Source: a virus. Taken from it: a DNA stretch of 61,545 nt. The stretch lies in the IMG/VR virus record IMGVR_UViG_3300009514_000363, positions 1 to 61,545 of that record. One strand, written 5' to 3'. The notes below the pieces were generated by a model. The model was given only the letters and a program-made list of their open reading frames with translations. It had not been told where the DNA came from and did not search any database. Positions 1 through 61,545 of the stretch are shown here, piece by piece; within the stretch, counting starts at the first letter, position 1, and every line of letters begins with the position of its first letter. The translations under genes were made by a program, and so were the position numbers.

Positions 1-63
1 CGCTAAAAAGAAAAACAGTACTAAGGTTATCGCGCGGCTATAATCTATTCCTTCAATGATCAT
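1..63 (-). CDS. Start of a gene running off the left edge (hypothetical, possibly membrane)
   Basis: An open frame starts with ATG just after the tail-fibre stop codon and stays open to the left edge. The 21 visible residues begin MIIEGIDYS and continue with a hydrophobic stretch (LVLFFFLA), so this could be the start of a small membrane protein. The upstream GGGTAA is only a weak ribosome binding site. No function can be assigned and the reading may be fortuitous. Confidence 0.3.
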   Translation of the reverse strand, partial: MIIEGIDYSRAITLVLFFFLA

Positions 64-68
64 ATCGT

Positions 69-1712
69 TTACCCAACAAAGACAATTGATGCGAATCTAG
101 CATCAACATTTACTTGCTTGTATGGTTCATACAATTTTACTTGACAAGATGTAGTAGACATACCAAACAACCCAGAAGTCTCGTTAGCAAAGGTGGGAAC
201 AATCAATCTTGAATTTGAATCAATAGTAGAAGATCCCATTACAGCATAGTTAGCAGTTGGTAGTGCTGGTGAAAAATGAATAGTAAAATTTCCAACACCA
301 TTGTCGGTGATAGTGGATGTTACATTGGCGCTTTTGGCTATTATTATTGGGGTACCACTGGAAGCATTAAAGGTAACCCAAGCCAAGATTCGGCCAGCGC
401 CGCTTGCAGCACTAACTGCATTATCAACATATGTTTTAGTTGTGGCATCAGAACCCAAAGTTGGTTCTGCCATGGCTGTAATCTTGTTATTAGCCATGTT
501 TAGGTATTTCTGGCCTGCATATTCTGTGAATGATCCTATCGTTGAGGTTGTTGCCCCGACTTTTGAAACCATTGCTATATCGTTTTGACTGGAAGATGGA
601 GTTCGCAGCTGTATATAGGCATTGCCTGTCCCAGCTTTAATATATACAGGATCTGTGTTACCACTGCCTTTTAACCATAGTGTATCAGCTGCAAATTTGC
701 TATTGCTTGACCAGAAGGTGCCAGATGTCGCGACACTTGCTGTAAAATTGGCAACACCCGAAATGTTTTTATTATTAAAAACCATATTGACTTGTGGTTC
801 AATTGCCGATCCCTTGATTTTTAACGTTTCAGTTACCAAGCCACCATTATCTGACATGAACGAAATATAATCTTGGCTCGCACCATTATCTCCCATATAA
901 AGAACAAGACGCGATGATTCAGTACCACCATAACCCTCAACATAAATTCTTGCAAGATCTGTATTTCCTGTCCAGCGAATACCATTAGATTCCGCAACTG
1001 GAGAAGGAATAGTAAAAGACAAATCCGCAGCCAATGCACCACCGACTGCCAATTGCATATATCTACTATCGGCATAACTAAGATTTAAAGCATCGCCTGT
1101 ATCAATAGGATTGGCAACCCCAGCAATTCTATTAGAACCCATATTTAGAATGCCAGACATAGTATCGCCGAACGTATTTACATATGTAGTGTTGGCATAT
1201 CCGAGAGTTACAAGATCGAAGACGCCAATTGGGTTTGCCGCTGTGACCGTGCCGGTAACAACAAGATCACCTGTAATTGCGCCACCCTCGCCGGCCGATG
1301 ACCATTCCAAAGGACTTCCACTATATGTGTACATTAAATTGTTGGTGGTATTGAACCAATTTTGTCCAAGAAACGCGATAGTTATACCATTTCCAGTCCC
1401 TAAGTCGTATTCATCTTTAGGTAAAAGTGGATCAGTTGCCGGATTGTAATCGTAATTTCCTGTGGCTGGATTGTAATCGTTCAACTCTTTTGCTGGACAG
1501 GCATTATTTTCCAAAATTCTGAGAATGTTCTGGTTAATGCCTTCCCCCCACTTGGGTGCACCGAATCCATATAACTTTAAATCTGTGTCGCGCGCGACAC
1601 CACCTGGACCATTAAGTTCGCCCGGACCAATAACGAATGAATTCTCTTCTCTTGCGGCTATATCGCCTCTATCACTGAATGCGGTTCTTTTGATTAAGAA
1701 TGTTTCTGACAT
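69..1712 (-). CDS. Tail fibre / structural protein
   Basis: A 547-residue protein with the modular, Gly/Asn/Thr-rich composition of phage fibre shafts. It has repeated segments of the type LGYANTTYV...GDTMSGILNMGSNRI (about residues 165-205) and NLSYADSRYMQ (about 210-225), plus late recurrences (about 400-435, KYLNMANNKITAMAEP, TKTYVDNAV). These 'M..N+I....P....DA....YVD' units are typical of trimeric fibres of T4-like marine and freshwater phages. The N-terminal about 150 residues are probably the virion-attachment part, and the C-terminus a beta-rich tip that would contact the host receptor. A late-promoter-like GATAAATAG lies 31 nt upstream. Which fibre it is cannot be told from sequence alone. 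Confidence 0.75.
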   Translation of the reverse strand: MSETFLIKRTAFSDRGDIAAREENSFVIGPGELNGPGGVARDTDLKLYGFGAPKWGEGINQNILRILENNACPAKELNDYNPATGNYDYNPATDPLLPKDEYDLGTGNGITIAFLGQNWFNTTNNLMYTYSGSPLEWSSAGEGGAITGDLVVTGTVTAANPIGVFDLVTLGYANTTYVNTFGDTMSGILNMGSNRIAGVANPIDTGDALNLSYADSRYMQLAVGGALAADLSFTIPSPVAESNGIRWTGNTDLARIYVEGYGGTESSRLVLYMGDNGASQDYISFMSDNGGLVTETLKIKGSAIEPQVNMVFNNKNISGVANFTASVATSGTFWSSNSKFAADTLWLKGSGNTDPVYIKAGTGNAYIQLRTPSSSQNDIAMVSKVGATTSTIGSFTEYAGQKYLNMANNKITAMAEPTLGSDATTKTYVDNAVSAASGAGRILAWVTFNASSGTPIIIAKSANVTSTITDNGVGNFTIHFSPALPTANYAVMGSSTIDSNSRLIVPTFANETSGLFGMSTTSCQVKLYEPYKQVNVDARFASIVFVG

Positions 1713-1742
1713 GTTATATCCATCAAATGATTAATTATAAGA

Positions 1743-1751
1743 CTATTTATC
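1743..1751 (-). promoter_or_regulatory. T4-type late promoter motif for tail fibre gene
   Basis: Minus-strand GATAAATAG, one mismatch from the T4 late consensus TATAAATA, 31 nt upstream of the fibre ATG. There is no -35 box, as expected for a promoter read by a phage sigma/sliding-clamp-type complex. Confidence 0.5.
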
Positions 1752-1766
1752 ATGTGCATATAATCG

Positions 1767-2453
1767 TCATAATCCCAATTCAGCTATATATTGCTTCACC
1801 ATTTCCACGTCGTTAGGTTGTTTTTTGAATCTGCGTGTCCAATAATCGGGATTTACAATAGTTTCCATCACTATCTTTTCTTCTGTAGTCGTTCCATTTA
1901 TGTAAAAATAAGCAAATTTCTTACTATTTAACAATATCCATGGGGATAACCGCCGCTGATGTAAGAGTTGTATTACTTCATTTGGTGTTAAAATGGTGAA
2001 CACATCACCAACATCCACCTCGGCAGCGTCTGCAATATCAAACAACGTCTTTATTGTTATTTTGGCTAATTCTTTCGTGGAAAGCTTCCGTGTGACATAT
2101 TCAAGATACTTTCTGTAGGCGGCATCACTTGACCAATAGTTAGGATCTATGCCCGTTCTTACCATTAAGTCTATGAAAACTTTAACATCCGGCATCTGGG
2201 TCTTTTTTACAAATTTTGTGAAATTGTAGAATGTGTTAAAATATTTAGATTTTTTGAAGGCATTGGCAGATGAAACTACGCTCTTATGCTTTAACTTCAT
2301 CCAAGACTTATAATGGTTCCATGCGGACTGTCCAGCAGGAGATTTAAATTCTTCCTCCCGTATCATGTCTTTGCATTTGTGTTTAATAAATCTTACTTCG
2401 GATGTGAACGTTTGACCACAAAAATCACATCTGTGTAGAATTTCTCTTGCCAT
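1767..2453 (-). CDS. Hypothetical protein with N-terminal zinc finger
   Basis: A 228-residue protein. Residues 9-27 hold a C-x2-C-x12-H-x-C arrangement (CDFCGQTF ... IKHKC) that looks like a C2H2/C2HC zinc finger. The rest is charged and mainly helical, with no motif I recognise. It is the last gene of the clamp-loader operon, 1 nt after the putative small clamp-loader subunit, which suggests an accessory role in DNA replication or transcription. That role is inferred from position only. Confidence 0.6.
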   Translation of the reverse strand: MAREILHRCDFCGQTFTSEVRFIKHKCKDMIREEEFKSPAGQSAWNHYKSWMKLKHKSVVSSANAFKKSKYFNTFYNFTKFVKKTQMPDVKVFIDLMVRTGIDPNYWSSDAAYRKYLEYVTRKLSTKELAKITIKTLFDIADAAEVDVGDVFTILTPNEVIQLLHQRRLSPWILLNSKKFAYFYINGTTTEEKIVMETIVNPDYWTRRFKKQPNDVEMVKQYIAELGL

Positions 2454-2454
2454 T

Positions 2455-2931
2455 TCATACCAACCTCGTCTTTAATTCCTTTTTGATCGCAGCAATTTCA
2501 GGCGGCTGTCTACCAAGTTGTTCTGCAAAAGAAAGTATATCATCATTTGAAATCATTGGTAAAACTTCCATGGCATCGACGGTATTGTAATCAAAAAAAT
2601 TTTTAATAACCTCAACAACTTTCGGTGTTTTAGATGTTTTCTTGCTTTTTGCTTTAATGAACTTATAACGTTGATCATGACCAGAACCACACAGTGTCAT
2701 AAGGTCAACCAATAGTTCCTTGTGCTTAGATAGCGTAAAAACAAATGGATTTACAAGTTCATTCAGAAAATAAATTTGCCGTGCATCATTAGTGCCAGAT
2801 AACCAGCGCATTGTGATAAGCGGACTTATTTCTTTGATTTCTTCCTCTGAAAGTGTCTTATAAAACTTTTCGTTCTTTCTACTTACGTTACTTAGGAAGT
2901 TGAATAAATCTAATTTGTATTGTTTAGCCAT
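2455..2931 (-). CDS. 62: Putative clamp loader small subunit (gp62-like)
   Basis: A 158-residue all-helical protein. The central segment (about 38-95: MRWLSG, IYFLNELVNPFVF, SKHKELLVDLM, then CGSG and Y.FIK) resembles the divergent small clamp-loader subunit of T4-like phages, which joins the gp44 ATPase to load the sliding clamp. T4 gp62 is 187 residues. Its place in the same operon as the gp44 homologue supports the call, since 44 and 62 are adjacent in T4; here two hypothetical genes lie between them. Sequence similarity is weak, so this rests on pattern and context. Its start overlaps the end of the preceding gene by 8 nt. Confidence 0.5.
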   Translation of the reverse strand: MAKQYKLDLFNFLSNVSRKNEKFYKTLSEEEIKEISPLITMRWLSGTNDARQIYFLNELVNPFVFTLSKHKELLVDLMTLCGSGHDQRYKFIKAKSKKTSKTPKVVEVIKNFFDYNTVDAMEVLPMISNDDILSFAEQLGRQPPEIAAIKKELKTRLV

Positions 2932-3259
2932 TAGGTACTTTAATACGACGATTACAGAATTTACATTCTACGTAACCATCCTTCTGAATCAAATGTTCAA
3001 AAGGATGGACACAATCCTTAACCATTTCTTGCCGCAACGCTTGTATCTGATCAAGAATTGGTTGTTTTTCATTTTTGATAATACCAAGAATTTTTTCCTC
3101 AACTGGTCTCAATTCTTCAATTAACCTTTCCATATTAACAAGTTTCCGCTTCCATGCGGTCTTTTCACTGCGATCAGCGTGATTTGATATTGTTTCAAAT
3201 AAGAGTCTTTCTTCTGCTTGTTCAGGGGTTTCGTTTTCGGGTTTCTTTCTTCTTGCCAT
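2924..3259 (-). CDS. Hypothetical protein with coiled coil and C-terminal zinc-binding motif
   Basis: A 111-residue protein. The N-terminal two thirds are highly charged and predicted coiled coil (about 15-80). The C-terminus has DCVHPFEHL...YVECKFCNRR, a C-x2-H-x12-C-x2-C set consistent with a small zinc ribbon. The ATG overlaps the stop of the previous gene (ATAA/TG type junction at 3259), so the two are translationally coupled inside the clamp-loader operon. No specific function is recognisable; a nucleic-acid or replisome accessory role is an inference from context. Confidence 0.55.
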   Translation of the reverse strand: MARRKKPENETPEQAEERLLFETISNHADRSEKTAWKRKLVNMERLIEELRPVEEKILGIIKNEKQPILDQIQALRQEMVKDCVHPFEHLIQKDGYVECKFCNRRIKVPNG

Positions 3260-4365
3260 TATTTTACTAACTCCATCGCGTCATCAAAGGCCGATTTTTT
3301 AGGCACTGTATCGGCTTCTTTTTCAAGCGCCTTTGCTATTTCTTTCGGTAATATCATACCACCAAGATCCTTCTTGTCAATTACAAATGATGATGCAAGT
3401 GAAAGTTGTGCTTTCGCCAGTTCGGTTTGGCGCATTGCTTTCATCATATCAGACGGAATCGCCACACTTTTAGCAACCTTGCGTTGAAAGTATTCAAGAT
3501 TTTCTAATGCACTAAGTGCGGTTCGGGGTCTTGTGGCTTCAAAATCAAACGCAATTTGATTTTTGCAACTTTCTTCCGATTTTTCTACTTCATAATATTG
3601 AAGTCTTGCTTTAAGGTCTGCTATAACATTTTTTTGATCTGCAGCCACAGATTCTAAGAATGTATTAACAGACGTGAGTTCCTTAACTTCTTCTTCAAGA
3701 TGTTCTATAGTACCTTTATTTTCAGGTGCACGATAACTAATAGCATCCCAAAACTTACATGAAATTTCGTCCATTTCAACATCACCAGAAATTGTAACAG
3801 TGCCATCAGATTTGACTTCAACCGATGAACCGTTATCGCCTATTATTTGGATCGAGGGTGGGATTGGGTTCGCAGCAGTGAAATATACACCACTATGCAT
3901 GTCCGCCTCGGCAGCCAAACTGTTATAATTATGATTGTAGTTTATATGATTATTGTCTATCACATCATACGCTAAATTATGTCCCACACTTAGTGATTGC
4001 GATGCAGTAGCGCATATACTGTCTATAAGTTGCTTGTCGATTTCATCCCGTATTTGAGTCGCCATTTCATCTGCAATAATATCTTCCATGTTTACTTGAT
4101 AATTATATGTGGGTGTTAGGGACAGGCTGATTGGTTTATCAAGCAAAGCCGTAGCATCGTCTAAATCTTTTTTGGTCATTGTAGATGCAGGGATATTGCT
4201 TGCATTCGAAGTCATAGCGGGTACACTATTAATCATATTTGCGAATGAACATGCAAGGTTTGTCATGCCGAATGGCATGGTAATACTTTCGTGTTCTTCT
4301 TCGGCTTTATTAATTACAGGCAAGAACTTATCAAATTCATCTAAGAAATCTTGGTTTATTGTCAT
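3259..4365 (-). CDS. Hypothetical protein, 368 aa, coiled-coil centre
   Basis: An unrecognised 368-residue protein directly downstream (11 nt) of the gp44-like clamp loader ATPase. The N-terminal half is Asn/Ser/Ala-rich and contains a short beta-rich segment (about 165-195, IQIIGDNGSSVEVKSDGTV) of the kind seen in phage virion proteins. A coiled coil follows at about 220-265. The C-terminus is acidic. The mixture does not match a replication enzyme I know. It could be a structural protein carried in a replication operon. Confidence 0.5.
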   Translation of the reverse strand: MTINQDFLDEFDKFLPVINKAEEEHESITMPFGMTNLACSFANMINSVPAMTSNASNIPASTMTKKDLDDATALLDKPISLSLTPTYNYQVNMEDIIADEMATQIRDEIDKQLIDSICATASQSLSVGHNLAYDVIDNNHINYNHNYNSLAAEADMHSGVYFTAANPIPPSIQIIGDNGSSVEVKSDGTVTISGDVEMDEISCKFWDAISYRAPENKGTIEHLEEEVKELTSVNTFLESVAADQKNVIADLKARLQYYEVEKSEESCKNQIAFDFEATRPRTALSALENLEYFQRKVAKSVAIPSDMMKAMRQTELAKAQLSLASSFVIDKKDLGGMILPKEIAKALEKEADTVPKKSAFDDAMELVK

Positions 4366-4376
4366 TATTATTTCCT

Positions 4377-5309
4377 TTATACTTGTGAAAGTCGTATGAA
4401 CATTGCTGCAGCATTTATTTCTTGGTCTGCAATAACGGCATTTTTATAAAGATGATCGGTGATGATAACAATACCCGCTTCCCAATTATCTTTTTTACTG
4501 AACTTCTTTGATTTATTAAGGTTCTCATATAAGAATCTATATAAATCTTCCCATTCTTCGGTTGCTACATTTGCACAGGTTAAACTTCTTGCAGTTGACC
4601 ATTCATCGCAACTAATTAAATCAAGCAATTTGAATTTATAGTCGCCTGCCTCTGATTCTGCGGCAAGTGATTGGAGTATGCCGTCGATTGAATTTTGTTG
4701 TAATAGATTAATAATCTTTCTAATATCTGGATAACCCACAGCAATATACTTATCCAATAAATCAATATTGAATTTTACTTTTTCTGTCAGGAGTATTTTG
4801 GCTGCAAATTCTGTAATTTCGTCGCGATCAGCGGACTTAAATCTAAATTGTTGGCTGCGTGATTTAATTGCAGGCAAAATTTTGTTTTCATAATTACACG
4901 TAAGGATAAATCTCGCCGGACAATTAGGATCTTCCATGTATTTACGCATAACTGCTTGTGCATTATGTGTAAGGTAGTCTGCTTCTTCTAATTGAATGAT
5001 CTTAAATTCACCAATCGCAAAAGTAGTTATGAAACTTTTAATTTTATCGCGCATAACATCAACAGAGTTTTCATCGCTTGCATTAATAACAAGAACGTCT
5101 GTTGGATCAACACCAAGTTCTTTTATTAGAATCTGTGCAATTGTGGTTTTACCACTGCCTTGCACACCAGATAATAGTAAATGTGGAATGGTTTTATCTG
5201 CAACCATTTGTTGAAAAGATTTCTTATGGGCTTCATTATGAAAAATATATTCATCAAGAGATGCGGGTCTGTATTTTTCAACCCATAATACGTGTTTATC
5301 AGCTTTCAT
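4377..5309 (-). CDS. 44: Clamp loader large subunit, AAA+ ATPase (gp44-like)
   Basis: A 310-residue RFC-type AAA+ ATPase that would load the sliding clamp on primer-template DNA. It starts WVEKYRPASLDEYI, the RFC box of clamp loaders. Walker A is GVQGSGKTT (about 48-56). A Walker B-like strand IIQLEEADYL lies at about 103-112, with Glu-Glu in place of the usual Asp-Glu. Sensor 1 is ILTCNY, and IKSRSQQFRF replaces the usual SRC motif. T4 gp44 is 319 residues. A TTGACA-17-TATTAT promoter lies just upstream, so this gene probably opens the clamp-loader operon that runs down to 1767. Confidence 0.92.
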   Translation of the reverse strand: MKADKHVLWVEKYRPASLDEYIFHNEAHKKSFQQMVADKTIPHLLLSGVQGSGKTTIAQILIKELGVDPTDVLVINASDENSVDVMRDKIKSFITTFAIGEFKIIQLEEADYLTHNAQAVMRKYMEDPNCPARFILTCNYENKILPAIKSRSQQFRFKSADRDEITEFAAKILLTEKVKFNIDLLDKYIAVGYPDIRKIINLLQQNSIDGILQSLAAESEAGDYKFKLLDLISCDEWSTARSLTCANVATEEWEDLYRFLYENLNKSKKFSKKDNWEAGIVIITDHLYKNAVIADQEINAAAMFIRLSQV

Positions 5310-5339
5310 TATAATTATTATTCTCCGTATTATCAGTGA

Positions 5340-5368
5340 ATAATACTACAATGATCCACCGATGTCAA
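5340..5368 (-). promoter_or_regulatory. Sigma70-type promoter for clamp loader operon
   Basis: Minus strand: TTGACA (5368-5363), a 17-nt spacer, TATTAT (5345-5340), about 30 nt before the gp44 ATG. The -35 box overlaps the stop codon of the upstream membrane-protein gene. Confidence 0.7.
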
Positions 5369-6339
5369 CTATTTTTCTTTGGATTCCTAATTCTTTCTGT
5401 AACCAATTTTCTTTCAAGCATTTCTTCTAACATGCCCTTTTGTGCCATTTCTGATGTAGTCAATTCTTTATTTTGCATTTCTGCCAATGCTGCTTTCAAT
5501 TCATCTGTAGTAATATTAGCAGTAGGAGGTATTAAATTAGGTTTATTGTTTTCTTCGTCCGATAATATATGTTCCACTATTTCAAGGCCGTGTTCCACCT
5601 GTCCTAATTTTTTCTTGCGTTGTAATATAGCATGGTTTACACCTAATGTAAGAGCAACAGCCAGTGGGTCAAATGCAAACATAATTAATATTATCATCCA
5701 TTTGGTAGCATCATCTGTTTCTGCTGCCATTGCCTTTGCGATAAAAATAATCGGACCAGTATGAACTTCGCTGACTAATTTTTTTTGTTTAAGTTCAGAA
5801 ATCTTTATCGTTTTTTCACCAATTTGTCTGGTGTACAATTCTATATCATTGCGCAACTGTTCCAATTCAGGACCATAGGACTTCATAAGTCGTTGTCTGC
5901 CCGTGATATAATTATTGGGCAATGCTGCAATATCTGCGTCTATTTGTTTTCTTCGTGTAAGCCGTTCTTTCTTGAATACTTCTAATTCTGCTTGCTCTGA
6001 TTGTAATAATATTATTTGTTGTTCCTGTTGTTTCAATGGTAACGTATCTTGTTGATAACCCATCGAGAGGAACCCAAATATACCAGCAGATGTGATTAAC
6101 ATCAATACCACTATCGCAGAAATGAGATATATCTTCATTGCTTTGGAAATACTATCACGGAACCGATAGACATAGGAAGCGGCCACCAATTTACCGGCTT
6201 CTAAAGATGAACCCATTAAAACAACTGGCCAGAATATGCCAGAAAATATCGCCGCAAGACCATAAATACTAAAGAAGGCGGCGCAGCCTGCGATTGCGAG
6301 TGTTGTTAATATAAGAATAATGATAAAACCCATAGACAT
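5365..6339 (-). CDS. Conserved phage inner-membrane protein with central coiled coil
   Basis: A 324-residue membrane protein. An N-terminal hydrophobic pair (about 4-50) contains the conserved-looking stretch FSIYGLAAIFSGIFWPVV. A third membrane segment lies at about 67-92 and another at about 212-232 (MIILIMFAFDPLAVAL). Between them is a long coiled coil (about 95-185), presumably periplasmic or cytoplasmic. I recognise this architecture, including ...LEAGKLVAASYVYR, from unannotated proteins of T4-like cyanophages; its role is unknown. A CATAAATATA late-like motif sits about 20 nt upstream. Confidence 0.6.
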   Translation of the reverse strand: MSMGFIIILILTTLAIAGCAAFFSIYGLAAIFSGIFWPVVLMGSSLEAGKLVAASYVYRFRDSISKAMKIYLISAIVVLMLITSAGIFGFLSMGYQQDTLPLKQQEQQIILLQSEQAELEVFKKERLTRRKQIDADIAALPNNYITGRQRLMKSYGPELEQLRNDIELYTRQIGEKTIKISELKQKKLVSEVHTGPIIFIAKAMAAETDDATKWMIILIMFAFDPLAVALTLGVNHAILQRKKKLGQVEHGLEIVEHILSDEENNKPNLIPPTANITTDELKAALAEMQNKELTTSEMAQKGMLEEMLERKLVTERIRNPKKNS

Positions 6340-6356
6340 TCTCCAATGTACGAGTA

Positions 6357-6366
6357 TATATTTATG
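6357..6366 (-). promoter_or_regulatory. Late-promoter-like motif for membrane protein gene
   Basis: Minus-strand CATAAATATA, one mismatch from TATAAATA, about 18-20 nt before the ATG at 6339. Confidence 0.4.
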
Positions 6367-6379
6367 GGTTTAAAACTGG

Positions 6380-6709
6380 TTAAAGTTGAAAATCTTCATC
6401 AATTGCCATAATTTTTTGATCATCTGTACGCCAATACTCTACGCCTTCTATTTCAATAGCGTCCGTCCATTGAAGCGGTTCTATCAATATTCTTGAACCT
6501 ACTTGGATATCTGATATAACTTCATGACCAACCGAAATGACAATTCCCCACCTTGGAGATTTTGTTCCTTCGTCGTAATTAGACATTTCAAAACCCCAAT
6601 CGGTTTTTTCACTAAACTGTGAACGGCGCTTGCCCTGATTAGTCTTTTTTACAATTTCATTTTCAAATTGAAAAATGATATGATTTCTAATAGCTTTTAT
6701 ACTAGCCAT
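6380..6709 (-). CDS. GroES-like co-chaperonin (gp31-type), putative
   Basis: A 109-residue protein with the outline of a GroES fold. It starts with an 'IRNHIIFQFE' strand where GroES has its 'RPLxDRVLV' strand. It then has the closing barrel pattern RWGIVISVGHEV...IQVGSRILIEP and a final IMAIDE strand. Phage co-chaperonins such as T4 gp31 replace GroES so that GroEL can fold the major capsid protein. The mobile GroEL-binding loop would be at about 22-35 (KKTNQGKRRSQF). Similarity is at fold level only. It is followed by a gene starting 1 nt away. Confidence 0.5.
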   Translation of the reverse strand: MASIKAIRNHIIFQFENEIVKKTNQGKRRSQFSEKTDWGFEMSNYDEGTKSPRWGIVISVGHEVISDIQVGSRILIEPLQWTDAIEIEGVEYWRTDDQKIMAIDEDFQL

Positions 6710-6710
6710 G

Positions 6711-7037
6711 TTATTCCTTATTTTCTGTTTTTTTAGTTGTGGTTGTTTTTCTTCTTGCCTTTTGTTTCGTAGTCGTCTGTGTTTCTTCTACAACAGGTGC
6801 AGTTTCTTCTTTAACGGAAACTTCAGTAGCAGGCTCTGGAAGTGTTGGTTCAACTTCAACAGACGATGATTCAACAACAGGAACCTTCTTTTTAAGTCTA
6901 CGTTTCAAACGATTTTCTATGAAGTTTTGACGATTTTTCACTTCCATTGGTGTTGGAGCAGACGCGAGCTGTTCTTTGATTTTCAAGTAATCAAAATCGA
7001 CTAGTTCTCCTTTAGCGCTTTTAACCTTCTTTCCCAT
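6711..7037 (-). CDS. Hypothetical low-complexity protein
   Basis: A 108-residue protein. A basic N-terminal domain (about 1-50, ending NRLKRRLKKK) is followed by a Pro/Glu/Val/Thr-rich acidic linker and a Lys/Thr-rich tail (QKARRKTTTTKK). Such tails are usually disordered and bind nucleic acid. It lies between the GroES-like gene and the DnaE-like fragment in a tight minus-strand series (12-nt gap upstream, 1 nt downstream). Function unknown. Confidence 0.5.
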   Translation of the reverse strand: MGKKVKSAKGELVDFDYLKIKEQLASAPTPMEVKNRQNFIENRLKRRLKKKVPVVESSSVEVEPTLPEPATEVSVKEETAPVVEETQTTTKQKARRKTTTTKKTENKE

Positions 7038-7049
7038 TATATTCTCCTA

Positions 7050-7616
7050 TTATTTCATTTGGGTTCGTAAAAAGTCTTCTATATTTAGGTCATAGAGAAA
7101 ACTGTCAACATCATGAACGCCGATAACATATAAAACGTATGAAGATACACTGCTTCCACGTCCTACTCCCCAAACAATATTCTTTTCTATCAACGTATTT
7201 ATAATATATATTAAGGTTCTGAGAGTGTCAAAAAGCCCCATTTTCTTATAAATCACAAGTTCTTCTGCGCACCTTTGCTCACGAAGTTCAATATCGTCTA
7301 CTGAATCCGATTGCTGCGCTAATTTATCAGCCACGTATGAAATAACATTCAATGTTTTATATTCTTCCGGTATGTTCCAATCAAAGGATAAATTGTTAAA
7401 TTTTGATTTAACCGAAATCTTTTCTGACTTAGGTACTAATCTATTATATTGTATAATTTCATCTGTTAGTTCTTCAACAAACAACGAATCAACAATATTA
7501 CCTTTAGTAATGTTGTTGATTATATATTTTGCATCGACTGTAGAATCGCCATCAAACCACAGCATTCTATCTTTTAATTTGACGCTATTATGCGAATGGG
7601 CTTGTAATGTTTCCAT
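7050..7616 (-). CDS. DnaE-like (bacterial Pol III alpha) palm fragment
   Basis: A 188-residue protein. Its C-terminal half carries the hallmark of the bacterial Pol III alpha palm entry: AEELVIYKKMGLFDTL, then IVWGVGRGSSVSSYVLYVIGVHDVDSF, then YDLNIEDFLR. This corresponds to the DnaE sequence '..vGPGRGSaagSLVaYalgItdiDPl.y.LlFERFL'. The protein stops just before the region where DnaE carries its catalytic Asp residues (PDxDxDF), and there is no PHP domain. It therefore cannot be a polymerase on its own. A B-family polymerase is encoded elsewhere in this window. A regulatory or decoy role is possible. The start overlaps the upstream gene by 29 nt. Confidence 0.65.
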   Translation of the reverse strand: METLQAHSHNSVKLKDRMLWFDGDSTVDAKYIINNITKGNIVDSLFVEELTDEIIQYNRLVPKSEKISVKSKFNNLSFDWNIPEEYKTLNVISYVADKLAQQSDSVDDIELREQRCAEELVIYKKMGLFDTLRTLIYIINTLIEKNIVWGVGRGSSVSSYVLYVIGVHDVDSFLYDLNIEDFLRTQMK

Positions 7617-7986
7617 CTGACGTATCTACATCTGGTGTTTTCACTTTTCCACCATTAACAGCAGGATTTAATAACGCTTTTGCTGCCGGTGTCATTTCGA
7701 TCTCTGCTACTGGTATTCCACCAGTGGGAGGTGGTGGTGGAATCATTGGTGGAACTCCTTGTACGGGCACATTGGAAGATACCATAGGCTGTACATGCTG
7801 TGTAGTTTGTACAACCTTTTCAACAATCTGCTTTTCCTCCACGATACCATCAATCTTAGCACGAATTAGTTGCCACTGCTCACGGTTTGGCGACCAGTTA
7901 TCTGCCTGTAATTCTTCAACGCCCTGCAACCATGCCTTAAATTCTTTTAGAGTCTGTTTTTGTCTTCTTTTTCTTGTATTTGCCAT
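7588..7986 (-). CDS. Hypothetical protein with proline-rich linker
   Basis: A 132-residue protein. The N-terminal about 50 residues (QKTLKEFKAWLQGVEELQ, WSPNREQWQLIRAKI) form a helical module that I have seen in uncharacterised genes of T4-like marine phages. A Pro/Gly-rich linker with a run of seven prolines follows, then a short C-terminal helix (MTPAAKALL). No catalytic motif is visible. It overlaps the DnaE-like fragment by 29 nt, so the two are probably co-translated. Confidence 0.5.
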   Translation of the reverse strand: MANTRKRRQKQTLKEFKAWLQGVEELQADNWSPNREQWQLIRAKIDGIVEEKQIVEKVVQTTQHVQPMVSSNVPVQGVPPMIPPPPPTGGIPVAEIEMTPAAKALLNPAVNGGKVKTPDVDTSDGNITSPFA

Positions 7987-8004
7987 TTGTTATAATTACC
8001 TTTA

Positions 8005-8490
8005 TTATATTATGTCACCCACTACCTTTTCTTTAAGATACTTGTTATAGGAGTCAGATGGTGCCACACTTACCCATGCATCTGGTGATATTGGGTGACA
8101 TAACATCTGATATTTATTCAAAGATGGACCAATATTTTGAAAGTTTGGAAAATAGTCATTTACAGCAATAGTTGCCAATTCAGCCATTGACATATTCATT
8201 CCATATATCATGGCCTTAAATTCTTTTCCAGCCAGTTCAGATATTTCCACTACATCTAATTGCAGAGTTTCTTCATCCGTAACCAAAATGTTCCAATTCG
8301 CGGGCAACTCAAAAGTAAATCCCCTAATTGTGACTGATATGGTTGGACAAATAACTTCTTCGAAGATTAGTAAGGGGGCAAGAGTATAATCCATCATTGT
8401 CAAATCAAGAACATACATATATTCTGATAGTGTTGGACCTTGAATATTATCAAGGAGTATCGCGTCATTGTTTTCGTTAAATATTAACAT
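8005..8490 (-). CDS. Hypothetical protein, 161 aa
   Basis: An acidic 161-residue protein with a beta-rich centre (ICPTISVTIRGFTFELP, NWNILVTDEETLQLDVVEI) and a C-terminal HPISPDAWVSVAPSDSYNKYL segment. No family is recognised. It is the first gene behind its own TTGACT-17-TATTAT promoter and is followed by two genes of the DnaE-like cluster, so those three or four genes probably form one early transcription unit. Confidence 0.5.
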   Translation of the reverse strand: MLIFNENNDAILLDNIQGPTLSEYMYVLDLTMMDYTLAPLLIFEEVICPTISVTIRGFTFELPANWNILVTDEETLQLDVVEISELAGKEFKAMIYGMNMSMAELATIAVNDYFPNFQNIGPSLNKYQMLCHPISPDAWVSVAPSDSYNKYLKEKVVGDII

Positions 8491-8519
8491 AGTTATTCTT
8501 TTTATTGTGTTATTATATT

Positions 8520-8548
8520 ATAATACACTAAAATGTATTAATAGTCAA
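8520..8548 (-). promoter_or_regulatory. Sigma70-type promoter for the 8490-7050 gene cluster
   Basis: Minus strand: TTGACT (8548-8543), a 17-nt spacer, TATTAT (8525-8520), 30 nt before the ATG at 8490. It starts inside the final codons of uvsW. Confidence 0.65.
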
Positions 8549-10043
8549 CCTTTCTTTTCTTGTAAGGATATTTAGCATTTTTATAATATTTGATTCTTTT
8601 TGTCAAATGCTTTTTACTATATTTCAAATCTGAACATACGTCACTAATATTAACAAAATTTTTATCGTGTGCCTTTCTCAATCCGCGCCCAATAGCCTGT
8701 ATTACACGAATGAAGGACTTTCCAAGGTCTACTAAAACAAGGTTAAAGATTCGTTTAATATTTAATCCTGTTCCAGCGATATTTACTGTAGCAATGACAA
8801 TAAGGTTATCGTTGTCTTGAAAAGACTTGTATATTTCTTTTCTGACGTTTTTGTGGTCTTTGCCATGCAGGAACACTGCTCCAGGTATTGCTTTTGCCAG
8901 TTTTTTGCCAAATGGAACGCCATTGACAAGACATAGGACATTCCCCTTATCCAACAAGCCTTTTGACTTAATATACTCTGAAATCCATTCTAATCGCGCT
9001 TTTTCGGTATGTAAAAATGCCTTCTCTGCGGCGAAGTCAGGGAAATAGGCATCTTTGAACTTGGCATACGTCAAATGTGGAATATCTGGTTCATCCTTAG
9101 TATCTTCTAAAAATTGAGCATATTGTTCTTTTAGATTAACTTCAAGTTGGACAATATCTATTTCAAGATTAGATAGATGTCCCTTTTCGATTAACTCATG
9201 TGCAGGAATTTCATATTGCACTTCACCAACTGCCACTTTTACAGACATAGCATCGGTTTCGCCTTCTGGCAATGTACCAGTGCAACCGAATCTTAATGGG
9301 ATATTTTTACCGTGTTTAATTAACAGTTCGTTTAGTACTGGACCACGCAAACCTTGACACTCATCAACAATCACTATGTTAAACTGCGTAATAATAACGG
9401 GATTATTTTTTAATGTTTGCCAGGTTGATACAACATGTTTATGTTCAAGGTCTTTGGATGAACCACTATATTCACCCACATCTAAACCGAAAAATTCATA
9501 TTCTTCTTTTGTTTGATCGGTTAATGTAGTATCTGGAACGATAATAATAGAACGGAATCCTGCGGACTTTTCATAGGATAAAGCAAGAGCTGCACACATG
9601 CTTGTTTTGCCCGCACCAGTCCCTGCAATTCCGATGCCGCCCGCGTTTTCTATAAGGGCATTAACCATTTCTACTTGATAATCGCGAATTTCCCATGGTT
9701 TACCAGTATCCGGATCATTAACATAATGAAAGAAGTCTTTCGTTATGGGTTTCACTGTAATAGCAGGTGCTTTGCGGTGGTCGTCAATTTCTATTTTGTA
9801 GCCAAGTCTGGATACTTTAGGAATAATTTCATTAAGAAGATGAATAAATGTTTTTCCGTTTTTGTGAAAAAAACGAATCTTTCCATCCCATGTGCCTAAT
9901 TGAAATTTTGGATTAAAGAAATAATTATCTGTATGAATACCATATACTTCATAAAAATAAACAGCATGATCTGGATGTAATCCTACAAAAATACAGTTTA
10001 CTTCATCAAGTAATACTATTTTACATTTTTTATTCTTTATCAT
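8538..10043 (-). CDS. uvsW: UvsW-type ATP-dependent DNA helicase
   Basis: A 501-residue SF2 helicase, the length of T4 UvsW (about 503). Walker A is GTGAGKTSM (about 140), the DEAD-box variant is VIVDECQG, motif III is GCTGTLP, and the motif V/VI region is TVNIAGTGLN ... QAIGRGLRK. UvsW unwinds branched intermediates (R-loops, stalled forks) and drives the switch from origin- to recombination-dependent replication in T4. The N-terminal about 90 residues (HPDHAVYFYEVYGI, GTWDGKIRFF) are the DNA-binding domain of the family. The stop/start overlaps with the UvsY-like gene, so the pair is co-expressed. Confidence 0.92.
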   Translation of the reverse strand: MIKNKKCKIVLLDEVNCIFVGLHPDHAVYFYEVYGIHTDNYFFNPKFQLGTWDGKIRFFHKNGKTFIHLLNEIIPKVSRLGYKIEIDDHRKAPAITVKPITKDFFHYVNDPDTGKPWEIRDYQVEMVNALIENAGGIGIAGTGAGKTSMCAALALSYEKSAGFRSIIIVPDTTLTDQTKEEYEFFGLDVGEYSGSSKDLEHKHVVSTWQTLKNNPVIITQFNIVIVDECQGLRGPVLNELLIKHGKNIPLRFGCTGTLPEGETDAMSVKVAVGEVQYEIPAHELIEKGHLSNLEIDIVQLEVNLKEQYAQFLEDTKDEPDIPHLTYAKFKDAYFPDFAAEKAFLHTEKARLEWISEYIKSKGLLDKGNVLCLVNGVPFGKKLAKAIPGAVFLHGKDHKNVRKEIYKSFQDNDNLIVIATVNIAGTGLNIKRIFNLVLVDLGKSFIRVIQAIGRGLRKAHDKNFVNISDVCSDLKYSKKHLTKRIKYYKNAKYPYKKRKVDY

Positions 10044-10501
10044 TAAATTTCAACATATTCTAATTGGGCAACTCTGATTTTGGTAATATTTGATAGCGCA
10101 TAGTTACGCGATATAAAAGCATTTACCGTACTTTGATACTGTTCATATAATTCTTCAACTTCTAACAACAGCGAATGTACGTATATGTATGCGTCTTCAT
10201 TGTCAATGTATCTGTTGATTTCGCGTTCTCCCAATGCTCTTGAATAGTTTTCCTTGTACGATTTAAAAAGGCTTCCTCGTACACGTTCTTCTTCTGCTTG
10301 AAAGAATTTAACTAGTGTATGTAATTCAACTCGACGTTGATCATAGTAATGCAACCATGCAGAATTTTCACTATTCGCGATTTCTAATTTCTTGCCTTTT
10401 ATCTCTAATTGTGTTTTGGCGTTAGAAAGATTTTCTTCATACACGTCTAGTAACGCTGGCAAATTTTTATAATTTTTACCTAATTCTGCGATTTTGCTCA
10501 T
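10043..10501 (-). CDS. uvsY: UvsY-like recombination mediator, putative
   Basis: A 152-residue helical protein that fits the UvsY pattern: a central WLHYYDQRRVEL helix, a basic/aromatic segment with YKENYSRALGEREINRYI, and a C-terminal helix with ISRNYALSNITKIR that parallels the 'SRGFAIKHIQDMR' end of T4 UvsY (137 residues). UvsY helps UvsX displace single-strand binding protein to form recombination filaments. It overlaps uvsW by 1 nt, which is a plausible pairing. Overall identity is low, so this is a pattern-based call. Confidence 0.6.
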   Translation of the reverse strand: MSKIAELGKNYKNLPALLDVYEENLSNAKTQLEIKGKKLEIANSENSAWLHYYDQRRVELHTLVKFFQAEEERVRGSLFKSYKENYSRALGEREINRYIDNEDAYIYVHSLLLEVEELYEQYQSTVNAFISRNYALSNITKIRVAQLEYVEI

Positions 10502-10522
10502 TTTGCTTATCTTTTATACTTA

Positions 10523-11032
10523 TTAGTTCTTTTCTTTTATATTGTAAAACATTAATGCGCGCCGCTGTTCATCTGTTAATTTTGTTAAGTCAAAATCTGT
10601 AGCAGTGGCTTCATTTGAAGCTCCGCCACTTTCTAAAGGTTCAGAAAAATCATTTGTTTTATTTTCTTGATGAATTTTATGTAGAAAATTTGTAATTGCA
10701 TCTTCATCAGAAGATGATACTAAATCGTAAGGAAGTGACATATGAACAACGCGCTGGAAATAATCAAGATTTTCTTCTGTGATTGAAATCATATTACCAT
10801 CAATTTCAATGGCAGTGCCTGGAGTATAATGCACCATTCCTATAATAACCACTAAGTCATCTATTAAGTTTGCATCTTCCCATGCAACGACGCCGGCGTT
10901 GAATATAGGATCAATATCATTGAGAAATTCTGTAACACAGACAAGACTAGTATGAATTATATCAAATATTTCAAGTGTTTTCTTTTCAAATGCAGAATCC
11001 CTTTCTTCAAAAACCTTTTTTAATTCTTCCAT
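10523..11032 (-). CDS. Hypothetical acidic protein
   Basis: A 169-residue, strongly acidic protein with no motif I recognise. The N-terminal half is helical. A short beta segment (AIEIDGNMISITEENLDYFQRVV) sits in the middle, and the end is Ser/Thr/Glu-rich and probably disordered before a terminal helix (LTDEQRRALMFYNI). It sits between primase and the UvsY-like gene with short gaps (36 and 21 nt), so a replication or recombination accessory role is a reasonable but unproven guess. Confidence 0.5.
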   Translation of the reverse strand: MEELKKVFEERDSAFEKKTLEIFDIIHTSLVCVTEFLNDIDPIFNAGVVAWEDANLIDDLVVIIGMVHYTPGTAIEIDGNMISITEENLDYFQRVVHMSLPYDLVSSSDEDAITNFLHKIHQENKTNDFSEPLESGGASNEATATDFDLTKLTDEQRRALMFYNIKEKN

Positions 11033-11068
11033 TTTCTTACCTTATTATTGTTATTATTATTTATTCAT

Positions 11069-12085
11069 TTATGAATCACAATAATTCCCCAACTGTGTCA
11101 TCGCCTCAAATCCTGTTGCCTTATTTTCGATAATGCTTTTTATCACGAATATTTTGCCATATTTTTTAACGGCGTCGCTCATGTCCTTGGAACTAGAACC
11201 GATATCTGGTGTAGAAATGCTCCAACCAAATTCAAGCGCTTGTTCGCCTGCCTTTCTACCATCACCAAATTTGTCTGGGATATATATCTTTTCTCTGCGT
11301 GAACGATTCAACCATTGTGCTTGGTATGGTGTTATAATATTTCCTAAAGTTGCAACACCATCAATGGCGTATCCATCAAACCAACCTTCGGTTATTAATA
11401 ATGGCGCATCTGTATATTCAAACAATCTATCAAATCCATACAGTACACGTTCTTTGGGAGTCGCAGGTGTTTCATATTTTTTAGCAGCGTCATATAATGC
11501 TCTACCAATATAAAATATTAACTTATTATTTTTATATATCGGCATGATAACACGTCCAAGCCATTTGTGCAACTTGGGGTTTTCTGCTTTTCTTGATAAC
11601 ATAAAAGGGTAATCATTCGGATCAACGCCCCTTTCATTAATGAGATATTCTCTTGCAGCATCGGCAACATAATCATCTGGGGCAGCGTCTTTCAAGAAAT
11701 AAAAAATATCTGGCATTTTTATTTCTTTAGGCTCAATATTAGTTAATTCGGACTTGGTATTGTCGTGTTTCTTTGCGCCGTGCCGATATGCGGGACTTGA
11801 TAAAATAACCTGTTGCCATTCATCTGTGGGGATGCCAAAATCCTCTAAGGTTCTCACCATTTTTTTTGGCATATACTCATGCTCGTATGGATCATATATT
11901 GACATATGACCACAATTCCAACATTTGTATACTACTTTATCGTTATCGAATAAAAATGCACCACGAAGTCCTTTGCGTGTGTGGTCATTACAAACATGAC
12001 ATCTAACAGCCTGCCAGCCTTTATGGTTTGGTGGTTGAAGTTGAACATATTGTTTTATTATTTGTTCAAGTGTTACAGAATCCAT
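11069..12085 (-). CDS. 61: DNA primase (gp61 / DnaG-type, zinc finger + TOPRIM)
   Basis: A 338-residue primase, close to T4 gp61 (342). The N-terminal zinc finger is built from CHVC (about 29-32) and CWNCGH (about 54-59). The TOPRIM core is seen as LLITEGWFDGYAID (about 225-240) with a preceding RVIMPIYKNNKLIFYIGRAL strand set, and further strands (KIYIPDKFGDGRKAGEQAL) supply the acidic metal ligand. It would synthesise RNA primers for lagging-strand synthesis by the phage B-family polymerase. It is preceded by TTGATA-17-TATTAT and heads the primase-uvsY-uvsW unit. Confidence 0.88.
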   Translation of the reverse strand: MDSVTLEQIIKQYVQLQPPNHKGWQAVRCHVCNDHTRKGLRGAFLFDNDKVVYKCWNCGHMSIYDPYEHEYMPKKMVRTLEDFGIPTDEWQQVILSSPAYRHGAKKHDNTKSELTNIEPKEIKMPDIFYFLKDAAPDDYVADAAREYLINERGVDPNDYPFMLSRKAENPKLHKWLGRVIMPIYKNNKLIFYIGRALYDAAKKYETPATPKERVLYGFDRLFEYTDAPLLITEGWFDGYAIDGVATLGNIITPYQAQWLNRSRREKIYIPDKFGDGRKAGEQALEFGWSISTPDIGSSSKDMSDAVKKYGKIFVIKSIIENKATGFEAMTQLGNYCDS

Positions 12086-12091
12086 TCAATT

Positions 12092-12120
12092 ATAATATCA
12101 CAAAACAAATAAATTATCAA
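12092..12120 (-). promoter_or_regulatory. Sigma70-type promoter for primase operon
   Basis: Minus strand: TTGATA (12120-12115), a 17-nt spacer, TATTAT (12097-12092), immediately upstream of the primase ATG. The -10 is only about 7 nt from the start codon, so the leader would be very short or leaderless. Confidence 0.5.
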
Positions 12121-12121
12121 C

Positions 12122-12727
12122 TTACTTTTTGGTGTTTTGCGCTAAGTCTTTGCGTTCTTTCTGTTTAGCTTTTATCATTTTGTTAAGGCGCTTACGAATA
12201 TCATCTGCTTGTAACCATAAATCTTCACCTTTCAAAATACCTTTAAGTTCTTCTTCGGTTACAAATGGGATATAATAACTACGTGCCAAATTATTGAACC
12301 ATTTAAGGGTTGCTTCCAATTGTGATGCTTGTTCGTTTCCTTTGCCATATATTCCACCGCTGAAATTATGAACCATCATAATACTATTTTCATGGATAAG
12401 AAATTCGTCTGCCGCCAAAAAGATTAAAGAACCAAGTGAATACGCTTCGCCTTCTAAACTACAGATAACGTGTGCTGGCGAAGTTTGCATCGCATTAATT
12501 AGTTGAATACCAGTAGATAAATCACCGCCTTGTGTGTTTAAATGAATAAAGATTGTTTCATCTGCATTTGCGATATGAAATTTATGTATCATATTAACAT
12601 ATGCTGTAGGAACCTCAATCAAACCACTTAAATAAAAATGATGTACTTTTCGAACTAATGTTTGTTCGTAATATTCATATGGTTTTACTTCTGGTTCTAA
12701 ATCTTCATCATTAATTTCTGTTTTCAT
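12122..12727 (-). CDS. clpP: ClpP-like ATP-dependent protease proteolytic subunit
   Basis: A 201-residue S14-family serine protease. IFIHLNTQGGDLSTGIQLINAM corresponds to the ClpP handle strand with its oxyanion GG. The nucleophile is the Ser in EGEAYSLGS (about 98), replacing the usual AASMG. The catalytic His is in SIMMVHNFSGG (about 120). The final Asp is in the QADDIRKRL region. Phage ClpP homologues serve as prohead proteases in some phages and as regulators in others. There is no ClpX/A gene in this window, so it may use the host unfoldase. It has its own late-promoter-like motif and a downstream gene junction at 12121. Confidence 0.88.
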   Translation of the reverse strand: MKTEINDEDLEPEVKPYEYYEQTLVRKVHHFYLSGLIEVPTAYVNMIHKFHIANADETIFIHLNTQGGDLSTGIQLINAMQTSPAHVICSLEGEAYSLGSLIFLAADEFLIHENSIMMVHNFSGGIYGKGNEQASQLEATLKWFNNLARSYYIPFVTEEELKGILKGEDLWLQADDIRKRLNKMIKAKQKERKDLAQNTKK

Positions 12728-12761
12728 GCTACTCTTTTCGCCTTTGGTTGTTAGTATAATT

Positions 12762-12770
12762 CTATTTATA
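12762..12770 (-). promoter_or_regulatory. T4-type late promoter for clpP
   Basis: Minus-strand TATAAATAG, a perfect match to TATAAATA, 35 nt before the clpP ATG and just inside the end of the terminator hairpin of the next gene. Confidence 0.6.
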
Positions 12771-12774
12771 CAAT

Positions 12775-12801
12775 AAAAAGGGGGCCGAAGCCCCCTTTTT
12801 T
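12775..12801. terminator. Bidirectional intrinsic terminator
   Basis: GGGGGC CGAA GCCCCC stem-loop (12780-12795) flanked by A5 and T6, so it can terminate in both directions. On the minus strand it ends the small membrane-protein transcript before clpP. Confidence 0.85.
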
Positions 12802-12806
12802 GGTTA

Positions 12807-12932
12807 TTATTTATTTCGGAATCTTGCCCATTTAGTTAAAATCCATTCCTGAAAAAGTTTAGCATATGCTGGTTGTGGAAAGTTCCATCCAATAAACATG
12901 CCAATAATGATAAGAATTGCTGTGTCAAACAT
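12807..12932 (-). CDS. Small single-pass membrane protein
   Basis: A 41-residue protein starting MFDTAILIIIGMFIGW, so one N-terminal transmembrane helix, followed by an amphipathic, basic tail (FQEWILTKWARFRNK). This start is chosen because AGGAG lies 9 nt upstream. A longer frame that begins at 13025 would run into the tmRNA and its terminator. A GGATAAATAG late-like motif precedes it. Size and layout recall small lysis or superinfection-exclusion membrane proteins, but nothing specific is recognised. Confidence 0.6.
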   Translation of the reverse strand: MFDTAILIIIGMFIGWNFPQPAYAKLFQEWILTKWARFRNK

Positions 12933-12960
12933 TGCTGTTTCTCCTGATCTTGTTGATAAT

Positions 12961-12970
12961 CTATTTATCC
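12961..12970 (-). promoter_or_regulatory. Late-promoter-like motif for small membrane protein
   Basis: Minus-strand GGATAAATAG about 28 nt upstream of the ATG at 12932, between the tmRNA terminator and the gene. Confidence 0.4.
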
Positions 12971-12976
12971 TTGACA

Positions 12977-12999
12977 ATAAAAAGGGGACCGAAGTCCCC
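12977..12999 (-). terminator. ssrA: tmRNA intrinsic terminator
   Basis: On the minus strand GGGGAC TTCG GTCCCC with a UUCG tetraloop, followed by TTTTTATTG. It lies directly after the tmRNA coding piece and is a typical stable-RNA terminator. Confidence 0.85.
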
Positions 13000-13300
13000 C
13001 TGATTATTGGGTTACAAGGCATCACCCCCGGGCGGGTTTACGCAGCTAAGCGAAGATCCTCACCATAATATGCATCGTTTGCATTTACTTTATTTTCTTC
13101 GATATTTAACGTGCAGTTGCTTTCACGCACAGTCCTCTTATTGTCTATCCCCTGTCGAACCTATTTCATCCCCATATTCTTTATTATTTCAAAATACTCC
13201 TGTAAAATATCTTTGGAGTCTATCCTATCTAACAATTTGGTGGAGATGGGCGGCTCTGCCTCCGCCGTCCAAAGTTTATATCGTCAGTATCATACTGTGA
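13000..13300 (-). ncRNA. ssrA: Circularly permuted two-piece tmRNA (ssrA)
   Basis: Trans-translation RNA in permuted order. Read on the minus strand: acceptor piece first (about 13300-13238), ending CATCTCCACCA with an encoded CCA at 13240-13238; then a roughly 64-nt intervening spacer; then the coding piece starting GGGGATGAAATAGGTTCGACA at 13173. The 5' GGGGATG pairs with CATCTCC to rebuild a 7-bp acceptor stem whose third pair is G-U, the alanine identity element. A T-arm-like stem GGCGG/CCGCC (13266-13249) precedes the acceptor strand, with a non-canonical loop. The tag reading frame is 13082-13038 and encodes ANDAYYGEDLRLAA then TAA, a classic tmRNA tag ending in LAA/AA. A UUCG terminator closes the gene. 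The exact start of the acceptor piece is uncertain. Confidence 0.9.
13038..13082 (-). other. ssrA: tmRNA proteolysis-tag reading frame
   Basis: GCA resume codon followed by codons for ANDAYYGEDLRLAA and a TAA stop. It begins AND and ends LAA/AA, like the SsrA degradation tags recognised by host ClpXP and SspB. The preceding AGTAAAT fits the region that sets the resume frame. Confidence 0.88.
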
Positions 13301-13305
13301 TAAAA

Positions 13306-13836
13306 TTATTTATCCTTTTCTGTATTATCTTTCGCCCAATCCAGATTTAATTCTTCTGCGTATTCTTTAACAACTTCAATGTCTTCTTCGAACTTAGGAA
13401 GATCCTTACATTGCATTTCGCCTACATCATAGGAAAATGTCACATGGGGTTTGTATTCATCGAAGTCATATGTCGCACCATGCTCTTTCATCAATTCTTT
13501 ATGTCTATCAATCAAGGCAGGACAATCATACCTCAATACTAAACACATTGCAACCTTTCCATCATCATCTGGCTGTGAAGGCCATTTTTCAAATTTAGTA
13601 GGCTTACCTATAAAGGATTCTTCAAATTCACCACGCGCTTTATAATCAGGTAGATATTTTTTACTATACAAAAGCGTAGTATGTAATTTTTCAGGCTTTA
13701 TTGAATTAGGAATATTATTATCTTTAATGAATTTTTCTATAGCAGCATTCGTCTTATTGCTAAATTTTACACCCGCGTAAGTTCCTTTGTTTTGTTTTGT
13801 TTCAATAATGTCTATCACTTTCATCTTTTTCTTCAT
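13306..13836 (-). CDS. acb1: Anti-CBASS protein Acb1 (2H-family cyclic-nucleotide phosphodiesterase)
   Basis: A 176-residue protein that I recognise as a homologue of T4 Acb1 (gene 57B, 152 residues), which hydrolyses the cyclic nucleotide messengers of CBASS defence. It shares TYAGVKFS near the start, NIPN.IKPEKLHTTLLYSKKYLP with the first catalytic HxT (about residues 52-54), and EHGATYDFDEYKPHVTFSYD with the second HxT (about 131-133). The remaining 2H-fold strands, and the C-terminal ELNLDW end, also match. The gene overlaps the upstream ORF by 35 nt and its stop is 6 nt from the tmRNA region. The start could also be the ATG 12 nt further in. Confidence 0.88.
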   Translation of the reverse strand: MKKKMKVIDIIETKQNKGTYAGVKFSNKTNAAIEKFIKDNNIPNSIKPEKLHTTLLYSKKYLPDYKARGEFEESFIGKPTKFEKWPSQPDDDGKVAMCLVLRYDCPALIDRHKELMKEHGATYDFDEYKPHVTFSYDVGEMQCKDLPKFEEDIEVVKEYAEELNLDWAKDNTEKDK

Positions 13837-14002
13837 CCGTTTTTATTATATTATTTACCCAATTTTCGGCTGTCTGCCACTTAAGAGTTTTCGTTTCGTA
13901 TGTTTTTGTAGGGGTTATTACTGTCGCACTATATTCAGTATCTTGTGGAAGTATTAAAAATTGAGCCAAACCAATCTTACCGGAGCTTACAATCTTGCCC
14001 AT
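13802..14002 (-). CDS. Small hypothetical protein
   Basis: A 66-residue protein with a beta-rich first half (GKIGLAQFLILP, YSATVITPTKTYETKTLKW) and an acidic tail. Its end overlaps the Acb1 start by 35 nt and it follows DHFR by 6 nt, which fits an operon. No family is recognised. An N-terminal fold resembling small phage 'Gp' beta proteins is only an impression. Confidence 0.45.
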   Translation of the reverse strand: MGKIVSSGKIGLAQFLILPQDTEYSATVITPTKTYETKTLKWQTAENWVNNIIKTDEEKDESDRHY

Positions 14003-14008
14003 TACATT

Positions 14009-14548
14009 TTATCCTCTCTTGTATGTTACAAAATATAATTTTTCCGTTTTTTTACCATCTACTATTTTATAATGTTTATTTAGTATTTCTATTGGGAAAT
14101 GTTTATCACATTGATATCGTTCTCCTTTTATAATAGTTAAATAAATCGTGCTTGTCCAGGATAGCGCCTCGATGAACATTTTCACGCCGCCAAGTACAAA
14201 TATTTCGCGATTATCGGTTTCGTCAAGCGACTGAACGGCTTGTCTAATACTCTGAACTGCAACGGCACCCTGTGCTTTATAATCAGGATCGCTTGTTACA
14301 ATAAAAGATTCTCGCCCTGGAAGAATTTCTGTTATTTCTTCCTTAGATTTTTTTCTAGCCTTGGTCATATCAAGCATATTTTCATAAGTTTTTCTTCCCA
14401 TGATACAGACGCCACCAGCCGTAATTTCTTTGAAATGCGCCATATCCTCTGGAATGTTCCAAGGGATTTTCCCGTCTTTACCAAAGCCACCATCTTCATC
14501 AACGGCAACAATAATTGACAAGGATGGCATTATAGTTTTCATTGCCAT
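14009..14548 (-). CDS. frd: Dihydrofolate reductase
   Basis: A 179-residue DHFR (T4 Frd is 193). The substrate pocket GGFGKDGKIPWNIPEDMAHF carries the catalytic acidic residue in PEDM (about 33-36). NADPH-binding parts are IMGRKTYENM (about 50-59) and IFVLGGVKMFIEAL (about 128-141). It regenerates tetrahydrofolate consumed by the phage thymidylate synthase encoded 1.1 kb upstream, so the two act together in dTMP supply. It overlaps the preceding gene by 10 nt. Confidence 0.9.
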   Translation of the reverse strand: MAMKTIMPSLSIIVAVDEDGGFGKDGKIPWNIPEDMAHFKEITAGGVCIMGRKTYENMLDMTKARKKSKEEITEILPGRESFIVTSDPDYKAQGAVAVQSIRQAVQSLDETDNREIFVLGGVKMFIEALSWTSTIYLTIIKGERYQCDKHFPIEILNKHYKIVDGKKTEKLYFVTYKRG

Positions 14549-15027
14549 CTATTTTCTGCCCATAAAGATTCTTTTATTCTTTCATAGTTCTTATCATATG
14601 TTCGAGGTGTCAAATCTAATATAATTCTATCGTATCTAACGCCTCGCGTGAAAACCCTTTCCGCTGTCGTGAAGTTAAACGTAATCACTGGAGATCTTTT
14701 TATTTTACTGAAAAATGCCATTACTCTACCCATGATTGACGTTGGCAGTGGTGGCATTGGTAATTCAGCCTTATATGAAAGTTTATTTGGTGAATATTGG
14801 CAAAAGACACCACAATCCTGAAGCCAATAAAAAAAGATATGATAGATATCTTGAACATGTGCATAGTTTTCGCCGATAAACAAAAATTGTTTGCCATCGT
14901 TTTGTGGATGCACATAAGAAAGTAACGTCACCATTCTTTCTGTGGTTTTTCCACATCCACGGTTCCGTAACTTGCCATCACGAACATCTTTAATACGTTG
15001 AACATCTATTTCGCTTAATGGTATCAT
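14539..15027 (-). CDS. Hypothetical P-loop-like protein
   Basis: A 162-residue protein with RGCGKTTERMV (about 23-33), which resembles a shortened Walker A box (GCGKTT), preceded by a short N-terminal helix. Possible further NTPase strands are FLFIGEN (about 48) and YDRIILDL (about 138; a weak Walker B without the second acid). This layout could be a degenerate or partial terminase/helicase-like ATPase. It lies between DHFR and two small paralogous genes in an overlapping series. No confident family. Confidence 0.5.
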   Translation of the reverse strand: MIPLSEIDVQRIKDVRDGKLRNRGCGKTTERMVTLLSYVHPQNDGKQFLFIGENYAHVQDIYHIFFYWLQDCGVFCQYSPNKLSYKAELPMPPLPTSIMGRVMAFFSKIKRSPVITFNFTTAERVFTRGVRYDRIILDLTPRTYDKNYERIKESLWAENRWQ

Positions 15028-15356
15028 ACTTCTTGAATTAAGTAATGTAGTTCTGTAATATTAAAACAATTTCGTTGGCGATATGTTATATCAAGATGTG
15101 TCATCTTATTTTGTACATCACTTGGCTTATTATTTCGCCTGTCACATACTACATTCCACTGTTCAATTTTATTTTGTTCAACCATATCTTGTAAGTGTTC
15201 ATCTATTACTTCTAATATGGCATCGCGCTGCGAATCACTACTCCACATGATGCTAAAATTATTTATTATTTCATCAACGAAATCGGTTACATCTTTAAGT
15301 ATTCGCTTATTATTAACGTGCTTTGTTGTCAATTTATAATTTGGCATTTTAATCAC
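15024..15356 (-). CDS. Hypothetical protein, tandem paralogue A
   Basis: A 110-residue protein. Its C-terminal half (QWNVVCDRRNN, LDITYRQRNCFNITELHY) closely resembles the neighbouring 101-residue protein (QVNVISDARNN, IDIYYRHKNCFNITHLSY). The 'V.D.RNN' followed by a beta strand and I-x-x-L recalls the C-terminal domain of tail sheath or tube-initiator proteins, but the match is only at pattern level. It overlaps its neighbours by 4 nt on both sides. Confidence 0.5.
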   Translation of the reverse strand: MIKMPNYKLTTKHVNNKRILKDVTDFVDEIINNFSIMWSSDSQRDAILEVIDEHLQDMVEQNKIEQWNVVCDRRNNKPSDVQNKMTHLDITYRQRNCFNITELHYLIQEV

Positions 15357-15658
15357 TTTTGTATTGTATAAGATAGATGTGTGATATTAAAACAGTTTTT
15401 ATGTCTATAGTATATGTCTATAACAAATTTTCCATTTTTAAGATCTGAAATTTTGTTATTTCTTGCATCACTAATAACATTTACCTGTTCCAATTTATAG
15501 TTTTCTGCTTCTTCTTCTAATAGCATTTCAAGTAATGGGACAACACTTTCAATATCTGACGATAAATCTATAAGCATAGTTATTGCTTTTACGTGTTTAT
15601 CTATTACGCTAAGTAACGTCTTACTATGAACATTCTTATGTGTTAATGTAACTTCCAT
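15353..15658 (-). CDS. Hypothetical protein, tandem paralogue B
   Basis: A 101-residue protein that is a diverged duplicate of the following gene: both have an N-terminal KHV(N) segment, a central acidic helix, then the shared V..D.RNN / I.Y....CFNIT.L.Y.I block. The two genes overlap by 4 nt. Function unknown. Confidence 0.5.
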   Translation of the reverse strand: MEVTLTHKNVHSKTLLSVIDKHVKAITMLIDLSSDIESVVPLLEMLLEEEAENYKLEQVNVISDARNNKISDLKNGKFVIDIYYRHKNCFNITHLSYTIQK

Positions 15659-15673
15659 TGCTGATCCTTTTAA

Positions 15674-16525
15674 TTATACACTGAATGCATACTTAATTGC
15701 AGGATGATGTTTATAGCCTTCAAGTTCAAAATCTTCTAATGTTACCCACGTTTCTAAATCTTCAAGAGTTTTAATATTTGGATTAATTTTTAATGTTGGT
15801 AACGATAGTGGTTCTCTTTTAAGTTGAACATTTTTCATTAAATCAAGCTGATCTTCATAGATATGTGCATTTACGATTTTATGAAATGCTTTCGCTGGTT
15901 TAAGTCCTGTAATCTGAGCCATAATCATAAGCAACCATGCCACTTGTACTTGATTGAATCCGTGTCCAAGTGGCAAGTCATCACTGCGTTGATAGCTAGT
16001 AAGATATAGTTCATCGCCCAAAATACTAAACGTATGAGTATGCATACATGACGCTAAACAAGCACGATTAAGTTCAGCAGGATTCCAAAACGTTAGAATT
16101 TCCCTGCGGTCATCATAGCCTTTACTTAGATTATTTATAATTTTTTGAAGTTGATCGAAAGGCTGTCCGTCGCGATCCCTAAATCTACGACCCTGGGCAC
16201 CATAACAATCCCCCATATCATCTACGCCTTTACGGTAAGGATTAGCTAACCATGTAGCATTATCGTTGGCGTTAGCATTCCATGTGTTAGCACCTAACTC
16301 ACGAAATTGGGCAGCGCTAGTATAGCCACGCAAGTAACCCAACATTTCCGCGATTGCGGGTTTCCAGAAAAGTTTTTTGGTGGTCAGGACAGGCAATTTG
16401 CCTTCACTTACATCATAAGTAAGATTGGCATCTATAACAGTCAAACAGCGTTTGCCTGTACGTTCATTCGTTATCCATACTCCATCATCTACTACTCTTT
16501 GACACAAACTAAGATATTCTTTCAT
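15674..16525 (-). CDS. thyA: Thymidylate synthase (ThyA family)
   Basis: A 283-residue ThyA-type enzyme converting dUMP to dTMP with methylene-tetrahydrofolate. The folate/phosphate elements are [10 protein letters not shown] and [15 protein letters not shown]. The catalytic Cys lies in [12 protein letters not shown] (Cys at about 161), where the classical motif is PPCH. The nucleotide-specificity element reads [14 protein letters not shown]: Asn is retained, which favours dUMP over dCMP, so this is not a hydroxymethylase. The C-terminus ends in AFSV. It is longer than E. coli ThyA (264). Overlaps the downstream gene start by 1 nt. Confidence 0.9.
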
Positions 16526-16722
16526 TATTGTTCTTCTATTTCATATAAATCTGTTTTACGAACCCATTTTTTCCACGAGCCAAGTTCTTTTTCAGCAGGC
16601 GTCACTTCAAAGCGTTCGTCTATCCTATTGTTTTTTAATGTGCGCTTTGCTGTTCTCCCCGTAAAAACAACTTCAACGTCATCCAACAGATAAGTCTTCT
16701 GTTGCTCCGATGAGTCGGGCAT
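16525..16722 (-). CDS. Small hypothetical protein
   Basis: A 65-residue protein from an ATG at 16722 ([13 protein letters not shown]), preceded by AAGGGGA. It contains the strand-rich [16 protein letters not shown] and ends with a basic, Trp-containing segment ([16 protein letters not shown]). Its start lies inside the end of the MazG-like gene and its stop overlaps the thyA start by 1 nt. This arrangement makes it a likely real gene, but its role is unknown. Confidence 0.5.
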
Positions 16723-17044
16723 ACTTTGTCCCCTTCTTCTTAATGGCTTCGTATAAATCGTTTGACAGTTCCCCTGGTGTTTTGTCGGGGTAATGCATAG
16801 CCAATATACCAATTAATACGTTAATAATATCCGCTGCTTCTTCAATTGGTGTATCTTTCCATTCTTTATTTTTATGGCGAAGGAACCCCATTTCATGTAA
16901 CATGATTTCACTAAATTCGCCAACTTCTTCTGCCAGTTTTATGGTCAATGCTTCTGGTGGTGTGGTTTCATATTTACTTATAATACTAAACAACCTGTCG
17001 ATTAATAAATCCCAGTTATTAGTAGTCATCGTCTTTTTCACCAT
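16679..17044 (-). CDS. MazG-like nucleotide pyrophosphohydrolase
   Basis: A protein of about 121 residues of the all-alpha NTP pyrophosphatase superfamily. The metal-binding motif appears as LAEEVGEFSEIML (EExxE) and IEEAADIINVLIGIL (ExxD), followed by the KGTKYA tail. MazG-like enzymes hydrolyse (d)NTPs or ppGpp and are common in phages. The start is uncertain: ATG at 17044, GTG at 17041 or ATG at 17029. A GAAAGGG precedes the first two. It sits between thyA and the Thg1-like gene in a nucleotide/RNA-metabolism run. Confidence 0.75.
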   Translation of the reverse strand: MVKKTMTTNNWDLLIDRLFSIISKYETTPPEALTIKLAEEVGEFSEIMLHEMGFLRHKNKEWKDTPIEEAADIINVLIGILAMHYPDKTPGELSNDLYEAIKKKGTKYARLIGATEDLSVG

Positions 17045-17144
17045 CACCCTTTCTATATGTATAAAGCACATTTTCCAGCTCATACAACAAATCTATTCGT
17101 CGTTCATCATAGCAGCCAATATGTAAATCATCGGGATTCCGCAT
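17019..17144 (-). CDS. Small acidic ORF between MazG-like gene and its upstream neighbour
   Basis: An ORF encoding 41 residues, beginning MRNPDDLHIGCYDERR and ending with an acidic tail. It overlaps the 3' end of the upstream gene by 17 nt and the start of the MazG-like gene, and has AGGGA 8 nt before its ATG. Without it an 80-nt gap would break an otherwise continuous overlapping operon. No known family. Confidence 0.45.
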   Translation of the reverse strand: MRNPDDLHIGCYDERRIDLLYELENVLYTYRKGDGEKDDDY

Positions 17145-17424
17145 TTGTTCTATCCCTAAGTTTGCGCAATGCAACACTTATATCATGCCACCAATCTGCT
17201 TCTATATAAAACTCTAAAGAAATGCCATGTTCGTATGTTGAACCTTTCCCTTCCCCATAGTCATCATCAAGCTCAGCACAGAAGCGATCTCTGTAATAGT
17301 TATCAACCGCTTCCACTGCATCAAGCAATTCAACGATGGCAGATTTTTCTGGTGCTGCTTCCAGGTCTTTAATGGCGTGGACAATAAGATTTTGTGCCTT
17401 TTGTAAATCGTATTCTACAGTCAT
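17128..17424 (-). CDS. Hypothetical helical protein
   Basis: A 98-residue protein, mostly alpha-helical and acidic, with a Tyr/Trp-rich second half (YYRDRFCAELDDDYGEG, EFYIEADWWHDI). It overlaps the Thg1-like gene by 4 nt and the small ORF downstream by 17 nt. The EAAPEKSAIVELLDAVEA helix and EADWW motif have no partner I recognise. Confidence 0.45.
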   Translation of the reverse strand: MTVEYDLQKAQNLIVHAIKDLEAAPEKSAIVELLDAVEAVDNYYRDRFCAELDDDYGEGKGSTYEHGISLEFYIEADWWHDISVALRKLRDRTNAESR

Positions 17425-18131
17425 TCTTCTGACTCCAAATATTGTTCAATAAATTCCCTATTCTTTGTAAAGATAGGAATTTCTTTATCGTAACCATTCT
17501 TGGTTATACAGAAACCACGCTTCTTTCGTGTATCAATATCGTTCCAATTTTGCTGATACGATTCCATCAACATATCTTGAATCTGTGACACATTTTTACC
17601 GTGTAGCTGCTTATGCGAAAAGTAGAACTGACCAAGCATCTGGATACTGTTGCGCGTAGCGTCCTGTTGACGCCAGACAAAGTAATTGACCACTTCTTCC
17701 TTTGGGATGTTGAACACACGCGCATCAAATAATGCAGTACTTAGATTTGTATTTGCGTTGAATGCCGCTGTTGCCATTGAAGCAGATACAGACGCGATTT
17801 TTTGGATGCCACCATCGAACCATTGATCAGTATTCAGCTTTTTCCAATCATTTAACAAGATCGAAATTTCGTCCGATTGTGAATAGGCGAAGACTGCGTT
17901 CTGAATATTATTCATAAGATATATTACAGTATAGTGCATCAATTCGTGCATCATATTACCATATGGTTCGGCTTCTAATGATTTATCGACATCGCGTAGC
18001 TGGCGTGTCCATGTGTGAAAGGCTTTACCATCCAAACGGATAATAACAGGCATACGACGAAGTAGCTTTGATTTTGAAACTGACTCGTAGCCCTTCATTC
18101 TTGTTCCTAAGTTATCAGATTTGTGGCTCAT
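17421..18131 (-). CDS. Thg1-like 3'-5' polymerase (tRNA 5'-end repair/guanylyltransferase family)
   Basis: A 236-residue member of the Thg1/TLP family, whose enzymes add nucleotides to tRNA 5' ends in the 3'-to-5' direction using the complementary strand as template. The conserved metal-binding core is seen as PVIIRLDGKAFHTWTR (about 27-42), the AYSQSDEISILL carboxylate strand (about 82-93), FDARVFNIPKEEVVNYFVWRQQDA (about 132-155) and KKRGFCITK. Bacterial TLPs repair truncated or mismatched tRNA 5' ends rather than only adding G-1 to tRNA-His. A partner substrate is suggested by the mismatched tRNA at 30712. It overlaps the downstream gene by 4 nt. Confidence 0.88.
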   Translation of the reverse strand: MSHKSDNLGTRMKGYESVSKSKLLRRMPVIIRLDGKAFHTWTRQLRDVDKSLEAEPYGNMMHELMHYTVIYLMNNIQNAVFAYSQSDEISILLNDWKKLNTDQWFDGGIQKIASVSASMATAAFNANTNLSTALFDARVFNIPKEEVVNYFVWRQQDATRNSIQMLGQFYFSHKQLHGKNVSQIQDMLMESYQQNWNDIDTRKKRGFCITKNGYDKEIPIFTKNREFIEQYLESEE

Positions 18132-18154
18132 GGCTTCCCACCAAATGATGTTTG

Positions 18155-18364
18155 TTATAATTTGCCGTTAATGTGCATCCATCGTATTCCGATGAATAAT
18201 GCAAAATATGCCCAACCTAATAAGGATATGATAGCAGTATCTGAATTTATCAATAACAAACCCACAATAGTTAAACTTACTAACGGCCAAAACCGCGCGG
18301 CTTCACCTTGCTTATCATACCATTGGTTATATTTCTTTAAATTTGTTTTAAGGAATTGCCACAT
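18155..18364 (-). CDS. Small two-helix membrane protein
   Basis: A 69-residue protein starting MWQFLKTNLKKYN. Two hydrophobic helices (about 24-40 LVSLTIVGLLLINS and 44-62 AIISLLGWAYFALFIGI) are joined by a short loop, so it is probably a small inner-membrane protein. The ATG at 18364 is chosen because it overlaps the preceding stop by only 17 nt; upstream residues in the frame are arginine/histidine-rich and unlike a signal. Function unknown. Confidence 0.55.
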   Translation of the reverse strand: MWQFLKTNLKKYNQWYDKQGEAARFWPLVSLTIVGLLLINSDTAIISLLGWAYFALFIGIRWMHINGKL

Positions 18365-18626
18365 AATCTTTCTTCTCGAAACAGAAGGCTGAACCCTTAT
18401 TAGTACCGGCAATGAAAATACATTGCATGTATGGTGCAGTCTGTGGCGTAAATTCATACAACCGCATATCACCGCCCGCTGCTGCAAGACGTGTTACCTT
18501 GTCAGCGTTGATTGTGGCAGTTGTTAACACAGAGCCATCATCAAACCATTGTTTCTTTACATAATAAAGAAATGAAAGAGCTGCGATAAGCGCGACGACT
18601 AGAATACCCATTGTAAATTTGTTCAT
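18348..18626 (-). CDS. Membrane-anchored hypothetical protein
   Basis: A 92-residue protein. An N-terminal transmembrane/signal-anchor helix (about 5-25, MGILVVALIAALSFLYYV) precedes a small periplasmic-looking domain with GDMRLYEFTP, Cys in MQCIFIAG and AFCFEKKDYVAIP. Two cysteines could form a disulfide. Position next to another membrane protein suggests a membrane-linked pair. No family known. Confidence 0.55.
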   Translation of the reverse strand: MNKFTMGILVVALIAALSFLYYVKKQWFDDGSVLTTATINADKVTRLAAAGGDMRLYEFTPQTAPYMQCIFIAGTNKGSAFCFEKKDYVAIP

Positions 18627-19123
18627 TTTGCTAACCCGAATGTGTTAAGTTTACCCATTAATTTTGCTTCATATCTCGTATACTCTTGTCTCCGCTCTTC
18701 ATCGGTACCGTAAAAAAGACAAAGGCTGCCTTCTTCCATTAGAAGTTGTGGAGCAACAAGACTAGAACGAAGAACAGAAGCGCCCTCGTAAATCTTTTCA
18801 GGGAGAATGATACCGACATCAGTCAGCGCGCCATCGAGGGCATCTTTGCCTTCGTGGAAATCTGCCCATGGGTATGGGTTTTCAATATCATCAAAAAGTT
18901 GAATTAGGTTACGAATTGTTTCAGCATAACCACCATTTAACAGAACTATTGTCTTATGATTCTGTGCCCAGTCCCAAAGCATGATTCGCTTAGGATCAGC
19001 AGTAATTTCATAATCTTCTGAAATAGTTACATATTTCATGAACATATTTGAAATAACATGAGCAGCCTGAATACCCTGCTGAATGCTGGATAAGTACATA
19101 TTTCCGAAAAAGTAAGCTCGCAC
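18623..19123 (-). CDS. Hypothetical protein with weak peptidyl-tRNA-hydrolase-2 (Pth2)-like outline
   Basis: A 166-residue protein. The start YFFGNMYLSSIQQGIQAAH followed by WDWAQNHKTIVLLNGGYAETI and a DVGIILPEKIYEG end gives the rough order of strands and helices found in Pth2 enzymes, which free stalled peptidyl-tRNA. That would fit the tmRNA and bS21 nearby. The resemblance is weak and the catalytic Asp cannot be placed, so the function stays open. It has its own TTGACA-17-TAGAAT promoter and heads the membrane-protein/Thg1/thyA series. Confidence 0.5.
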   Translation of the reverse strand: MRAYFFGNMYLSSIQQGIQAAHVISNMFMKYVTISEDYEITADPKRIMLWDWAQNHKTIVLLNGGYAETIRNLIQLFDDIENPYPWADFHEGKDALDGALTDVGIILPEKIYEGASVLRSSLVAPQLLMEEGSLCLFYGTDEERRQEYTRYEAKLMGKLNTFGLAK

Positions 19124-19150
19124 GGGATTCTCCTGTAGATTTATTGGGAT

Positions 19151-19179
19151 ATTCTACAATAAAGAATTGAAACTGTCAA
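19151..19179 (-). promoter_or_regulatory. Sigma70-type promoter for the 19123 operon
   Basis: Minus strand: TTGACA (19179-19174), a 17-nt spacer, TAGAAT (19156-19151). An ACAGGAG ribosome binding site follows directly before the ATG at 19123. Confidence 0.65.
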
Positions 19180-19190
19180 GGCATGTGTGG

Positions 19191-19550
19191 TTATTTGTGA
19201 AGATGTAATAAAGTACCAACGGCGGAATTCCGCTTTTGTACTAAAATCTTACATGGAGTATTCCATGGAGTAAATGTTATTCTTGTTAAAAAAATACCAT
19301 ACCAAATTTCTAAGAATAGAATAGTTGACATATGGAAAGCTGCGAATGACGTAAAGAAAAATAATAGGGATGCAAGCATTAAAGTAGTTATGGCAATACA
19401 ACCTATACACCATTTTTGTGCAGATTTTATTTCACCTGTAGATTCTTCAATGATAGTAGATAGCCTATACATCACGAATATTCCCCATGATATTAAGATA
19501 CCGCTCAAAAAACTAAAAATTGTTGGCAAAAATAAAAGCAGTGTTTCCAT
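19191..19550 (-). CDS. Three-helix membrane protein
   Basis: A 119-residue protein with three hydrophobic segments: about 4-28 (LLFLPTIFSFLSGILISWGIF), 48-70 and 78-92. A charged segment between the first two (IIEESTGEIKSAQ) looks like a cytoplasmic loop, and the basic C-terminus would be cytoplasmic too. Multi-pass, small and isolated, it could be a holin or a superinfection-exclusion protein; nothing decides this. AGGGAG lies 7 nt before the ATG. Confidence 0.55.
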   Translation of the reverse strand: METLLLFLPTIFSFLSGILISWGIFVMYRLSTIIEESTGEIKSAQKWCIGCIAITTLMLASLLFFFTSFAAFHMSTILFLEIWYGIFLTRITFTPWNTPCKILVQKRNSAVGTLLHLHK

Positions 19551-19561
19551 TATATTCTCCC

Positions 19562-19840
19562 TTATGGGATTCTAATATTTAATTTTTTCCGAACATCAAT
19601 CAAATTATTTTTAATGGCTTCGATATCTCTTTCCATTGTATTTAATTTTACCAGAATAGTATTCATATGTTCGGTTTGTTGTGCGGTGGCTGTAATTAAT
19701 ATTGAACTAGGGGGCTGTTCAACAACCCGCAATCCAGCAAATCCTATTATAATACCAAATATCGTAATAATAGCCAATTTGAACCCTATGAAAGGCAAGC
19801 AGGTTCGACATTTGTGATTATTATTAGCAAAATGTAACAT
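19562..19840 (-). CDS. Membrane-anchored coiled-coil protein
   Basis: A 92-residue protein with one transmembrane helix (about 19-39, LAIITIFGIIIGFAGL) and a C-terminal coiled coil (about 52-88, TEHMNTILVKLNTMERDIEAI). Signal-anchor plus coiled coil resembles an inner-membrane spanin (Rz) or a holin accessory protein. It lies 11 nt from the membrane gene downstream and opens behind a T4-type late promoter, which fits a lysis role. That role is inferred. Confidence 0.5.
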   Translation of the reverse strand: MLHFANNNHKCRTCLPFIGFKLAIITIFGIIIGFAGLRVVEQPPSSILITATAQQTEHMNTILVKLNTMERDIEAIKNNLIDVRKKLNIRIP

Positions 19841-19880
19841 TTTCTCTCCAAAAACCCCGCGAAATTATAGTTATTCACAT

Positions 19881-19889
19881 GTATTTATA
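19881..19889 (-). promoter_or_regulatory. T4-type late promoter
   Basis: Minus-strand TATAAATAC, full match to the T4 late element, 40 nt upstream of the ATG at 19840 in the divergent intergenic region. Confidence 0.55.
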
Positions 19890-20000
19890 ATTGGTTCAGT
19901 TTATAACCCTAAAAATTAAAATTTTGTTTATGTTAAAAAGTGGTAAAAACAAAGACGATTGAAATAAATAATATAGTTACACCAATGGAGGGGATGTAAT

Positions 20001-20348
20001 ATGTCCAATAATATTATTCAACCGGAAAACCACGAGGGCGGCAGTGCTAAGGTTCCTATGACATTAACACTCCGTGATGTTGTCTTTATTGTTGCCGCAG
20101 TGGTATCAATGGCAACAGCATGGGGCATGTTCGGAACACGATTATCTGTGGTTGAACAAAAGGTCATATCCATAGGAAATAATATAGTGCAAATACGAGA
20201 AATGGTAAAAGACCTTAAACAGGAAGATAATAGAGCGGATGCCTCCCTCAAGGGTGAATTGCGCACGCTTGAAGATAGACTTCGAATCATTGAAAATAAT
20301 CAAGCCCAAATAAGGGTTTTATTAAACAATAATGGGAAGAAGAAATAA
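20001..20348 (+). CDS. Membrane-anchored coiled-coil protein
   Basis: A 115-residue protein: a short cytoplasmic N-terminus, one hydrophobic helix (about 27-47, VVFIVAAVVSMATAW) and a long coiled coil (about 50-110). It is the only plus-strand gene in a 36-kb minus-strand stretch. GGAGGGG lies 7 nt before the ATG. Together with the divergent gene at 19840, which has the same layout, it may form a pair of membrane coiled-coil proteins (spanin-like, or a tethering complex). The end overlaps a 38-bp palindrome. Confidence 0.6.
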   Translation: MSNNIIQPENHEGGSAKVPMTLTLRDVVFIVAAVVSMATAWGMFGTRLSVVEQKVISIGNNIVQIREMVKDLKQEDNRADASLKGELRTLEDRLRIIENNQAQIRVLLNNNGKKK

Positions 20349-20375
20349 AATCCTTTAAAGGATTTTATTTCTTCT
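20338..20375. terminator. 38-bp perfect palindrome, bidirectional terminator
   Basis: Perfect inverted repeat centred on 20356/20357 (TCCTTT|AAAGGA core with A/T-rich arms ending in ATTTCTT). It contains the stop codon of the plus-strand gene and lies just after the 3' end of phoH. Convergent genes on both sides make a shared bidirectional terminator the simplest reading. Confidence 0.7.
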
Positions 20376-20383
20376 AACCTCTC

Positions 20384-21142
20384 TTATATTATTTCTTCTG
20401 ATGCTATAATCCAAGACTTGACGAATTTGCTTCGAACAATATCATGCTTATTGAATTGAACTGACTCAAATTCCTTCATTTTATCGAAAACTTTAAGGGC
20501 TTCAAGCATTCCTGATGCGCCGTTCTTTTTTCCGTCCAAATCAGTTTGTTTTATATCACCAGTGAAAATAATGCGGGAATTTTCACCAATCCGCGTCATA
20601 ATTGAATCAATTTCATGAAATGTCATATTCTCGCCTTCATCTACTATAACGATTGCATTGTCCCATGTTAAACCACGGATAAATGATGTTGACATAAATT
20701 CTATCAAACCGGCCTCTTTCATATTTTGATATGTGGAGGCCCTGCCCACAAGTTCCCACATTATATCATGATATGGCAATTCATATAGTGCTGTTTTTTC
20801 TTCAAGAGTACCAGGTAGGTAGCCCACATCCCTTGTAGGAACAGCTGAACGAACGATGATTATTTTCTTTTGTCGTTTTTCAATGATTTCATTGATTGCA
20901 AGGAATAGCGCTAAGAATGTTTTTCCAGTTCCTGCGGAACCGCTTGCGCATACATGTTTGTTGTTGTACCAAGCATGGAACATATCTTCCTGTGTTGGTG
21001 TAAGTGGTTGGATTGTTTTAATGTCATGTTTTGACCAATGTTTTCTTTTGTTTCCTTCTTCCATTGCTCTCCCGTTGTGAACTAATGCTAATGATAATGT
21101 TTCTATTTCGGCTTGACGGCCTGTGCGGCGCTTCTTTGCCAT
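20384..21142 (-). CDS. phoH: PhoH-like P-loop ATPase
   Basis: A 252-residue PhoH family protein. Walker A is GSAGTGKTFLAL (about 67-78), then IIIVRSAVPTRDVGYLPGTLEEK (the conserved PhoH signature, about 98-120), Walker B AIVIVDEGENMT and the IIFTGDIKQTDL sensor. PhoH is widespread in marine and freshwater phages; an RNA helicase/RNase role is proposed but not settled. The gene is preceded by GGAGG and a CATAAATAT late-like motif. Confidence 0.92.
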   Translation of the reverse strand: MAKKRRTGRQAEIETLSLALVHNGRAMEEGNKRKHWSKHDIKTIQPLTPTQEDMFHAWYNNKHVCASGSAGTGKTFLALFLAINEIIEKRQKKIIIVRSAVPTRDVGYLPGTLEEKTALYELPYHDIMWELVGRASTYQNMKEAGLIEFMSTSFIRGLTWDNAIVIVDEGENMTFHEIDSIMTRIGENSRIIFTGDIKQTDLDGKKNGASGMLEALKVFDKMKEFESVQFNKHDIVRSKFVKSWIIASEEII

Positions 21143-21180
21143 ATACTAACCTCCGATTTGAATTATTATGAAGATTATAG

Positions 21181-21189
21181 ATATTTATG
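21181..21189 (-). promoter_or_regulatory. Late-promoter-like motif for phoH
   Basis: Minus-strand CATAAATAT, about 39 nt upstream of the phoH ATG, just after the terminator of the SpoVR operon. Confidence 0.4.
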
Positions 21190-21205
21190 TTTATTTTGTT
21201 GGAAA

Positions 21206-21233
21206 TAAAAAAAGGGCGCTAAAACAGCGCCCT
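21206..21233 (-). terminator. Terminator of the PrkA-YeaH-SpoVR operon
   Basis: On the minus strand GGGCGCT GTTTT AGCGCCC followed by a T7 run; it lies 45 nt after the spoVR stop codon. Confidence 0.85.
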
Positions 21234-21277
21234 AAGTAATTTTCTTGGTGATTGAAATTTTATTTTATTATTAATTA

Positions 21278-22816
21278 TCAATCATCTTCCTCCAAGAAAA
21301 TATCAAGAACAGTTTCATCATTCATAATATCATATATGGCTCTAACATCTTCCTCTGTATTAACAGATTCAAGTCTGACTTTATATCCCCACAAATATGA
21401 TATATAACGCAAAGTGTCAGTGGTCGATTCAGAATCCAAAGGGCGTTTATTGACCATATAATGGCGTAGGGTCAACGAACGATCGCCCCATCTGTCTACA
21501 TTATATACTTGAATATCGGGTGTGTGATATCCTATATTGTACTGTTTTGACAATGCATCACGTACTATCTCATAACCCTGCGTATTATGAATGCCACTAA
21601 TAAGCAATTTGGGATCTTGTTCATCATCATGGACAGTAAACATTCTGAAATCTCGAATTACTTTTGGTGATAAAAACTGCTTAATAAAACTTTCGTCTTT
21701 AAAGTTTTCAACTGCCCATTTCACATTCTTTAACCAATCACCATTCCCAACCCATTCTTGATGTGAAAACCACTCATAATCTTCATCTGTCGGGTTCATA
21801 GACACCCGTTCAATATCTTGGTACATAGCAAAACCAAGTGCATATGGATTGATTCCACTAAAATATTTATCATCGAAATCGCGCTGATTAATTACACCAG
21901 TATGTGAAGCATAGAATTCAAGCATAGCACCATCATCTAAAATTCCTTTATCATATAAATCATGTACAATTTTATGATGAAAGAAAGTAGCACATCCTTC
22001 ATTCATTATTTGTGTTTGGCGCTGTGGATAGAAATATTGTGAAATCTTTCGTATGATACGAATTATTTCGCGTTTCCAATCTTCTAAACGAGGAGCATTT
22101 TTTTCAATGAAATAAAGTATGTTTTCGTGTGGAGCTTTTGGAAAACGCTCTTCTTTAATTTCTTGTGCTTCATCTTTAGTATTAGGGATAGTTTTCCAAA
22201 TATCATTCAGCTGTGATTGAATATATGCTTCTCGTTCTTTTCTAAGCTCTTCACTTTTTTCAAAAGAAAGCTTATCTGGATGTTTATATTTGTTTACACC
22301 ATATTGTTGCAGTGAATGAGCTGCGTCAATTACAGCCTCAACTTCATCCAAACCATATCGTTCTTCACAATCACGAATATACTTTTTAGCAAACATAAGA
22401 TAATCAATGATACCATCTGCATCTGTCCATTGTTTAAATAAATAGTTATTAGCAAAGAAATGATTGTGTCCAAATGACGCGTGCGCAATAACCAATGCTT
22501 GCATCATCATAGTATTCTCTTCCATTAGATATGCAATACATGGATTGGAATTAATAACGATTTCATACGCCAATCCCATTCGGCCGCGCTTGTAAGCTTC
22601 TAATTCTTTGACGAATTGTTCACCAAATGACCAGTGTGGGTAGTATAATGGTAATCCAACAGCAGCATATGCGTCAAGCATTTGCTCAGAAGAAATTATT
22701 TCTAGCTGATTGGGATAATAATTTAGACCATATTTTTCGTCAGCGATTTTTTGGATTTCAAGATAGATTTGTTCTATCTTATCAAAATCCCATTCTTGTC
22801 CTGATGTAATTTTCAT
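21278..22816 (-). CDS. spoVR: SpoVR family protein (YcgB-like)
   Basis: A 512-residue SpoVR/YcgB protein; E. coli YcgB is 510, so full length. Family features are the Y.P...E.I...QML.AYA..GLP..Y.HW.FG start (about 28-62), the ...MEENTMMMQALVIAHASFGHNHFFANN segment (about 97-123) and the QYNIGYHTPDIQVYNVDRWGDRSLTLRH C-terminal segment. The molecular function is unknown. In bacteria spoVR is co-conserved with prkA (yeaG) and yeaH, and here it is the third gene of exactly that trio. TGA overlaps nothing downstream and a strong terminator follows. Confidence 0.9.
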   Translation of the reverse strand: MKITSGQEWDFDKIEQIYLEIQKIADEKYGLNYYPNQLEIISSEQMLDAYAAVGLPLYYPHWSFGEQFVKELEAYKRGRMGLAYEIVINSNPCIAYLMEENTMMMQALVIAHASFGHNHFFANNYLFKQWTDADGIIDYLMFAKKYIRDCEERYGLDEVEAVIDAAHSLQQYGVNKYKHPDKLSFEKSEELRKEREAYIQSQLNDIWKTIPNTKDEAQEIKEERFPKAPHENILYFIEKNAPRLEDWKREIIRIIRKISQYFYPQRQTQIMNEGCATFFHHKIVHDLYDKGILDDGAMLEFYASHTGVINQRDFDDKYFSGINPYALGFAMYQDIERVSMNPTDEDYEWFSHQEWVGNGDWLKNVKWAVENFKDESFIKQFLSPKVIRDFRMFTVHDDEQDPKLLISGIHNTQGYEIVRDALSKQYNIGYHTPDIQVYNVDRWGDRSLTLRHYMVNKRPLDSESTTDTLRYISYLWGYKVRLESVNTEEDVRAIYDIMNDETVLDIFLEEDD

Positions 22817-24096
22817 TATGATTCTCTTTTCTCAAACAGACCCCTAAAAACTGGGTAAATTTCCGTGATATTATTAATCACAGCCAGTTGCATATTCTTA
22901 AATTCGCCCTTTAATGCTTCATAGTATGGCCACAAATCACTTTCGCCGCCTGCGCGATATTGATCGACTTCAATATATGCAAAATATTGACTTTGTGGTA
23001 AAATATACTTTCTCATAATATCACATGCTTCGATATTATCATGTCCCCAGTTATCCCCATCAGAAATCTGACATCCAAAAATATTCCACTGTGCTATAGG
23101 GTATCTTTCTGAAATGATTTCTTTCATCAATTGTAAAGCCGATGATACAATGGTTCCACCAGTTTCCCGCGAATGAAAAAATTCATCTTCATCAACTTCA
23201 ATAGCACGTGTATGATGACGTATCCAAACTATATCAACCCGTTCATAATTATAATGTAAAAATAAAAGCATTAACATGAAGAAACGTTTTGCCATTTCTT
23301 TTTCCCATTCTCCCATACTTGCAGATACATCCATAATACCGAACATAACTGCTTGTGTAGTAGGCATAGGAAATTTTTCCCAACGATTATAACGCAGATC
23401 CATGTCATCAAGGAATGGAACGGCTTTAATCTTACGCTTGAGTGTATTAATTTCATCGTTCAATTCTTCAATGCGCGGCATATTTTTTTCAATAACTTCA
23501 AGCGATGCAAGTTCTTCCATAAGAAGTTTTAATTTTTTCTTCTTAGGTGAACGAATTCCCAAGCGCCGGCCTTTAGCGCGCTTCATTGATTGTAAGATAT
23601 TTAAACGACTCGGATTACCATCTACAGAAAACCCCGCTCTACGATTTTCAAATTCTTCAATTTTAGCAATATCTTTCTTAACCATATCTGGCAGTTCAAG
23701 ATCTTGAAAAAACAAATCAAGAAATTCTTCTTTTGTTAGATGAAAAGAAAATTCATCTTCACCTTCACCATCTGGTGTGCCTTTTCTTCCGCCTGATCCC
23801 CCACCTTCTGGTGGACGGTCTTGACGATCTCCTTGGTTAAATTTTTTATTTCCAGGCGCAACAAAATCTTTAACGCCGCCTGTTTTATCATGATGGAATG
23901 TTGGTTGGTTTAATCCCTTTCCAGGGATCTTAACTTTCTTTTCTTTACTATTAATGATATCACCAACGCTACCATCGCGAATAACGTCTTTAACAGCGTC
24001 ACGAACTTGTTGTTTGACACGCTTTACAAAACGACGACGGTTATCAGTACTTTTGCCTTTATCGTTTTTTCTTCGGTCAATAATGATATGTGCCAT
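22816..24096 (-). CDS. yeaH: DUF444 / YeaH-like protein (VWA-type)
   Basis: A 426-residue protein from the ATG at 24096 (MAHIIIDRRKNDKGKS), chosen because GGAG lies 7 nt upstream; the frame itself reaches 24129. E. coli YeaH is 427. It has the basic N-terminal domain with RRRFVKRVKQQVRDAV, the Gly/Asp-rich low-complexity stretch (about 100-140), and a C-terminal von Willebrand A-like metal-binding core with FGIMDVSASMGEWE and later ETGGTIVSSAL. It ends 1 nt from the spoVR start. Reported to act with the kinase PrkA in stress responses of E. coli. Confidence 0.9.
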   Translation of the reverse strand: MAHIIIDRRKNDKGKSTDNRRRFVKRVKQQVRDAVKDVIRDGSVGDIINSKEKKVKIPGKGLNQPTFHHDKTGGVKDFVAPGNKKFNQGDRQDRPPEGGGSGGRKGTPDGEGEDEFSFHLTKEEFLDLFFQDLELPDMVKKDIAKIEEFENRRAGFSVDGNPSRLNILQSMKRAKGRRLGIRSPKKKKLKLLMEELASLEVIEKNMPRIEELNDEINTLKRKIKAVPFLDDMDLRYNRWEKFPMPTTQAVMFGIMDVSASMGEWEKEMAKRFFMLMLLFLHYNYERVDIVWIRHHTRAIEVDEDEFFHSRETGGTIVSSALQLMKEIISERYPIAQWNIFGCQISDGDNWGHDNIEACDIMRKYILPQSQYFAYIEVDQYRAGGESDLWPYYEALKGEFKNMQLAVINNITEIYPVFRGLFEKRES

Positions 24097-24120
24097 ATGA
24101 ACTCCTAAATTATTAATAGT

Positions 24121-24141
24121 GGGGAGCATTGCTGCTCCCCT
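24121..24141 (-). other. Intercistronic hairpin between prkA and yeaH
   Basis: GGGGAGCA..TGCTCCCC hairpin with a TTGC/GCAA loop (24121-24140), about 25 nt before the yeaH start, and without a clear T-run behind it. It probably acts in RNA stability or in setting the ratio of the genes rather than as a full terminator. Confidence 0.55.
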
Positions 24142-24148
24142 TGTACTA

Positions 24149-26101
24149 TTAGTTATTCTTAGTATACCGCATATACCATTCTACTGCCAATCTGACCTGC
24201 TTCTGGGTATATCCTTTGTCCATCATGCGACGAACAAAATCGTTGTGTTTTTCTTCCTCTTCGGCGGTGGATTTAGTATTGAAAGAAATAACTGGAAGAA
24301 GTTCTTCTGTGTTAGCAAACATCTTCTTCTCGATGACTTCACGCAGCTTCTGATAACTCTTCCAATCTGGGCTTTCGCCATTATTGTTTGCTCTTGCACG
24401 AAGAACAAAACCAACAACTTCATTACGGAAATCTTTCGTATTTGTAATGCCTGCAGGCTTTTCCATTTTTTCCAGTTCGGAATTCAATGATTCACGATTA
24501 AACATACTACCTGTATCTGGATCGCGATAATCTTTGTCTTGAATCCAAAAATCAGCATACTGAATATATCTGTCAAATAAGTTCTGACCATATTCATGAT
24601 ATGATTCCAAATATGCCTTCTGTAATTCATCGCCGAGGAATTCTGCGTATTTCGGTGCTAAGATGCCTTTAATGAAAGTAATACGCTCTTCTTCCTGTTC
24701 GGGTGGAAGTTGTTCTTGTTGAATCTGTTTACCCAACACATACATTAAGTGAATTGGATTAGCAGCAACTTCTTCTGAATCATAGTTAAATACTTTAGAC
24801 AGAATCTTGAATGCAAAGCGCGTAGATGAACCATCCATTCCTTCGGAAACACCCGCAACTTCCTGATATTCATCCAACGATTTAGCCTGTGGATCTTTAT
24901 CTTTCAAGTTCTTTCCGTCATAAATTTCCATTTTCGAGAATAGTTTGCTATTTTCCGGTTCAATCAGGCGGGTCAGTACAGAATACTGCGCCATCATTTC
25001 AATTGTACCTGGCGCGCATGGTGCTTCTGCAAGGTCAGAAGCTGAAATTAACTTTTTGTAAATTTCGGCTTCTTCTGTAACACGCAAACAATAAGGAACC
25101 TTAACGATATAAACACGGTCAAGGAATGCTTCATTGTTCTTGTTGTTACGGAAAGTCGTCCATTCAGATTCGTTAGAGTGGGCAAGAATAATTCCTTGGA
25201 ATGGAATAGCACCAAACTGTTCAGTGCCATTGTAGTGTCCTTCTTGTGTAGCAGTCAATAATGGATGAAGCATTTTAATTGGGGCTTTGAACATTTCCAC
25301 AAATTCCATGATTCCCTGCGTGGTAACATTTAAGCCGCCGGCCCAATTATAGGCATCTGGATCATGTTGTTCATGGTCTTCCAATTCGCGGATATTAACT
25401 TTACCAACCAATGCAGAAATATCTTGGTTATTTTCATCGCCCGGCTCAACCTTAGTTATGCCTACCTGTTTCAGGATAGAAGGCCAAACCTTAACAACTT
25501 TAAATTTGGTAAGATCACCATCTGCTTCTTCGAGGCGCTTTACTGCCCATGGTGATATGATATGTTTAAGATAACGGATGGGAATGCCATATTCCTTATG
25601 CAACTCTTCCCCATCTTCTGTCGGCGAAAAAACATTTAACGGAGATTCGTAAATTGGTGAAATCTCCCACTTGTCGATTTCTTTGTTATAAGCCTTCAAT
25701 GCGTAAATAGGGACATGCTGCATCAGTTCTTTGAGTCTTTCAGATAAGGAAGACTTACCGCCACCAACAGGACCAAGCAAATAAAGAATTTGCTTTGACT
25801 CTTCTAAGCCCTGTGCAGCATGTCGAAAGAAAGCCACAATCTGTTCAATGGTTTCTTCCATACCATAAAAATCAGAAAATGACGGATAAACTTTAATTTT
25901 GCGATTTATAAAGATTCGACTTAGGCGATCATCTTTGCGCGTGTCAACGATTTCTGGATCGCCGATTGCCATTAACATCCGTTCCGGTGCGGTGGCGTAA
26001 TAGCTTTTATTATCTTTGCAGCCTTCAAGATATTCTTTGATTGACATCTCTTCAGCTTGTCTTACTTCATAGCGTTGTTGATACTTAGAAAATATGCTCA
26101 T
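24149..26101 (-). CDS. prkA: PrkA serine protein kinase / AAA+ protein (YeaG-like)
   Basis: A 650-residue PrkA; E. coli YeaG is 644, so full length. The AAA domain contains Walker A LLGPVGGGKSSLSERL (about 107-122), preceded by FSDFYGMEETIEQIVAFFRHAAQGLEE. A C-terminal PrkA domain follows, with FKAPIKMLHPLL, KMEIYDGKNL and the EGMDGSSTRFAFKILSKVFN block. It is the first gene of a prkA-yeaH-spoVR operon read from a TTGACA-17-TATAGT promoter. PrkA/YeaG works as a stress- and starvation-linked kinase in bacteria; some evidence suggests Lon-like AAA protease activity. Having the whole trio in a phage is unusual. Confidence 0.93.
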   Translation of the reverse strand: MSIFSKYQQRYEVRQAEEMSIKEYLEGCKDNKSYYATAPERMLMAIGDPEIVDTRKDDRLSRIFINRKIKVYPSFSDFYGMEETIEQIVAFFRHAAQGLEESKQILYLLGPVGGGKSSLSERLKELMQHVPIYALKAYNKEIDKWEISPIYESPLNVFSPTEDGEELHKEYGIPIRYLKHIISPWAVKRLEEADGDLTKFKVVKVWPSILKQVGITKVEPGDENNQDISALVGKVNIRELEDHEQHDPDAYNWAGGLNVTTQGIMEFVEMFKAPIKMLHPLLTATQEGHYNGTEQFGAIPFQGIILAHSNESEWTTFRNNKNNEAFLDRVYIVKVPYCLRVTEEAEIYKKLISASDLAEAPCAPGTIEMMAQYSVLTRLIEPENSKLFSKMEIYDGKNLKDKDPQAKSLDEYQEVAGVSEGMDGSSTRFAFKILSKVFNYDSEEVAANPIHLMYVLGKQIQQEQLPPEQEEERITFIKGILAPKYAEFLGDELQKAYLESYHEYGQNLFDRYIQYADFWIQDKDYRDPDTGSMFNRESLNSELEKMEKPAGITNTKDFRNEVVGFVLRARANNNGESPDWKSYQKLREVIEKKMFANTEELLPVISFNTKSTAEEEEKHNDFVRRMMDKGYTQKQVRLAVEWYMRYTKNN

Positions 26102-26184
26102 AGTAACCTCTTTAAATTTGTCCTGTTGGTATCACTGTATAATTACTTCTGTTGGTATCTTTATGTAATTAAACTGTAGCTAAT

Positions 26185-26213
26185 ACTATATAACAGAAAA
26201 CTTATACTGTCAA
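26185..26213 (-). promoter_or_regulatory. Sigma70-type promoter for prkA-yeaH-spoVR
   Basis: Minus strand: TTGACA (26213-26208), a 17-nt spacer, TATAGT (26190-26185). A roughly 80-nt leader follows and ends in AGAGG before the prkA ATG. Confidence 0.75.
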
Positions 26214-26231
26214 GATTTAATACTATTTTAA

Positions 26232-26801
26232 TTATTTTGTTTCCATAGTATTAAGAATTTCACGTTCTTTATCAAGGTCACGATTGATTGCATCTTTCGA
26301 TGTAAACTTATTAGGATACCTTGCTTTTAGTTTCTTAATAACCGCATCAAGTATTGTAACCCAATTAATATTTAGTTCATCGCAACCAATTGCCTTATAC
26401 CAATCAATATCACCAAATTCTTCTGCGATATTAATATTATCCATATTTGCGGCGCTGGTATCAAGTGCTTCTAGCAGTTCTGTTGCTTCTGTTGATATTC
26501 CAACAATAGAATGGAATAGGCGTGGATTGATAGCCAACGCAATTTCATCATTATTAATATCATCTAATGGAATACCACTAAGTTCACGAATAGCATAACC
26601 CAATTGAACATTATGTTCTAAAAATGCTTCAATATTATATGGTTTATTATAAAATACATGTTTTTTTATTTGATCAAGAATGTTACCGGAATGTACTAAA
26701 ATATGGATGGTTTGAATGAGAAGTTTTTCATTAACTATTACAGCATCAATTCTACTTTCAGTTTTAATTGCGTCCTCAACGAACTGGTTTAACTCTGACA
26801 T
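26232..26801 (-). CDS. MazG-like nucleotide pyrophosphohydrolase, second copy
   Basis: A 189-residue protein from an ATG at 26801 with AAAGGA 7 nt upstream. An EATELLEAL (about 110) and EEFGDIDWYKAIG (about 128-140) pair supplies the ExxE/ExxD metal ligands of the MazG fold. The end, IKKLKARYPNKFTSKDAINRDLDKERE, is the typical tail of phage MazG-like proteins. It differs from the shorter MazG-like protein at 16679. It follows tRNA-Arg and shares its leader sequence with the gene upstream. Confidence 0.75.
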   Translation of the reverse strand: MSELNQFVEDAIKTESRIDAVIVNEKLLIQTIHILVHSGNILDQIKKHVFYNKPYNIEAFLEHNVQLGYAIRELSGIPLDDINNDEIALAINPRLFHSIVGISTEATELLEALDTSAANMDNINIAEEFGDIDWYKAIGCDELNINWVTILDAVIKKLKARYPNKFTSKDAINRDLDKEREILNTMETK

Positions 26802-26843
26802 ATTATTATCCTTTATTGTTATTATATGATATAGATATATTAG

Positions 26844-26916
26844 CGCCCTTAGCAGGATTCGAACCTGCACTTGACTTCTTAGGAGGAAGCCGCACTTCCT
26901 ATTATGCTATAAGGGC
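26844..26916 (-). tRNA. tRNA-Arg (anticodon CCT)
   Basis: 73-nt cloverleaf: acceptor GCCCTTA/TAAGGGC (7 bp), D-arm TAGCATAATAGGAAGTGC, anticodon loop CTCCTAA with anticodon CCT, T-arm GCAGG-TTCGAAT-CCTGC. No CCA is encoded. It reads AGG, and reads it without wobble. It lies between two genes of the same operon. Confidence 0.92.
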
Positions 26917-26924
26917 GTTATATT

Positions 26925-27206
26925 TTACTTGCGTTGCTTTTTACGTGCTTGTTTCTGCAATTTGCGTTTATTTTTACGCTTGACATCAGATACTTTCTTT
27001 TTCGTAAAATCGCTGTTGAAAATACCCATTTCTTCACGTATTTGATGTGCACGGCTTGCGTCAATGTGCCCAGATTCAATTGCACCTTTCAAAGCATGAA
27101 TGACATCATGTTTTGACATTTTGGGAGCATCTGCTGATACTTCAACATTTTGTACGTTATCATCAATTTCTTCAAAATCTGCATCCGCGATATTTTCTTC
27201 TTGCAT
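26925..27206 (-). CDS. Hypothetical basic-tailed protein
   Basis: A 93-residue protein from the ATG at 27206 (MQEENIADADFEEID), preceded by AAAGGATAATAAG. The N-terminus is acidic and the C-terminal 25 residues are almost all Lys/Arg (KRKNKRKLQKQARKKQRK), so it is probably nucleic-acid or ribosome binding. The middle helix (HDVIHALKGAIESGHIDASRAHQIR) is recognisable as a helical module. It lies between tRNA-Ser and tRNA-Arg. Confidence 0.5.
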   Translation of the reverse strand: MQEENIADADFEEIDDNVQNVEVSADAPKMSKHDVIHALKGAIESGHIDASRAHQIREEMGIFNSDFTKKKVSDVKRKNKRKLQKQARKKQRK

Positions 27207-27238
27207 CTTATTATCCTTTATAGTTATTATATTTTTGG

Positions 27239-27326
27239 CGGAAGACAGAGGAATCGAACCCCAAGCACGCAATGGCTCCAACTGCTTTCGAAACAGTGGT
27301 TACCACCGATGGTAACATTGTCTTCC
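27239..27326 (-). tRNA. tRNA-Ser (anticodon CGA)
   Basis: 88-nt class II tRNA with a long variable arm. Acceptor GGAAGAC/GTCTTCC, anticodon stem ACTGT/GCAGT with loop TTCGAAA (anticodon CGA), T-arm TTGGGG-TTCGATT-CC. No encoded CCA. It decodes UCG, which is rarely served in AT-rich genomes. Confidence 0.9.
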
Positions 27327-27338
27327 TACTTTCAACCA

Positions 27339-27947
27339 TTACCGTACCCCATACTTCCTTGTTTTTTTCATTTTTTTCAAAACCCTGCCTTGTTTTAATT
27401 TAGATAATTCATCGACAAACATTTTGCCTTCTAAATGATCCATTTCATGTTGGGCAACAAACGCGGCAAGCCCCTGAAATTGTTTTGTTCTTTTTCCACC
27501 TGATGGTGTATTATATTCTATAGTGACACTTTGTGGACGAGAGCGTTCCTCATAATACCCTGGAACAGATAGACATCCTTCTGTCATTTTATATGAATAA
27601 GTTTCATTTACCTTTAATATCTTTGGATTAATTAAAACAATTGGGTGCGAATAATCTAATTGTTCCTCGATAATTATAATATTTATCAATTTACCAATTT
27701 GTGGTGCGGCTATACCTATACCATTCATTCTTGTCATTGTAAATGCAAGATCAAAAATGAGCTGGCCAATTTCATCATTAAATATGGTAACATTTTTACA
27801 TTTTTCAGATAAACGAGAATCTGGCCAATATATCAAGGGTTGGTGTATTGGTGTTAATTTACGAGATATACCAAGGACATCGGGATTCGGAAGCATATGT
27901 AACGCACTGTCCGAATCCCGATTGTCTATTTCATCAGCTAAGTTCAT
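27339..27947 (-). CDS. def: Peptide deformylase
   Basis: A 202-residue Def with all three metal motifs: GIGIAAPQIG (motif 1, about 76-85), EGCLSVPGYYEE (motif 2 with the metal-ligand Cys, about 121-132) and AQHEMDHLEGKMF (motif 3, HExxH, about 168-180). It removes the formyl group from nascent proteins. Longer than E. coli Def (169) mainly at the N-terminus. It overlaps the HNH gene by 14 nt. Confidence 0.93.
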   Translation of the reverse strand: MNLADEIDNRDSDSALHMLPNPDVLGISRKLTPIHQPLIYWPDSRLSEKCKNVTIFNDEIGQLIFDLAFTMTRMNGIGIAAPQIGKLINIIIIEEQLDYSHPIVLINPKILKVNETYSYKMTEGCLSVPGYYEERSRPQSVTIEYNTPSGGKRTKQFQGLAAFVAQHEMDHLEGKMFVDELSKLKQGRVLKKMKKTRKYGVR

Positions 27948-28524
27948 GCAAGCGACTAACCTTTGGTACTCTTTTCATCAAAAAATCCATTTGATCAGTA
28001 AGCACTTTGCGGTTTTGCAATAGCAACCATTCTGCACGGTTAGGAACATATGGTACGTAAAGCAATTCCATGTTAGTCTCTTCAAGCAACTTATCGTCCT
28101 TTGCCTTGTTACAAGAAGCACAAGCAGTCACAACATTTGTCCACTTATTAATACCGCCGCGTGAAACAGGATGAACGTGATCACGAGTAAGTTGTGAAGT
28201 TGTGAACGCATTACCACAATAAGCACACAAATTCTGATCGCGCCGGAACAATGTCTTGTTTGTCAACGGAACTCGATTATAGTGCTTCATAGCCTTTGGG
28301 TTTGGATGTCCCTTAATGGCGATAATGGTATTAATTGTTAAAATACTACGTTCACCGGTACGAGCGCAAATGCCCCCATGGAGATCAAAATCCACTTCAC
28401 CCATTGACCATGCAACATTACCTTTGGCATAGTGGTACGCTGAATCTTCATATGTGATCCATTGCTGTGGGTTGCCTGAAACATCAAGCTGTAGTACAAG
28501 TGGTAGTTCTCTTACCGTAGTCAT
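27934..28524 (-). CDS. HNH endonuclease
   Basis: A 196-residue protein from the ATG at 28524 (MTTVRELPLVLQ), with ATAGGAG 7 nt upstream. The HNH domain spans about 100-155: RRDQNLCAYCG, LTRDHVHPVSRGGINKWTN and CASCNKAKDDKLLEE, with zinc pairs CxxC and CxxC around the His-Asn-His. The N-terminal part is a conserved extension found in stand-alone bacterial and phage HNH proteins. It could be a homing nuclease or a defence/genome-processing nuclease. A TTGACA-17-TACAAT promoter precedes it and would also serve the deformylase. Confidence 0.88.
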   Translation of the reverse strand: MTTVRELPLVLQLDVSGNPQQWITYEDSAYHYAKGNVAWSMGEVDFDLHGGICARTGERSILTINTIIAIKGHPNPKAMKHYNRVPLTNKTLFRRDQNLCAYCGNAFTTSQLTRDHVHPVSRGGINKWTNVVTACASCNKAKDDKLLEETNMELLYVPYVPNRAEWLLLQNRKVLTDQMDFLMKRVPKVSRLHELS

Positions 28525-28588
28525 CGTATTTCTCCTATTTCTATCCACGTGCTTTTGGTATATATTTACACAATTTACACAATCTACA

Positions 28589-28617
28589 ATTGTATACCTA
28601 TTTAATAGGCATGTCAA
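28589..28617 (-). promoter_or_regulatory. Sigma70-type promoter for HNH-deformylase-tRNA operon
   Basis: Minus strand: TTGACA (28617-28612), a 17-nt spacer, TACAAT (28594-28589). It probably drives HNH, def, tRNA-Ser, the basic protein, tRNA-Arg and the second MazG-like gene as one transcript. Confidence 0.75.
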
Positions 28618-28630
28618 CTTATTTGACCAA

Positions 28631-29164
28631 TTATGCCGCCGCTAGAGCATCATAAACCTGTTGGAAATTGACTGGTTTAAAATCACCACTAATGATTATA
28701 TTGGCAACCTTTTTGCTTTTACCATATGAAGAATACAAAGGTTCTATTTTTGGCAATTCAATGGAAGCTAACATGTCAACTGTAACAGTATGGTTAAACG
28801 GTGCCAAAAAGTCAGCAAGGCGAGTTGCACTACCTTCATACACTTTTTGACCATCTACAATCTTTTTAGCAGTTGATTGTAGTGACATAAGCGAACTCAT
28901 ACCAAAATAAAGGCCATGATTAAGATATGTGCCAGATTTAAGTTTATTGGTGTTAGTCACTGGCGTAAATCCACGATCTGCTGCTCTACCACGCAAGATA
29001 TTGAATAATATGTGATGTGATGCATCCAACCATCCATCTTCGCGATAAGTTCCCCATTCGCTAGTTTTCAAGGTTTTCTTTGCTTTTTCGCTGTTAACGG
29101 CGGATTTCCACGCGGCGCGGAATGAAAGGTATTGTTCTTTAGTGTTAAAATTTGATTTAGTCAT
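28631..29164 (-). CDS. Hypothetical protein
   Basis: A 177-residue protein, Lys/Ser-rich at the start (MTKSNFNTKEQYL) and then mixed alpha/beta. Segments such as EWGTYREDGWLDASHHILFNILRGRAADRGF and VANIIISGDFKPVNFQQVYDAL suggest a compact soluble fold. No family recognised. AGGAG lies 8 nt before the ATG, and a long inverted repeat sits just upstream. Confidence 0.5.
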   Translation of the reverse strand: MTKSNFNTKEQYLSFRAAWKSAVNSEKAKKTLKTSEWGTYREDGWLDASHHILFNILRGRAADRGFTPVTNTNKLKSGTYLNHGLYFGMSSLMSLQSTAKKIVDGQKVYEGSATRLADFLAPFNHTVTVDMLASIELPKIEPLYSSYGKSKKVANIIISGDFKPVNFQQVYDALAAA

Positions 29165-29183
29165 GATAATTCTCCTATTAATT

Positions 29184-29226
29184 TTGTTGTGTTTTGACTA
29201 TTAAAAATTGTTAAAAATCAAAACAC
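29184..29226. repeat. Inverted repeat upstream of the 29164 gene
   Basis: Perfect 11-bp arms TTGTGTTTTGA / TCAAAACACAA separated by an AT-rich 20-nt loop. It lies in the leader of the gene at 29164 and at the end of a UAG-containing mini-ORF. Terminator-like or regulatory. Confidence 0.6.
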
Positions 29227-29313
29227 AATAGGAGGATCACGACCACGGTGAACCTATGTGAAGGGGGACTTCACACAGAATTTAAGGATCTAGTTATTGG
29301 TTACTTTTTTCAT
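29218..29313 (-). CDS. UAG-interrupted mini-ORF behind the suppressor tRNA
   Basis: ATG at 29313 with TAGGAATTACC upstream opens MKKVTNN, followed by TAG (29292-29290), 11 codons, a second TAG (29256-29254), 11 codons, then TGA at 29220-29218. Read through, it gives 31 residues. It starts about 48 nt after the 3' end of a tRNA with anticodon CUA. It may be chance; nothing else supports a product, but the position next to the suppressor tRNA makes it worth recording. Confidence 0.2.
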
Positions 29314-29360
29314 GGTAATTCCTATGTTATAAACGTATATATCATTGGTACAGAAATTGG

Positions 29361-29435
29361 TGCCTGCGGCGGGATTCGAACCCGCGCGGACAGGAATTTA
29401 GAGTTCCCCGCTCTGACCAGCTGAGCTACGCAAGC
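29361..29435 (-). tRNA. Amber suppressor tRNA (anticodon CTA)
   Basis: 75-nt cloverleaf with acceptor GCTTGCG/CGCAGGC (one G-U pair), D-arm GCTC-AGCTGGTCA-GAGC, anticodon stem GGGAA/TTCCT with loop CTCTAAA (T33, anticodon CUA, A37) and T-arm GCGGG-TTCGAAT-CCCGC. No encoded CCA, discriminator A. The anticodon reads UAG. Its amino acid cannot be read from the sequence with confidence. Confidence 0.85.
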
Positions 29436-29497
29436 GTTGTTCTATAAATTCTGCCATTAACGGCACAATGAAACTATAACATTAAAATTTTTATTTG

Positions 29498-30118
29498 TCA
29501 ATTTTTCATTTTATTTAATATTTGACACGCACTACAGATTCCACATGGAGATGGTTTTCCATTATACCATATTGGGGTACGACAAGACCATGTTAAATTT
29601 CGTAATTCTGCGGGAAAAATATCACATACTTCCTGTTTTGTCAATTCAATTAACGGCGAGTCCCACACTACTGTAATTTCGTTTGGATAAAGTGCAGCGG
29701 CAAAAATTTTTTGAACTCGTTCTCTGCGGATATGAATATTTTGCCCAAACACCATATCCGTTTTCGTCTGTCCTGATACTATTTTTGTAATAGATGGATC
29801 ACCAATACACATATTCGCAACAAGAACCGCAGCCACATCTAAATCAAACAAAAACCTAGTAAACTTAGGTGGCCGCAAAAATGTTGTTTCTATTACACTT
29901 TCAGTAAATTCAAATTCCCTAAGATTTCTTTCTTCAAAAAAATTAAAGATTTTGTCAATTGCAAGTTTTTCCGCCTGCGCTCTGCGCTCAACATTACGTA
30001 AATGCATATGATGCGCATGAATATTATAATCTGCGTATTTCTCATTCGTAAGCAACATATACAATAGTGCAGTAGAATCTATTCCACCAGAAACCAGACA
30101 AAGAATAGTTTCTTTCAT
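29498..30118 (-). CDS. queC: QueC-like PP-loop ATPase (7-cyano-7-deazaguanine synthase family)
   Basis: A 206-residue protein. The PP-loop LVSGGIDSTALLYML (about 8-22) and the C-terminal zinc cluster TWSCRTP ... PCGICSACQ (about 179-202) fit QueC, which makes preQ0 from carboxy-deazaguanine. Phages use preQ0 products to modify DNA or, with the host, tRNA. No other deazaguanine gene (folE, queD, queE, dpdA) lies in this window, so either those are elsewhere or the enzyme has another substrate. Identity to true QueC is moderate. Confidence 0.75.
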   Translation of the reverse strand: MKETILCLVSGGIDSTALLYMLLTNEKYADYNIHAHHMHLRNVERRAQAEKLAIDKIFNFFEERNLREFEFTESVIETTFLRPPKFTRFLFDLDVAAVLVANMCIGDPSITKIVSGQTKTDMVFGQNIHIRRERVQKIFAAALYPNEITVVWDSPLIELTKQEVCDIFPAELRNLTWSCRTPIWYNGKPSPCGICSACQILNKMKN

Positions 30119-30122
30119 TGTT

Positions 30123-30344
30123 TTATCTGGTTCGTTGAGAAGTAGGAAGCTCAGACATTAAACGTTGTTTTTCTGCACGCTTTATTGCTGCCGCTTTTGC
30201 GCGCTTGCGTTTTGAAGAAGGCTTTTCATAAAATTCATTTTTACGAATGTCTTTTATAATGTCATCTTTATCTACTGCTTTCTTAAATCTGTGTAATAAA
30301 GATTCAAATGATTCTTTCGGATGTTTTAGTTTTACTTTTGCCAT
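30123..30344 (-). CDS. rpsU: Ribosomal protein bS21
   Basis: A 73-residue bS21 homologue; bacterial bS21 is 70-71 residues. Conserved features are VKLKHPKESFESLLHRFKKAV, the IRKNEFYEKPSSKRKRAKAAA core and a basic Ala-rich helix. bS21 sits near the anti-Shine-Dalgarno region of the small subunit and aids initiation. A phage copy may replace the host protein and bias ribosomes to phage mRNAs. It directly follows the large ncRNA on the same strand and overlaps nothing. Confidence 0.93.
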   Translation of the reverse strand: MAKVKLKHPKESFESLLHRFKKAVDKDDIIKDIRKNEFYEKPSSKRKRAKAAAIKRAEKQRLMSELPTSQRTR

Positions 30345-30369
30345 GATTTATTTAGTCGAAAAGAAATGT

Positions 30370-31264
30370 GATGGTCATTAAAATGTAAGGCTGAGATTAC
30401 ACCATTACGACTTGTACCTTCGAGCCATTATCCCATCCCCTGCGACAGTTAGGGTTCTGCTCTTATCCACACCCTCATGGGCGTCTACAAGCATGACTGC
30501 CTTTTTTAAAGTGTGGCGATTCACTTATCATGTAAAGCTATTCAAAGTTTCATCTACCGTCAATCCTATCGGACTACAAAGGGTTCGACCCCACCGTGCG
30601 ACTCCGCTTTAACATCATCCGCCTTGCGGGTTTCAGATGACTACATTCACCGAAGTGTGTAGTATTAAGCCATTTTCACTTTACACTGGACGCGTCTTTG
30701 CGTTTTTATTTAAAAGATAGTTGGAATCGAACCAACAGTCTTCTGCTTTAGAGGCAGATGCCGTTACCGTTTGGCTATATCTAACTAGCAATGATGTGCG
30801 CGCCCAGTAGGTTTGTAATCTTTTGAATTACAAAATGCTACACACCACGTATCTTTCTCCTGCCGGATACTCGACCGTCTTTCAAGATCATTGGGTAGCT
30901 TTTAATATACTACCCGACAACCTATCAAACTGGAATAGCGCCCTTAGTTGCAGCTTCGGACTATCTATTCCTACCCTTTATCCCTCGTGGTTCGCACTAT
31001 TGGTTGTCGTTTGGAGATGGCTACCAACCATTCTTCACTGACTCGTGTTCCCTGTGCACCCGAAGGTGAACACAGGCACTTAAACCAGCATTCTTTCCCA
31101 AACTAGCGCTTCGCCATTACGTCCAGCGCTCTTATCACTGAACGACCCTTACGGGCAGGATGAGGCTTGCATTAGCGTACCTGCGAGCAGGCGATGGTTA
31201 AGCTAGATCCCCATCTTTCCCCTTGTTACCAAGGCTTATGACCTAATGCGTCAATTCTTAAAGT
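30370..31264 (-). ncRNA. Large structured non-coding RNA (about 0.9 kb, tRNA embedded)
   Basis: A region of about 900 nt without a credible minus-strand gene, transcribed from two tandem sigma70 promoters. Many stable helices are visible: CCTTG-GTAA-CAAGG (31234-31221), a long-range 7-bp helix GCATTAG (31249-31243) with CTAATGC (31175-31169), CCC-GTAA-GGG, an AGCGCT/AGCGCT helix, CCTGTG..CACC-TTCG-GGTG..CACAGG (near 31050), TTTGTAAT/ATTACAAA (near 30822) and CAC-TTCG-GTG (near 30655). GNRA and UUCG loops recur. An 8-bp helix CTGGGCGC/GCGTCCAG (30807-30800 with 30693-30686) encloses the tRNA at 30712. Size, phage/tRNA context and embedded tRNA recall GOLLD-type RNAs, but I cannot confirm the class. 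Ends are approximate; the 3' end is set by the bS21 gene. Confidence 0.75.
30712..30784 (-). tRNA. Embedded tRNA-Gln-like amber suppressor (anticodon CTA), mismatched acceptor end
   Basis: Read on the minus strand, TAGCCAAACGGTAACGGCA is the D-arm region of tRNA-Gln (compare TATAGCCAAGCGGTAAGGCA). Anticodon stem TCTGC/GCAGA with loop CTCTAAA gives anticodon CUA; T-arm GTTGG-TTCGATT-CCAAC. The acceptor stem is odd: TTAGATA against TATCTTT pairs only at positions 3-7, with U-U at 1-72 and 2-71. No encoded CCA. It may be a pseudo-tRNA domain of the surrounding ncRNA, or a tRNA whose 5' end is repaired by the Thg1-like enzyme. The nearest identity is Gln, as in E. coli supE. Confidence 0.8.
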
Positions 31265-31270
31265 CCGTGT

Positions 31271-31298
31271 ATTATACTGATAAATCAGCCAATGTCAA
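31271..31298 (-). promoter_or_regulatory. Sigma70 promoter P2 of the large ncRNA
   Basis: Minus strand: TTGACA (31298-31293), a 16-nt spacer, TATAAT (31276-31271). Consensus in both boxes; start site expected near 31264. Confidence 0.85.
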
Positions 31299-31355
31299 GG
31301 ACTTTTTGATACTTTTTAGAAATCTTTCAAGAAGATTCCTAAGCAAGTGGGACGT

Positions 31356-31383
31356 ATTATACACAGATTATTTCTGCTGTCAA
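31356..31383 (-). promoter_or_regulatory. Sigma70 promoter P1 of the large ncRNA
   Basis: Minus strand: TTGACA (31383-31378), a 16-nt spacer, TATAAT (31361-31356). It lies just behind the gene at 31391. A small hairpin (about 31320-31342) lies between P1 and P2. Confidence 0.8.
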
Positions 31384-31390
31384 CACTTTT

Positions 31391-31738
31391 TTAATCTTTT
31401 TTCGCTTTTCTGAAAAATTCTTCTGATTCAGCATCAAGTCGATTAACCAGTTCAGTGAATTCACACTTTACATAGTCGTCGCTATCATCATTATCATAGA
31501 TTCTGTGGAAATGTCTTTTGAACCAAGGCCCAGGATTATCTGGATTCGGATCATACATTTCTGCGATGTAATCAGTTATAAAAAGAATAATAGTTATAAT
31601 CAATGAAGCTTGATCGCTTATAATATCCAGCAACCACAGTGTGGTTGAAATTAAAAAGACGATAGCGATCATATGATAAAATGTGGCTCTTACATGATGT
31701 CGCCCAAGTATCTTCATTCTATATCTATTATTCTCCAA
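31391..31738 (-). CDS. Two-helix membrane protein
   Basis: A 115-residue protein with two hydrophobic helices (about 22-39 MIAIVFLISTTLWLLDII, 44-56 ASLIITIILFITDYI) and a soluble, acidic C-terminal half with PNPDNPGPWFKRHFHRIYDNDDSDDY. A positively charged N-terminus (NNRYRMKILGRHHVR) suggests an N-in topology. Function unknown. Confidence 0.5.
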   Translation of the reverse strand: MENNRYRMKILGRHHVRATFYHMIAIVFLISTTLWLLDIISDQASLIITIILFITDYIAEMYDPNPDNPGPWFKRHFHRIYDNDDSDDYVKCEFTELVNRLDAESEEFFRKAKKD

Positions 31739-31772
31739 AAATAAATGCTGCCAACTTAACTAAGCGTTGGCA
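31737..31772 (-). terminator. Terminator-like hairpin of the small ncRNA
   Basis: TGCCAAC / GTTGGCA stem (31772-31749 on the minus strand) followed by ATTTATTTTTGG. Confidence 0.6.
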
Positions 31773-31939
31773 ACGGCTCTATAAAATTTTTACATCTTAG
31801 TATGCACTTGCATTAGCCAGTGGCAAGACAACGCCCTACGATCATCGAATCAATGGGACAAGTCCCTCCTCTACGCATCACACGGGATATTAACACGTCA
31901 CGAATAGGAAAGTGTGCGTCCCCTATCGTCCAATCGTGT
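31741..31939 (-). ncRNA. Small structured RNA of unknown class
   Basis: A roughly 200-nt region without a credible protein. It begins at a consensus TTGACA-17-TATAAT promoter and ends in a GC hairpin with a T-rich tail. Internal pairings are ACGATAGG with CCTATTCGT and GGGAC/GTCCC. It is not one I recognise; a size near 200 nt would fit 6S-like or regulatory RNAs, but the 6S hallmarks cannot be shown. Confidence 0.55.
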
Positions 31940-31945
31940 AACACT

Positions 31946-31974
31946 ATTATATAGTTATTGTAATGTAATGTCAA
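31946..31974 (-). promoter_or_regulatory. Sigma70 promoter of the small ncRNA
   Basis: Minus strand: TTGACA (31974-31969), a 17-nt spacer, TATAAT (31951-31946). Both boxes are at consensus. Confidence 0.8.
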
Positions 31975-31988
31975 TGCCTTATAACGAG

Positions 31989-32010
31989 AAACCCGCCGAA
32001 GCGGGTTTTT
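31989..32010. terminator. Bidirectional terminator behind the exported repeat protein
   Basis: AAACCCGC CGAA GCGGGTTT stem-loop with T5 on the plus strand and TTTCT on the minus strand; lies 34 nt after the stop of the gene at 32044 on the minus strand. Confidence 0.75.
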
Positions 32011-32043
32011 CAAGTTTGCCACAATATTAATTAAAAATTAATA

Positions 32044-32799
32044 TTATAGTCCGCCAGTAGAAACACTGAGGTTGTTACCAACAGCAGCAGCGTTAATAGT
32101 CAAAGGACCAGCAAGGCCATAGTTCTTGTTGAAAGAAACAGCGGCTACTTGTGGTGATTTGAAGTTAACCTGACCAGTCAAAGAACCAACGATACCAGTA
32201 CCATTGATGTTGTTACCAACGGCAGTAGCGTCAATTGTTGGATCGATGTTGAATGCATTACTGATGATATCAGCAGTAGCGGTTTGACCACTAAATGCAT
32301 TAACCTGTAATGCAGCTAAATGGTTAGCATGACCACAAGTACCAGTGATACAACCACCACGAAGTTCAACAGTATCGAGTTCAACAGTAAGGTTATTACC
32401 AACGGCAGTAACGTCAACATCCAAATCACCAATTGGGTTGTTAATAACGGTTACTGATGCAGTTTGACCACTGAACACGTTGCCCTGTGCGACAGCTACG
32501 GTATCATAGTTACCAACAACAGATGCGTTATTACCAACAGCAGTGGCTTCAAGCGTTACTTCACCAATCTGTACTTGAAAAGCAGGATTGTTGTTAAGCA
32601 CTTCAATAGTTGCTGTTTGTGATGAACCAACGTTTAACTGAACAGAAATAACGTCATTCAGAACAATTGGTGCTGGATTACCACCATGATTACCACCATG
32701 ATTACCACCATGATTACCACCATGATTACCATTAGATGCTTGTACTGCACCTGCGAAAGCAAGTGCAACAATAGCAATAGCAATTACAATTTTCTTCAT
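32044..32799 (-). CDS. Exported repeat protein (HfaD/curlin-like), putative
   Basis: A 251-residue secreted protein: signal peptide KKIVIAIAIVALAFAGAVQA (about 2-21), then a four-fold GGNH repeat. The rest contains repeated TAVGNN motifs (DVTAVGNNLTV, DATAVGNNIN, AAAVGNNLSV) and two FSGQTA motifs. Short repeats ending GNN are seen in proteins exported by CsgG-type channels (curlins, holdfast anchors). It lies next to a CsgG/HfaB-like lipoprotein and a further exported protein. No enzymatic motif is present. A single CGHAN motif supplies one of two cysteines in the middle. Confidence 0.65.
   Translation of the reverse strand: MKKIVIAIAIVALAFAGAVQASNGNHGGNHGGNHGGNHGGNPAPIVLNDVISVQLNVGSSQTATIEVLNNNPAFQVQIGEVTLEATAVGNNASVVGNYDTVAVAQGNVFSGQTASVTVINNPIGDLDVDVTAVGNNLTVELDTVELRGGCITGTCGHANHLAALQVNAFSGQTATADIISNAFNIDPTIDATAVGNNINGTGIVGSLTGQVNFKSPQVAAVSFNKNYGLAGPLTINAAAVGNNLSVSTGGL
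32683..32730 (-). repeat. 12-nt tandem repeat encoding GGNH
   Basis: Four near-identical copies of ACCACCATGATT in direct tandem, encoding the Gly-Gly-Asn-His repeat after the signal peptide. Copy number is likely to vary by slippage. The His/Asn-rich block could bind metal. Confidence 0.85.
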
Positions 32800-32837
32800 T
32801 TTATAGCTCCTATAGGATAGTTTATTTTATTTGTGGA

Positions 32838-34247
32838 TTATTCCACGGTTTTACTACGGTTACGAACGTAACATTCGAGACCCCGCGCTTTGGCAGCGTT
32901 GCATAGTTCATTGGCTTCATTGAATGTAGCCTTTGGACCAACCAACAATGCTTTCATCGTGATATCTTGAATGCTGTCATCTTTTATGATGTATGTTTCA
33001 TCACCAAAAAGATCTTTATTCTTTCCTAACTCCAAACATATCCATTCTTCATGGACGGTAAATTCTTGTTGGAAAGTTGCCATCTGAACATAGTAACCAT
33101 TTTGTTCAGATGTAAGTGGTGGCTTTGCCTTGATGGTTAAGTCGCGGGCAGAAGCACTTTTTGCTGTACACGCACCGTTATATCCAGAAGACGGAACTTT
33201 ACCAATAACAGCTGCCTTTTTAGGTTCTGCGGGTTCTGGTACCACAACATGCTCTGGTTGTAAGTTAGGACAAACATATATTATTGCAAACTGTCGTGGA
33301 TTAACGATAGCAAGACGTGCACGCTCATTAAATTCTTTTACTTTTTCAGAATTTTCATCATCTTCCGTTGGTTCATTAGAAGCAAGCGTCAAGTCTTCGA
33401 CCTTGTTGAAATAAGATTCTGCATCGACGTTATATAGTGATCCAATTAACTCACCAACACCTTGTTCAATGATTGCACGAACACCAAGTTGAATCGGTTC
33501 ATCTACTTTATTGCCTGCATTTAAGTCAACGAGTTCAACACCAAAGAATTTAAACACGCCAGCTTTAGTTTCATAGCCTACGATTTGTTTTTGTAACGTT
33601 AATGTTTCAGCAATTTCCAAAGTGCGCGAATTTACAATTCTAAGATCCATTGCAATGTTCATTACATATTGACGCATTCCTGCATATGTACCACCAACAT
33701 CTAATTCGGCACCACCACTTCGGATATTGTAATTAATTTCAGTTACACCACCAGTGATGTAATAATCTGAGCCTGCTACTGAACCAGACTGAATTGGGCG
33801 ATAATTAATAGTTTTTCCATCGGCCAGGCGATAAATTATTTTATCGCCAAGAACTTTCTTATCAGCTAACTTAATTTCAAAATCAAAGATTTTAGTATCG
33901 CCACGTTCTACAATGGAAACAGATTTCATTTTACCCAAAGCACTGACTGCCATCATTGCTGCGCCTTGTGTAACTTTATAACCAGCGTCATTATCTGAGA
34001 ACTTACCAGTTAAGTCTGGAATGTCACCAACAGAAATACGAAGCTTGCGCGCTGGATGAATTGCCATATTGATATGTTCACCAACACACATTAAACCTGC
34101 TGTATACGGGGTATGATTACGTGTGATGCCCGGGCCAGACAATACATCAGTACTGCCTTTGCCTTGGTCGTAACTTCTCATGGAAGCACAGCCGGACGTT
34201 ATTGATAATACTACCCCAATGAGGATAGGTTTAATGGAAAAGTTCAT
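32838..34247 (-). CDS. CsgG/HfaB-like outer-membrane secretion lipoprotein with C-terminal SPOR-like domain
   Basis: A 469-residue lipoprotein. The signal peptide ends in a lipobox ITSGC (Cys about 20). The CsgG core is seen as GAAMMAVSALGK, VERGDTKIFDFEIKLA, YYITGGVTEINYNIRSGGAEL, YVMNIAMDLRIVNSRTLEIAETLTLQKQI and YETKAGVFKFFGVELV, which follows the curli channel CsgG and the holdfast protein HfaB. The usual CsgG is about 277 residues; here the extension at 290-469 includes a part with YYVQMATFQQEF ... ALLVGPKATFNEANELC, which has the outline of a SPOR peptidoglycan-binding domain. It probably forms an outer-membrane export channel. SPOR is an inference. Confidence 0.8.
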   Translation of the reverse strand: MNFSIKPILIGVVLSITSGCASMRSYDQGKGSTDVLSGPGITRNHTPYTAGLMCVGEHINMAIHPARKLRISVGDIPDLTGKFSDNDAGYKVTQGAAMMAVSALGKMKSVSIVERGDTKIFDFEIKLADKKVLGDKIIYRLADGKTINYRPIQSGSVAGSDYYITGGVTEINYNIRSGGAELDVGGTYAGMRQYVMNIAMDLRIVNSRTLEIAETLTLQKQIVGYETKAGVFKFFGVELVDLNAGNKVDEPIQLGVRAIIEQGVGELIGSLYNVDAESYFNKVEDLTLASNEPTEDDENSEKVKEFNERARLAIVNPRQFAIIYVCPNLQPEHVVVPEPAEPKKAAVIGKVPSSGYNGACTAKSASARDLTIKAKPPLTSEQNGYYVQMATFQQEFTVHEEWICLELGKNKDLFGDETYIIKDDSIQDITMKALLVGPKATFNEANELCNAAKARGLECYVRNRSKTVE

Positions 34248-34276
34248 GTTCGTTGTTCCTCTTAATTTTGGGTTGT

Positions 34277-34786
34277 TTAGTCGCTGCCAGAAAATGGTGT
34301 ATCTTGTGAATGATATTGAACGTCAAAGGTTGATGTGCCAGAGCTGGTATTGTGACTATCAACAGTACCGCCATCATTAACATCACCATTTAGAACTTGG
34401 GTATTGCTGTCAATATCAAGTACGTTATCAGTTACATTTTGGTCAACTGTTTGGTCACTATCAGTGTTGGTTTGTGTTGTGTTAACTTGGTTATTACTAC
34501 CAGTGATAGTAACATTAGTTATATTACCGATAGCCGTTCCATTTGCAAGACCTTGACCACCACTACCACCACTACCACCAGCGCCACCTATAAATCCTTT
34601 TGGACAACTATCTGGATCTGTTTGACAACGAAGTACCAAACGCTGATTATCAATCAGTTTATCGCTTGGAGTCTTAAATTGCCAGCTTCGATCACCAAAC
34701 GACTGGTTGATTTCGTTGGCAAAAATAGGAGCCGTTGGAAGCATCAATAGCAAGAATAGCGCTATTAGCAGTTTTTGTGTTTTCAT
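34277..34786 (-). CDS. Exported HfaA/curli-like accessory protein, putative
   Basis: A 169-residue protein with a signal peptide (KLLIALFLLLMLPTAPIFA). The mature start INQSFGDRSWQFKTPSDKLI is a motif I associate with proteins encoded beside CsgG-like channels. A Gly-Ser-rich linker (GGAGGSGGSGGQG) leads to an Asn/Asp/Thr/Gln-rich C-terminal half, as in fibre-forming subunits. Two cysteines in CQTDPDSCP could pair. It is the first gene of the cassette and has TATAAACA, a late-like motif, upstream. Confidence 0.6.
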   Translation of the reverse strand: MKTQKLLIALFLLLMLPTAPIFANEINQSFGDRSWQFKTPSDKLIDNQRLVLRCQTDPDSCPKGFIGGAGGSGGSGGQGLANGTAIGNITNVTITGSNNQVNTTQTNTDSDQTVDQNVTDNVLDIDSNTQVLNGDVNDGGTVDSHNTSSGTSTFDVQYHSQDTPFSGSD

Positions 34787-34829
34787 TGTTTCACCTTTGT
34801 GTTATGTGTATGTTTATAAGTTAAATATA

Positions 34830-36002
34830 TCAATTGAATTCGGTTGCGTTCTTTCGAAGAAGGTATTTTTCGCTTATACTCTTTAAAATTACACGACCTA
34901 ATTCAACAGCGCGCCGCTCTTCAACGGGTTTGATAACAACACCTTCGCGCATGTGTGCTTCTTTGCCAGATGCAGTTTCCTTACCATCAGTATAGTGCGC
35001 CACGACACCATCACTATATGCACCAACATATAATACAGGTACAGTCGCGATGCCAATCTTAGTGGCAGTAACCCCGAGTTCATATGCATTTAGATATGCA
35101 CCTTCACCAGGGTTTCCGACATAAATATCAAAGATTCTGAATTGTGGCTTTTCACCGCCATATGTTAAATCTTGTACGCCTGCCCCGAAAATTTCTCCAA
35201 GAATATAAAATGGTTCATCATAACCAACAATTTCATGCATACGATCAAGTACAGTACCACCCGTTCCATTGGGATGTGGAGCAGTTCCATCAAGCGCCCG
35301 AATATAAAGGTTATTTTGGTTTGCTTCATTAAGTTTAAAAGCGAGACCTTTTTCGCTGAGACCTTTTGATGTAATAATATGGGTATCAACTTCTGGATGA
35401 TAACCAAAACAACACCACGTACCATGAAGCTTTTCTGTTACAACAATTTCTTCTCCATATTGTAATACATTAGGAAATTTCTTCAAATTTTCAATATCAT
35501 ATTTCAATGTGTAACCAAAGGCATTAAACACTTCGCCTGCCATATGAACAGGAATGGGTGGTTCCCATTTTGTGATGCCAAGAAATTCTGTTACATCAGT
35601 ACCTTCTGGTGCAAACATAATTGTGTTTGCACCAATACCTTCTGGTCTACGTACACCAGGGGCCGTGCCTTTCGCATCATAGTCAACAAATTCATCAATA
35701 TGTGCGTGAAATGGATATTCAATCAATGGCACAATTAATCCTTGTGATAAAATACCACGCAGTTTAATCGCTTTAACGCGATTCTTTGCTTTGCCTGCAA
35801 GCTTGCCTTCCAAGCCAAGTTCAGCAATCAACCAATCAGGAACGATAGCAGCTTCTGGAATATAAACGCCAAGATCGCCAGTTTTGAACTGACCTTTTCT
35901 TACAATAGAACGATAATCACCAACCTTTGCCAGTTCAATAACATCAGCATTGGGATGATCTTCAATTTCTAAGCGATATACTTTTACTTCAAACGTTGCC
36001 AT
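34830..36002 (-). CDS. RNA ligase (Rnl5/DraRnl-like)
   Basis: A 390-residue ATP-dependent RNA ligase. An N-terminal OB-like domain (about 1-100, EIEDHPNADVIELAKVGDY) precedes the nucleotidyltransferase core: motif I VVTEKLHGTWC (nucleophile Lys about 189), motif III YILGEIFG, IFDIYV, motif IV REGVVIKP and motif V LKSISEKYLLR. The N-terminal OB plus NTase order and KLHG motif are like Deinococcus DraRnl. It would seal nicks with RNA 3'-OH ends, e.g. tRNA cut by host anticodon nucleases, alongside the Thg1-like enzyme. It is 390 residues compared with about 340 in DraRnl. Its start overlaps the end of the next gene. Confidence 0.88.
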   Translation of the reverse strand: MATFEVKVYRLEIEDHPNADVIELAKVGDYRSIVRKGQFKTGDLGVYIPEAAIVPDWLIAELGLEGKLAGKAKNRVKAIKLRGILSQGLIVPLIEYPFHAHIDEFVDYDAKGTAPGVRRPEGIGANTIMFAPEGTDVTEFLGITKWEPPIPVHMAGEVFNAFGYTLKYDIENLKKFPNVLQYGEEIVVTEKLHGTWCCFGYHPEVDTHIITSKGLSEKGLAFKLNEANQNNLYIRALDGTAPHPNGTGGTVLDRMHEIVGYDEPFYILGEIFGAGVQDLTYGGEKPQFRIFDIYVGNPGEGAYLNAYELGVTATKIGIATVPVLYVGAYSDGVVAHYTDGKETASGKEAHMREGVVIKPVEERRAVELGRVILKSISEKYLLRKNATEFN

Positions 36003-36306
36003 ATTCAGTCTCTTTACATGTTAATTCAATCAATCTATTATATTCATCGTTGCGCTGTTCTGCATTTTCAAAATGCCAGTAATCAGCCGATGAATCCATA
36101 AATTTAAAGGTGATAGTATAAACTTTAAACCCGTTTATGTTTGGGAATTCTTCAATGGAAGGATGGAAAGTTTTTACGATTCCCATATTAATAGGGAAAT
36201 TTTCGAAACCTTGTCCTATCGACTTCGATTGAAATTGGAGGCGCGGACCTTCAACCGCAACAGTACCAATATGAAAGCGCACAACCGTTGATGGAAATAC
36301 AAACAT
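35989..36306 (-). CDS. Hypothetical protein
   Basis: A 105-residue protein starting at an ATG at 36306 (MFVFPSTVVRFHIGTV), chosen because the upstream frame runs through a promoter and AAAGG precedes the ATG. It is mostly beta-strand with VRFHIGTVAVEG, GFKVYTITFKF and an acidic/aromatic C-terminus (ADYWHFENAEQR). It overlaps the RNA ligase by 14 nt. No family recognised. Confidence 0.5.
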   Translation of the reverse strand: MFVFPSTVVRFHIGTVAVEGPRLQFQSKSIGQGFENFPINMGIVKTFHPSIEEFPNINGFKVYTITFKFMDSSADYWHFENAEQRNDEYNRLIELTCKETEYGNV

Positions 36307-36330
36307 ACTATTAACCTTTATTTTATCGCT

Positions 36331-36359
36331 AGTATATTCTAAATTGTGAAATGTGTCAA
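36331..36359 (-). promoter_or_regulatory. Sigma70-type promoter for the 36306-RNA ligase unit
   Basis: Minus strand: TTGACA (36359-36354), a 17-nt spacer, TATACT (36336-36331). Confidence 0.75.
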
Positions 36360-36568
36360 CTTTTTCTGGATCTTTTTTTAGGTAGGGCAAAATTATCTGA
36401 AACCATACGAATGGAACATTCAATCAGCACCGGATTCAGACGCGGATCAGTGCCCGTTTTCTTCAAAACCATCATATCAACATCATCTATAGAAACATAA
36501 TTAGGTTGAACTGTTTCAAAAACGATTCTATTTTGTCTGGTATTTGTATAAATGTAGTGCTTAGCCAT
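36356..36568 (-). CDS. Small hypothetical protein
   Basis: A 70-residue protein starting MAKHYIYTNTRQNRIV at 36568; the upstream in-frame ATG is too close to the AGGGAT ribosome binding site. It ends in a basic tail (PKKRSRKS). Its stop overlaps the -35 box of the next promoter. Function unknown; small beta/alpha fold likely. Confidence 0.45.
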   Translation of the reverse strand: MAKHYIYTNTRQNRIVFETVQPNYVSIDDVDMMVLKKTGTDPRLNPVLIECSIRMVSDNFALPKKRSRKS

Positions 36569-36586
36569 TGTCATATCCCTATATGG

Positions 36587-36615
36587 TTGATTTTAGTTAT
36601 AATAAATACTATAAT
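36587..36615 (+). promoter_or_regulatory. Sigma70-type promoter for the 36662 plus-strand operon
   Basis: TTGATT (36587-36592), a 17-nt spacer, TATAAT (36610-36615), about 45 nt before the ATG. An AATAAATAC late-like element overlaps the spacer, so the operon may also be read late. Confidence 0.65.
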
Positions 36616-36661
36616 ATGACGGTATATATGTCATCTGACCTACAAAAAGCAAGGTACTTAT

Positions 36662-37327
36662 ATGTTTACCCATGTTCAAATCTCTGAATTGCCACAGATT
36701 ATACAAAAGAATAAAGCAAATGGCAAGCGCTATTACATTACACCCGATGGTAACGAATATCCATCCGTAACAACGGTCTTGGGTGCTAAGGAAAAGCCTT
36801 GGCTTGAGGATTGGAGAAAGATGCTTGGTGATAAAAAAGCAGCCAAGGAAACCCAACGCTGTGCTGACCGTGGAACCGCAATCCATTCATTAGCTGAAAA
36901 GTACCTTAATAACGAAGAAATTATCACAAAAGGCGTAAGGCCAGAATATATTAGTGATTTCAATAAGTTAAAGTTAGGACTTAATAAAATTAATAATATT
37001 CGGGCGCAAGAAGTTGGTTTATATAGTGATCGTATGAGAATCGCTGGAACGGTAGACTGCGTGGCTGAATATAATAATGTGCTGTCTATTATTGATTTCA
37101 AGACTTCAACTAATAACAAAACCAAAGATATGATCGACGATTACTTTAAACAATGTACCGCCTATGCGATTGCATGGCATGAACGCACAGGTGAAGCTAT
37201 TGAAAACATTACTGTCATCATAGCTGTGGAACGTTCCATGATGCCCTTAATTTTCCAAGAAAAGATAGAAAATTGGATTTCTCCACTGCTTAAAGATATC
37301 GCTGATTTCAATGCTGAGAATAAATAA
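36662..37327 (+). CDS. PD-(D/E)XK exonuclease
   Basis: A 221-residue nuclease of the PD-(D/E)XK/Cas4-like fold common in T4-like marine phages. Key blocks are ITPDGNEYPSVTTVLG, RGTAIHSLAEKYL (about 72-84, His in place of the RecB 'G.xxH' helix), then AGTVDCVAEYNNVLSIIDFKTS (about 120-141), where D and the DxK supply the metal site, and QCTAYAIAWHE. It probably trims DNA ends in recombination or host DNA degradation. First gene of a plus-strand run. Confidence 0.82.
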   Translation: MFTHVQISELPQIIQKNKANGKRYYITPDGNEYPSVTTVLGAKEKPWLEDWRKMLGDKKAAKETQRCADRGTAIHSLAEKYLNNEEIITKGVRPEYISDFNKLKLGLNKINNIRAQEVGLYSDRMRIAGTVDCVAEYNNVLSIIDFKTSTNNKTKDMIDDYFKQCTAYAIAWHERTGEAIENITVIIAVERSMMPLIFQEKIENWISPLLKDIADFNAENK

Positions 37328-37352
37328 AAGAAACGTTCTATAGGGGAAATAC

Positions 37353-38237
37353 ATGGAATTTCAAAATTTAGATGAATTAAAACAACTTTTTCTTGGAGGT
37401 GGCTTCCCTTTCCCCGATGAAATGCTGGTTAATGGTATCAAATATAAAGTCAATAAATCGTCCGATTATACAATGGCAGAAATGATTAAAAAAGGATATA
37501 AGGCAATGTGGATATACTTTACGCCTTATCGTGAACAATCGCAAGCCGCTGGTTTAAATCATGCTATTGTATTCCTTTGGGGATTTATTCCCAACAAACT
37601 TGCCATGGTACCGTATGATGTTCGTGCTACATCAAAAGCGCGGCTTTCGGGTCCAATTACTGAAAAAACTGATAATGGTAACAGTGTTAATATTGCAAAA
37701 GAAAAAATCATTGGTGATTGTGTGGATGTGATAATTACTAGCATACCAAACAGTTCTCCAATGAAAGGTAAAGTAGATACTGGTGCTGACGTTTCTTCGA
37801 TTCACGCAGAAGAATGGAGCGTCGATAATGGACAAGTAACTTTTATCTGTCCTGAATTATCAGAAAATAAAATTACCCTTCCTGTCCTTGAAAAACAGGC
37901 AATTAAATCATCAAATGGTGATATGGAATATCGTCCTGTTATTGAATTAAATATTAAGATTAATAATCAACAATTAACTAATGTTATGTTTAATTTAAAT
38001 GATCGTGGTACGATGTCATATCCTATTCTGGTCGGACAGAATATCCTTGAATGTGGTGGATTTATGATTGATCCTACCATTGATGATCCAGACAATTTAG
38101 ACGAAGATATTGAAATTGATTGGGAAGCATTACAAGAAGAATTCAAAGATGATGTTGTTCTGGATATTATAGCAGAAGATAGATCGGCTTACATGACCAA
38201 AATAATTGACTTCATAAAAACAGAAATAGAAAAATGA
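37353..38237 (+). CDS. Retropepsin-like aspartic protease
   Basis: A 294-residue protein. The protease-like domain (about 120-240) has MKGKVDTGADVSSIHA with the DTG active site, then YRPVIELNIKINNQQLTNVMFN (flap region) and YPILVGQNIL, the second conserved element of retropepsin-like 'RimB/zinc protease' proteins. The N-terminal domain (1-110; RSDYTMAEMIKKGYKAMW-like) and an acidic C-terminal region are unfamiliar. A maturation protease or a regulator of other phage proteins is plausible. It overlaps the next gene by 4 nt. One DTG per chain means it would have to dimerise. Confidence 0.7.
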   Translation: MEFQNLDELKQLFLGGGFPFPDEMLVNGIKYKVNKSSDYTMAEMIKKGYKAMWIYFTPYREQSQAAGLNHAIVFLWGFIPNKLAMVPYDVRATSKARLSGPITEKTDNGNSVNIAKEKIIGDCVDVIITSIPNSSPMKGKVDTGADVSSIHAEEWSVDNGQVTFICPELSENKITLPVLEKQAIKSSNGDMEYRPVIELNIKINNQQLTNVMFNLNDRGTMSYPILVGQNILECGGFMIDPTIDDPDNLDEDIEIDWEALQEEFKDDVVLDIIAEDRSAYMTKIIDFIKTEIEK

Positions 38238-38716
38238 AAGTTCAAGATATACTTATAGAAGTATGGGATGACGAAAATGAAAGGGAATTTGAAAATCCTA
38301 TCCCACACGATTCCAGTAAAATGGAAGATGCTTTTGAGTATATGGATGAAGTCGATGGTGATTTGGTAACATTGTATAAACAAGAACGTGGGATAAAAGA
38401 GTTTCCAAGTGGTGCAGAGTATGGTAAAGCATTACAAGTGCAAAGAAACAAGTTTGGTGAAATTACAAATATACCACTTAATAAAATCTTAGCAAGCGAA
38501 ACGCATCTTCATAAAGACCACATTGACAAAATAATTAAAGATGGAGATATAACGGCTTCAAGTAAACTTCCAATACTTTACAAAATGGGAGCAGTTTATT
38601 TTGTAGGTGATGGCAATCATCGCATTGCTGCAGAGATGATACGTGGTAAAAAAAGCGTTGAAGCGCTCGTCCTTGATGCCGATAGAATTCTAAATCAAAT
38701 AAAAAATAAAGGATAA
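38234..38716 (+). CDS. ParB/Srx-fold (ParB-like N-terminal) protein
   Basis: A 160-residue protein whose C-terminal half has HIDKIIKDGDI and YFVGDGNHRIAAEMIRGKKSVEALVLD (about 120-148), the ParB-like nuclease domain signature (GDGNHR). The N-terminal half is acidic and unfamiliar. ParB-like domains bind nucleotides such as CTP and can act on DNA. Overlaps the upstream protease gene by 4 nt, so the two are co-translated. Confidence 0.75.
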   Translation: MKVQDILIEVWDDENEREFENPIPHDSSKMEDAFEYMDEVDGDLVTLYKQERGIKEFPSGAEYGKALQVQRNKFGEITNIPLNKILASETHLHKDHIDKIIKDGDITASSKLPILYKMGAVYFVGDGNHRIAAEMIRGKKSVEALVLDADRILNQIKNKG

Positions 38717-38720
38717 ACAT

Positions 38721-39344
38721 ATGGCAGTTCCAAAGTCGCCCTTCTACGTGGTACAAGATTTCCTTACCCCAAAACAATGTGAAATAATTGTTGATAATTT
38801 GGGATATTATTCGCCTGATCTTAACAAAGAAGGCAAGCCAATAAAAATGATGCGACACCATGCAGACTCTGAAAAAATTATTTATAATAAATTCAAATCA
38901 CTAATACCGGATTTTGAAAAATATTACAATTTTGAACATAGAGGTACTGAACCAGTAACGTTTGAATTCATTGCAGAGGGAGTTGAACCAGAAGCTATTT
39001 GTGATAGTTCTAAATGGATTAAGAAGAAATGGGTTAGAACTAAGGACAGAGATTTTAGTGCTGTATTATTTCTAAGCGATTATCAGGAAGATTTACCATT
39101 CGATTCAGATTATGAAGTGTATGGTGGAAAGTTGGAATTCCTGCAACACAAATTTGGATTTAATCCCGAGCGCGGAACGCTTATCGTATATCCAAGCAGT
39201 CCTCATTTTATCAATGCAATATCCCAAATTATTGCAGGTGATTTATTTTTGGCACGTTGGTACATGGCAGGAAAGATGCCATATCTGTACCAGCCGGCTG
39301 ATTTTCCTGGGAATTATCTTAGCTGGTTCTCCGATTTAACATAA
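38721..39344 (+). CDS. 2-oxoglutarate/Fe(II) oxygenase-like protein (prolyl hydroxylase fold), putative
   Basis: A 207-residue protein with the double-stranded beta helix outline: VQDFLTPKQCEIIVDNL, the ...FSAVLFLSDYQED core, GGKLEFLQ, and PERGTLIVYPSSPHFINAIS with the distal His (about 155). In the expected place of the HxD iron ligands the sequence reads RTKDRDFSAV, where no His is visible. So the enzyme may be a variant or inactive. Such oxygenases are frequent in T4-like cyanophages. It lies 4 nt after the ParB-like gene. Confidence 0.55.
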   Translation: MAVPKSPFYVVQDFLTPKQCEIIVDNLGYYSPDLNKEGKPIKMMRHHADSEKIIYNKFKSLIPDFEKYYNFEHRGTEPVTFEFIAEGVEPEAICDSSKWIKKKWVRTKDRDFSAVLFLSDYQEDLPFDSDYEVYGGKLEFLQHKFGFNPERGTLIVYPSSPHFINAISQIIAGDLFLARWYMAGKMPYLYQPADFPGNYLSWFSDLT

Positions 39345-39353
39345 AAATAATCC

Positions 39354-39382
39354 TTGACATATATCAAAAATTGGGTTATAAT
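39354..39382 (+). promoter_or_regulatory. Sigma70 promoter (consensus) for the lytic transglycosylase gene
   Basis: TTGACA (39354-39359), a 17-nt spacer, TATAAT (39377-39382). Both boxes exactly match the consensus. Confidence 0.85.
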
Positions 39383-39418
39383 TCTGACGATTTTAAAACA
39401 TAAAACAGGAATAAGCAT

Positions 39419-40456
39419 ATGAAAATTTTGTATATAGCCAAAAGCAAGGCTATGGAGATATTTAATATGGAAAATATGAAGAATTTTTTTAAGCATTTCA
39501 CAGATACTTATCATTATGTGAGCGAAAAATGGGTAATTTTTAATCATCATATCGGTTCGGGTTCTACTAATTCATTGATAAGCATGTTTATTATTGCAAT
39601 TACTATTTTGGCGATAACTATTGGTACTGCAAATGTCAATGTTATGTTAGCAAATAAAGAAGTAGAATTGGCTAAGATACAAGCTGAAATTGCAAAAGAA
39701 AAAACGCAGCGTGATATTGAAATTGCAAAAGTACGTGCTGACGCTATGATTGATGTGGCAGAATATCAAGCACGGCAAGAAGAGGCGCGAGCTGCTACTA
39801 ATCCTTATATGGCTGCTGCATATCATGGTACATCAACGCCGGTTAATGTATTCATTGATGCTAATGATTCGAAGTATGTGATTGAAACATCAGATGGTGC
39901 TACTGAAATCGCAATAAGTACGATTACTGTAAAAGGTACTAAATATACACCTTCACAGCGTAAACTAATGGAAATGGCTTTTCATATTGGTAAAGAAATA
40001 GGATTCCCCGAAACTGTTCAATCGTTCTTATTACAAGAAACACTTGCCGGTGCATATGGTGATAGAATTGGTGATACTAATCTTCCAATTGGAAAACGAA
40101 GTTATGGTGTTATGCAAATGAAAGTTGCTACCGCGCTCAAAGTATTAAAATCATATCCGATGCTGGTAACTAAATATTTTCCATCTCGCAAAAAACTTAA
40201 ACGTATTCGTGATGAAGAACTCATTATTAAGTTAATTCAAGATGATGAGTTTAATATTCGTTTGGCTTCTTTGAATTTCCTAATACATCGGAAAGCGTCA
40301 AAAAGTTGGGCACAATCTGTTGTTGCATATAATACTGGACAAGGCGCAGCTAATCAGATTTCTGAACCCAAAAAACATAAGTACTATGGGCGCATTCTTA
40401 AAAGATTGATATCAGAAGTGCGGCCATTTAATAAGAAAGCAAATTTATCTATATAA
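39419..40456 (+). CDS. Membrane-anchored lytic transglycosylase (lysis/tail enzyme)
   Basis: A 345-residue protein. A transmembrane helix (about 53-75, ISMFIIAITILAITIGTA) is followed by a coiled coil (about 80-125) and a C-terminal SLT-like domain: LLQETLAGAYGDRIGD with the catalytic Glu (about 206), SYGVMQMKVATA (about 225-236) and SVVAYNTGQGAAN. It cleaves peptidoglycan. Two starts are possible: the ATG at 39419 (AGGA, 8 nt) and an internal ATG at 39467 (GGAG, 9 nt). Signal-anchor plus muralytic domain resembles a signal-arrest endolysin. Confidence 0.8.
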   Translation: MKILYIAKSKAMEIFNMENMKNFFKHFTDTYHYVSEKWVIFNHHIGSGSTNSLISMFIIAITILAITIGTANVNVMLANKEVELAKIQAEIAKEKTQRDIEIAKVRADAMIDVAEYQARQEEARAATNPYMAAAYHGTSTPVNVFIDANDSKYVIETSDGATEIAISTITVKGTKYTPSQRKLMEMAFHIGKEIGFPETVQSFLLQETLAGAYGDRIGDTNLPIGKRSYGVMQMKVATALKVLKSYPMLVTKYFPSRKKLKRIRDEELIIKLIQDDEFNIRLASLNFLIHRKASKSWAQSVVAYNTGQGAANQISEPKKHKYYGRILKRLISEVRPFNKKANLSI

Positions 40457-40460
40457 CCTA

Positions 40461-40489
40461 TTGTATTTTTATTCTTCTTGTGTTATAGT
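40461..40489 (+). promoter_or_regulatory. Sigma70-type promoter for dsbA
   Basis: TTGTAT (40461-40466), a 17-nt spacer, TATAGT (40484-40489), then CATGGAG before the ATG at 40526. Confidence 0.55.
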
Positions 40490-40525
40490 ACCAAAATATT
40501 ATAACAACAACCATGGAGAATAATA

Positions 40526-40798
40526 ATGACAATAGTGGTAAATGAAGCAGACCGCAAAGCTTTAAAAACAATGATTGTAGAAATGACACATTGTTTAGAA
40601 CGTATCGACGGTGAAAAGGAACAAATGAAAGACATCGCCGACGCGGCAGAAGAAAAGTTTGAAATCAAAAAGAAGTATATCAACAAAATGGCCAGAACTA
40701 TGTATAAGCATAACTATGCTGATCTACAACAAGAATCTGAACATTTTGAATACTTGTATGAAGCGGTAATTGAAGGCAATGAAATTCCAGAAGATTAA
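40526..40798 (+). CDS. dsbA: DsbA-like dsDNA-binding late transcription regulator
   Basis: A 90-residue helical protein, the same size as T4 DsbA (89), which binds late promoter regions. The pattern EADRKALKTMI...THCLERIDGEKEQMKDI, then EEKFEIKKKYINKMARTMYKHNY and EFEYLYEAVI, matches T4-like DsbA homologues in helix positions and length. It would act together with phage late sigma on the TATAAATA promoters seen in this window. A strong terminator follows. It has its own promoter. Confidence 0.7.
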   Translation: MTIVVNEADRKALKTMIVEMTHCLERIDGEKEQMKDIADAAEEKFEIKKKYINKMARTMYKHNYADLQQESEHFEYLYEAVIEGNEIPED

Positions 40799-40800
40799 TA

Positions 40801-40826
40801 AAAAAGGGGCATTACGCCCCTTTTTT
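40801..40826. terminator. Bidirectional terminator between dsbA and the fibre gene
   Basis: AAAAAGGGGC ATTAC GCCCCTTTTTT, a strong stem flanked by A5 and T6. It serves the convergent dsbA and the 40848 fibre gene. Confidence 0.88.
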
Positions 40827-40847
40827 ATTTCTTAGGTTAAGTAGTTA

Positions 40848-43800
40848 TTATGCTACAGGTAAACCCGTTGTTACGTCAATCCATACTTCTGGACTTCCCG
40901 TGGTACGACCAAAACACATTGAACCAGTAGGTGCTGGTGAACCACTTGCTGTTGCATCAGTAACATAAATCATGCCGCCAGCGACAACTGCTGGTAAAGT
41001 ACCAAGTGTATATGCTGGTAACTGTGGAACACCAGTAAATACAGGACTTGCTTTTGGTGCCTTTTCAGTATCAAGTTCATTGATTGCGGCAGTAACATCA
41101 GTAGCAACAAGACTCGTTGGTGAGCCAGGTGCGAATGATACGTTATCACCATCCAATGTTGCATTTTGCCATTCGGCAGGCGATCCTTGATATACAAGGA
41201 CTTGGCCTGCGGTAGCACCAGCAATAGTAACATCAGTTAAATCATCTGCTGCATGTGTATGACCGGTTGCTGCCTTTTCACTATCAAGTTCAAGAAGTGC
41301 ATCTTGAACGTTGTTTGCTGCAATATTTTGTGGTGAACCGGCTGTAAATGTTATATCGGCAGCATCGTGTACATGACCAACAGCACTAATACCTGCTTCT
41401 GCTAATGTATTATTTTGCCATTCAGCAGGACTTCCTTGATAAACCAATACTTCACCTGAACCAACGGAAGCAATAGTCGTATCACTTAAACTATCAACCG
41501 TGTGTACATGACCAACAGCACTAATGCCTGCTTCTGCTAATGTATTATTTTGCCATTCAGCAGGACTTCCTTGATAAACCAATACTTCGCCTGAACCAAT
41601 AGAAGCAATTGTTGTGTTACTTAAATCATCAACTGCATGTGTATGACCAACAGCACTAATGCCTGCTTCTGCTAATGTTGCATTGACCCAACTAACAGGT
41701 GAGCCTGTAGAAAACATTACTTCGCCAGCATCAAGTGTAGTAATAGTAACATCAGTTAAATCATCTGCTGCATGTGTATGACCGGTTGCTGCCTTTTCAC
41801 TATCAAGTTCAAGAAGTGCATCTTGAACATTATTAGCCGCAATATTTTGTGGTGAACCAGCACTGAATGTTATAATAGCAGCATCATGTACATGACCAAC
41901 AGCACTAATGCCTGCTTCTGCAAGTGTGTTATTCTGCCATTCAGCTGGCGAACCTTGATAAACCAATACTTCACCTGAACCAACAGAAGCAATTGTTGTG
42001 TTACTTAAATCATCAACCGTGTGTACATGGCCAACAGCACTAATGCCTGCTTCTGCTAATGTTGCGTTTATCCATCCAAGTGGTGAACCACTTGACATCA
42101 ATACTTCGCCAACAGCAAGAGAAGTAACAGTAACATCTGTTGAATCGTCAAGAACATGTGTATGTGTTGCCGATGCTTTTTCTGAATCAAGTTCATCAAG
42201 AGCACCCTGTACAGTAACAGCGGAAATCCCTTCAGGACTTCCTGATGGGACATATGTGATTTCAGAAGCAAGATAATCACCAGCAGTAGCAACTACAGCA
42301 CCAGTACGACCTTCAAAAGAATTAACAACTTGCGCATTTGTCCAACCAGCTGGACTGCCTCCATATACTAATACGTCGTCAGCTACCGGCAATGGTGAAC
42401 CATAACTGACATCACTCAATGCAGTGATAACATTATTACCAAGCTCTGATGTTACTTCTGTTGCAAAAGAAGCAGTAACTGCATAGTTTGAAACATTGCC
42501 AATAAAGAAGTTTCCATTATCAAGATTTGGTGTATCGTTAGCACGACCAGCACCAACAACATGGATTACACCAGCGCTTATATTTTGTACTAAGACTTCA
42601 CCAACTTTTTGGATTAAGTTAGTTTCTGCAGCAGGAGCGGGTGTTGCTAAACCGCCACCTGCGGCCACATAAATTTCTATACCAGGTGACCAAGAACTTG
42701 TATCAAATCCTGAAACAATACCAGAAGTGACAACTTCGCCTGCTGTCGTATCTGTAACAGTTGTACCTACAACACCAGCAGCTGGCATATTTGCGGTTAT
42801 AGAAGCATCAGCTTGCTCTACTGTTACATAGGTTCCATCATGACCAACAATATAAACAGGTTCACCTACATTAATGGTACCTGCTGTACTTTTCTTGGCC
42901 ATAAAGAAATTTCTTATCGCACCATTTTGTGGTACCCAACCAGAACCATCATATCCTAATACATCATAGTTATCAAGAAGAGAAGGTGAACCAGGAACAT
43001 CAACATCAAATAAATTGTTTAATGTAGCAGCTCGAAATTCTAACGCTGTTTCCCCTGCATTAACCATTACAAATTGTGAAGCATCAGATGCATATGAAGC
43101 TGGCGCGTCAGTTAAACCAAGGAATGTAGTTACGCCGACAGGGTTAACAGTAGGAACCCAAGCAGAACCATTCCATGCAAGTACATCAGCAACTTGTGGT
43201 GTAGGTGAACCACCCAATGTAGTATCAACATCACTTAATGCATTAATACTATTATTGGCCAGTTCAGATGTTACTTGTGTAGCAAAACCTGTATTTGTCC
43301 AAGCTGTACCATTGAAACGTAAAATATCATCCAATGTTGGCTGCGGTGAACCTGTAAGTGTAACATCATTAATATCGCCAATAGTAAAGCTGTCAGCAAC
43401 GGCGGAAGGATCAATATCAATAGTAACGTTTTTGTTTGAAGCGTCGTTAGCCACAACAATACCACCAGTACCAGCTGGCAAAGCCGCTATACCTTTAAAT
43501 TCTAAATCATTGCCGTTAGTAGCATAAAATACATCAATACCGCCAATACTGACACCACTTCCTGTTAAGATAACAGTTCCTGGAATCCATTTTGAAGTCC
43601 CAGTATCATATGTTAGTGCTTGTCCATCGACAGATTCTGGTGAACCATCTACAACAACGTCCGTTAAATCATCAAGAATATGTGCATGTGTTGTATCAGA
43701 TTTTAATGCCAACTCTGTTAAGATTTTTGTTACTGACCATAAAGAAGTTGCATTATTTGCTGGACTACCGGTACCTGCATTATCATCAATTTGTCTGTGT

Positions 43801-44195
43801 AATGCATTGTTAGCTATGTGCGTATCAATGTCAGCATGTGAATTTGTTCCAATGTTTAGAATCGCTGTATGATCAATGCTTGTTTCGGTAAAGTGAATAT
43901 TTGCATTTCCAATATGTGTGTCTTGATTCGTACCATCCGTGGAAACATCTCGTCCATCTATTAGGCCAACATTGGTTATAGCATTGCCACCCATATTCAA
44001 ATCGGCTAACATACTATTTGTATCTTGAGGACTTCCAGCGCCGCGAAGAAGATAATCACCATCAAGTGTTGCTTTCGCGCCACTGTCTGTCGTGACACCA
44101 TCGGCGATATGACCTATTGCAGTCGCATTGTCCTTGATTTCGTTCGCGACATCTATGATATTAAGCTGTGAACCTAACGGTTTTTTCTGAGCCAT
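40848..44195 (-). CDS. Giant repeat-rich tail fibre protein
   Basis: A 1115-residue fibre with about ten recurring modules of the type LAEAGISAVGHVHTVDDLS..TIASVGSGEVLVY (about 650-1000) and DVT-x-LTD...DSEKAATGHTHAADDL. The N-terminus MAQKKPLGSQLNIIDVANEIKDN may attach to the virion. Regular Gly/Asn/Thr/Ser repeats fit a trimeric beta-solenoid shaft. The DNA repeats behind these modules are close (about 120-nt units near 41380-42130) and could recombine. About 20 GSP tripeptides are scattered in it. It carries a phage-recognition role by analogy. Confidence 0.75.
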   Translation of the reverse strand: MAQKKPLGSQLNIIDVANEIKDNATAIGHIADGVTTDSGAKATLDGDYLLRGAGSPQDTNSMLADLNMGGNAITNVGLIDGRDVSTDGTNQDTHIGNANIHFTETSIDHTAILNIGTNSHADIDTHIANNALHRQIDDNAGTGSPANNATSLWSVTKILTELALKSDTTHAHILDDLTDVVVDGSPESVDGQALTYDTGTSKWIPGTVILTGSGVSIGGIDVFYATNGNDLEFKGIAALPAGTGGIVVANDASNKNVTIDIDPSAVADSFTIGDINDVTLTGSPQPTLDDILRFNGTAWTNTGFATQVTSELANNSINALSDVDTTLGGSPTPQVADVLAWNGSAWVPTVNPVGVTTFLGLTDAPASYASDASQFVMVNAGETALEFRAATLNNLFDVDVPGSPSLLDNYDVLGYDGSGWVPQNGAIRNFFMAKKSTAGTINVGEPVYIVGHDGTYVTVEQADASITANMPAAGVVGTTVTDTTAGEVVTSGIVSGFDTSSWSPGIEIYVAAGGGLATPAPAAETNLIQKVGEVLVQNISAGVIHVVGAGRANDTPNLDNGNFFIGNVSNYAVTASFATEVTSELGNNVITALSDVSYGSPLPVADDVLVYGGSPAGWTNAQVVNSFEGRTGAVVATAGDYLASEITYVPSGSPEGISAVTVQGALDELDSEKASATHTHVLDDSTDVTVTSLAVGEVLMSSGSPLGWINATLAEAGISAVGHVHTVDDLSNTTIASVGSGEVLVYQGSPAEWQNNTLAEAGISAVGHVHDAAIITFSAGSPQNIAANNVQDALLELDSEKAATGHTHAADDLTDVTITTLDAGEVMFSTGSPVSWVNATLAEAGISAVGHTHAVDDLSNTTIASIGSGEVLVYQGSPAEWQNNTLAEAGISAVGHVHTVDSLSDTTIASVGSGEVLVYQGSPAEWQNNTLAEAGISAVGHVHDAADITFTAGSPQNIAANNVQDALLELDSEKAATGHTHAADDLTDVTIAGATAGQVLVYQGSPAEWQNATLDGDNVSFAPGSPTSLVATDVTAAINELDTEKAPKASPVFTGVPQLPAYTLGTLPAVVAGGMIYVTDATASGSPAPTGSMCFGRTTGSPEVWIDVTTGLPVA
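41220..42130 (-). repeat. DNA repeats of the fibre modules
   Basis: Approximately 120- to 250-nt units with the shared core 'actaatgcctgcttctgcta' recur near 41385, 41515, 41655, 41900 and 42040, encoding LAEAGISAVGHVHT. They are nearly identical at DNA level and are a likely site for homologous exchange and fibre-length change. Confidence 0.75.
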
Positions 44196-44207
44196 GTTTT
44201 AATCCCC

Positions 44208-47200
44208 TTATCCTATATAACCAAAGCCATAAAATTCTACATCGGTGCCTTCGGCAGGTTCACTACCAGCATTGAATGTAATAGTAATAGTACCAGTTCC
44301 ATATCCTGCAACAGTATACGCTTTGCCGGCACCTTCTGTTTGTTTAATACCATTAACAAATATTTGTATTGCTGCATGGTTTGCTGCTGGTGCTGGAATA
44401 TTCCATTCTGAACCAGTAAGCGTATACACAAGATCTGTTGTTGGACTACCGCCTTGGCCTGTTTGAATATCATATGCGGGCTGTGCAGGCGTAAGACCAA
44501 CTCTTGCAAGTTCTGTTTCAGAACCGTCAAGACCAGCCTTGAAGTTTTCAAGCGAATCATCCCAAATAAGGGTTGCGCCAAGCGAACTATCTGGTGAACC
44601 AACCGGCGAACCAGCTTCATCACGTACAACGTAAATACCTGCACCAGTACTACCAGATGTTGGACCATTGTAGCCCTTGTTAACAGTAATTTGTTTGTCT
44701 GTTACTTCTAAGTTAGTACTATCAATAAATGTTGTAGTACCAGCAACAGTCATATCAGCATTAACAATAACATTTGAACTAAATGTTATAATGTCTGTAA
44801 ATGTCTTAGTACCAGTAATAGATTCTGAAACGGAACCAGTTGCATGTACAAATTCATCTATATCTGTAGGTGTTATGTTAACCCAATTGGTACCATTGAA
44901 TTGCATAAAATCATTTGCGGATGCGGTACCACTAGGTGAACCAGTAAATACTACATCACTTAAATCAGAAAGAATTGCTGTACCAGTAAAGTAAGTATCA
45001 AGTGCAGCCGCCCAATCATCAATTGCTGTTGCTGCATTGGCATGTGTATGTCCTGCCGTTGCAAAGTCTGCTGCTTTTGAACCACTATCTGTTAAGTCGC
45101 CGGCGGCATCTAAGCCTGCAAAATTTCCTGCAACTGCAGCGGGACTTCCAACAACTTTGTTTGCTTTAGTAGTATCAACTTTATCAGCAGTCCAGAAGTT
45201 AGATGTTGTATTAGCAGTATCATCAACATAGTAAGTAGAATCTTGAATATCACCATTTATTGCAACGCTAACAAAAGTTTCAACATATGGGCTGCCTACT
45301 GGGCTACCTACATGATTTATAAAGTTAGCTTTAAGATCTAATTGATCTTGAACATTTGATGTTACATTACTAAGGAAATTAACATGGGCAGCCGTTAATG
45401 TTTCTGGACTACCCGTAATATTCAATCCATCCAAGAATGCATTTTGTTCTGGTGTCATATGATGTACAACTGGACTTCCAGTTTCATCAATGTGTGCCGT
45501 CAAAGCAACAGTTTGTGCAGTATCTAATGTATCAACATATTCTTTAGATGCTGCGCCAGTCGCTGATGGAGATGCTGGTAAACCAAGAACTTCGCCGCCG
45601 CCAGAGAATGTTAAACTAATGCCAGAATCCATGACAGATGTATCAAGTGGTGAACCAGTTTCACCAGCACGGTCAATCTTGCGTGCAACTTGTGTATCAA
45701 CATATTCTTTAGATGCTGCTGCTGTTGCAGAAGGCGATGCAGGCATACCGAGTACCTCGCCACCGCCAGAGAATTGTAAGCTAATACCCGCGTCCATAAC
45801 AGATCTGGCAAGCGGTGAATCAACTTCTCCGCTTCTACTAATCTTATCATCAAGTTGTGCTTGAACTGTTGTACTAGTATCAATACCAGATAAAGTATTA
45901 ACTTCACCACCCGCTAAGGTAGGGCTTCCTGTCATTACAGTATCCAAGAAAGCATTTTGATCTGCTGTCATATGCCATACAGTTGGGCTTCCCGTGTCTA
46001 TAGCATGTGCATGTAATGCAGCTTGTACAGCCGCAGCTTCAGTATCAACATAAAGTTTTGAAGCTGCCGCATCATCAACAGATGGAGTTGCAGGCAAACC
46101 AAGAACTTCACCATTGTTAAATGTTAAATCTGCGCCAAGATCCATAGTATCACCAGCAGAAAGAACTCTTTCGTCAAGGTGAGTTTGCATTGATTTGCTA
46201 GTATCAATACCGTCTAAAGTATTAATTTCATCTGCATCAGCAGAAATATCTGTTAAATCATCAATCGTGTGTTGGTGATTAGTATAACTAAATGGAGTTA
46301 TTATTAACGTTGGAGTTAACGGTGAACCCAAAAGTGCTGAACGGGAACCTTCCCATACGCCACTTGATTCATTCCATTGTATGAATGCGTCTTGTGGAAG
46401 TGAACCACGATCAACTGCAAAACCTGCCGTGCCTGATCCAAGATCAAGATTAACATGGTCACCATAGTTTATGGTTGTTACGTTGTCTTTAATTCTAACA
46501 TCAACAGAATTAAGAATTGTGGTTGTTTCTACTTGTGGTGAACCTGAAGTATTTTGACCAACAGTGAAGTCACCATTGATAATTAAGTTACCATTCTTAG
46601 TTTCGTTACCAGTTACATGAATGTAATCAGATTCACTAAAATCACTAATAATTGATTTAGTCGCATTGTGGTTAGACCAACCATCTACGGCTTCGTATAT
46701 TAACACTTGTCCTTCTGCTAAAGCAGGCGAACCATGATATTCAACGTCTGCCATTGTATTAAGATTGTTGGTAGTCAACTCATTAGTAACACTAGTAGCA
46801 AAATCTTTATTTTCCCAATAATTTTGTGTTCCATTATAAAGTAAATGTTGTTTATTACCTAAAGGTGGTGAACCATCATGATAAAAAACATCAGCCATTT
46901 TGTCTAACGTATTAAGACTTTCACCTAATTCTGCGGTAAACCAAGCAGAAAGGCCATTGATATCACCAGGGACATGGTTATGGTTCGCAGTAAGAACAGG
47001 TGCTGCTGAACCAACTACACCAAATTCCCATTGTCCTGCATTTTCATCCCATTGGAGAATAGCATCTGGAAGATCTGGACTACCAATACCACGATCAATG
47101 CGAATACCTGCGGTACCTGCACCGCCGCCAACGCCAGCTCCAGTTTCACCATAATTTAAAATTACATGATCATCTTTTACGTACAATTCTGTGGTTTCGA

Positions 47201-48509
47201 TGCTTGTATCATCACCAGTCACTGTTAAAGATTGTTCAACGACTATGCCTTCTTTAAAGGTTTTAACACCCCAAATATTTTGATCAGTACCTGATGGTGG
47301 CGAACCCATGTCACCGGCAACGTTAGTAACAAGAACAAATTCTGCGCCAGTAAAATCAGAAATGTCTAATTTAACAAGTGGACGCGACACAAAGCTGATA
47401 CCATTGTGCATTAAAGCGTCACCACTTGTTGGTACCTCTGATGTTGTATCAACATCAGAAAGATCGTCAGTAGTAAGGAATCTGTTTACGTAAATTGTTC
47501 CATTGTGAACTAATACATGTTTATTGCCAGCACCTGCACTAGTAACATCGAGTAAACTATTAGCATATAAATTAATATTGCCAGCAGTTGGTGGTAATGA
47601 GTTAATCGTTTGTACTTGTGGCGTAAAATCGGTAATATCTGCGATTTCGTGCGTATGTGAAAGCGGCGCAAAGTTAGCATCTGCTTCAGTTTCGGTGTAA
47701 TAACGACTATCTAATACACCTACGCCCACTGCGCCGCCAAATTCTGTTTGTGTGTAATATCTTGCGTCAAGTGCACCGCCATCAAGATTGGCTTTTGTAT
47801 AATAGTTACCACTTGATTCATCGAAACCAATTGGATTCCATGTTACACCATCGTTAGTGAATTCCCAACGAGCGGCTGGTTGCGTTGCTGGACTTCCTGT
47901 TGGGCTTCCTGTGCCAGGTATTTCATTAAAACGAATACCAACATCTGGACCCGAAAATCTATCAAACCAAAGTGCGCCAGTATTTGTAGAACCACCACCA
48001 ACATTAAGAGTAAAATCTGCACTATTAGTACCATCAGTATCGGCTTTAGTAGCAACACTGTTATCAACGTATGTGGTTGTAGCATAATCTGACAATTGGG
48101 ACTGACTTACACTATCTGGTTGAATTTGCCACATAGGACGAAGGTCATAAATCATGTCATTCGTAATAGCAGTTGTAGTATCACCAACGAAAATAGCAGC
48201 CAACGGAAGCTTGTCCGCATATAAGCTTGCGGCTGGCAAATCAGGGTTAGCACCTGCAGTACCATTAATAAGGCTAACTTGTCCATTTGCAGTTACTGTA
48301 ACTAAAACCCATTTCGCGTTTGAGCTAGGTGCACTAATAGTTGGAGAAGTTCCACCAACATATTCTTTAAATTCTGTGTCAGCAGTCCAGAACGCGCCTT
48401 CGGCGATCTTAACTGTCATATTAGGCGTTGACTGAGCTTCAACTTTTAATGGCGTAAAATATGCGCCTAATTTTTTTGCTGTATCGCCTTTCGGTGGTAA
48501 GGATATCAC
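44208..48509 (-). CDS. Giant tail fibre protein, head-proximal or second fibre
   Basis: A 1433-residue fibre. The N-terminus (MISLPPKGDTAKKLGAYFTP ... EGAFWT...EYVGGTSP) is the kind seen in virion-attached fibre proteins. The middle has ID-x-STTVQAQLD..KI, GGEVLGLPASPSA-type modules and QTINSLPPTAGNINLY units. A C-terminal module AYDIQTGQ..TDLVYTLTGSEWNIP ends the chain. It follows the previous fibre by 12 nt on the same strand, so the two may form proximal and distal parts of one long fibre. About 20 GSP tripeptides are present. Confidence 0.72.
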   Translation of the reverse strand: MISLPPKGDTAKKLGAYFTPLKVEAQSTPNMTVKIAEGAFWTADTEFKEYVGGTSPTISAPSSNAKWVLVTVTANGQVSLINGTAGANPDLPAASLYADKLPLAAIFVGDTTTAITNDMIYDLRPMWQIQPDSVSQSQLSDYATTTYVDNSVATKADTDGTNSADFTLNVGGGSTNTGALWFDRFSGPDVGIRFNEIPGTGSPTGSPATQPAARWEFTNDGVTWNPIGFDESSGNYYTKANLDGGALDARYYTQTEFGGAVGVGVLDSRYYTETEADANFAPLSHTHEIADITDFTPQVQTINSLPPTAGNINLYANSLLDVTSAGAGNKHVLVHNGTIYVNRFLTTDDLSDVDTTSEVPTSGDALMHNGISFVSRPLVKLDISDFTGAEFVLVTNVAGDMGSPPSGTDQNIWGVKTFKEGIVVEQSLTVTGDDTSIETTELYVKDDHVILNYGETGAGVGGGAGTAGIRIDRGIGSPDLPDAILQWDENAGQWEFGVVGSAAPVLTANHNHVPGDINGLSAWFTAELGESLNTLDKMADVFYHDGSPPLGNKQHLLYNGTQNYWENKDFATSVTNELTTNNLNTMADVEYHGSPALAEGQVLIYEAVDGWSNHNATKSIISDFSESDYIHVTGNETKNGNLIINGDFTVGQNTSGSPQVETTTILNSVDVRIKDNVTTINYGDHVNLDLGSGTAGFAVDRGSLPQDAFIQWNESSGVWEGSRSALLGSPLTPTLIITPFSYTNHQHTIDDLTDISADADEINTLDGIDTSKSMQTHLDERVLSAGDTMDLGADLTFNNGEVLGLPATPSVDDAAASKLYVDTEAAAVQAALHAHAIDTGSPTVWHMTADQNAFLDTVMTGSPTLAGGEVNTLSGIDTSTTVQAQLDDKISRSGEVDSPLARSVMDAGISLQFSGGGEVLGMPASPSATAAASKEYVDTQVARKIDRAGETGSPLDTSVMDSGISLTFSGGGEVLGLPASPSATGAASKEYVDTLDTAQTVALTAHIDETGSPVVHHMTPEQNAFLDGLNITGSPETLTAAHVNFLSNVTSNVQDQLDLKANFINHVGSPVGSPYVETFVSVAINGDIQDSTYYVDDTANTTSNFWTADKVDTTKANKVVGSPAAVAGNFAGLDAAGDLTDSGSKAADFATAGHTHANAATAIDDWAAALDTYFTGTAILSDLSDVVFTGSPSGTASANDFMQFNGTNWVNITPTDIDEFVHATGSVSESITGTKTFTDIITFSSNVIVNADMTVAGTTTFIDSTNLEVTDKQITVNKGYNGPTSGSTGAGIYVVRDEAGSPVGSPDSSLGATLIWDDSLENFKAGLDGSETELARVGLTPAQPAYDIQTGQGGSPTTDLVYTLTGSEWNIPAPAANHAAIQIFVNGIKQTEGAGKAYTVAGYGTGTITITFNAGSEPAEGTDVEFYGFGYIG

Positions 48510-48523
48510 GGCTCTGCTCCCTT

Positions 48524-48532
48524 GATAAATAC
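48524..48532 (+). promoter_or_regulatory. Late-promoter-like motif for the GIY-YIG gene
   Basis: GATAAATAC on the plus strand, 23 nt before the ATG at 48555 in the divergent gap. Confidence 0.4.
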
Positions 48533-48554
48533 GTTTTTAATGAGGTAAAAATTT

Positions 48555-49484
48555 ATGTCTACTGATATTTATCAAAGGGGTAAAAAATTTATACGTAATT
48601 CAAAGAAGATACACAAGGACAAGTACGATTACAGCAAAGTTGATTACATAAATGCAAGAACCCCCGTCACAATTGTTTGTCCGATACATGGTGATTTTCA
48701 TCAATGGCCAGACAAACATCTTAATAGAAAGCACGGATGTCCAAGTTGTGGTGGAACTGAAAAATCAAATACGCCCAAGTTTATAGAAAAGGCAAAAAAA
48801 GTTCATGGTAATATTTATGAATATATGCTAGTCAACTACAAAGGCAATCGTGAACCAGTTCAAATTGTTTGTCATGAACATGGTGTTTTCAAACAAACAC
48901 CAAAAGATCATTTAGATGGATGTGGATGCCCAAAATGTGGCGGATTTGCCCGTTTGACGCAAAAAGACTTTGTAATGAGATCTATGAAAAAGCACAATAA
49001 CAAATATGATTATTCTTTAGCCAAATTTACTACAGATAGGAAAAAGATTACAATTATTTGCCCTGAACATGGTAAATTTACACAAACACCAAATGCACAT
49101 ATGAGAGGGCAAGGTTGCCCAAACTGTAAGTCAACCAAAGGATATTCAATAGGTGTGTTTGAAAACAATGAAAGTTTAAAATACGAACATGGAAGATTAT
49201 ATCTTTTACAATTTACTAATATTGACGATGGAACAGAATTCCTAAAAGTTGGAATTACAAAACGTACCATTAAATCAAGGTTCAGTTCTGGATATGGTGG
49301 TTACGATTATACCGTTTTGTTGGACAGAGAAATGAAATTATATGATGCTTTTGTTCTGGAACAGCACATATTGCGTACATTTGAAAATATTAAATTTGTA
49401 CCAGATTCACCATTTGGTGGACGCAATGAATGTTTCACCACAGATTATACGCACCAAATAATCAAAACCATATTAACGTCTTGA
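48555..49484 (+). CDS. Zinc-ribbon repeat + GIY-YIG-like endonuclease (homing type)
   Basis: A 309-residue protein with three copies (about 1-66, 75-125, 140-190) of a DUF723-type zinc module: 'K.H.dKYDYS...Y......V.I.CP.HG.F.Q.P..HL...GCP.C'. A C-terminal domain has GRLYLLQFTNIDDGTEFLKVGITKRTIKSRF (about 218-247), which resembles the GIY-YIG core, and later CF. DUF723 repeats plus GIY-YIG are typical of phage homing endonucleases. It stands between the fibre genes and DNA polymerase, with pol downstream as a possible target. Confidence 0.75.
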   Translation: MSTDIYQRGKKFIRNSKKIHKDKYDYSKVDYINARTPVTIVCPIHGDFHQWPDKHLNRKHGCPSCGGTEKSNTPKFIEKAKKVHGNIYEYMLVNYKGNREPVQIVCHEHGVFKQTPKDHLDGCGCPKCGGFARLTQKDFVMRSMKKHNNKYDYSLAKFTTDRKKITIICPEHGKFTQTPNAHMRGQGCPNCKSTKGYSIGVFENNESLKYEHGRLYLLQFTNIDDGTEFLKVGITKRTIKSRFSSGYGGYDYTVLLDREMKLYDAFVLEQHILRTFENIKFVPDSPFGGRNECFTTDYTHQIIKTILTS

Positions 49485-49509
49485 CAGGCAAATCCACCTG
49501 TCGTATAAT
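49481..49509 (+). promoter_or_regulatory. Sigma70 promoter (consensus) for DNA polymerase
   Basis: TTGACA (49481-49486), a 17-nt spacer, TATAAT (49504-49509). It overlaps the stop codon of the endonuclease gene. Confidence 0.85.
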
Positions 49510-49536
49510 AGCAAAAAATAATAATGAGGAAAATTA

Positions 49537-52176
49537 ATGGGATATATCAACGCCATAAAAAGAAATAACGATATTCTCGTATGGGAAAGAAATGATGGCA
49601 AGCGCGAAATAGCGAATTACAGAGCACCTTATTACTTTTACACAAAATCCAAAAATGGCACATATATTAGCATGTATGGCGATAAATTAGAACGCCATGA
49701 TTTTGCAACAGGTAAAGAATTTAATGAAGCGAGAGCTGGATATGCCGGAATGGGTGTCAAGATGTTTGAATCTGACATTCCACCAGAATTGAAGTTACTA
49801 TCCGAAAAATACTACAATAAACCAGCGCCTGCTCTTCACGTAACCTTTTTCGATATTGAAGTTGACTACGATAAAGAACGGGGATTCTCATCCATCGAAG
49901 ATCCCTATGCACCGATAAATTCTATCGCACTGTATAATAATTGGCAGAATAGGATGTTGGTAATTGCTGTTCCACCCGAAGATTATGACGGACCATTAGA
50001 CGAAGAAACCATCTTAAAGGAAATGCACGATATCGCTGCGTTGCCTGATGATTGTCGGATTGAAGTAAAATTATTTGAAAATGAACACGATATGCTGGAA
50101 TATTTTTTAGAAGAAATCCAAGACAGTGATGTTCTTTCTGGTTGGAACAGCGACTATTTTGACATTCCATATTTAGGTAAACGATTGAAATTAATGGGGA
50201 AACGATATCTTGGCCAATTATCATTTCCAGAAGGGAACCCACCCAAATTTCGCGAAGAAGAAACACAATACAGATTACAATGGGTATTAGATCTGTCAGG
50301 CAGAATTAGTGCTGATTACTTGCTTATTTTCAAAAAATATGAGGTGGTTGAAAGACCAAGTTACCGATTAGAATCAATTGCGGATGAAATCCTTATAAAC
50401 CCAAAAACTAAAGAACCCATTTTGCCAAAATTAGAATATGAAGGTTCGTTAGCCAGCCTATACAGAAATAACTTTATTTGGTTCATTCGATACAATCTCC
50501 GTGATACCGAAGTCTTGAAAGGATTCGAAGACCGTTTAGGATATGTGGAACTTGCGAATCAAATGTACCATCTATCCACTGGACTATTTAAACATGTTAC
50601 AGGAACTCTAAAACTGTCTGAACTTGCCACAATCAACTACTGTCACTATGAACTGGATGGTATGATTGTTAATGATGTCCATGTTCCAGATTCTGCTGAA
50701 AAGGCCAAAGGCGCTTTTGTGTTACTTCCACAAGTGGGGGAACATGACTGGATTGGGGCAATTGATATCAATTCGCTGTACCCGTCAGCCATCCGTTCAA
50801 ATAATATTAGCCCAGAGACCATTGTTGGTCAATTTGTTGAAAATGAACGAGCATTTGAAGAAATCAAAAATCGTTCCTTTAGACAATTAACCCTTGAAAT
50901 GGACAGTGGGGAAAGGTTGACTGCTGGAGCAGACGAGTGGCGTGAAGCACTATTGAATAAGAACTGGTCAATTTCTGGTTATGGAACGGTATTTTCCCAA
51001 GAAAAAGAAGGGATTATGCCATCTATCCTCAAATATTGGTATTCGACCAGAAAGAAATATCAAAAGTTAATGATAGAAGCAAAGGAAAGCGGAGATCAAA
51101 CAAAGGCAACATATTATGATAAATTACAGTATGTTTACAAGATTAAACTGAATAGTTATTATGGTTCATTGTTGAATGCCTATTTCAGGTTCTACGATAA
51201 ACGTCTTGGTGAAAGCACTACGGCCACAAGCCGTGCGATTCTTCTACACCAATGTGCAAAAGTGGCTGAACTTCTTGACGGTAAATATGCACCTACTGAT
51301 AGATTAGAACATGATAAACAAGGTAAGCCACATATTGGATATTCTGATAAATGGTCAGTGATATATGGTGATACCGATTCAACGTATTTTAAAACTCATG
51401 CTTCAAGCGAAGAAGATGCTGTTGCAATTGCTGATGCTGTTGGTGAACAAACCAGTGCATCCTTCCCTGAGTTCATGCGCGAAACATTCTTGTGTGGTGA
51501 AGGCTTCGATGATATCATTAAGACAGGTCGTGAAATCGTTTCTGACAAAGGTATCTTTGTTGATAAGAAACGTTACTTCTTACACATTGTCGATAATGAA
51601 GGATTCAAATGTGACAAGATTAAAGTCATGGGATTGGATACTAAAAAGACCACACTACCAAAAGAAGTATCAAAAGAACTGAATAGTTTCGTTGAACGAT
51701 ACCTGAAAGGTGAAGATTGGGATACTATTGCAACTGAAATTGTTGATTATAAAGATACGCTTTATAACACAAAAAATGTTATGTTTATTGGGTTACCAAA
51801 AGGTGTACAAAATGTAGAATCCTATACCCGCGAATATAAAAATGACAATAAGACACGTCTTCCAGGTCATGTGGCTGCCAGCATTTTTTATAATATGTGT
51901 CGTAAAGAATATGATGATAAAGAAAGCTTGGAAATCAAATCAGGAATGAAAATAAAGGTATTCTATCTGAATAAAACATATGGAAGATTTAAAAGTATCG
52001 CTATACCCGTTGATATTGAAAGGGTTCCTGAATGGTTTTTACAAGACTTTATTATTAACAGAGATATGCATATTGAGCGGCTTATAGACAATCCTATGAA
52101 TAATATCATCAAAGCAATTGGTAAAGAAACACCATCAAAACAAAGCTTATTAACGGATTCGTTGTTGGACTTTTAA
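49537..52176 (+). CDS. 43: B-family DNA polymerase (gp43)
   Basis: An 879-residue replicative polymerase; T4 gp43 is 898. Exonuclease motifs: HVTFFDIEVDYD (about 100-111), DVLSGWNSDYFDIPYLGKR (about 195-213) and IRYNLRDTEVL (about 321-331). Polymerase motifs: A IGAIDINSLYPSAIRSNNI (about 406-424), B KIKLNSYYGSLLNAY, C SVIYGDTDSTYF (about 606-617). The C-terminus ends SLLTDSLLDF, which fits the phage clamp-binding peptide of T4/RB69 polymerase (a -SLFDMFDF-type tail). The clamp gene lies 0.5 kb downstream. Confidence 0.97.
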   Translation: MGYINAIKRNNDILVWERNDGKREIANYRAPYYFYTKSKNGTYISMYGDKLERHDFATGKEFNEARAGYAGMGVKMFESDIPPELKLLSEKYYNKPAPALHVTFFDIEVDYDKERGFSSIEDPYAPINSIALYNNWQNRMLVIAVPPEDYDGPLDEETILKEMHDIAALPDDCRIEVKLFENEHDMLEYFLEEIQDSDVLSGWNSDYFDIPYLGKRLKLMGKRYLGQLSFPEGNPPKFREEETQYRLQWVLDLSGRISADYLLIFKKYEVVERPSYRLESIADEILINPKTKEPILPKLEYEGSLASLYRNNFIWFIRYNLRDTEVLKGFEDRLGYVELANQMYHLSTGLFKHVTGTLKLSELATINYCHYELDGMIVNDVHVPDSAEKAKGAFVLLPQVGEHDWIGAIDINSLYPSAIRSNNISPETIVGQFVENERAFEEIKNRSFRQLTLEMDSGERLTAGADEWREALLNKNWSISGYGTVFSQEKEGIMPSILKYWYSTRKKYQKLMIEAKESGDQTKATYYDKLQYVYKIKLNSYYGSLLNAYFRFYDKRLGESTTATSRAILLHQCAKVAELLDGKYAPTDRLEHDKQGKPHIGYSDKWSVIYGDTDSTYFKTHASSEEDAVAIADAVGEQTSASFPEFMRETFLCGEGFDDIIKTGREIVSDKGIFVDKKRYFLHIVDNEGFKCDKIKVMGLDTKKTTLPKEVSKELNSFVERYLKGEDWDTIATEIVDYKDTLYNTKNVMFIGLPKGVQNVESYTREYKNDNKTRLPGHVAASIFYNMCRKEYDDKESLEIKSGMKIKVFYLNKTYGRFKSIAIPVDIERVPEWFLQDFIINRDMHIERLIDNPMNNIIKAIGKETPSKQSLLTDSLLDF

Positions 52177-52177
52177 T

Positions 52178-52594
52178 ATGAAAAAACTTTTTACATCGAA
52201 TTATGCAAGACATGGTAATAATCCAAATGCTATTGCCATAAGCTTAATTGTTCCAGAATGGTATGAAGGCAAACGTCTTGAATATCTAGCACCAAGAAGC
52301 GACATGGTTGGGAAGATAAAAAAAGGTTCAGAAAATTATAATCAGCGGAAATATACAAGGGAATACATTGATTTACTTAAAGCGCGGAACGTGCAGCCAC
52401 AGAAACTGGTAGATTCTTTACCAGATGGTGCGATACTTTTATGTTACGAATCGCCAGGTGATTTTTGTCACAGAAGACTTCTTGCAGATTGGATTGAATG
52501 TCGTACAGGTGTCATGATTCCTGAATGGAAGAATGAAAAAGAAACTGAAGTGGAAAACCAGAACAAAGTTGTTGACAGCATACTTGACTTTTAG
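52178..52594 (+). CDS. DUF488 family protein with clamp-binding-like C-terminus
   Basis: A 138-residue protein with the DUF488 layout: TSNYARHGNNPNAI at the start, then APRSDMVG, YTREYIDLLKAR and the conserved LLCYESPGDFCHRRLLADWI (about 88-107). The final VVDSILDF nearly repeats the polymerase end (TDSLLDF), so it may also bind the sliding clamp. The gene is 2 nt after DNA polymerase, and the clamp gene follows. It ends in TAG, one of only two such stops in the window. Function of DUF488 is unknown. Confidence 0.7.
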   Translation: MKKLFTSNYARHGNNPNAIAISLIVPEWYEGKRLEYLAPRSDMVGKIKKGSENYNQRKYTREYIDLLKARNVQPQKLVDSLPDGAILLCYESPGDFCHRRLLADWIECRTGVMIPEWKNEKETEVENQNKVVDSILDF

Positions 52595-52600
52595 TATACT
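52572..52600 (+). promoter_or_regulatory. Sigma70 promoter for the sliding clamp gene
   Basis: TTGACA (52572-52577), a 17-nt spacer, TATACT (52595-52600). It overlaps the 3' end and the TAG stop of the DUF488 gene. Confidence 0.8.
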
Positions 52601-52640
52601 GCGGAATGCAATATAAAATAACAATAATAGGATAATAAAA

Positions 52641-53342
52641 ATGAAACTTACACAAGATCTCATTGATTTCATAGAAACCGTAGTAAAAACGGGACAAAGC
52701 GTTAACATTGATAATGTTATCATTGAACCAGACATGGTTAGAGCTATTGACGATGCACGTACTGTAGTTCTGTATCAAGATTCAGATGTACCCGAAATGC
52801 CATTTGGTTCTATTGGGTTAAATCGTATCAGCGTATTCTTATCGCGCCTTGAAATTGCAAAAACACAAGACAACTTCACACTTGATGTAGTCGTTAATGA
52901 TGGTGAAGAATATGCGCGTTCTATCGCAATGAAAGGCACCGGATTAAAGGTCGATTATCGTTGCGCAAATCCTACAACTATTCAAGCTCCACGTCAGATC
53001 AATGATAATCTAGTATATCGCATTCAGTTAAATGCAGAAGCTGTTAGCTTACTTCAAAAAGGCCAAGTTGCTATGGGTTCAGAAACGGTAACTATTGTGA
53101 ACGACGACGGCGTTTCTTTCGAATTAACTGACGTAAATAGTGATGCATTCAAACATACATTTGCGCCAGATGTTGAATTATTAGACGAAGATGCGCCGGC
53201 CAGCTTCACACATCGTTACCCTGCCAAAACTTTACTTGCATTATTCAAACAGAATCCAGATGGTCATTTCGATATTGGTGAAAAGGGCATTCTTAATATT
53301 ACTGTTAACGGACTTGACATTTACGTATTACCACAGGTATAA
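52641..53342 (+). CDS. 45: Sliding clamp (gp45-like)
   Basis: A 233-residue protein; T4 gp45 is 228. It has the two-domain DNA-clamp pattern, starting MKLTQDLIDFIETVVKTGQS, with the central RIQLNAEAVSLLQKGQVAMGSETVTI and the C-terminal TLLALFKQNPDGHFDIGEKGILNITVNGLDIYVLP, which closes like T4 gp45. As the processivity factor of gp43 it also recruits the late sigma factor in T4 transcription. Located next to gene 43 and expressed from its own promoter. Confidence 0.85.
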   Translation: MKLTQDLIDFIETVVKTGQSVNIDNVIIEPDMVRAIDDARTVVLYQDSDVPEMPFGSIGLNRISVFLSRLEIAKTQDNFTLDVVVNDGEEYARSIAMKGTGLKVDYRCANPTTIQAPRQINDNLVYRIQLNAEAVSLLQKGQVAMGSETVTIVNDDGVSFELTDVNSDAFKHTFAPDVELLDEDAPASFTHRYPAKTLLALFKQNPDGHFDIGEKGILNITVNGLDIYVLPQV

Positions 53343-53346
53343 GTAC

Positions 53347-53565
53347 GTGTCTGCTGTAATGCGAACCGTTGAGCGCCTTATGGGTAAGGATTGGCACGTT
53401 TGCCAAATGTCAGAGTTAAATAAAGGTGATATTTTTAGGTTACGTGAACCGACTGGGGAACTAGTAGGTGAACAAAACTGGATCGCAGCCAGCGAACCAC
53501 AAATAACAGTTGAAAATGACAAACCTATATGGGGCATTGTAGCTAAAGGAGAAGACGATGACTGA
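53347..53565 (+). CDS. Small hypothetical protein
   Basis: A 72-residue protein. The GTG start at 53347 (AGGT 8 nt upstream) or the ATG at 53359 is likely; the open frame reaches further upstream but overlaps the clamp gene. It has a beta-rich core, DIFRLREPTGELVGEQNW, ending in WGIVAKGEDDD. It overlaps the next gene by 8 nt. Unknown role in the replication block. Confidence 0.45.
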   Translation: MSAVMRTVERLMGKDWHVCQMSELNKGDIFRLREPTGELVGEQNWIAASEPQITVENDKPIWGIVAKGEDDD

Positions 53566-54016
53566 TGGCGATAAACCAATAATTGATATTGAAGAACCTA
53601 CACAACAGGAAGTTGTAGAACAACCAAAGAGTTCAATACTTTCTGGTGAAGAACTTGCTGCTATTAAAGAACAATTAAAAGCACAAGTCATAGATGAATT
53701 GAAAGATGAAAGAACTCGTAAGATGGAAGAAGCAAAATTCCGCCGTGAAGAAGAAGATGCTGAACAGCAGCGCTACATCACAAAGATGAAACAATCGCCC
53801 GATCCATGGGTTGATATCATTGGTTGGGTTCGTACTGATGAAGGCGTAAAGATTGAATTAGAATGGAATGATGCATTTGTTGATTTCCTTCGCGTAGAAG
53901 GTATCAAAGGTGCAGACGATGAACAAGTTGTTCAGAAGTGGGTGACATTGCTTTTGCGTGATATGGCTGACGAAATGGAAGAACGCTATCAGAGTGATAG
54001 TGATTACGCAGGGTAA
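53558..54016 (+). CDS. Hypothetical acidic coiled-coil protein
   Basis: A 152-residue protein with an acidic N-terminus, a long charged coiled coil (about 32-78, RRKM and RREEEDAEQQRY) and a globular C-terminal half (WVDIIGWVRTDEGVKIELEWNDAFVDFLR, QVVQKWVTLLLRDMAD). No family known. It lies between the clamp and RNase H genes, with a 14-nt gap to the latter. Confidence 0.5.
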   Translation: MTDGDKPIIDIEEPTQQEVVEQPKSSILSGEELAAIKEQLKAQVIDELKDERTRKMEEAKFRREEEDAEQQRYITKMKQSPDPWVDIIGWVRTDEGVKIELEWNDAFVDFLRVEGIKGADDEQVVQKWVTLLLRDMADEMEERYQSDSDYAG

Positions 54017-54029
54017 AAAGAATAATAAT

Positions 54030-54941
54030 ATGAAATACTTAGTCTTAGATATAAGCAACCTTTTATATCGTTCCTTTTATGCGAATAAAAGCGAAGATGA
54101 TATAACAATAGCGGGTTTGGCACATCATCAAGCTCTTCTTACCTTAAACAAATATTATAGGGCACATAAACCAGATAAAGTTATAATGTGTTTTGATCGT
54201 TATACATGGCGAAAAGAATACACGAAATCTGATGAATGTGTTTCTGGCAAGTTATACAAGGGCAATCGTCGCCAAGATATGACAGCAAAAGAACGCGAAA
54301 AATATGAATTATTCTTGAGTCATTTGAAAGAATTTGAAGAATTGATGAAAGTACATACGAGCGTTGTATGTCTTGCTGCGGATGGTTTAGAAGCAGATGA
54401 TTTGGCAGCAGGATTTGTTCAAATGCATTCAGGTAAAGGTAATGAAATCGTTGTTATTAGCACCGATAAAGACTACATCCAACTTCTCGGCTTTCCGAAC
54501 ACCCAACTTATCAACCCGGCGGATGACAAACCGCGCTCTCTTAATGAGTGGAACGGTGATGTGGAATTATTCATGTTTGAAAAATGTATTCGTGGTGATG
54601 CAGGAGATAATGTTCAATCTGCTTATCCGCGCGTCAGAAAAACAAGAATTTTAAAAGCTTGGAAAGATCCACTAGAACGTGTCAATATGATGCACGAAAC
54701 ATGGACTAATCACGAAGGCAAAGAAATGATGGTTAAGAGTGTTTTCAAAGAAAATGAAATGTTAATGGATCTCAGAAAACAACCAGAAAAATGGCGCAAT
54801 ATAATGGAAAAAACCATTTCCGAAGAAATGGAAAACCCAGGTCAGTATTCATATTTTCATTTTATGAGATTCTTAGGAAAATACAAAATGGAGAAATTGG
54901 CAGCTCAAGCCGAACAATTTGCCCATATGTTAAGCAGGTAA
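54030..54941 (+). CDS. rnh: RNase H-like 5'-3' exonuclease (FEN family, T4 Rnh-like)
   Basis: A 303-residue nuclease from the ATG at 54030 (MKYLVLDISNLLYRSFY); T4 Rnh is 305. FEN features are the N-terminal D (YLVLDISN), MCFDRYTWRKEY, YKGNRR, GLEADDLAAGF, VVISTDKDYIQLL and the CIRGDAGDN helix-3-turn region that binds duplex DNA. It removes RNA primers and short flaps from the lagging strand. Last gene of the replication run and convergent with a membrane gene at the shared stop region. Confidence 0.88.
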   Translation: MKYLVLDISNLLYRSFYANKSEDDITIAGLAHHQALLTLNKYYRAHKPDKVIMCFDRYTWRKEYTKSDECVSGKLYKGNRRQDMTAKEREKYELFLSHLKEFEELMKVHTSVVCLAADGLEADDLAAGFVQMHSGKGNEIVVISTDKDYIQLLGFPNTQLINPADDKPRSLNEWNGDVELFMFEKCIRGDAGDNVQSAYPRVRKTRILKAWKDPLERVNMMHETWTNHEGKEMMVKSVFKENEMLMDLRKQPEKWRNIMEKTISEEMENPGQYSYFHFMRFLGKYKMEKLAAQAEQFAHMLSR

Positions 54942-55292
54942 TTATTCTCCTGTTTCGCCATCCTTTGATTTTTCTTCGGGTTTCTTCTTCCAAAAAGTAA
55001 AGCCATTCCACTTCTTACCAGTAGAAGTATATAGTCCAAATACTGCAGCTGAAATACCCACAACTGCCGTAACTAATGCGGCATGTTGGGTTGTTGGAGC
55101 CTGGGCGATGCAGTCTAATGCGTTTGATGAAACACATTTTTCAATGACATATGGCGCTAAATCCATATACCAGTTAACAATCTTATATAACATATAACAA
55201 TATAGTGCCACCAAAGCACGGGGAACGACACGCCATGCATCCAATCCTTCCGCCATTGACAGGTGAATTTGTCTAAATTTATCAATATCCAT
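54942..55292 (-). CDS. Two-helix membrane protein, holin candidate
   Basis: A 116-residue protein. The N-terminal part (MDIDKFRQIHLSMAEGLDAWRVVPRALVAL) leads to a membrane segment (about 28-46, LVALYCYMLYKIVNWYMDL) and, after a Cys-containing loop, a second (about 70-88, AALVTAVVGISAAVFGLY), then a charged tail. Two helices with a basic/acidic tail is a common holin layout. The gene shares a palindromic late promoter with the divergent PAAR gene, which fits lysis timing. Function inferred. Confidence 0.55.
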   Translation of the reverse strand: MDIDKFRQIHLSMAEGLDAWRVVPRALVALYCYMLYKIVNWYMDLAPYVIEKCVSSNALDCIAQAPTTQHAALVTAVVGISAAVFGLYTSTGKKWNGFTFWKKKPEEKSKDGETGE

Positions 55293-55313
55293 AGCTACGC
55301 TCCTTGTAATCTA

Positions 55314-55327
55314 TATAAATATTTATA
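55314..55327. promoter_or_regulatory. Palindromic bidirectional T4-type late promoter
   Basis: TATAAATATTTATA, a 14-bp perfect palindrome containing a full TATAAATA on each strand. It lies 22 nt before the holin-like gene (minus) and 26 nt before the PAAR gene (plus). Confidence 0.65.
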
Positions 55328-55352
55328 CAGATTAGGTTAAAAATAGGAAAAT

Positions 55353-55646
55353 ATGATGGGTGACGTAGCAGCAAGAATTGGAGATCCAATTGATTGTGGG
55401 GATGTTATAGCACAAGGAAGTGGTAATGTATTCGTCAACAATATACCCGTATCTCGTTTGGGAGATAATACAGCTGGTCATTGTTTTCCTGCTGTTCCTC
55501 TTATACCCCCGGTTGCAACAACAGTAATGGCAAATGGTATTCCTATTGCACATATTGGTACTGGAATACCTACCCATTGTTGTGGTATTCCTTGCCATGC
55601 GGGTTCTGTTGCTGCAGGATCACCAGATGTTTTTGTTGAAGCTTAA
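55353..55646 (+). CDS. PAAR-repeat tail spike tip protein
   Basis: A 97-residue PAAR protein, which sharpens the tail spike tip and often binds an iron through His/Cys residues. The pattern ARIGDPIDCGDVIAQGSGNVFVNNIPVSRLGDNTAGH, ANGIPIAHIG, PTHCCG and CHAGSVAAGSPDVFV shows the PAAR motif repeats. The second ATG (55356) has better spacing to AGGAAAA and may be the true start. Divergent from a holin-like gene. Confidence 0.88.
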   Translation: MMGDVAARIGDPIDCGDVIAQGSGNVFVNNIPVSRLGDNTAGHCFPAVPLIPPVATTVMANGIPIAHIGTGIPTHCCGIPCHAGSVAAGSPDVFVEA

Positions 55647-55657
55647 AGGTTAGTGTT

Positions 55658-56455
55658 ATGGCTAGTTGTCTACCAAAATTTCACAAAGCAATCTGCGATG
55701 AATTTACACCAGATTTCATCCCAAGCGGTACAGATTGTATAATGCCAGGTTATGATATTTTTCGTGCATACACATTTGCAGGTGGCACATTTTTTAGGGC
55801 TATTGAGCTTGGTGCATCTGGTGAAACTATACAAGTTAAATGTGAATGGCTTACAAGCACGGGTGTAGTAACTACAAATGAACTTTCATGCAAGTCAGTT
55901 AGACTTACAGTTAGTAAAGTTGGTTATCCTACCGAAGTATATAATACTCCACAAGAAATTGACAATGCTGCTTCGCCGACAACATGGTTACCATTATCGG
56001 ATGGTGGAATAAGTGATTTGCGCAATCAAATAAATATTAATAGTAATTTAATCACTATGCCACCTCAACATTTTCGGGCGAATTGGGGAACTGGATCGGG
56101 TTCGCCGCCTTTATTTGACGATAACCATATAGGGTATTTTACATCATCATTAAGTGATGCGGGTGATGATGCACCATCTGGGCCAGCAGGAATTCGTACA
56201 GGCCCAACGTATAGTTTATTTCTCAAAAGAATTTCTGAAACTAAAGATGATCCAAGTCTTCAACCAGACAGCAGAGGTGAAGAACCCATAGTAGGAACAA
56301 AAGCAGCAGATGGTATAGATGCAGGTTATGAATCAGAAGTCATGATAGTTTCCGCATGGGATGGAACACGATGGATTGGCTTTGACCAACATGGAAGTCC
56401 TATTCAGCCGTCTTGTTACGATCCAAACGACATACCACATGGATTATGTACTTGA
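55658..56455 (+). CDS. Hypothetical virion protein, downstream of PAAR
   Basis: A 265-residue protein with beta-rich segments (YDIFRAYTFAGGTFFRAIELG, IQVKCEWLTSTGVVTTNELSCKSVRLTV) and several GSP/ASP tripeptides (GSGSPPLF, QHGSPIQP). Many Cys residues are present. It lies 11 nt after PAAR and is probably a baseplate or tail component. No family recognised. Confidence 0.5.
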   Translation: MASCLPKFHKAICDEFTPDFIPSGTDCIMPGYDIFRAYTFAGGTFFRAIELGASGETIQVKCEWLTSTGVVTTNELSCKSVRLTVSKVGYPTEVYNTPQEIDNAASPTTWLPLSDGGISDLRNQININSNLITMPPQHFRANWGTGSGSPPLFDDNHIGYFTSSLSDAGDDAPSGPAGIRTGPTYSLFLKRISETKDDPSLQPDSRGEEPIVGTKAADGIDAGYESEVMIVSAWDGTRWIGFDQHGSPIQPSCYDPNDIPHGLCT

Positions 56456-56529
56456 TTGGTAACTCTCCAAATTTTAATGGTAAATAATAGTAGAATTTTT
56501 GTTTACACATGGATTAAGGAGATTATATA

Positions 56530-57009
56530 ATGGCTATAACAAAAAGAAAAGGTAACTTTCCACACGTATCGTGGATTGATTTAAAAGGAAATGGTGTATT
56601 AACTGAATGTGCCATTTTAAAGGAAGATGGATTTGGGAATACCTATTATATCGAAATTCCAAAACTTGATGCAATTGATAAGAATCGCTTAGCACGAATC
56701 GTAAAAAATCGTAATGCACCCAATTTTGAATTGTGGGATTTAATGAGTCAGGTAACACTTAATAATGGTATTAATGCTCTTGAGTATTTTCATCAATTAG
56801 TTAAAATCATTACCACTGATGGTGTAATCATGAATCCACGACAAGGTACTGTTGGTACTGGTGTAGTTAATACTGGTAGTGCTGCTGAAATGGCTTCTAT
56901 GAATATGAATGCACCGGTTGAAAGTGTTAAAGAAAGTGCGGAACTTACACCTGCAGAAAAACGTGCAGCTACTCTCGCAGCTAAGAAAACTGCTGCTGAA
57001 CAATCTTAG
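56530..57009 (+). CDS. Conserved phage structural-module protein
   Basis: A 159-residue protein. The N-terminal domain (MAITKRKGNFPHVSWIDLKGNGVLTEC, NTYYIEIPKLDAIDKNRLARIV, WDLMSQVTLNNGINALEYFHQLVK) is a recognisable module next to tail genes of T4-like marine phages, function unknown. The C-terminal tail is Ala/Glu-rich. The stop is TAG followed at once by TAA TAA (57007-57015), a tandem stop. Confidence 0.6.
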   Translation: MAITKRKGNFPHVSWIDLKGNGVLTECAILKEDGFGNTYYIEIPKLDAIDKNRLARIVKNRNAPNFELWDLMSQVTLNNGINALEYFHQLVKIITTDGVIMNPRQGTVGTGVVNTGSAAEMASMNMNAPVESVKESAELTPAEKRAATLAAKKTAAEQS

Positions 57010-57034
57010 TAATAAGGTACTTTGTGTAAGCAAT

Positions 57035-57061
57035 AAAAAACCCGCCGCTGGCGGGTTTTTT
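57035..57061. terminator. Bidirectional terminator
   Basis: AAAAAACCCGCC GCT GGCGGGTTTTTT. It ends the plus-strand gene at 57009 and the convergent minus-strand gene at 57080. Confidence 0.88.
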
Positions 57062-57079
57062 ATTTGTTATTGTTTAATC

Positions 57080-58267
57080 TTAAGGAACTTGTGTTCTTGC
57101 TACAGAAACAGTGAGTGTATATGTAATAGTAAGGGTTCTATTTGCAGCCTTCAAAACAGGTGAAAAGATTAAATGGGTAAGAAGTCTTTCTTGCTCACTA
57201 TCTGGATTTATTGCATTATTTTGAACACCTTTATTGGAACCATCAGATGCTGGTGTTACAATTAATCCCGGCAAATTAGCAAAAAGATCAAGAGGTGTGC
57301 CTGTACCACCAGATGCTAATTCAACCGTTGAACTGCCGCCCGATGTACCGCTTGTAAATCTTAAAAATCCATATGTTTGTAAGCCTTCAATTGACGGATA
57401 TGTTCCAAAAGTAGTATCAGTAATAGAAACTGTTGCACCACCAGGCAATGGTCCCGAAACCTGCCATGCAAGTCCAACAGCTGTTGTTGCATTATTTAAT
57501 GCTTCACATAATTCACCATATGTTGGATTATCAGAAGGTGGTGTCAAAGTAATTGTAGTTTGCGTGCCACCATCAATAGTAATTTTGAAATCATATGCTT
57601 GACCAGACAATAAAATAGTTTGATCAATTGATGTTTTATTACTAACATCAATATCTTGTACACCAGCAGAGGCTGCGGCAGGTTTCCCAGATGTATATAA
57701 TGCGATTTCATCAAAAGTAAAAGTACTATCAATGTTATTTGATGTTTGATCATTGGCTAATTGACCAGAAGGTTCGGCAGGATTAAGTACGGCGACCACC
57801 ACAACTTCTGAAGTTAAACCAAGTTCTCTACTACGTACACCCGGACCAGAAATGTGCTCAATGGACGCAGGATCGCCAGCAGGGTTTGAACCACCACCTA
57901 CACGCGTCCCTACACGCGGGCCCGCAGAGCCAGGATCTGTTCCTAATAATCCAGTATTACTATCGTCTATAATTTCTGAATATGTTTCATTATATAATCT
58001 GGATTCCCATGTTTGGGTATCTGGTGGCTGTCCATCGTTTGGAGTCTTAAATGTAATGGTGAACGCTGCATCAATTTCTGTACCACCATTACCAAATGCT
58101 AATCTATGAATGCGATAATTGTTTTCGTTGGAAAGTGCTCGTGCTATAACTCTCGCCATATTTTGAGGATGGACCGCATTATCTTTGTCTACATGAACAT
58201 TTCCAAGATCATCTTCAATCTTAATGTGTCCTTTGACTTCTAATGGCAAATTTGTTGAATACATCAA
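57080..58267 (-). CDS. Structural/baseplate protein
   Basis: A 395-residue protein starting YSTNLPLEVKGHIKIEDDLGNV, with the conserved block AVHPQNMARVIARALSNENN (about 31-50) known to me from uncharacterised virion proteins of T4-like marine phages. The rest is a beta-rich Gly/Thr/Ser domain. A CATAAATAC late-like motif lies 22 nt upstream. A baseplate or fibre-linker role is inferred. Confidence 0.6.
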   Translation of the reverse strand: MMYSTNLPLEVKGHIKIEDDLGNVHVDKDNAVHPQNMARVIARALSNENNYRIHRLAFGNGGTEIDAAFTITFKTPNDGQPPDTQTWESRLYNETYSEIIDDSNTGLLGTDPGSAGPRVGTRVGGGSNPAGDPASIEHISGPGVRSRELGLTSEVVVVAVLNPAEPSGQLANDQTSNNIDSTFTFDEIALYTSGKPAAASAGVQDIDVSNKTSIDQTILLSGQAYDFKITIDGGTQTTITLTPPSDNPTYGELCEALNNATTAVGLAWQVSGPLPGGATVSITDTTFGTYPSIEGLQTYGFLRFTSGTSGGSSTVELASGGTGTPLDLFANLPGLIVTPASDGSNKGVQNNAINPDSEQERLLTHLIFSPVLKAANRTLTITYTLTVSVARTQVP

Positions 58268-58288
58268 TTTAACTCCTGTCTATTCCCT

Positions 58289-58297
58289 GTATTTATG
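58289..58297 (-). promoter_or_regulatory. Late-promoter-like motif
   Basis: Minus-strand CATAAATAC, 22 nt before the ATG at 58267. Confidence 0.4.
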
Positions 58298-58300
58298 TGG

Positions 58301-58558
58301 TTAGTTATTATGGTTAAATGGTGGGTTTTCGGTTCTAGTCATTCGCCTGACACTGGTAGTCAGTTGTTTAATCATGTTGTTAAATGCTACAGGTTCTACT
58401 AAACATTTTCCAAGATCATAATGGCTAATGAATTCATCGTCTACGTTTGTAAATACAAAAGTGCCTTTATTTCCCATTATTTCTATATCTATCAATTCAA
58501 CATCAGTCAAGCGCAGGACGGCCGCCAGAATAATGTCCGTTGTTCTAAATGATTCCAT
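58301..58558 (-). CDS. Small hypothetical protein
   Basis: An 85-residue protein with an alpha/beta outline: MESFRTTDIILAAVLRLTDVELIDIEI, then a strand GTFVFTN, and a C-terminal basic helix (KQLTTSVRRMTRTE). Its place between two baseplate-type genes, with a late promoter motif of its own, suggests a virion assembly role. No family recognised. Confidence 0.45.
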   Translation of the reverse strand: MESFRTTDIILAAVLRLTDVELIDIEIMGNKGTFVFTNVDDEFISHYDLGKCLVEPVAFNNMIKQLTTSVRRMTRTENPPFNHNN

Positions 58559-58575
58559 TTTATTTTCCTTTTCTA

Positions 58576-58584
58576 TTATTTATA
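58576..58584 (-). promoter_or_regulatory. T4-type late promoter
   Basis: Minus-strand TATAAATAA, 18 nt before the ATG at 58558. Confidence 0.5.
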
Positions 58585-58591
58585 TTAATTA

Positions 58592-61545
58592 TCATATAGA
58601 TTCTACCCAGCCGCCCGAATTGCCTGTATTTGTTATAGTTTCAACGGTTGTTATCACTGTTTTTCTACCATCGTATGTTGGTGTTATAGAAACAGTATAA
58701 ACCCCGTCATTGTTTGGAGAACCATCAGAATGTGCTATTCTGATGGACTGTACTGGCGAGCCGCCGATAATATCTCCTGTAGCATCACCAAGCACAGCGA
58801 TAGTATTTGCTGTAGTATTTACAATTAAATATTGGAACCATTGCTGATACAGTGCTTTACCGCTTTCAACTAGTGGAGAACCACCAAAAATGCCAGTATT
58901 TAGTAACGTTTCTGCCACGGTCAATACTACATGACTATTAGGCGAGCCGGACTGTGTAACATCCGTAATTGTGTAAATTCCATCAATATTGGGCGATCCT
59001 TCTGAATCTACGATTTCAATCGTAGTGTCTGTTAGTGGGGAACCCGAAAAAATATTAAAAACGTTACCAGTAGCCGTATCGGGAATATAAATTTTATTCC
59101 CGGTAGCCTGAGTTCCATCAATATGGAATTTGTAACCCTTTAACATATCAAAGGTTTCTACTATCGCGGCATTTGCATCAAAAGCACCAATGAAGGCATT
59201 GCTGGCAATGCCAGTATTATCAAAAATGCGCGCTTCAATAAAGTCATCTACGCGGAGCCGTGGATTTATTATTTCAAATGAAGTAGTAGATAATATATTA
59301 ACGTTTGCTACTGCATTGTTTACATAAACTTCAAGCATCAACGGATTCGGTGTTTCTGGTGAACCTATTACTGGAATTGATATTGTAGATAAATTAAATG
59401 TTGTATCAGCAACTGATGTACTTGCTTCTACAGCAAAAAAGGTTTCAAATCCTATTTGTTCTCTGCTTCCATGTCCTGTAAGAAGATCATTATAGCCTGG
59501 AATTTTGGTATATTCAAGAATCCATCCAGTATCAAGATTATTGGCAAGTGATGGTGTTGGATATGCAGAGATAGAATTATCATAGTGTTGATATATTATT
59601 CGATAATACATATAATTGGTATCTGTATCAATCCAATATGCTTTGTTGTTTGATACTTCTATCCAATTGGGAACTGGCGAACCGTCAATTAAATAACTGT
59701 ATTGCTTCAAAATACCTGGGGCGGACGGTGAACCAGTGTTTAATGAAGTATCAAACCAAAGTGTATCTTCTACAGCACCGCTGGGAGGGGTAGCACCAAC
59801 TGTAACAACAGGCTGGCCAACGCCACCTGATGCAAAAATTGTTGTTGGTGGGAGATCAAATCCCCATTGCTCATCTTCTATGCCATATGCCAAGATATCA
59901 TCATATGTCCAAATACCAACATGGTCAATATATAACCTGTCGATAATTCCAACTTTTACAAGAGTTTCTGGTACAACTTCACACAATTCTGGTGTTTGGC
60001 CAAAGCCGGATGATAAGTATGTTAACGAGCCTTTAATAAATTCATGAAGTTCGCCGGTAGAATCCGTGCTATCAAATGCTTCACCAATATAAACGGTTGT
60101 TGTATTTGTGGCCGGGCTGTAGACAGAATCTATCGAAGCTGTGTATGATCCATCGTTCCTTAATGAAGAAACAACATTAAACTGGGTATCTTGTTTAAAT
60201 GTTGACGTAACATCTCCTTCGACGACAAACCCATTCGTTGGTGTTGCTACTGTGGCGATTACCATCCTGCCGCGTTCACGGCCTATAATATTTTCGTGTA
60301 CACGTATATGTGTTTCATCGTTTATAAAAGTAGAATATAAAGTTGTATAATTTCCTGTTTTGTTTCCTGTAATTACTTTTATTTTAACTCCTTGTTTAAA
60401 GAAATCAGTATAATCACCATCAACAATAAACACATTTGACGGTATGCGCAATTTAATAGAGCCATCAATGGTATCATTGTGTATACTTGATACGCCAAAT
60501 TTTGTACCATAATTATTTATTAAAGGTTCAAACGTGTATTCAATGAATTCTATGTTGTAAGCACGGTCATTATCTGTGGAACCTACGACAAAAAATTCAT
60601 CACCGACGAAAATGTTGCTGTTTTCAAAATTTCCAGGTACAACAAAATATGCTGGTGAACCTTGTGAAAGATTTACAATCTGTGCATATAACACGCCCTC
60701 ATTTGGTGCTTGTAATAAGTTTGCAGGCGATGCTTCATAATATCTCAGAGCATTGCTATATGATAATACTTTTTTATATTCAAGCGCACCTATTGAAATT
60801 ATAGATACGTATCTTTGATTGATATCAAAATCGCCAGGCGGAGGTGGAACAAATGTCAATCCTGTTACAAAAACTGTTGTATACGAATTGATTGTATGAG
60901 TTCCTTCCGTAAAAATTGAACTAATAACAGAAAAAGCGCCAGTATTATTACTTGCTGCTCTTCTTATAAATCCACCCACCGCATCCGAATTTACAAATTG
61001 ATTATTCACTCGGATTCTTGTTGAATTTGTTATTGCACTATAAGTAGATGTATTGGTTACTTTATAGGCACCATCATTAAAGTCTGAGCCAGTTACAATA
61101 AACACAGTACCTATTGGATATTGTGAAACCCTATTGCCGAGTAAATAAAATTCACCGCCAGTTTCCGGGGAGCCGCTACTTGCAGTTACATCAATAATTC
61201 TATCATCAATATAACTTGCTATTTTAAACGCAAGATTAGAATTGGGATCGAATTTCTGGCGTTGATCGCCGGCAACAATAAAGGAATTAGTTGTAAACGC
61301 TGGATATTCTACGATTGTCTGTGATGGATCTGGTGACAATACAGGAATTGAATCTGGATCATCAAATGGCAATGAACCAAATCCACCATTTAAACATGTT
61401 ACCACATTGATATCATATGAATAGGCAAGATCTATATTCAGTAACCATTCTTCTAATAAGGCGACATCTACTGCTTCTTGGCCAACATATTCCACTAAGG
61501 ATTCGATTACTTTCGTATGATATGGTTTAATATCATTTACATAAT
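58592..61545 (-). CDS. Large baseplate/tail protein, N-terminus cut by the window edge
   Basis: At least 984 residues. The frame is open to the right edge, where upstream codons read YVNDIKPYHTKVIESLVEYV; the only start in the window would be a GTG at 61495. So the gene begins outside. The motif 'YVNDIKPYHTK' is one I know from baseplate proteins of T4-like phages. The body is made of repeated beta modules such as FIVAGDQ, NIDGIYTITDVTQ and NNDGVYTVSITP, with linked GSP tripeptides (11 copies). It may be a baseplate wedge protein. Confidence 0.7.
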   Translation of the reverse strand, partial: YVNDIKPYHTKVIESLVEYVGQEAVDVALLEEWLLNIDLAYSYDINVVTCLNGGFGSLPFDDPDSIPVLSPDPSQTIVEYPAFTTNSFIVAGDQRQKFDPNSNLAFKIASYIDDRIIDVTASSGSPETGGEFYLLGNRVSQYPIGTVFIVTGSDFNDGAYKVTNTSTYSAITNSTRIRVNNQFVNSDAVGGFIRRAASNNTGAFSVISSIFTEGTHTINSYTTVFVTGLTFVPPPPGDFDINQRYVSIISIGALEYKKVLSYSNALRYYEASPANLLQAPNEGVLYAQIVNLSQGSPAYFVVPGNFENSNIFVGDEFFVVGSTDNDRAYNIEFIEYTFEPLINNYGTKFGVSSIHNDTIDGSIKLRIPSNVFIVDGDYTDFFKQGVKIKVITGNKTGNYTTLYSTFINDETHIRVHENIIGRERGRMVIATVATPTNGFVVEGDVTSTFKQDTQFNVVSSLRNDGSYTASIDSVYSPATNTTTVYIGEAFDSTDSTGELHEFIKGSLTYLSSGFGQTPELCEVVPETLVKVGIIDRLYIDHVGIWTYDDILAYGIEDEQWGFDLPPTTIFASGGVGQPVVTVGATPPSGAVEDTLWFDTSLNTGSPSAPGILKQYSYLIDGSPVPNWIEVSNNKAYWIDTDTNYMYYRIIYQHYDNSISAYPTPSLANNLDTGWILEYTKIPGYNDLLTGHGSREQIGFETFFAVEASTSVADTTFNLSTISIPVIGSPETPNPLMLEVYVNNAVANVNILSTTSFEIINPRLRVDDFIEARIFDNTGIASNAFIGAFDANAAIVETFDMLKGYKFHIDGTQATGNKIYIPDTATGNVFNIFSGSPLTDTTIEIVDSEGSPNIDGIYTITDVTQSGSPNSHVVLTVAETLLNTGIFGGSPLVESGKALYQQWFQYLIVNTTANTIAVLGDATGDIIGGSPVQSIRIAHSDGSPNNDGVYTVSITPTYDGRKTVITTVETITNTGNSGGWVESI

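Follow-up and report, generated by a model that had tools for sequence, protein, structure and literature searches.

The prkA-yeaH-spoVR trio is widespread in bacteria and its mechanism is contested, published claims on the kinase and protease activities of PrkA being in conflict. In Halomonas, Marinobacter, Vibrio, Massilia and other bacteria the three genes form an operon; in Escherichia coli the unit is yeaGH, with ycgB, the spoVR homologue, encoded apart. In E. coli starved of nitrogen, YeaG works jointly with YeaH as a 'metabolic brake' (PMC10954441, PMC4664914); in this species control of yeaGH by NtrC/sigma54 and by sigmaS has been reported, and K426 of YeaG is required for the effect of this protein on growth recovery. 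In Bacillus anthracis, PrkA belongs to the AAA+ proteins, is required for sporulation and under osmotic stress, and shows hardly any kinase or protease activity (PMC13001217). The name SpoVR goes back to the formation of the spore cortex in Bacillus subtilis (Beall and Moran 1994, cited in PMC4605624), and spoVR, the most abundant sporulation-type auxiliary gene in marine oxygen minimum zone viromes, has been read there as a sporulation gene (PMC8940887).

Parts of the trio have also been annotated in phages. The isolated Ralstonia jumbo phage RsoM2USA (343,806 bp), which belongs to the XacN1-related group and has a latent period of 270 min, was described in 2021 with SpoVR as ORF28 and PrkA as ORF30, SpoVR being placed by its authors under replication/cell cycle (PMC8504454). 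ORF29 is unlisted in the published annotation, by which the comparison was made, and the 1.35 kb gap fits YeaH; the phage appears to have the same families in the same order as the locus described below. The Thermus phages phiYS40, TMA, MN1, Lalka and phiLo carry PrkA, vWA-like and SpoVR genes close together, annotated in phiYS40 as SpoVR and a serine kinase with the vWA-like gene adjoining. A view of the trio as a module, always of three genes, in several phage lineages and with its own promoter in one clade, was not found among the open-licence PMC texts searched.

The DNA analysed here, referred to as the window, is a virus fragment of 61,545 bases from IMG/VR that encodes a phage clamp loader, helicase, primase, RNA ligase and DNA polymerase. 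Its DNA polymerase and PhoH are closest to those of Xanthomonas jumbo phage XacN1, Stenotrophomonas CM1 and RAS14 (44–53% identity), and we assign the window to a jumbo phage related to XacN1. On its minus strand lie, contiguously and in the order PrkA, YeaH, SpoVR, three uninterrupted reading frames: prkA (24149–26101, 650 aa), yeaH (22816–24096, 426 aa when started at the ATG at 24096, the longest frame being 437 aa) and spoVR (21278–22816, 512 aa). The stop codon of yeaH shares one base with the start codon of spoVR (TAATG), an arrangement that suggests coupled translation. Pfam matches covered the proteins over essentially whole domains, namely AAA_PrkA (PF08298, 8.5e-169, positions 1–357 of 358) and the PrkA C-terminal domain (PF06798, 8.8e-66, positions 2–255 of 255) in PrkA, the vWA-like DUF444 (PF04285, 3.2e-157, positions 1–417 of 418) in YeaH, and SpoVR (PF04293, 1.3e-162, positions 1–405 of 407) together with SpoVR_C (4.7e-24, positions 1–54 of 55) in SpoVR. 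The first-pass annotation of this DNA had claimed three full-length genes in the bacterial order, and on both counts it was right. Families and order are those of the bacterial operon, to which identity is 67–69% for PrkA, about 55% for SpoVR and 44–50% for YeaH; the phage version differs in forming a clade of its own, in having all three genes linked and in its sigma70-type promoter.

This promoter (TTGACA-17-TATAGT, 26185–26213, minus strand), upstream of prkA, matches the consensus at 11 of 12 positions and scores highest among the 33 promoter-like sites of the region. Since shuffled sequences gave 29.2 such sites, the total is not above chance, and what supports the promoter is where it lies and that relatives have kept it. 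Among the clade members with upstream sequence, the window included, seven of nine had a near-consensus sigma70-type site within 200 bases upstream of prkA, in the same form despite diverged surrounding sequence, compared with 4 of 67 other viral loci and 1 of 124 bacterial loci. With 0.045 sites expected per 200 bases, a rate taken from the window itself, the binomial probability of seven in nine was 1e-8, which is too small a value because the relatives were treated as independent. A sigma54-like site was found upstream in none of the nine clade members, by a pattern so insensitive that only 5 of 124 bacterial loci matched it. By its form the promoter would be of the sigma70 type, a preference for sigma70 or sigmaS not being securely readable from sequence. 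Between promoter and prkA start, the 5' leader carries GATACCAACAG as an exact repeat at a spacing of 26 bases (26123–26159, minus strand), a possible regulatory site; the pair was not conserved, being absent as such from the relatives. Downstream of spoVR, an intrinsic terminator (21213–21233, minus strand) consists of a 9-pair stem, AGGGCGCTG-TTT-TAGCGCCCT, followed by a T run (z = −3.9), and stem-loop-T tracts were seen by eye 3' of spoVR in most relatives. The consensus promoter and strong terminator proposed from the first inspection were both upheld.

The next minus-strand gene downstream (20384–21142) encodes a PhoH-like ATPase by Pfam and lies outside the trio transcription unit; synteny showed it to be a conserved neighbour, found about 5–6 kb away from the start of prkA in each of the nine relatives (L002–L010). 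Directly upstream of the operon is a MazG-like gene (26232–26870, minus strand; Pfam 5e-4, below the curated cut-off), a neighbour kept in most relatives. The closest relative, the uncultured IMG/VR contig 3300021514_000002 (363,531 bp; L002/G001), shares 89, 86 and 86% identity in the three proteins and has the same neighbours, without the leader repeat; it and other contigs of trio-bearing relatives carry a T4-type portal and terminase.

Phylogenies of each protein, which the first-pass annotation had called for, placed the window and L002–L010 in one phage-only clade in all three trees, with SH-like supports of 1.0, 0.997 and 1.0 (FastTree) and of 100, 98 and 100 (IQ-TREE) for PrkA, YeaH and SpoVR, respectively. 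A gamma/beta-proteobacterial group was sister to this clade in the PrkA (support 88) and SpoVR (support 96) trees. The clade is about as deep as its bacterial sister, which implies either an old acquisition or faster evolution of the phage genes. PrkA identities to four relatives (G001, G002, G004 and G007: 89, 82, 79 and 75%) ranked these phages as did their DNA polymerases (83, 65, 63 and 61%), indicating co-inheritance. The trio is under purifying selection, dN/dS being 0.03–0.08 where dS, which was near saturation, could be estimated, and degraded reading frames in related genomes, which would have spoken against the original proposal, were not found. The single clade, the kept neighbours and the dN/dS values point to a single ancient acquisition and to inheritance of the three genes together, and the phage-only clade with its kept phage neighbours marks the trio as phage-borne and not recently captured. 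A single origin for all phage copies was unsupported: bacteria lie between the viral groups, and the 'viral_other' category needs four changes on the PrkA tree.

An alignment-based scan of IMG/VR yielded PrkA relatives on at least 262 contigs, and scans with the window PrkA and with SpoVR at least 128 and 191 loci, respectively, these scan counts being lower bounds that rest on short peptide patterns. Where enough flank was available, the whole trio lay on one strand at 53 of 54 PrkA-anchored and at 69 of 69 SpoVR-anchored viral loci (the two sets share contigs), the sole exception looking enterobacterial. At the nearest bacterial loci the trio was together in 46 of 76, and the remainder were mostly Enterobacterales. 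Because IMG/VR may contain misclassified bacterial DNA, the case for carriage by phages is based on contigs that have portal or terminase genes and on named phage records. Among the latter, the huge phages LR745206, LR756502, LR756504 and LR756511 (595–642 kb) have all three families on a separate branch; in LR756502 (L163/L170) about 245 kb separate SpoVR from PrkA-YeaH, so the trio need not be contiguous. The Thermus phages form another separate lineage, with about 25–32% identity to the window and the order vWA, SpoVR, PrkA. The records of XacN1, CM1 and RAS14 (320–385 kb) gave no PrkA or SpoVR match, and the module is thus dispensable in the wider phage group. The first-pass annotation knew of no well-described phage with the trio and had proposed a search of virus databases, with wide occurrence in phages counting against it; as RsoM2USA, phiYS40, the huge phages and hundreds of IMG/VR contigs carry it, its complete phage-borne operon stands, whereas the claim of rarity among phages fails and the window is not exceptional.

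Three candidate carriers were rejected. Enterobacter phage LAU1 (L162, MN688132), a lambda-like record annotated as phage, has yeaG and yeaH at positions 1–3308, at its linear end, probably as host DNA at a prophage border. IMG/VR contig L011 (= L310), with PrkA-YeaH and without SpoVR, is probably enterobacterial, and Bacillus phage CM1 had a vWA match only.

Key residues of the three families were retained. The Walker A motif of PrkA (GPVGGGKSS, residues 110–118) was mostly invariant in the alignment, and K432, present in 27 of 27 sequences, falls in the alignment column of K426 of Citrobacter YeaG; published work gives the E. coli residue this number too. A sequence search matched PrkA to the solved relative 9xip at 2e-70. 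The top matches of the PrkA model were AAA+ unfoldases and Lon-like proteins at weak scores (best E 0.003, none at E ≤ 0.001), so that the predicted fold weakly resembles AAA+ unfoldases; no protein kinase was among the top 50 of these weak matches. In YeaH, D256-x-S258-x-S260, T315 and D346, invariant in 39 aligned sequences, have the layout of a vWA MIDAS metal site as read from the alignment. Invariant motifs of SpoVR were AHAxxGHN (H112, H117, N118) and NEGxAxxxH (E273, H280). As the SpoVR model (mean pLDDT 80) gave no significant match to a known fold in a Foldseek search of the PDB, a metal-enzyme centre, as suggested by these motifs, would be only a guess. Sequence searches found no solved relatives of SpoVR or YeaH.

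Inteins are often located in functional centres. In two relatives, SpoVR inteins with a Cys start and a His-Asn end before Cys were inserted exactly at NEG|C, which hints that the NEGxAxxxH site may be the active centre. The longer one (about 400 aa) lies in IMG/VR contig L009 (14120–15330; also L306), and a mini-intein of about 125 aa in the 636-kb huge phage LR756504 (L165, 17360–17735). A group I intron in the L009 spoVR gene was considered and rejected, there being no Rfam hit and the insert reading through in frame as an intein. Another intein-like in-frame insert of about 250 aa, also with a Cys start and a His-Asn end, was seen at residue 51 of SpoVR in L271 (6147–6904), L276, L319 and L332.

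Our tentative reading, to which we give a little less than even credence, is that the trio would constitute a phage-controlled stress or quiescence machine transcribed from a host-type promoter. The XacN1/RsoM2USA-related lineage would have gained a complete proteobacterial-type operon in a single event far back in time and have maintained it as one transcription unit, from whose own near-consensus sigma70 promoter host RNA polymerase could transcribe the trio without starvation signals, probably early. The three products would most likely act as one machine, in which PrkA may supply the ATP-driven AAA+ motor, YeaH may dock the targets as a vWA/MIDAS adaptor, and SpoVR, with its conserved His/Glu centre, may be the third, obligatory part; that phages keep the three genes linked under strong selection argues for such joint action. 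In infection, we infer, this machine would run a phage version of the bacterial stress/quiescence or 'metabolic brake' response, keeping the host in a condition that withstands a long infection cycle. As an old and maintained unit in hundreds of viral sequences, the trio probably helps large phages to manage their hosts, and the role first suggested for it, managing a slow or stressed host, appears the most plausible. Against a brake, it may be said that this role derives from E. coli, in which the gene for SpoVR/YcgB lies away from yeaGH, and that a phage might need an active and not a quiescent host. Trio copies in lytic phages offer deletable versions for testing the mechanism. In a wider form, which we consider possible but doubtful, the trio would be a recurrent core module of several large-phage lineages that are not related to each other (XacN1-related jumbo phages, a second T4-like jumbo group, 0.6-Mb huge phages and Thermus phages). 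These phages would use it to force a quiescent or stress state under their own control on the cells they infect, and in one lineage or more the module would have escaped the starvation control of bacteria. If this is true, the module would be a strategy of general use to phages with long infection cycles, its genes having so far been labelled singly as 'sporulation' or 'kinase'.

Other functions can be envisaged for the same genes. An AAA+ engine paired with a vWA adaptor, as in MoxR/vWA pairs, and the likeness of PrkA to AAA+ unfoldases would suit a remodelling or quality-control machine acting on phage proteins or in the assembly of large virions instead of on host physiology, and the module does recur in phage records of 363 kb, 342 kb, 323 kb and 634–642 kb. 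We nevertheless regard this as unlikely, as the smaller Thermus phages MN1 and Lalka (69–77 kb) have a divergent set, the promoter of the window clade is of the type used by host polymerase, and the bacterial module is tied to stress; we know of no assembly role for the bacterial PrkA-YeaH-SpoVR module. The spore-cortex role of SpoVR could instead point to a change in cell envelope or peptidoglycan during infection, for example to delay lysis or exclude other phages. This seems improbable, given that no peptidoglycan-hydrolase fold was found for the SpoVR model in the Foldseek search against the PDB and that the closest relatives come from non-sporulating gamma/beta-proteobacteria, an affinity that also calls into question the common sporulation reading of viral spoVR.

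More improbable still is a role of the trio in countering or imitating the defence or stress regulation of the host, for instance by sequestering the targets of a host PrkA system. The hosts of this phage group (Xanthomonas, Stenotrophomonas and Ralstonia) are proteobacteria, of which about a quarter (49 of 200 sampled) had a PrkA homologue, but all key ATPase and vWA residues are kept, and a decoy would not need them. That the trio is a recent functionless passenger or a misassembled bacterial fragment has a negligible chance of being correct. Host genes can be captured at the ends of phage records, as yeaGH in LAU1, and L011/L310 has an enterobacterial look; for the locus in the window, the idea is refuted by phage neighbours kept on both sides in many independent assemblies, by the phage-only clade and by the low dN/dS.

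Elsewhere in the window the TAG stop codon was rare, ending 3 of 76 tiled reading frames, and two tRNAs with a CUA anticodon were predicted on the minus strand (29358–29435 and 30711–30785). A code with TAG readthrough was rejected despite these tRNAs, as no long reading frame in the window had an in-frame TAG. The second tRNA lies inside a GOLLD RNA (Rfam RF02032; 30388–30848, minus strand), which scored 210.6 bits against a cut-off of 150, and a permuted tmRNA (RF04321) was matched at 13038–13299 on the minus strand with 94 bits against a cut-off of 47.
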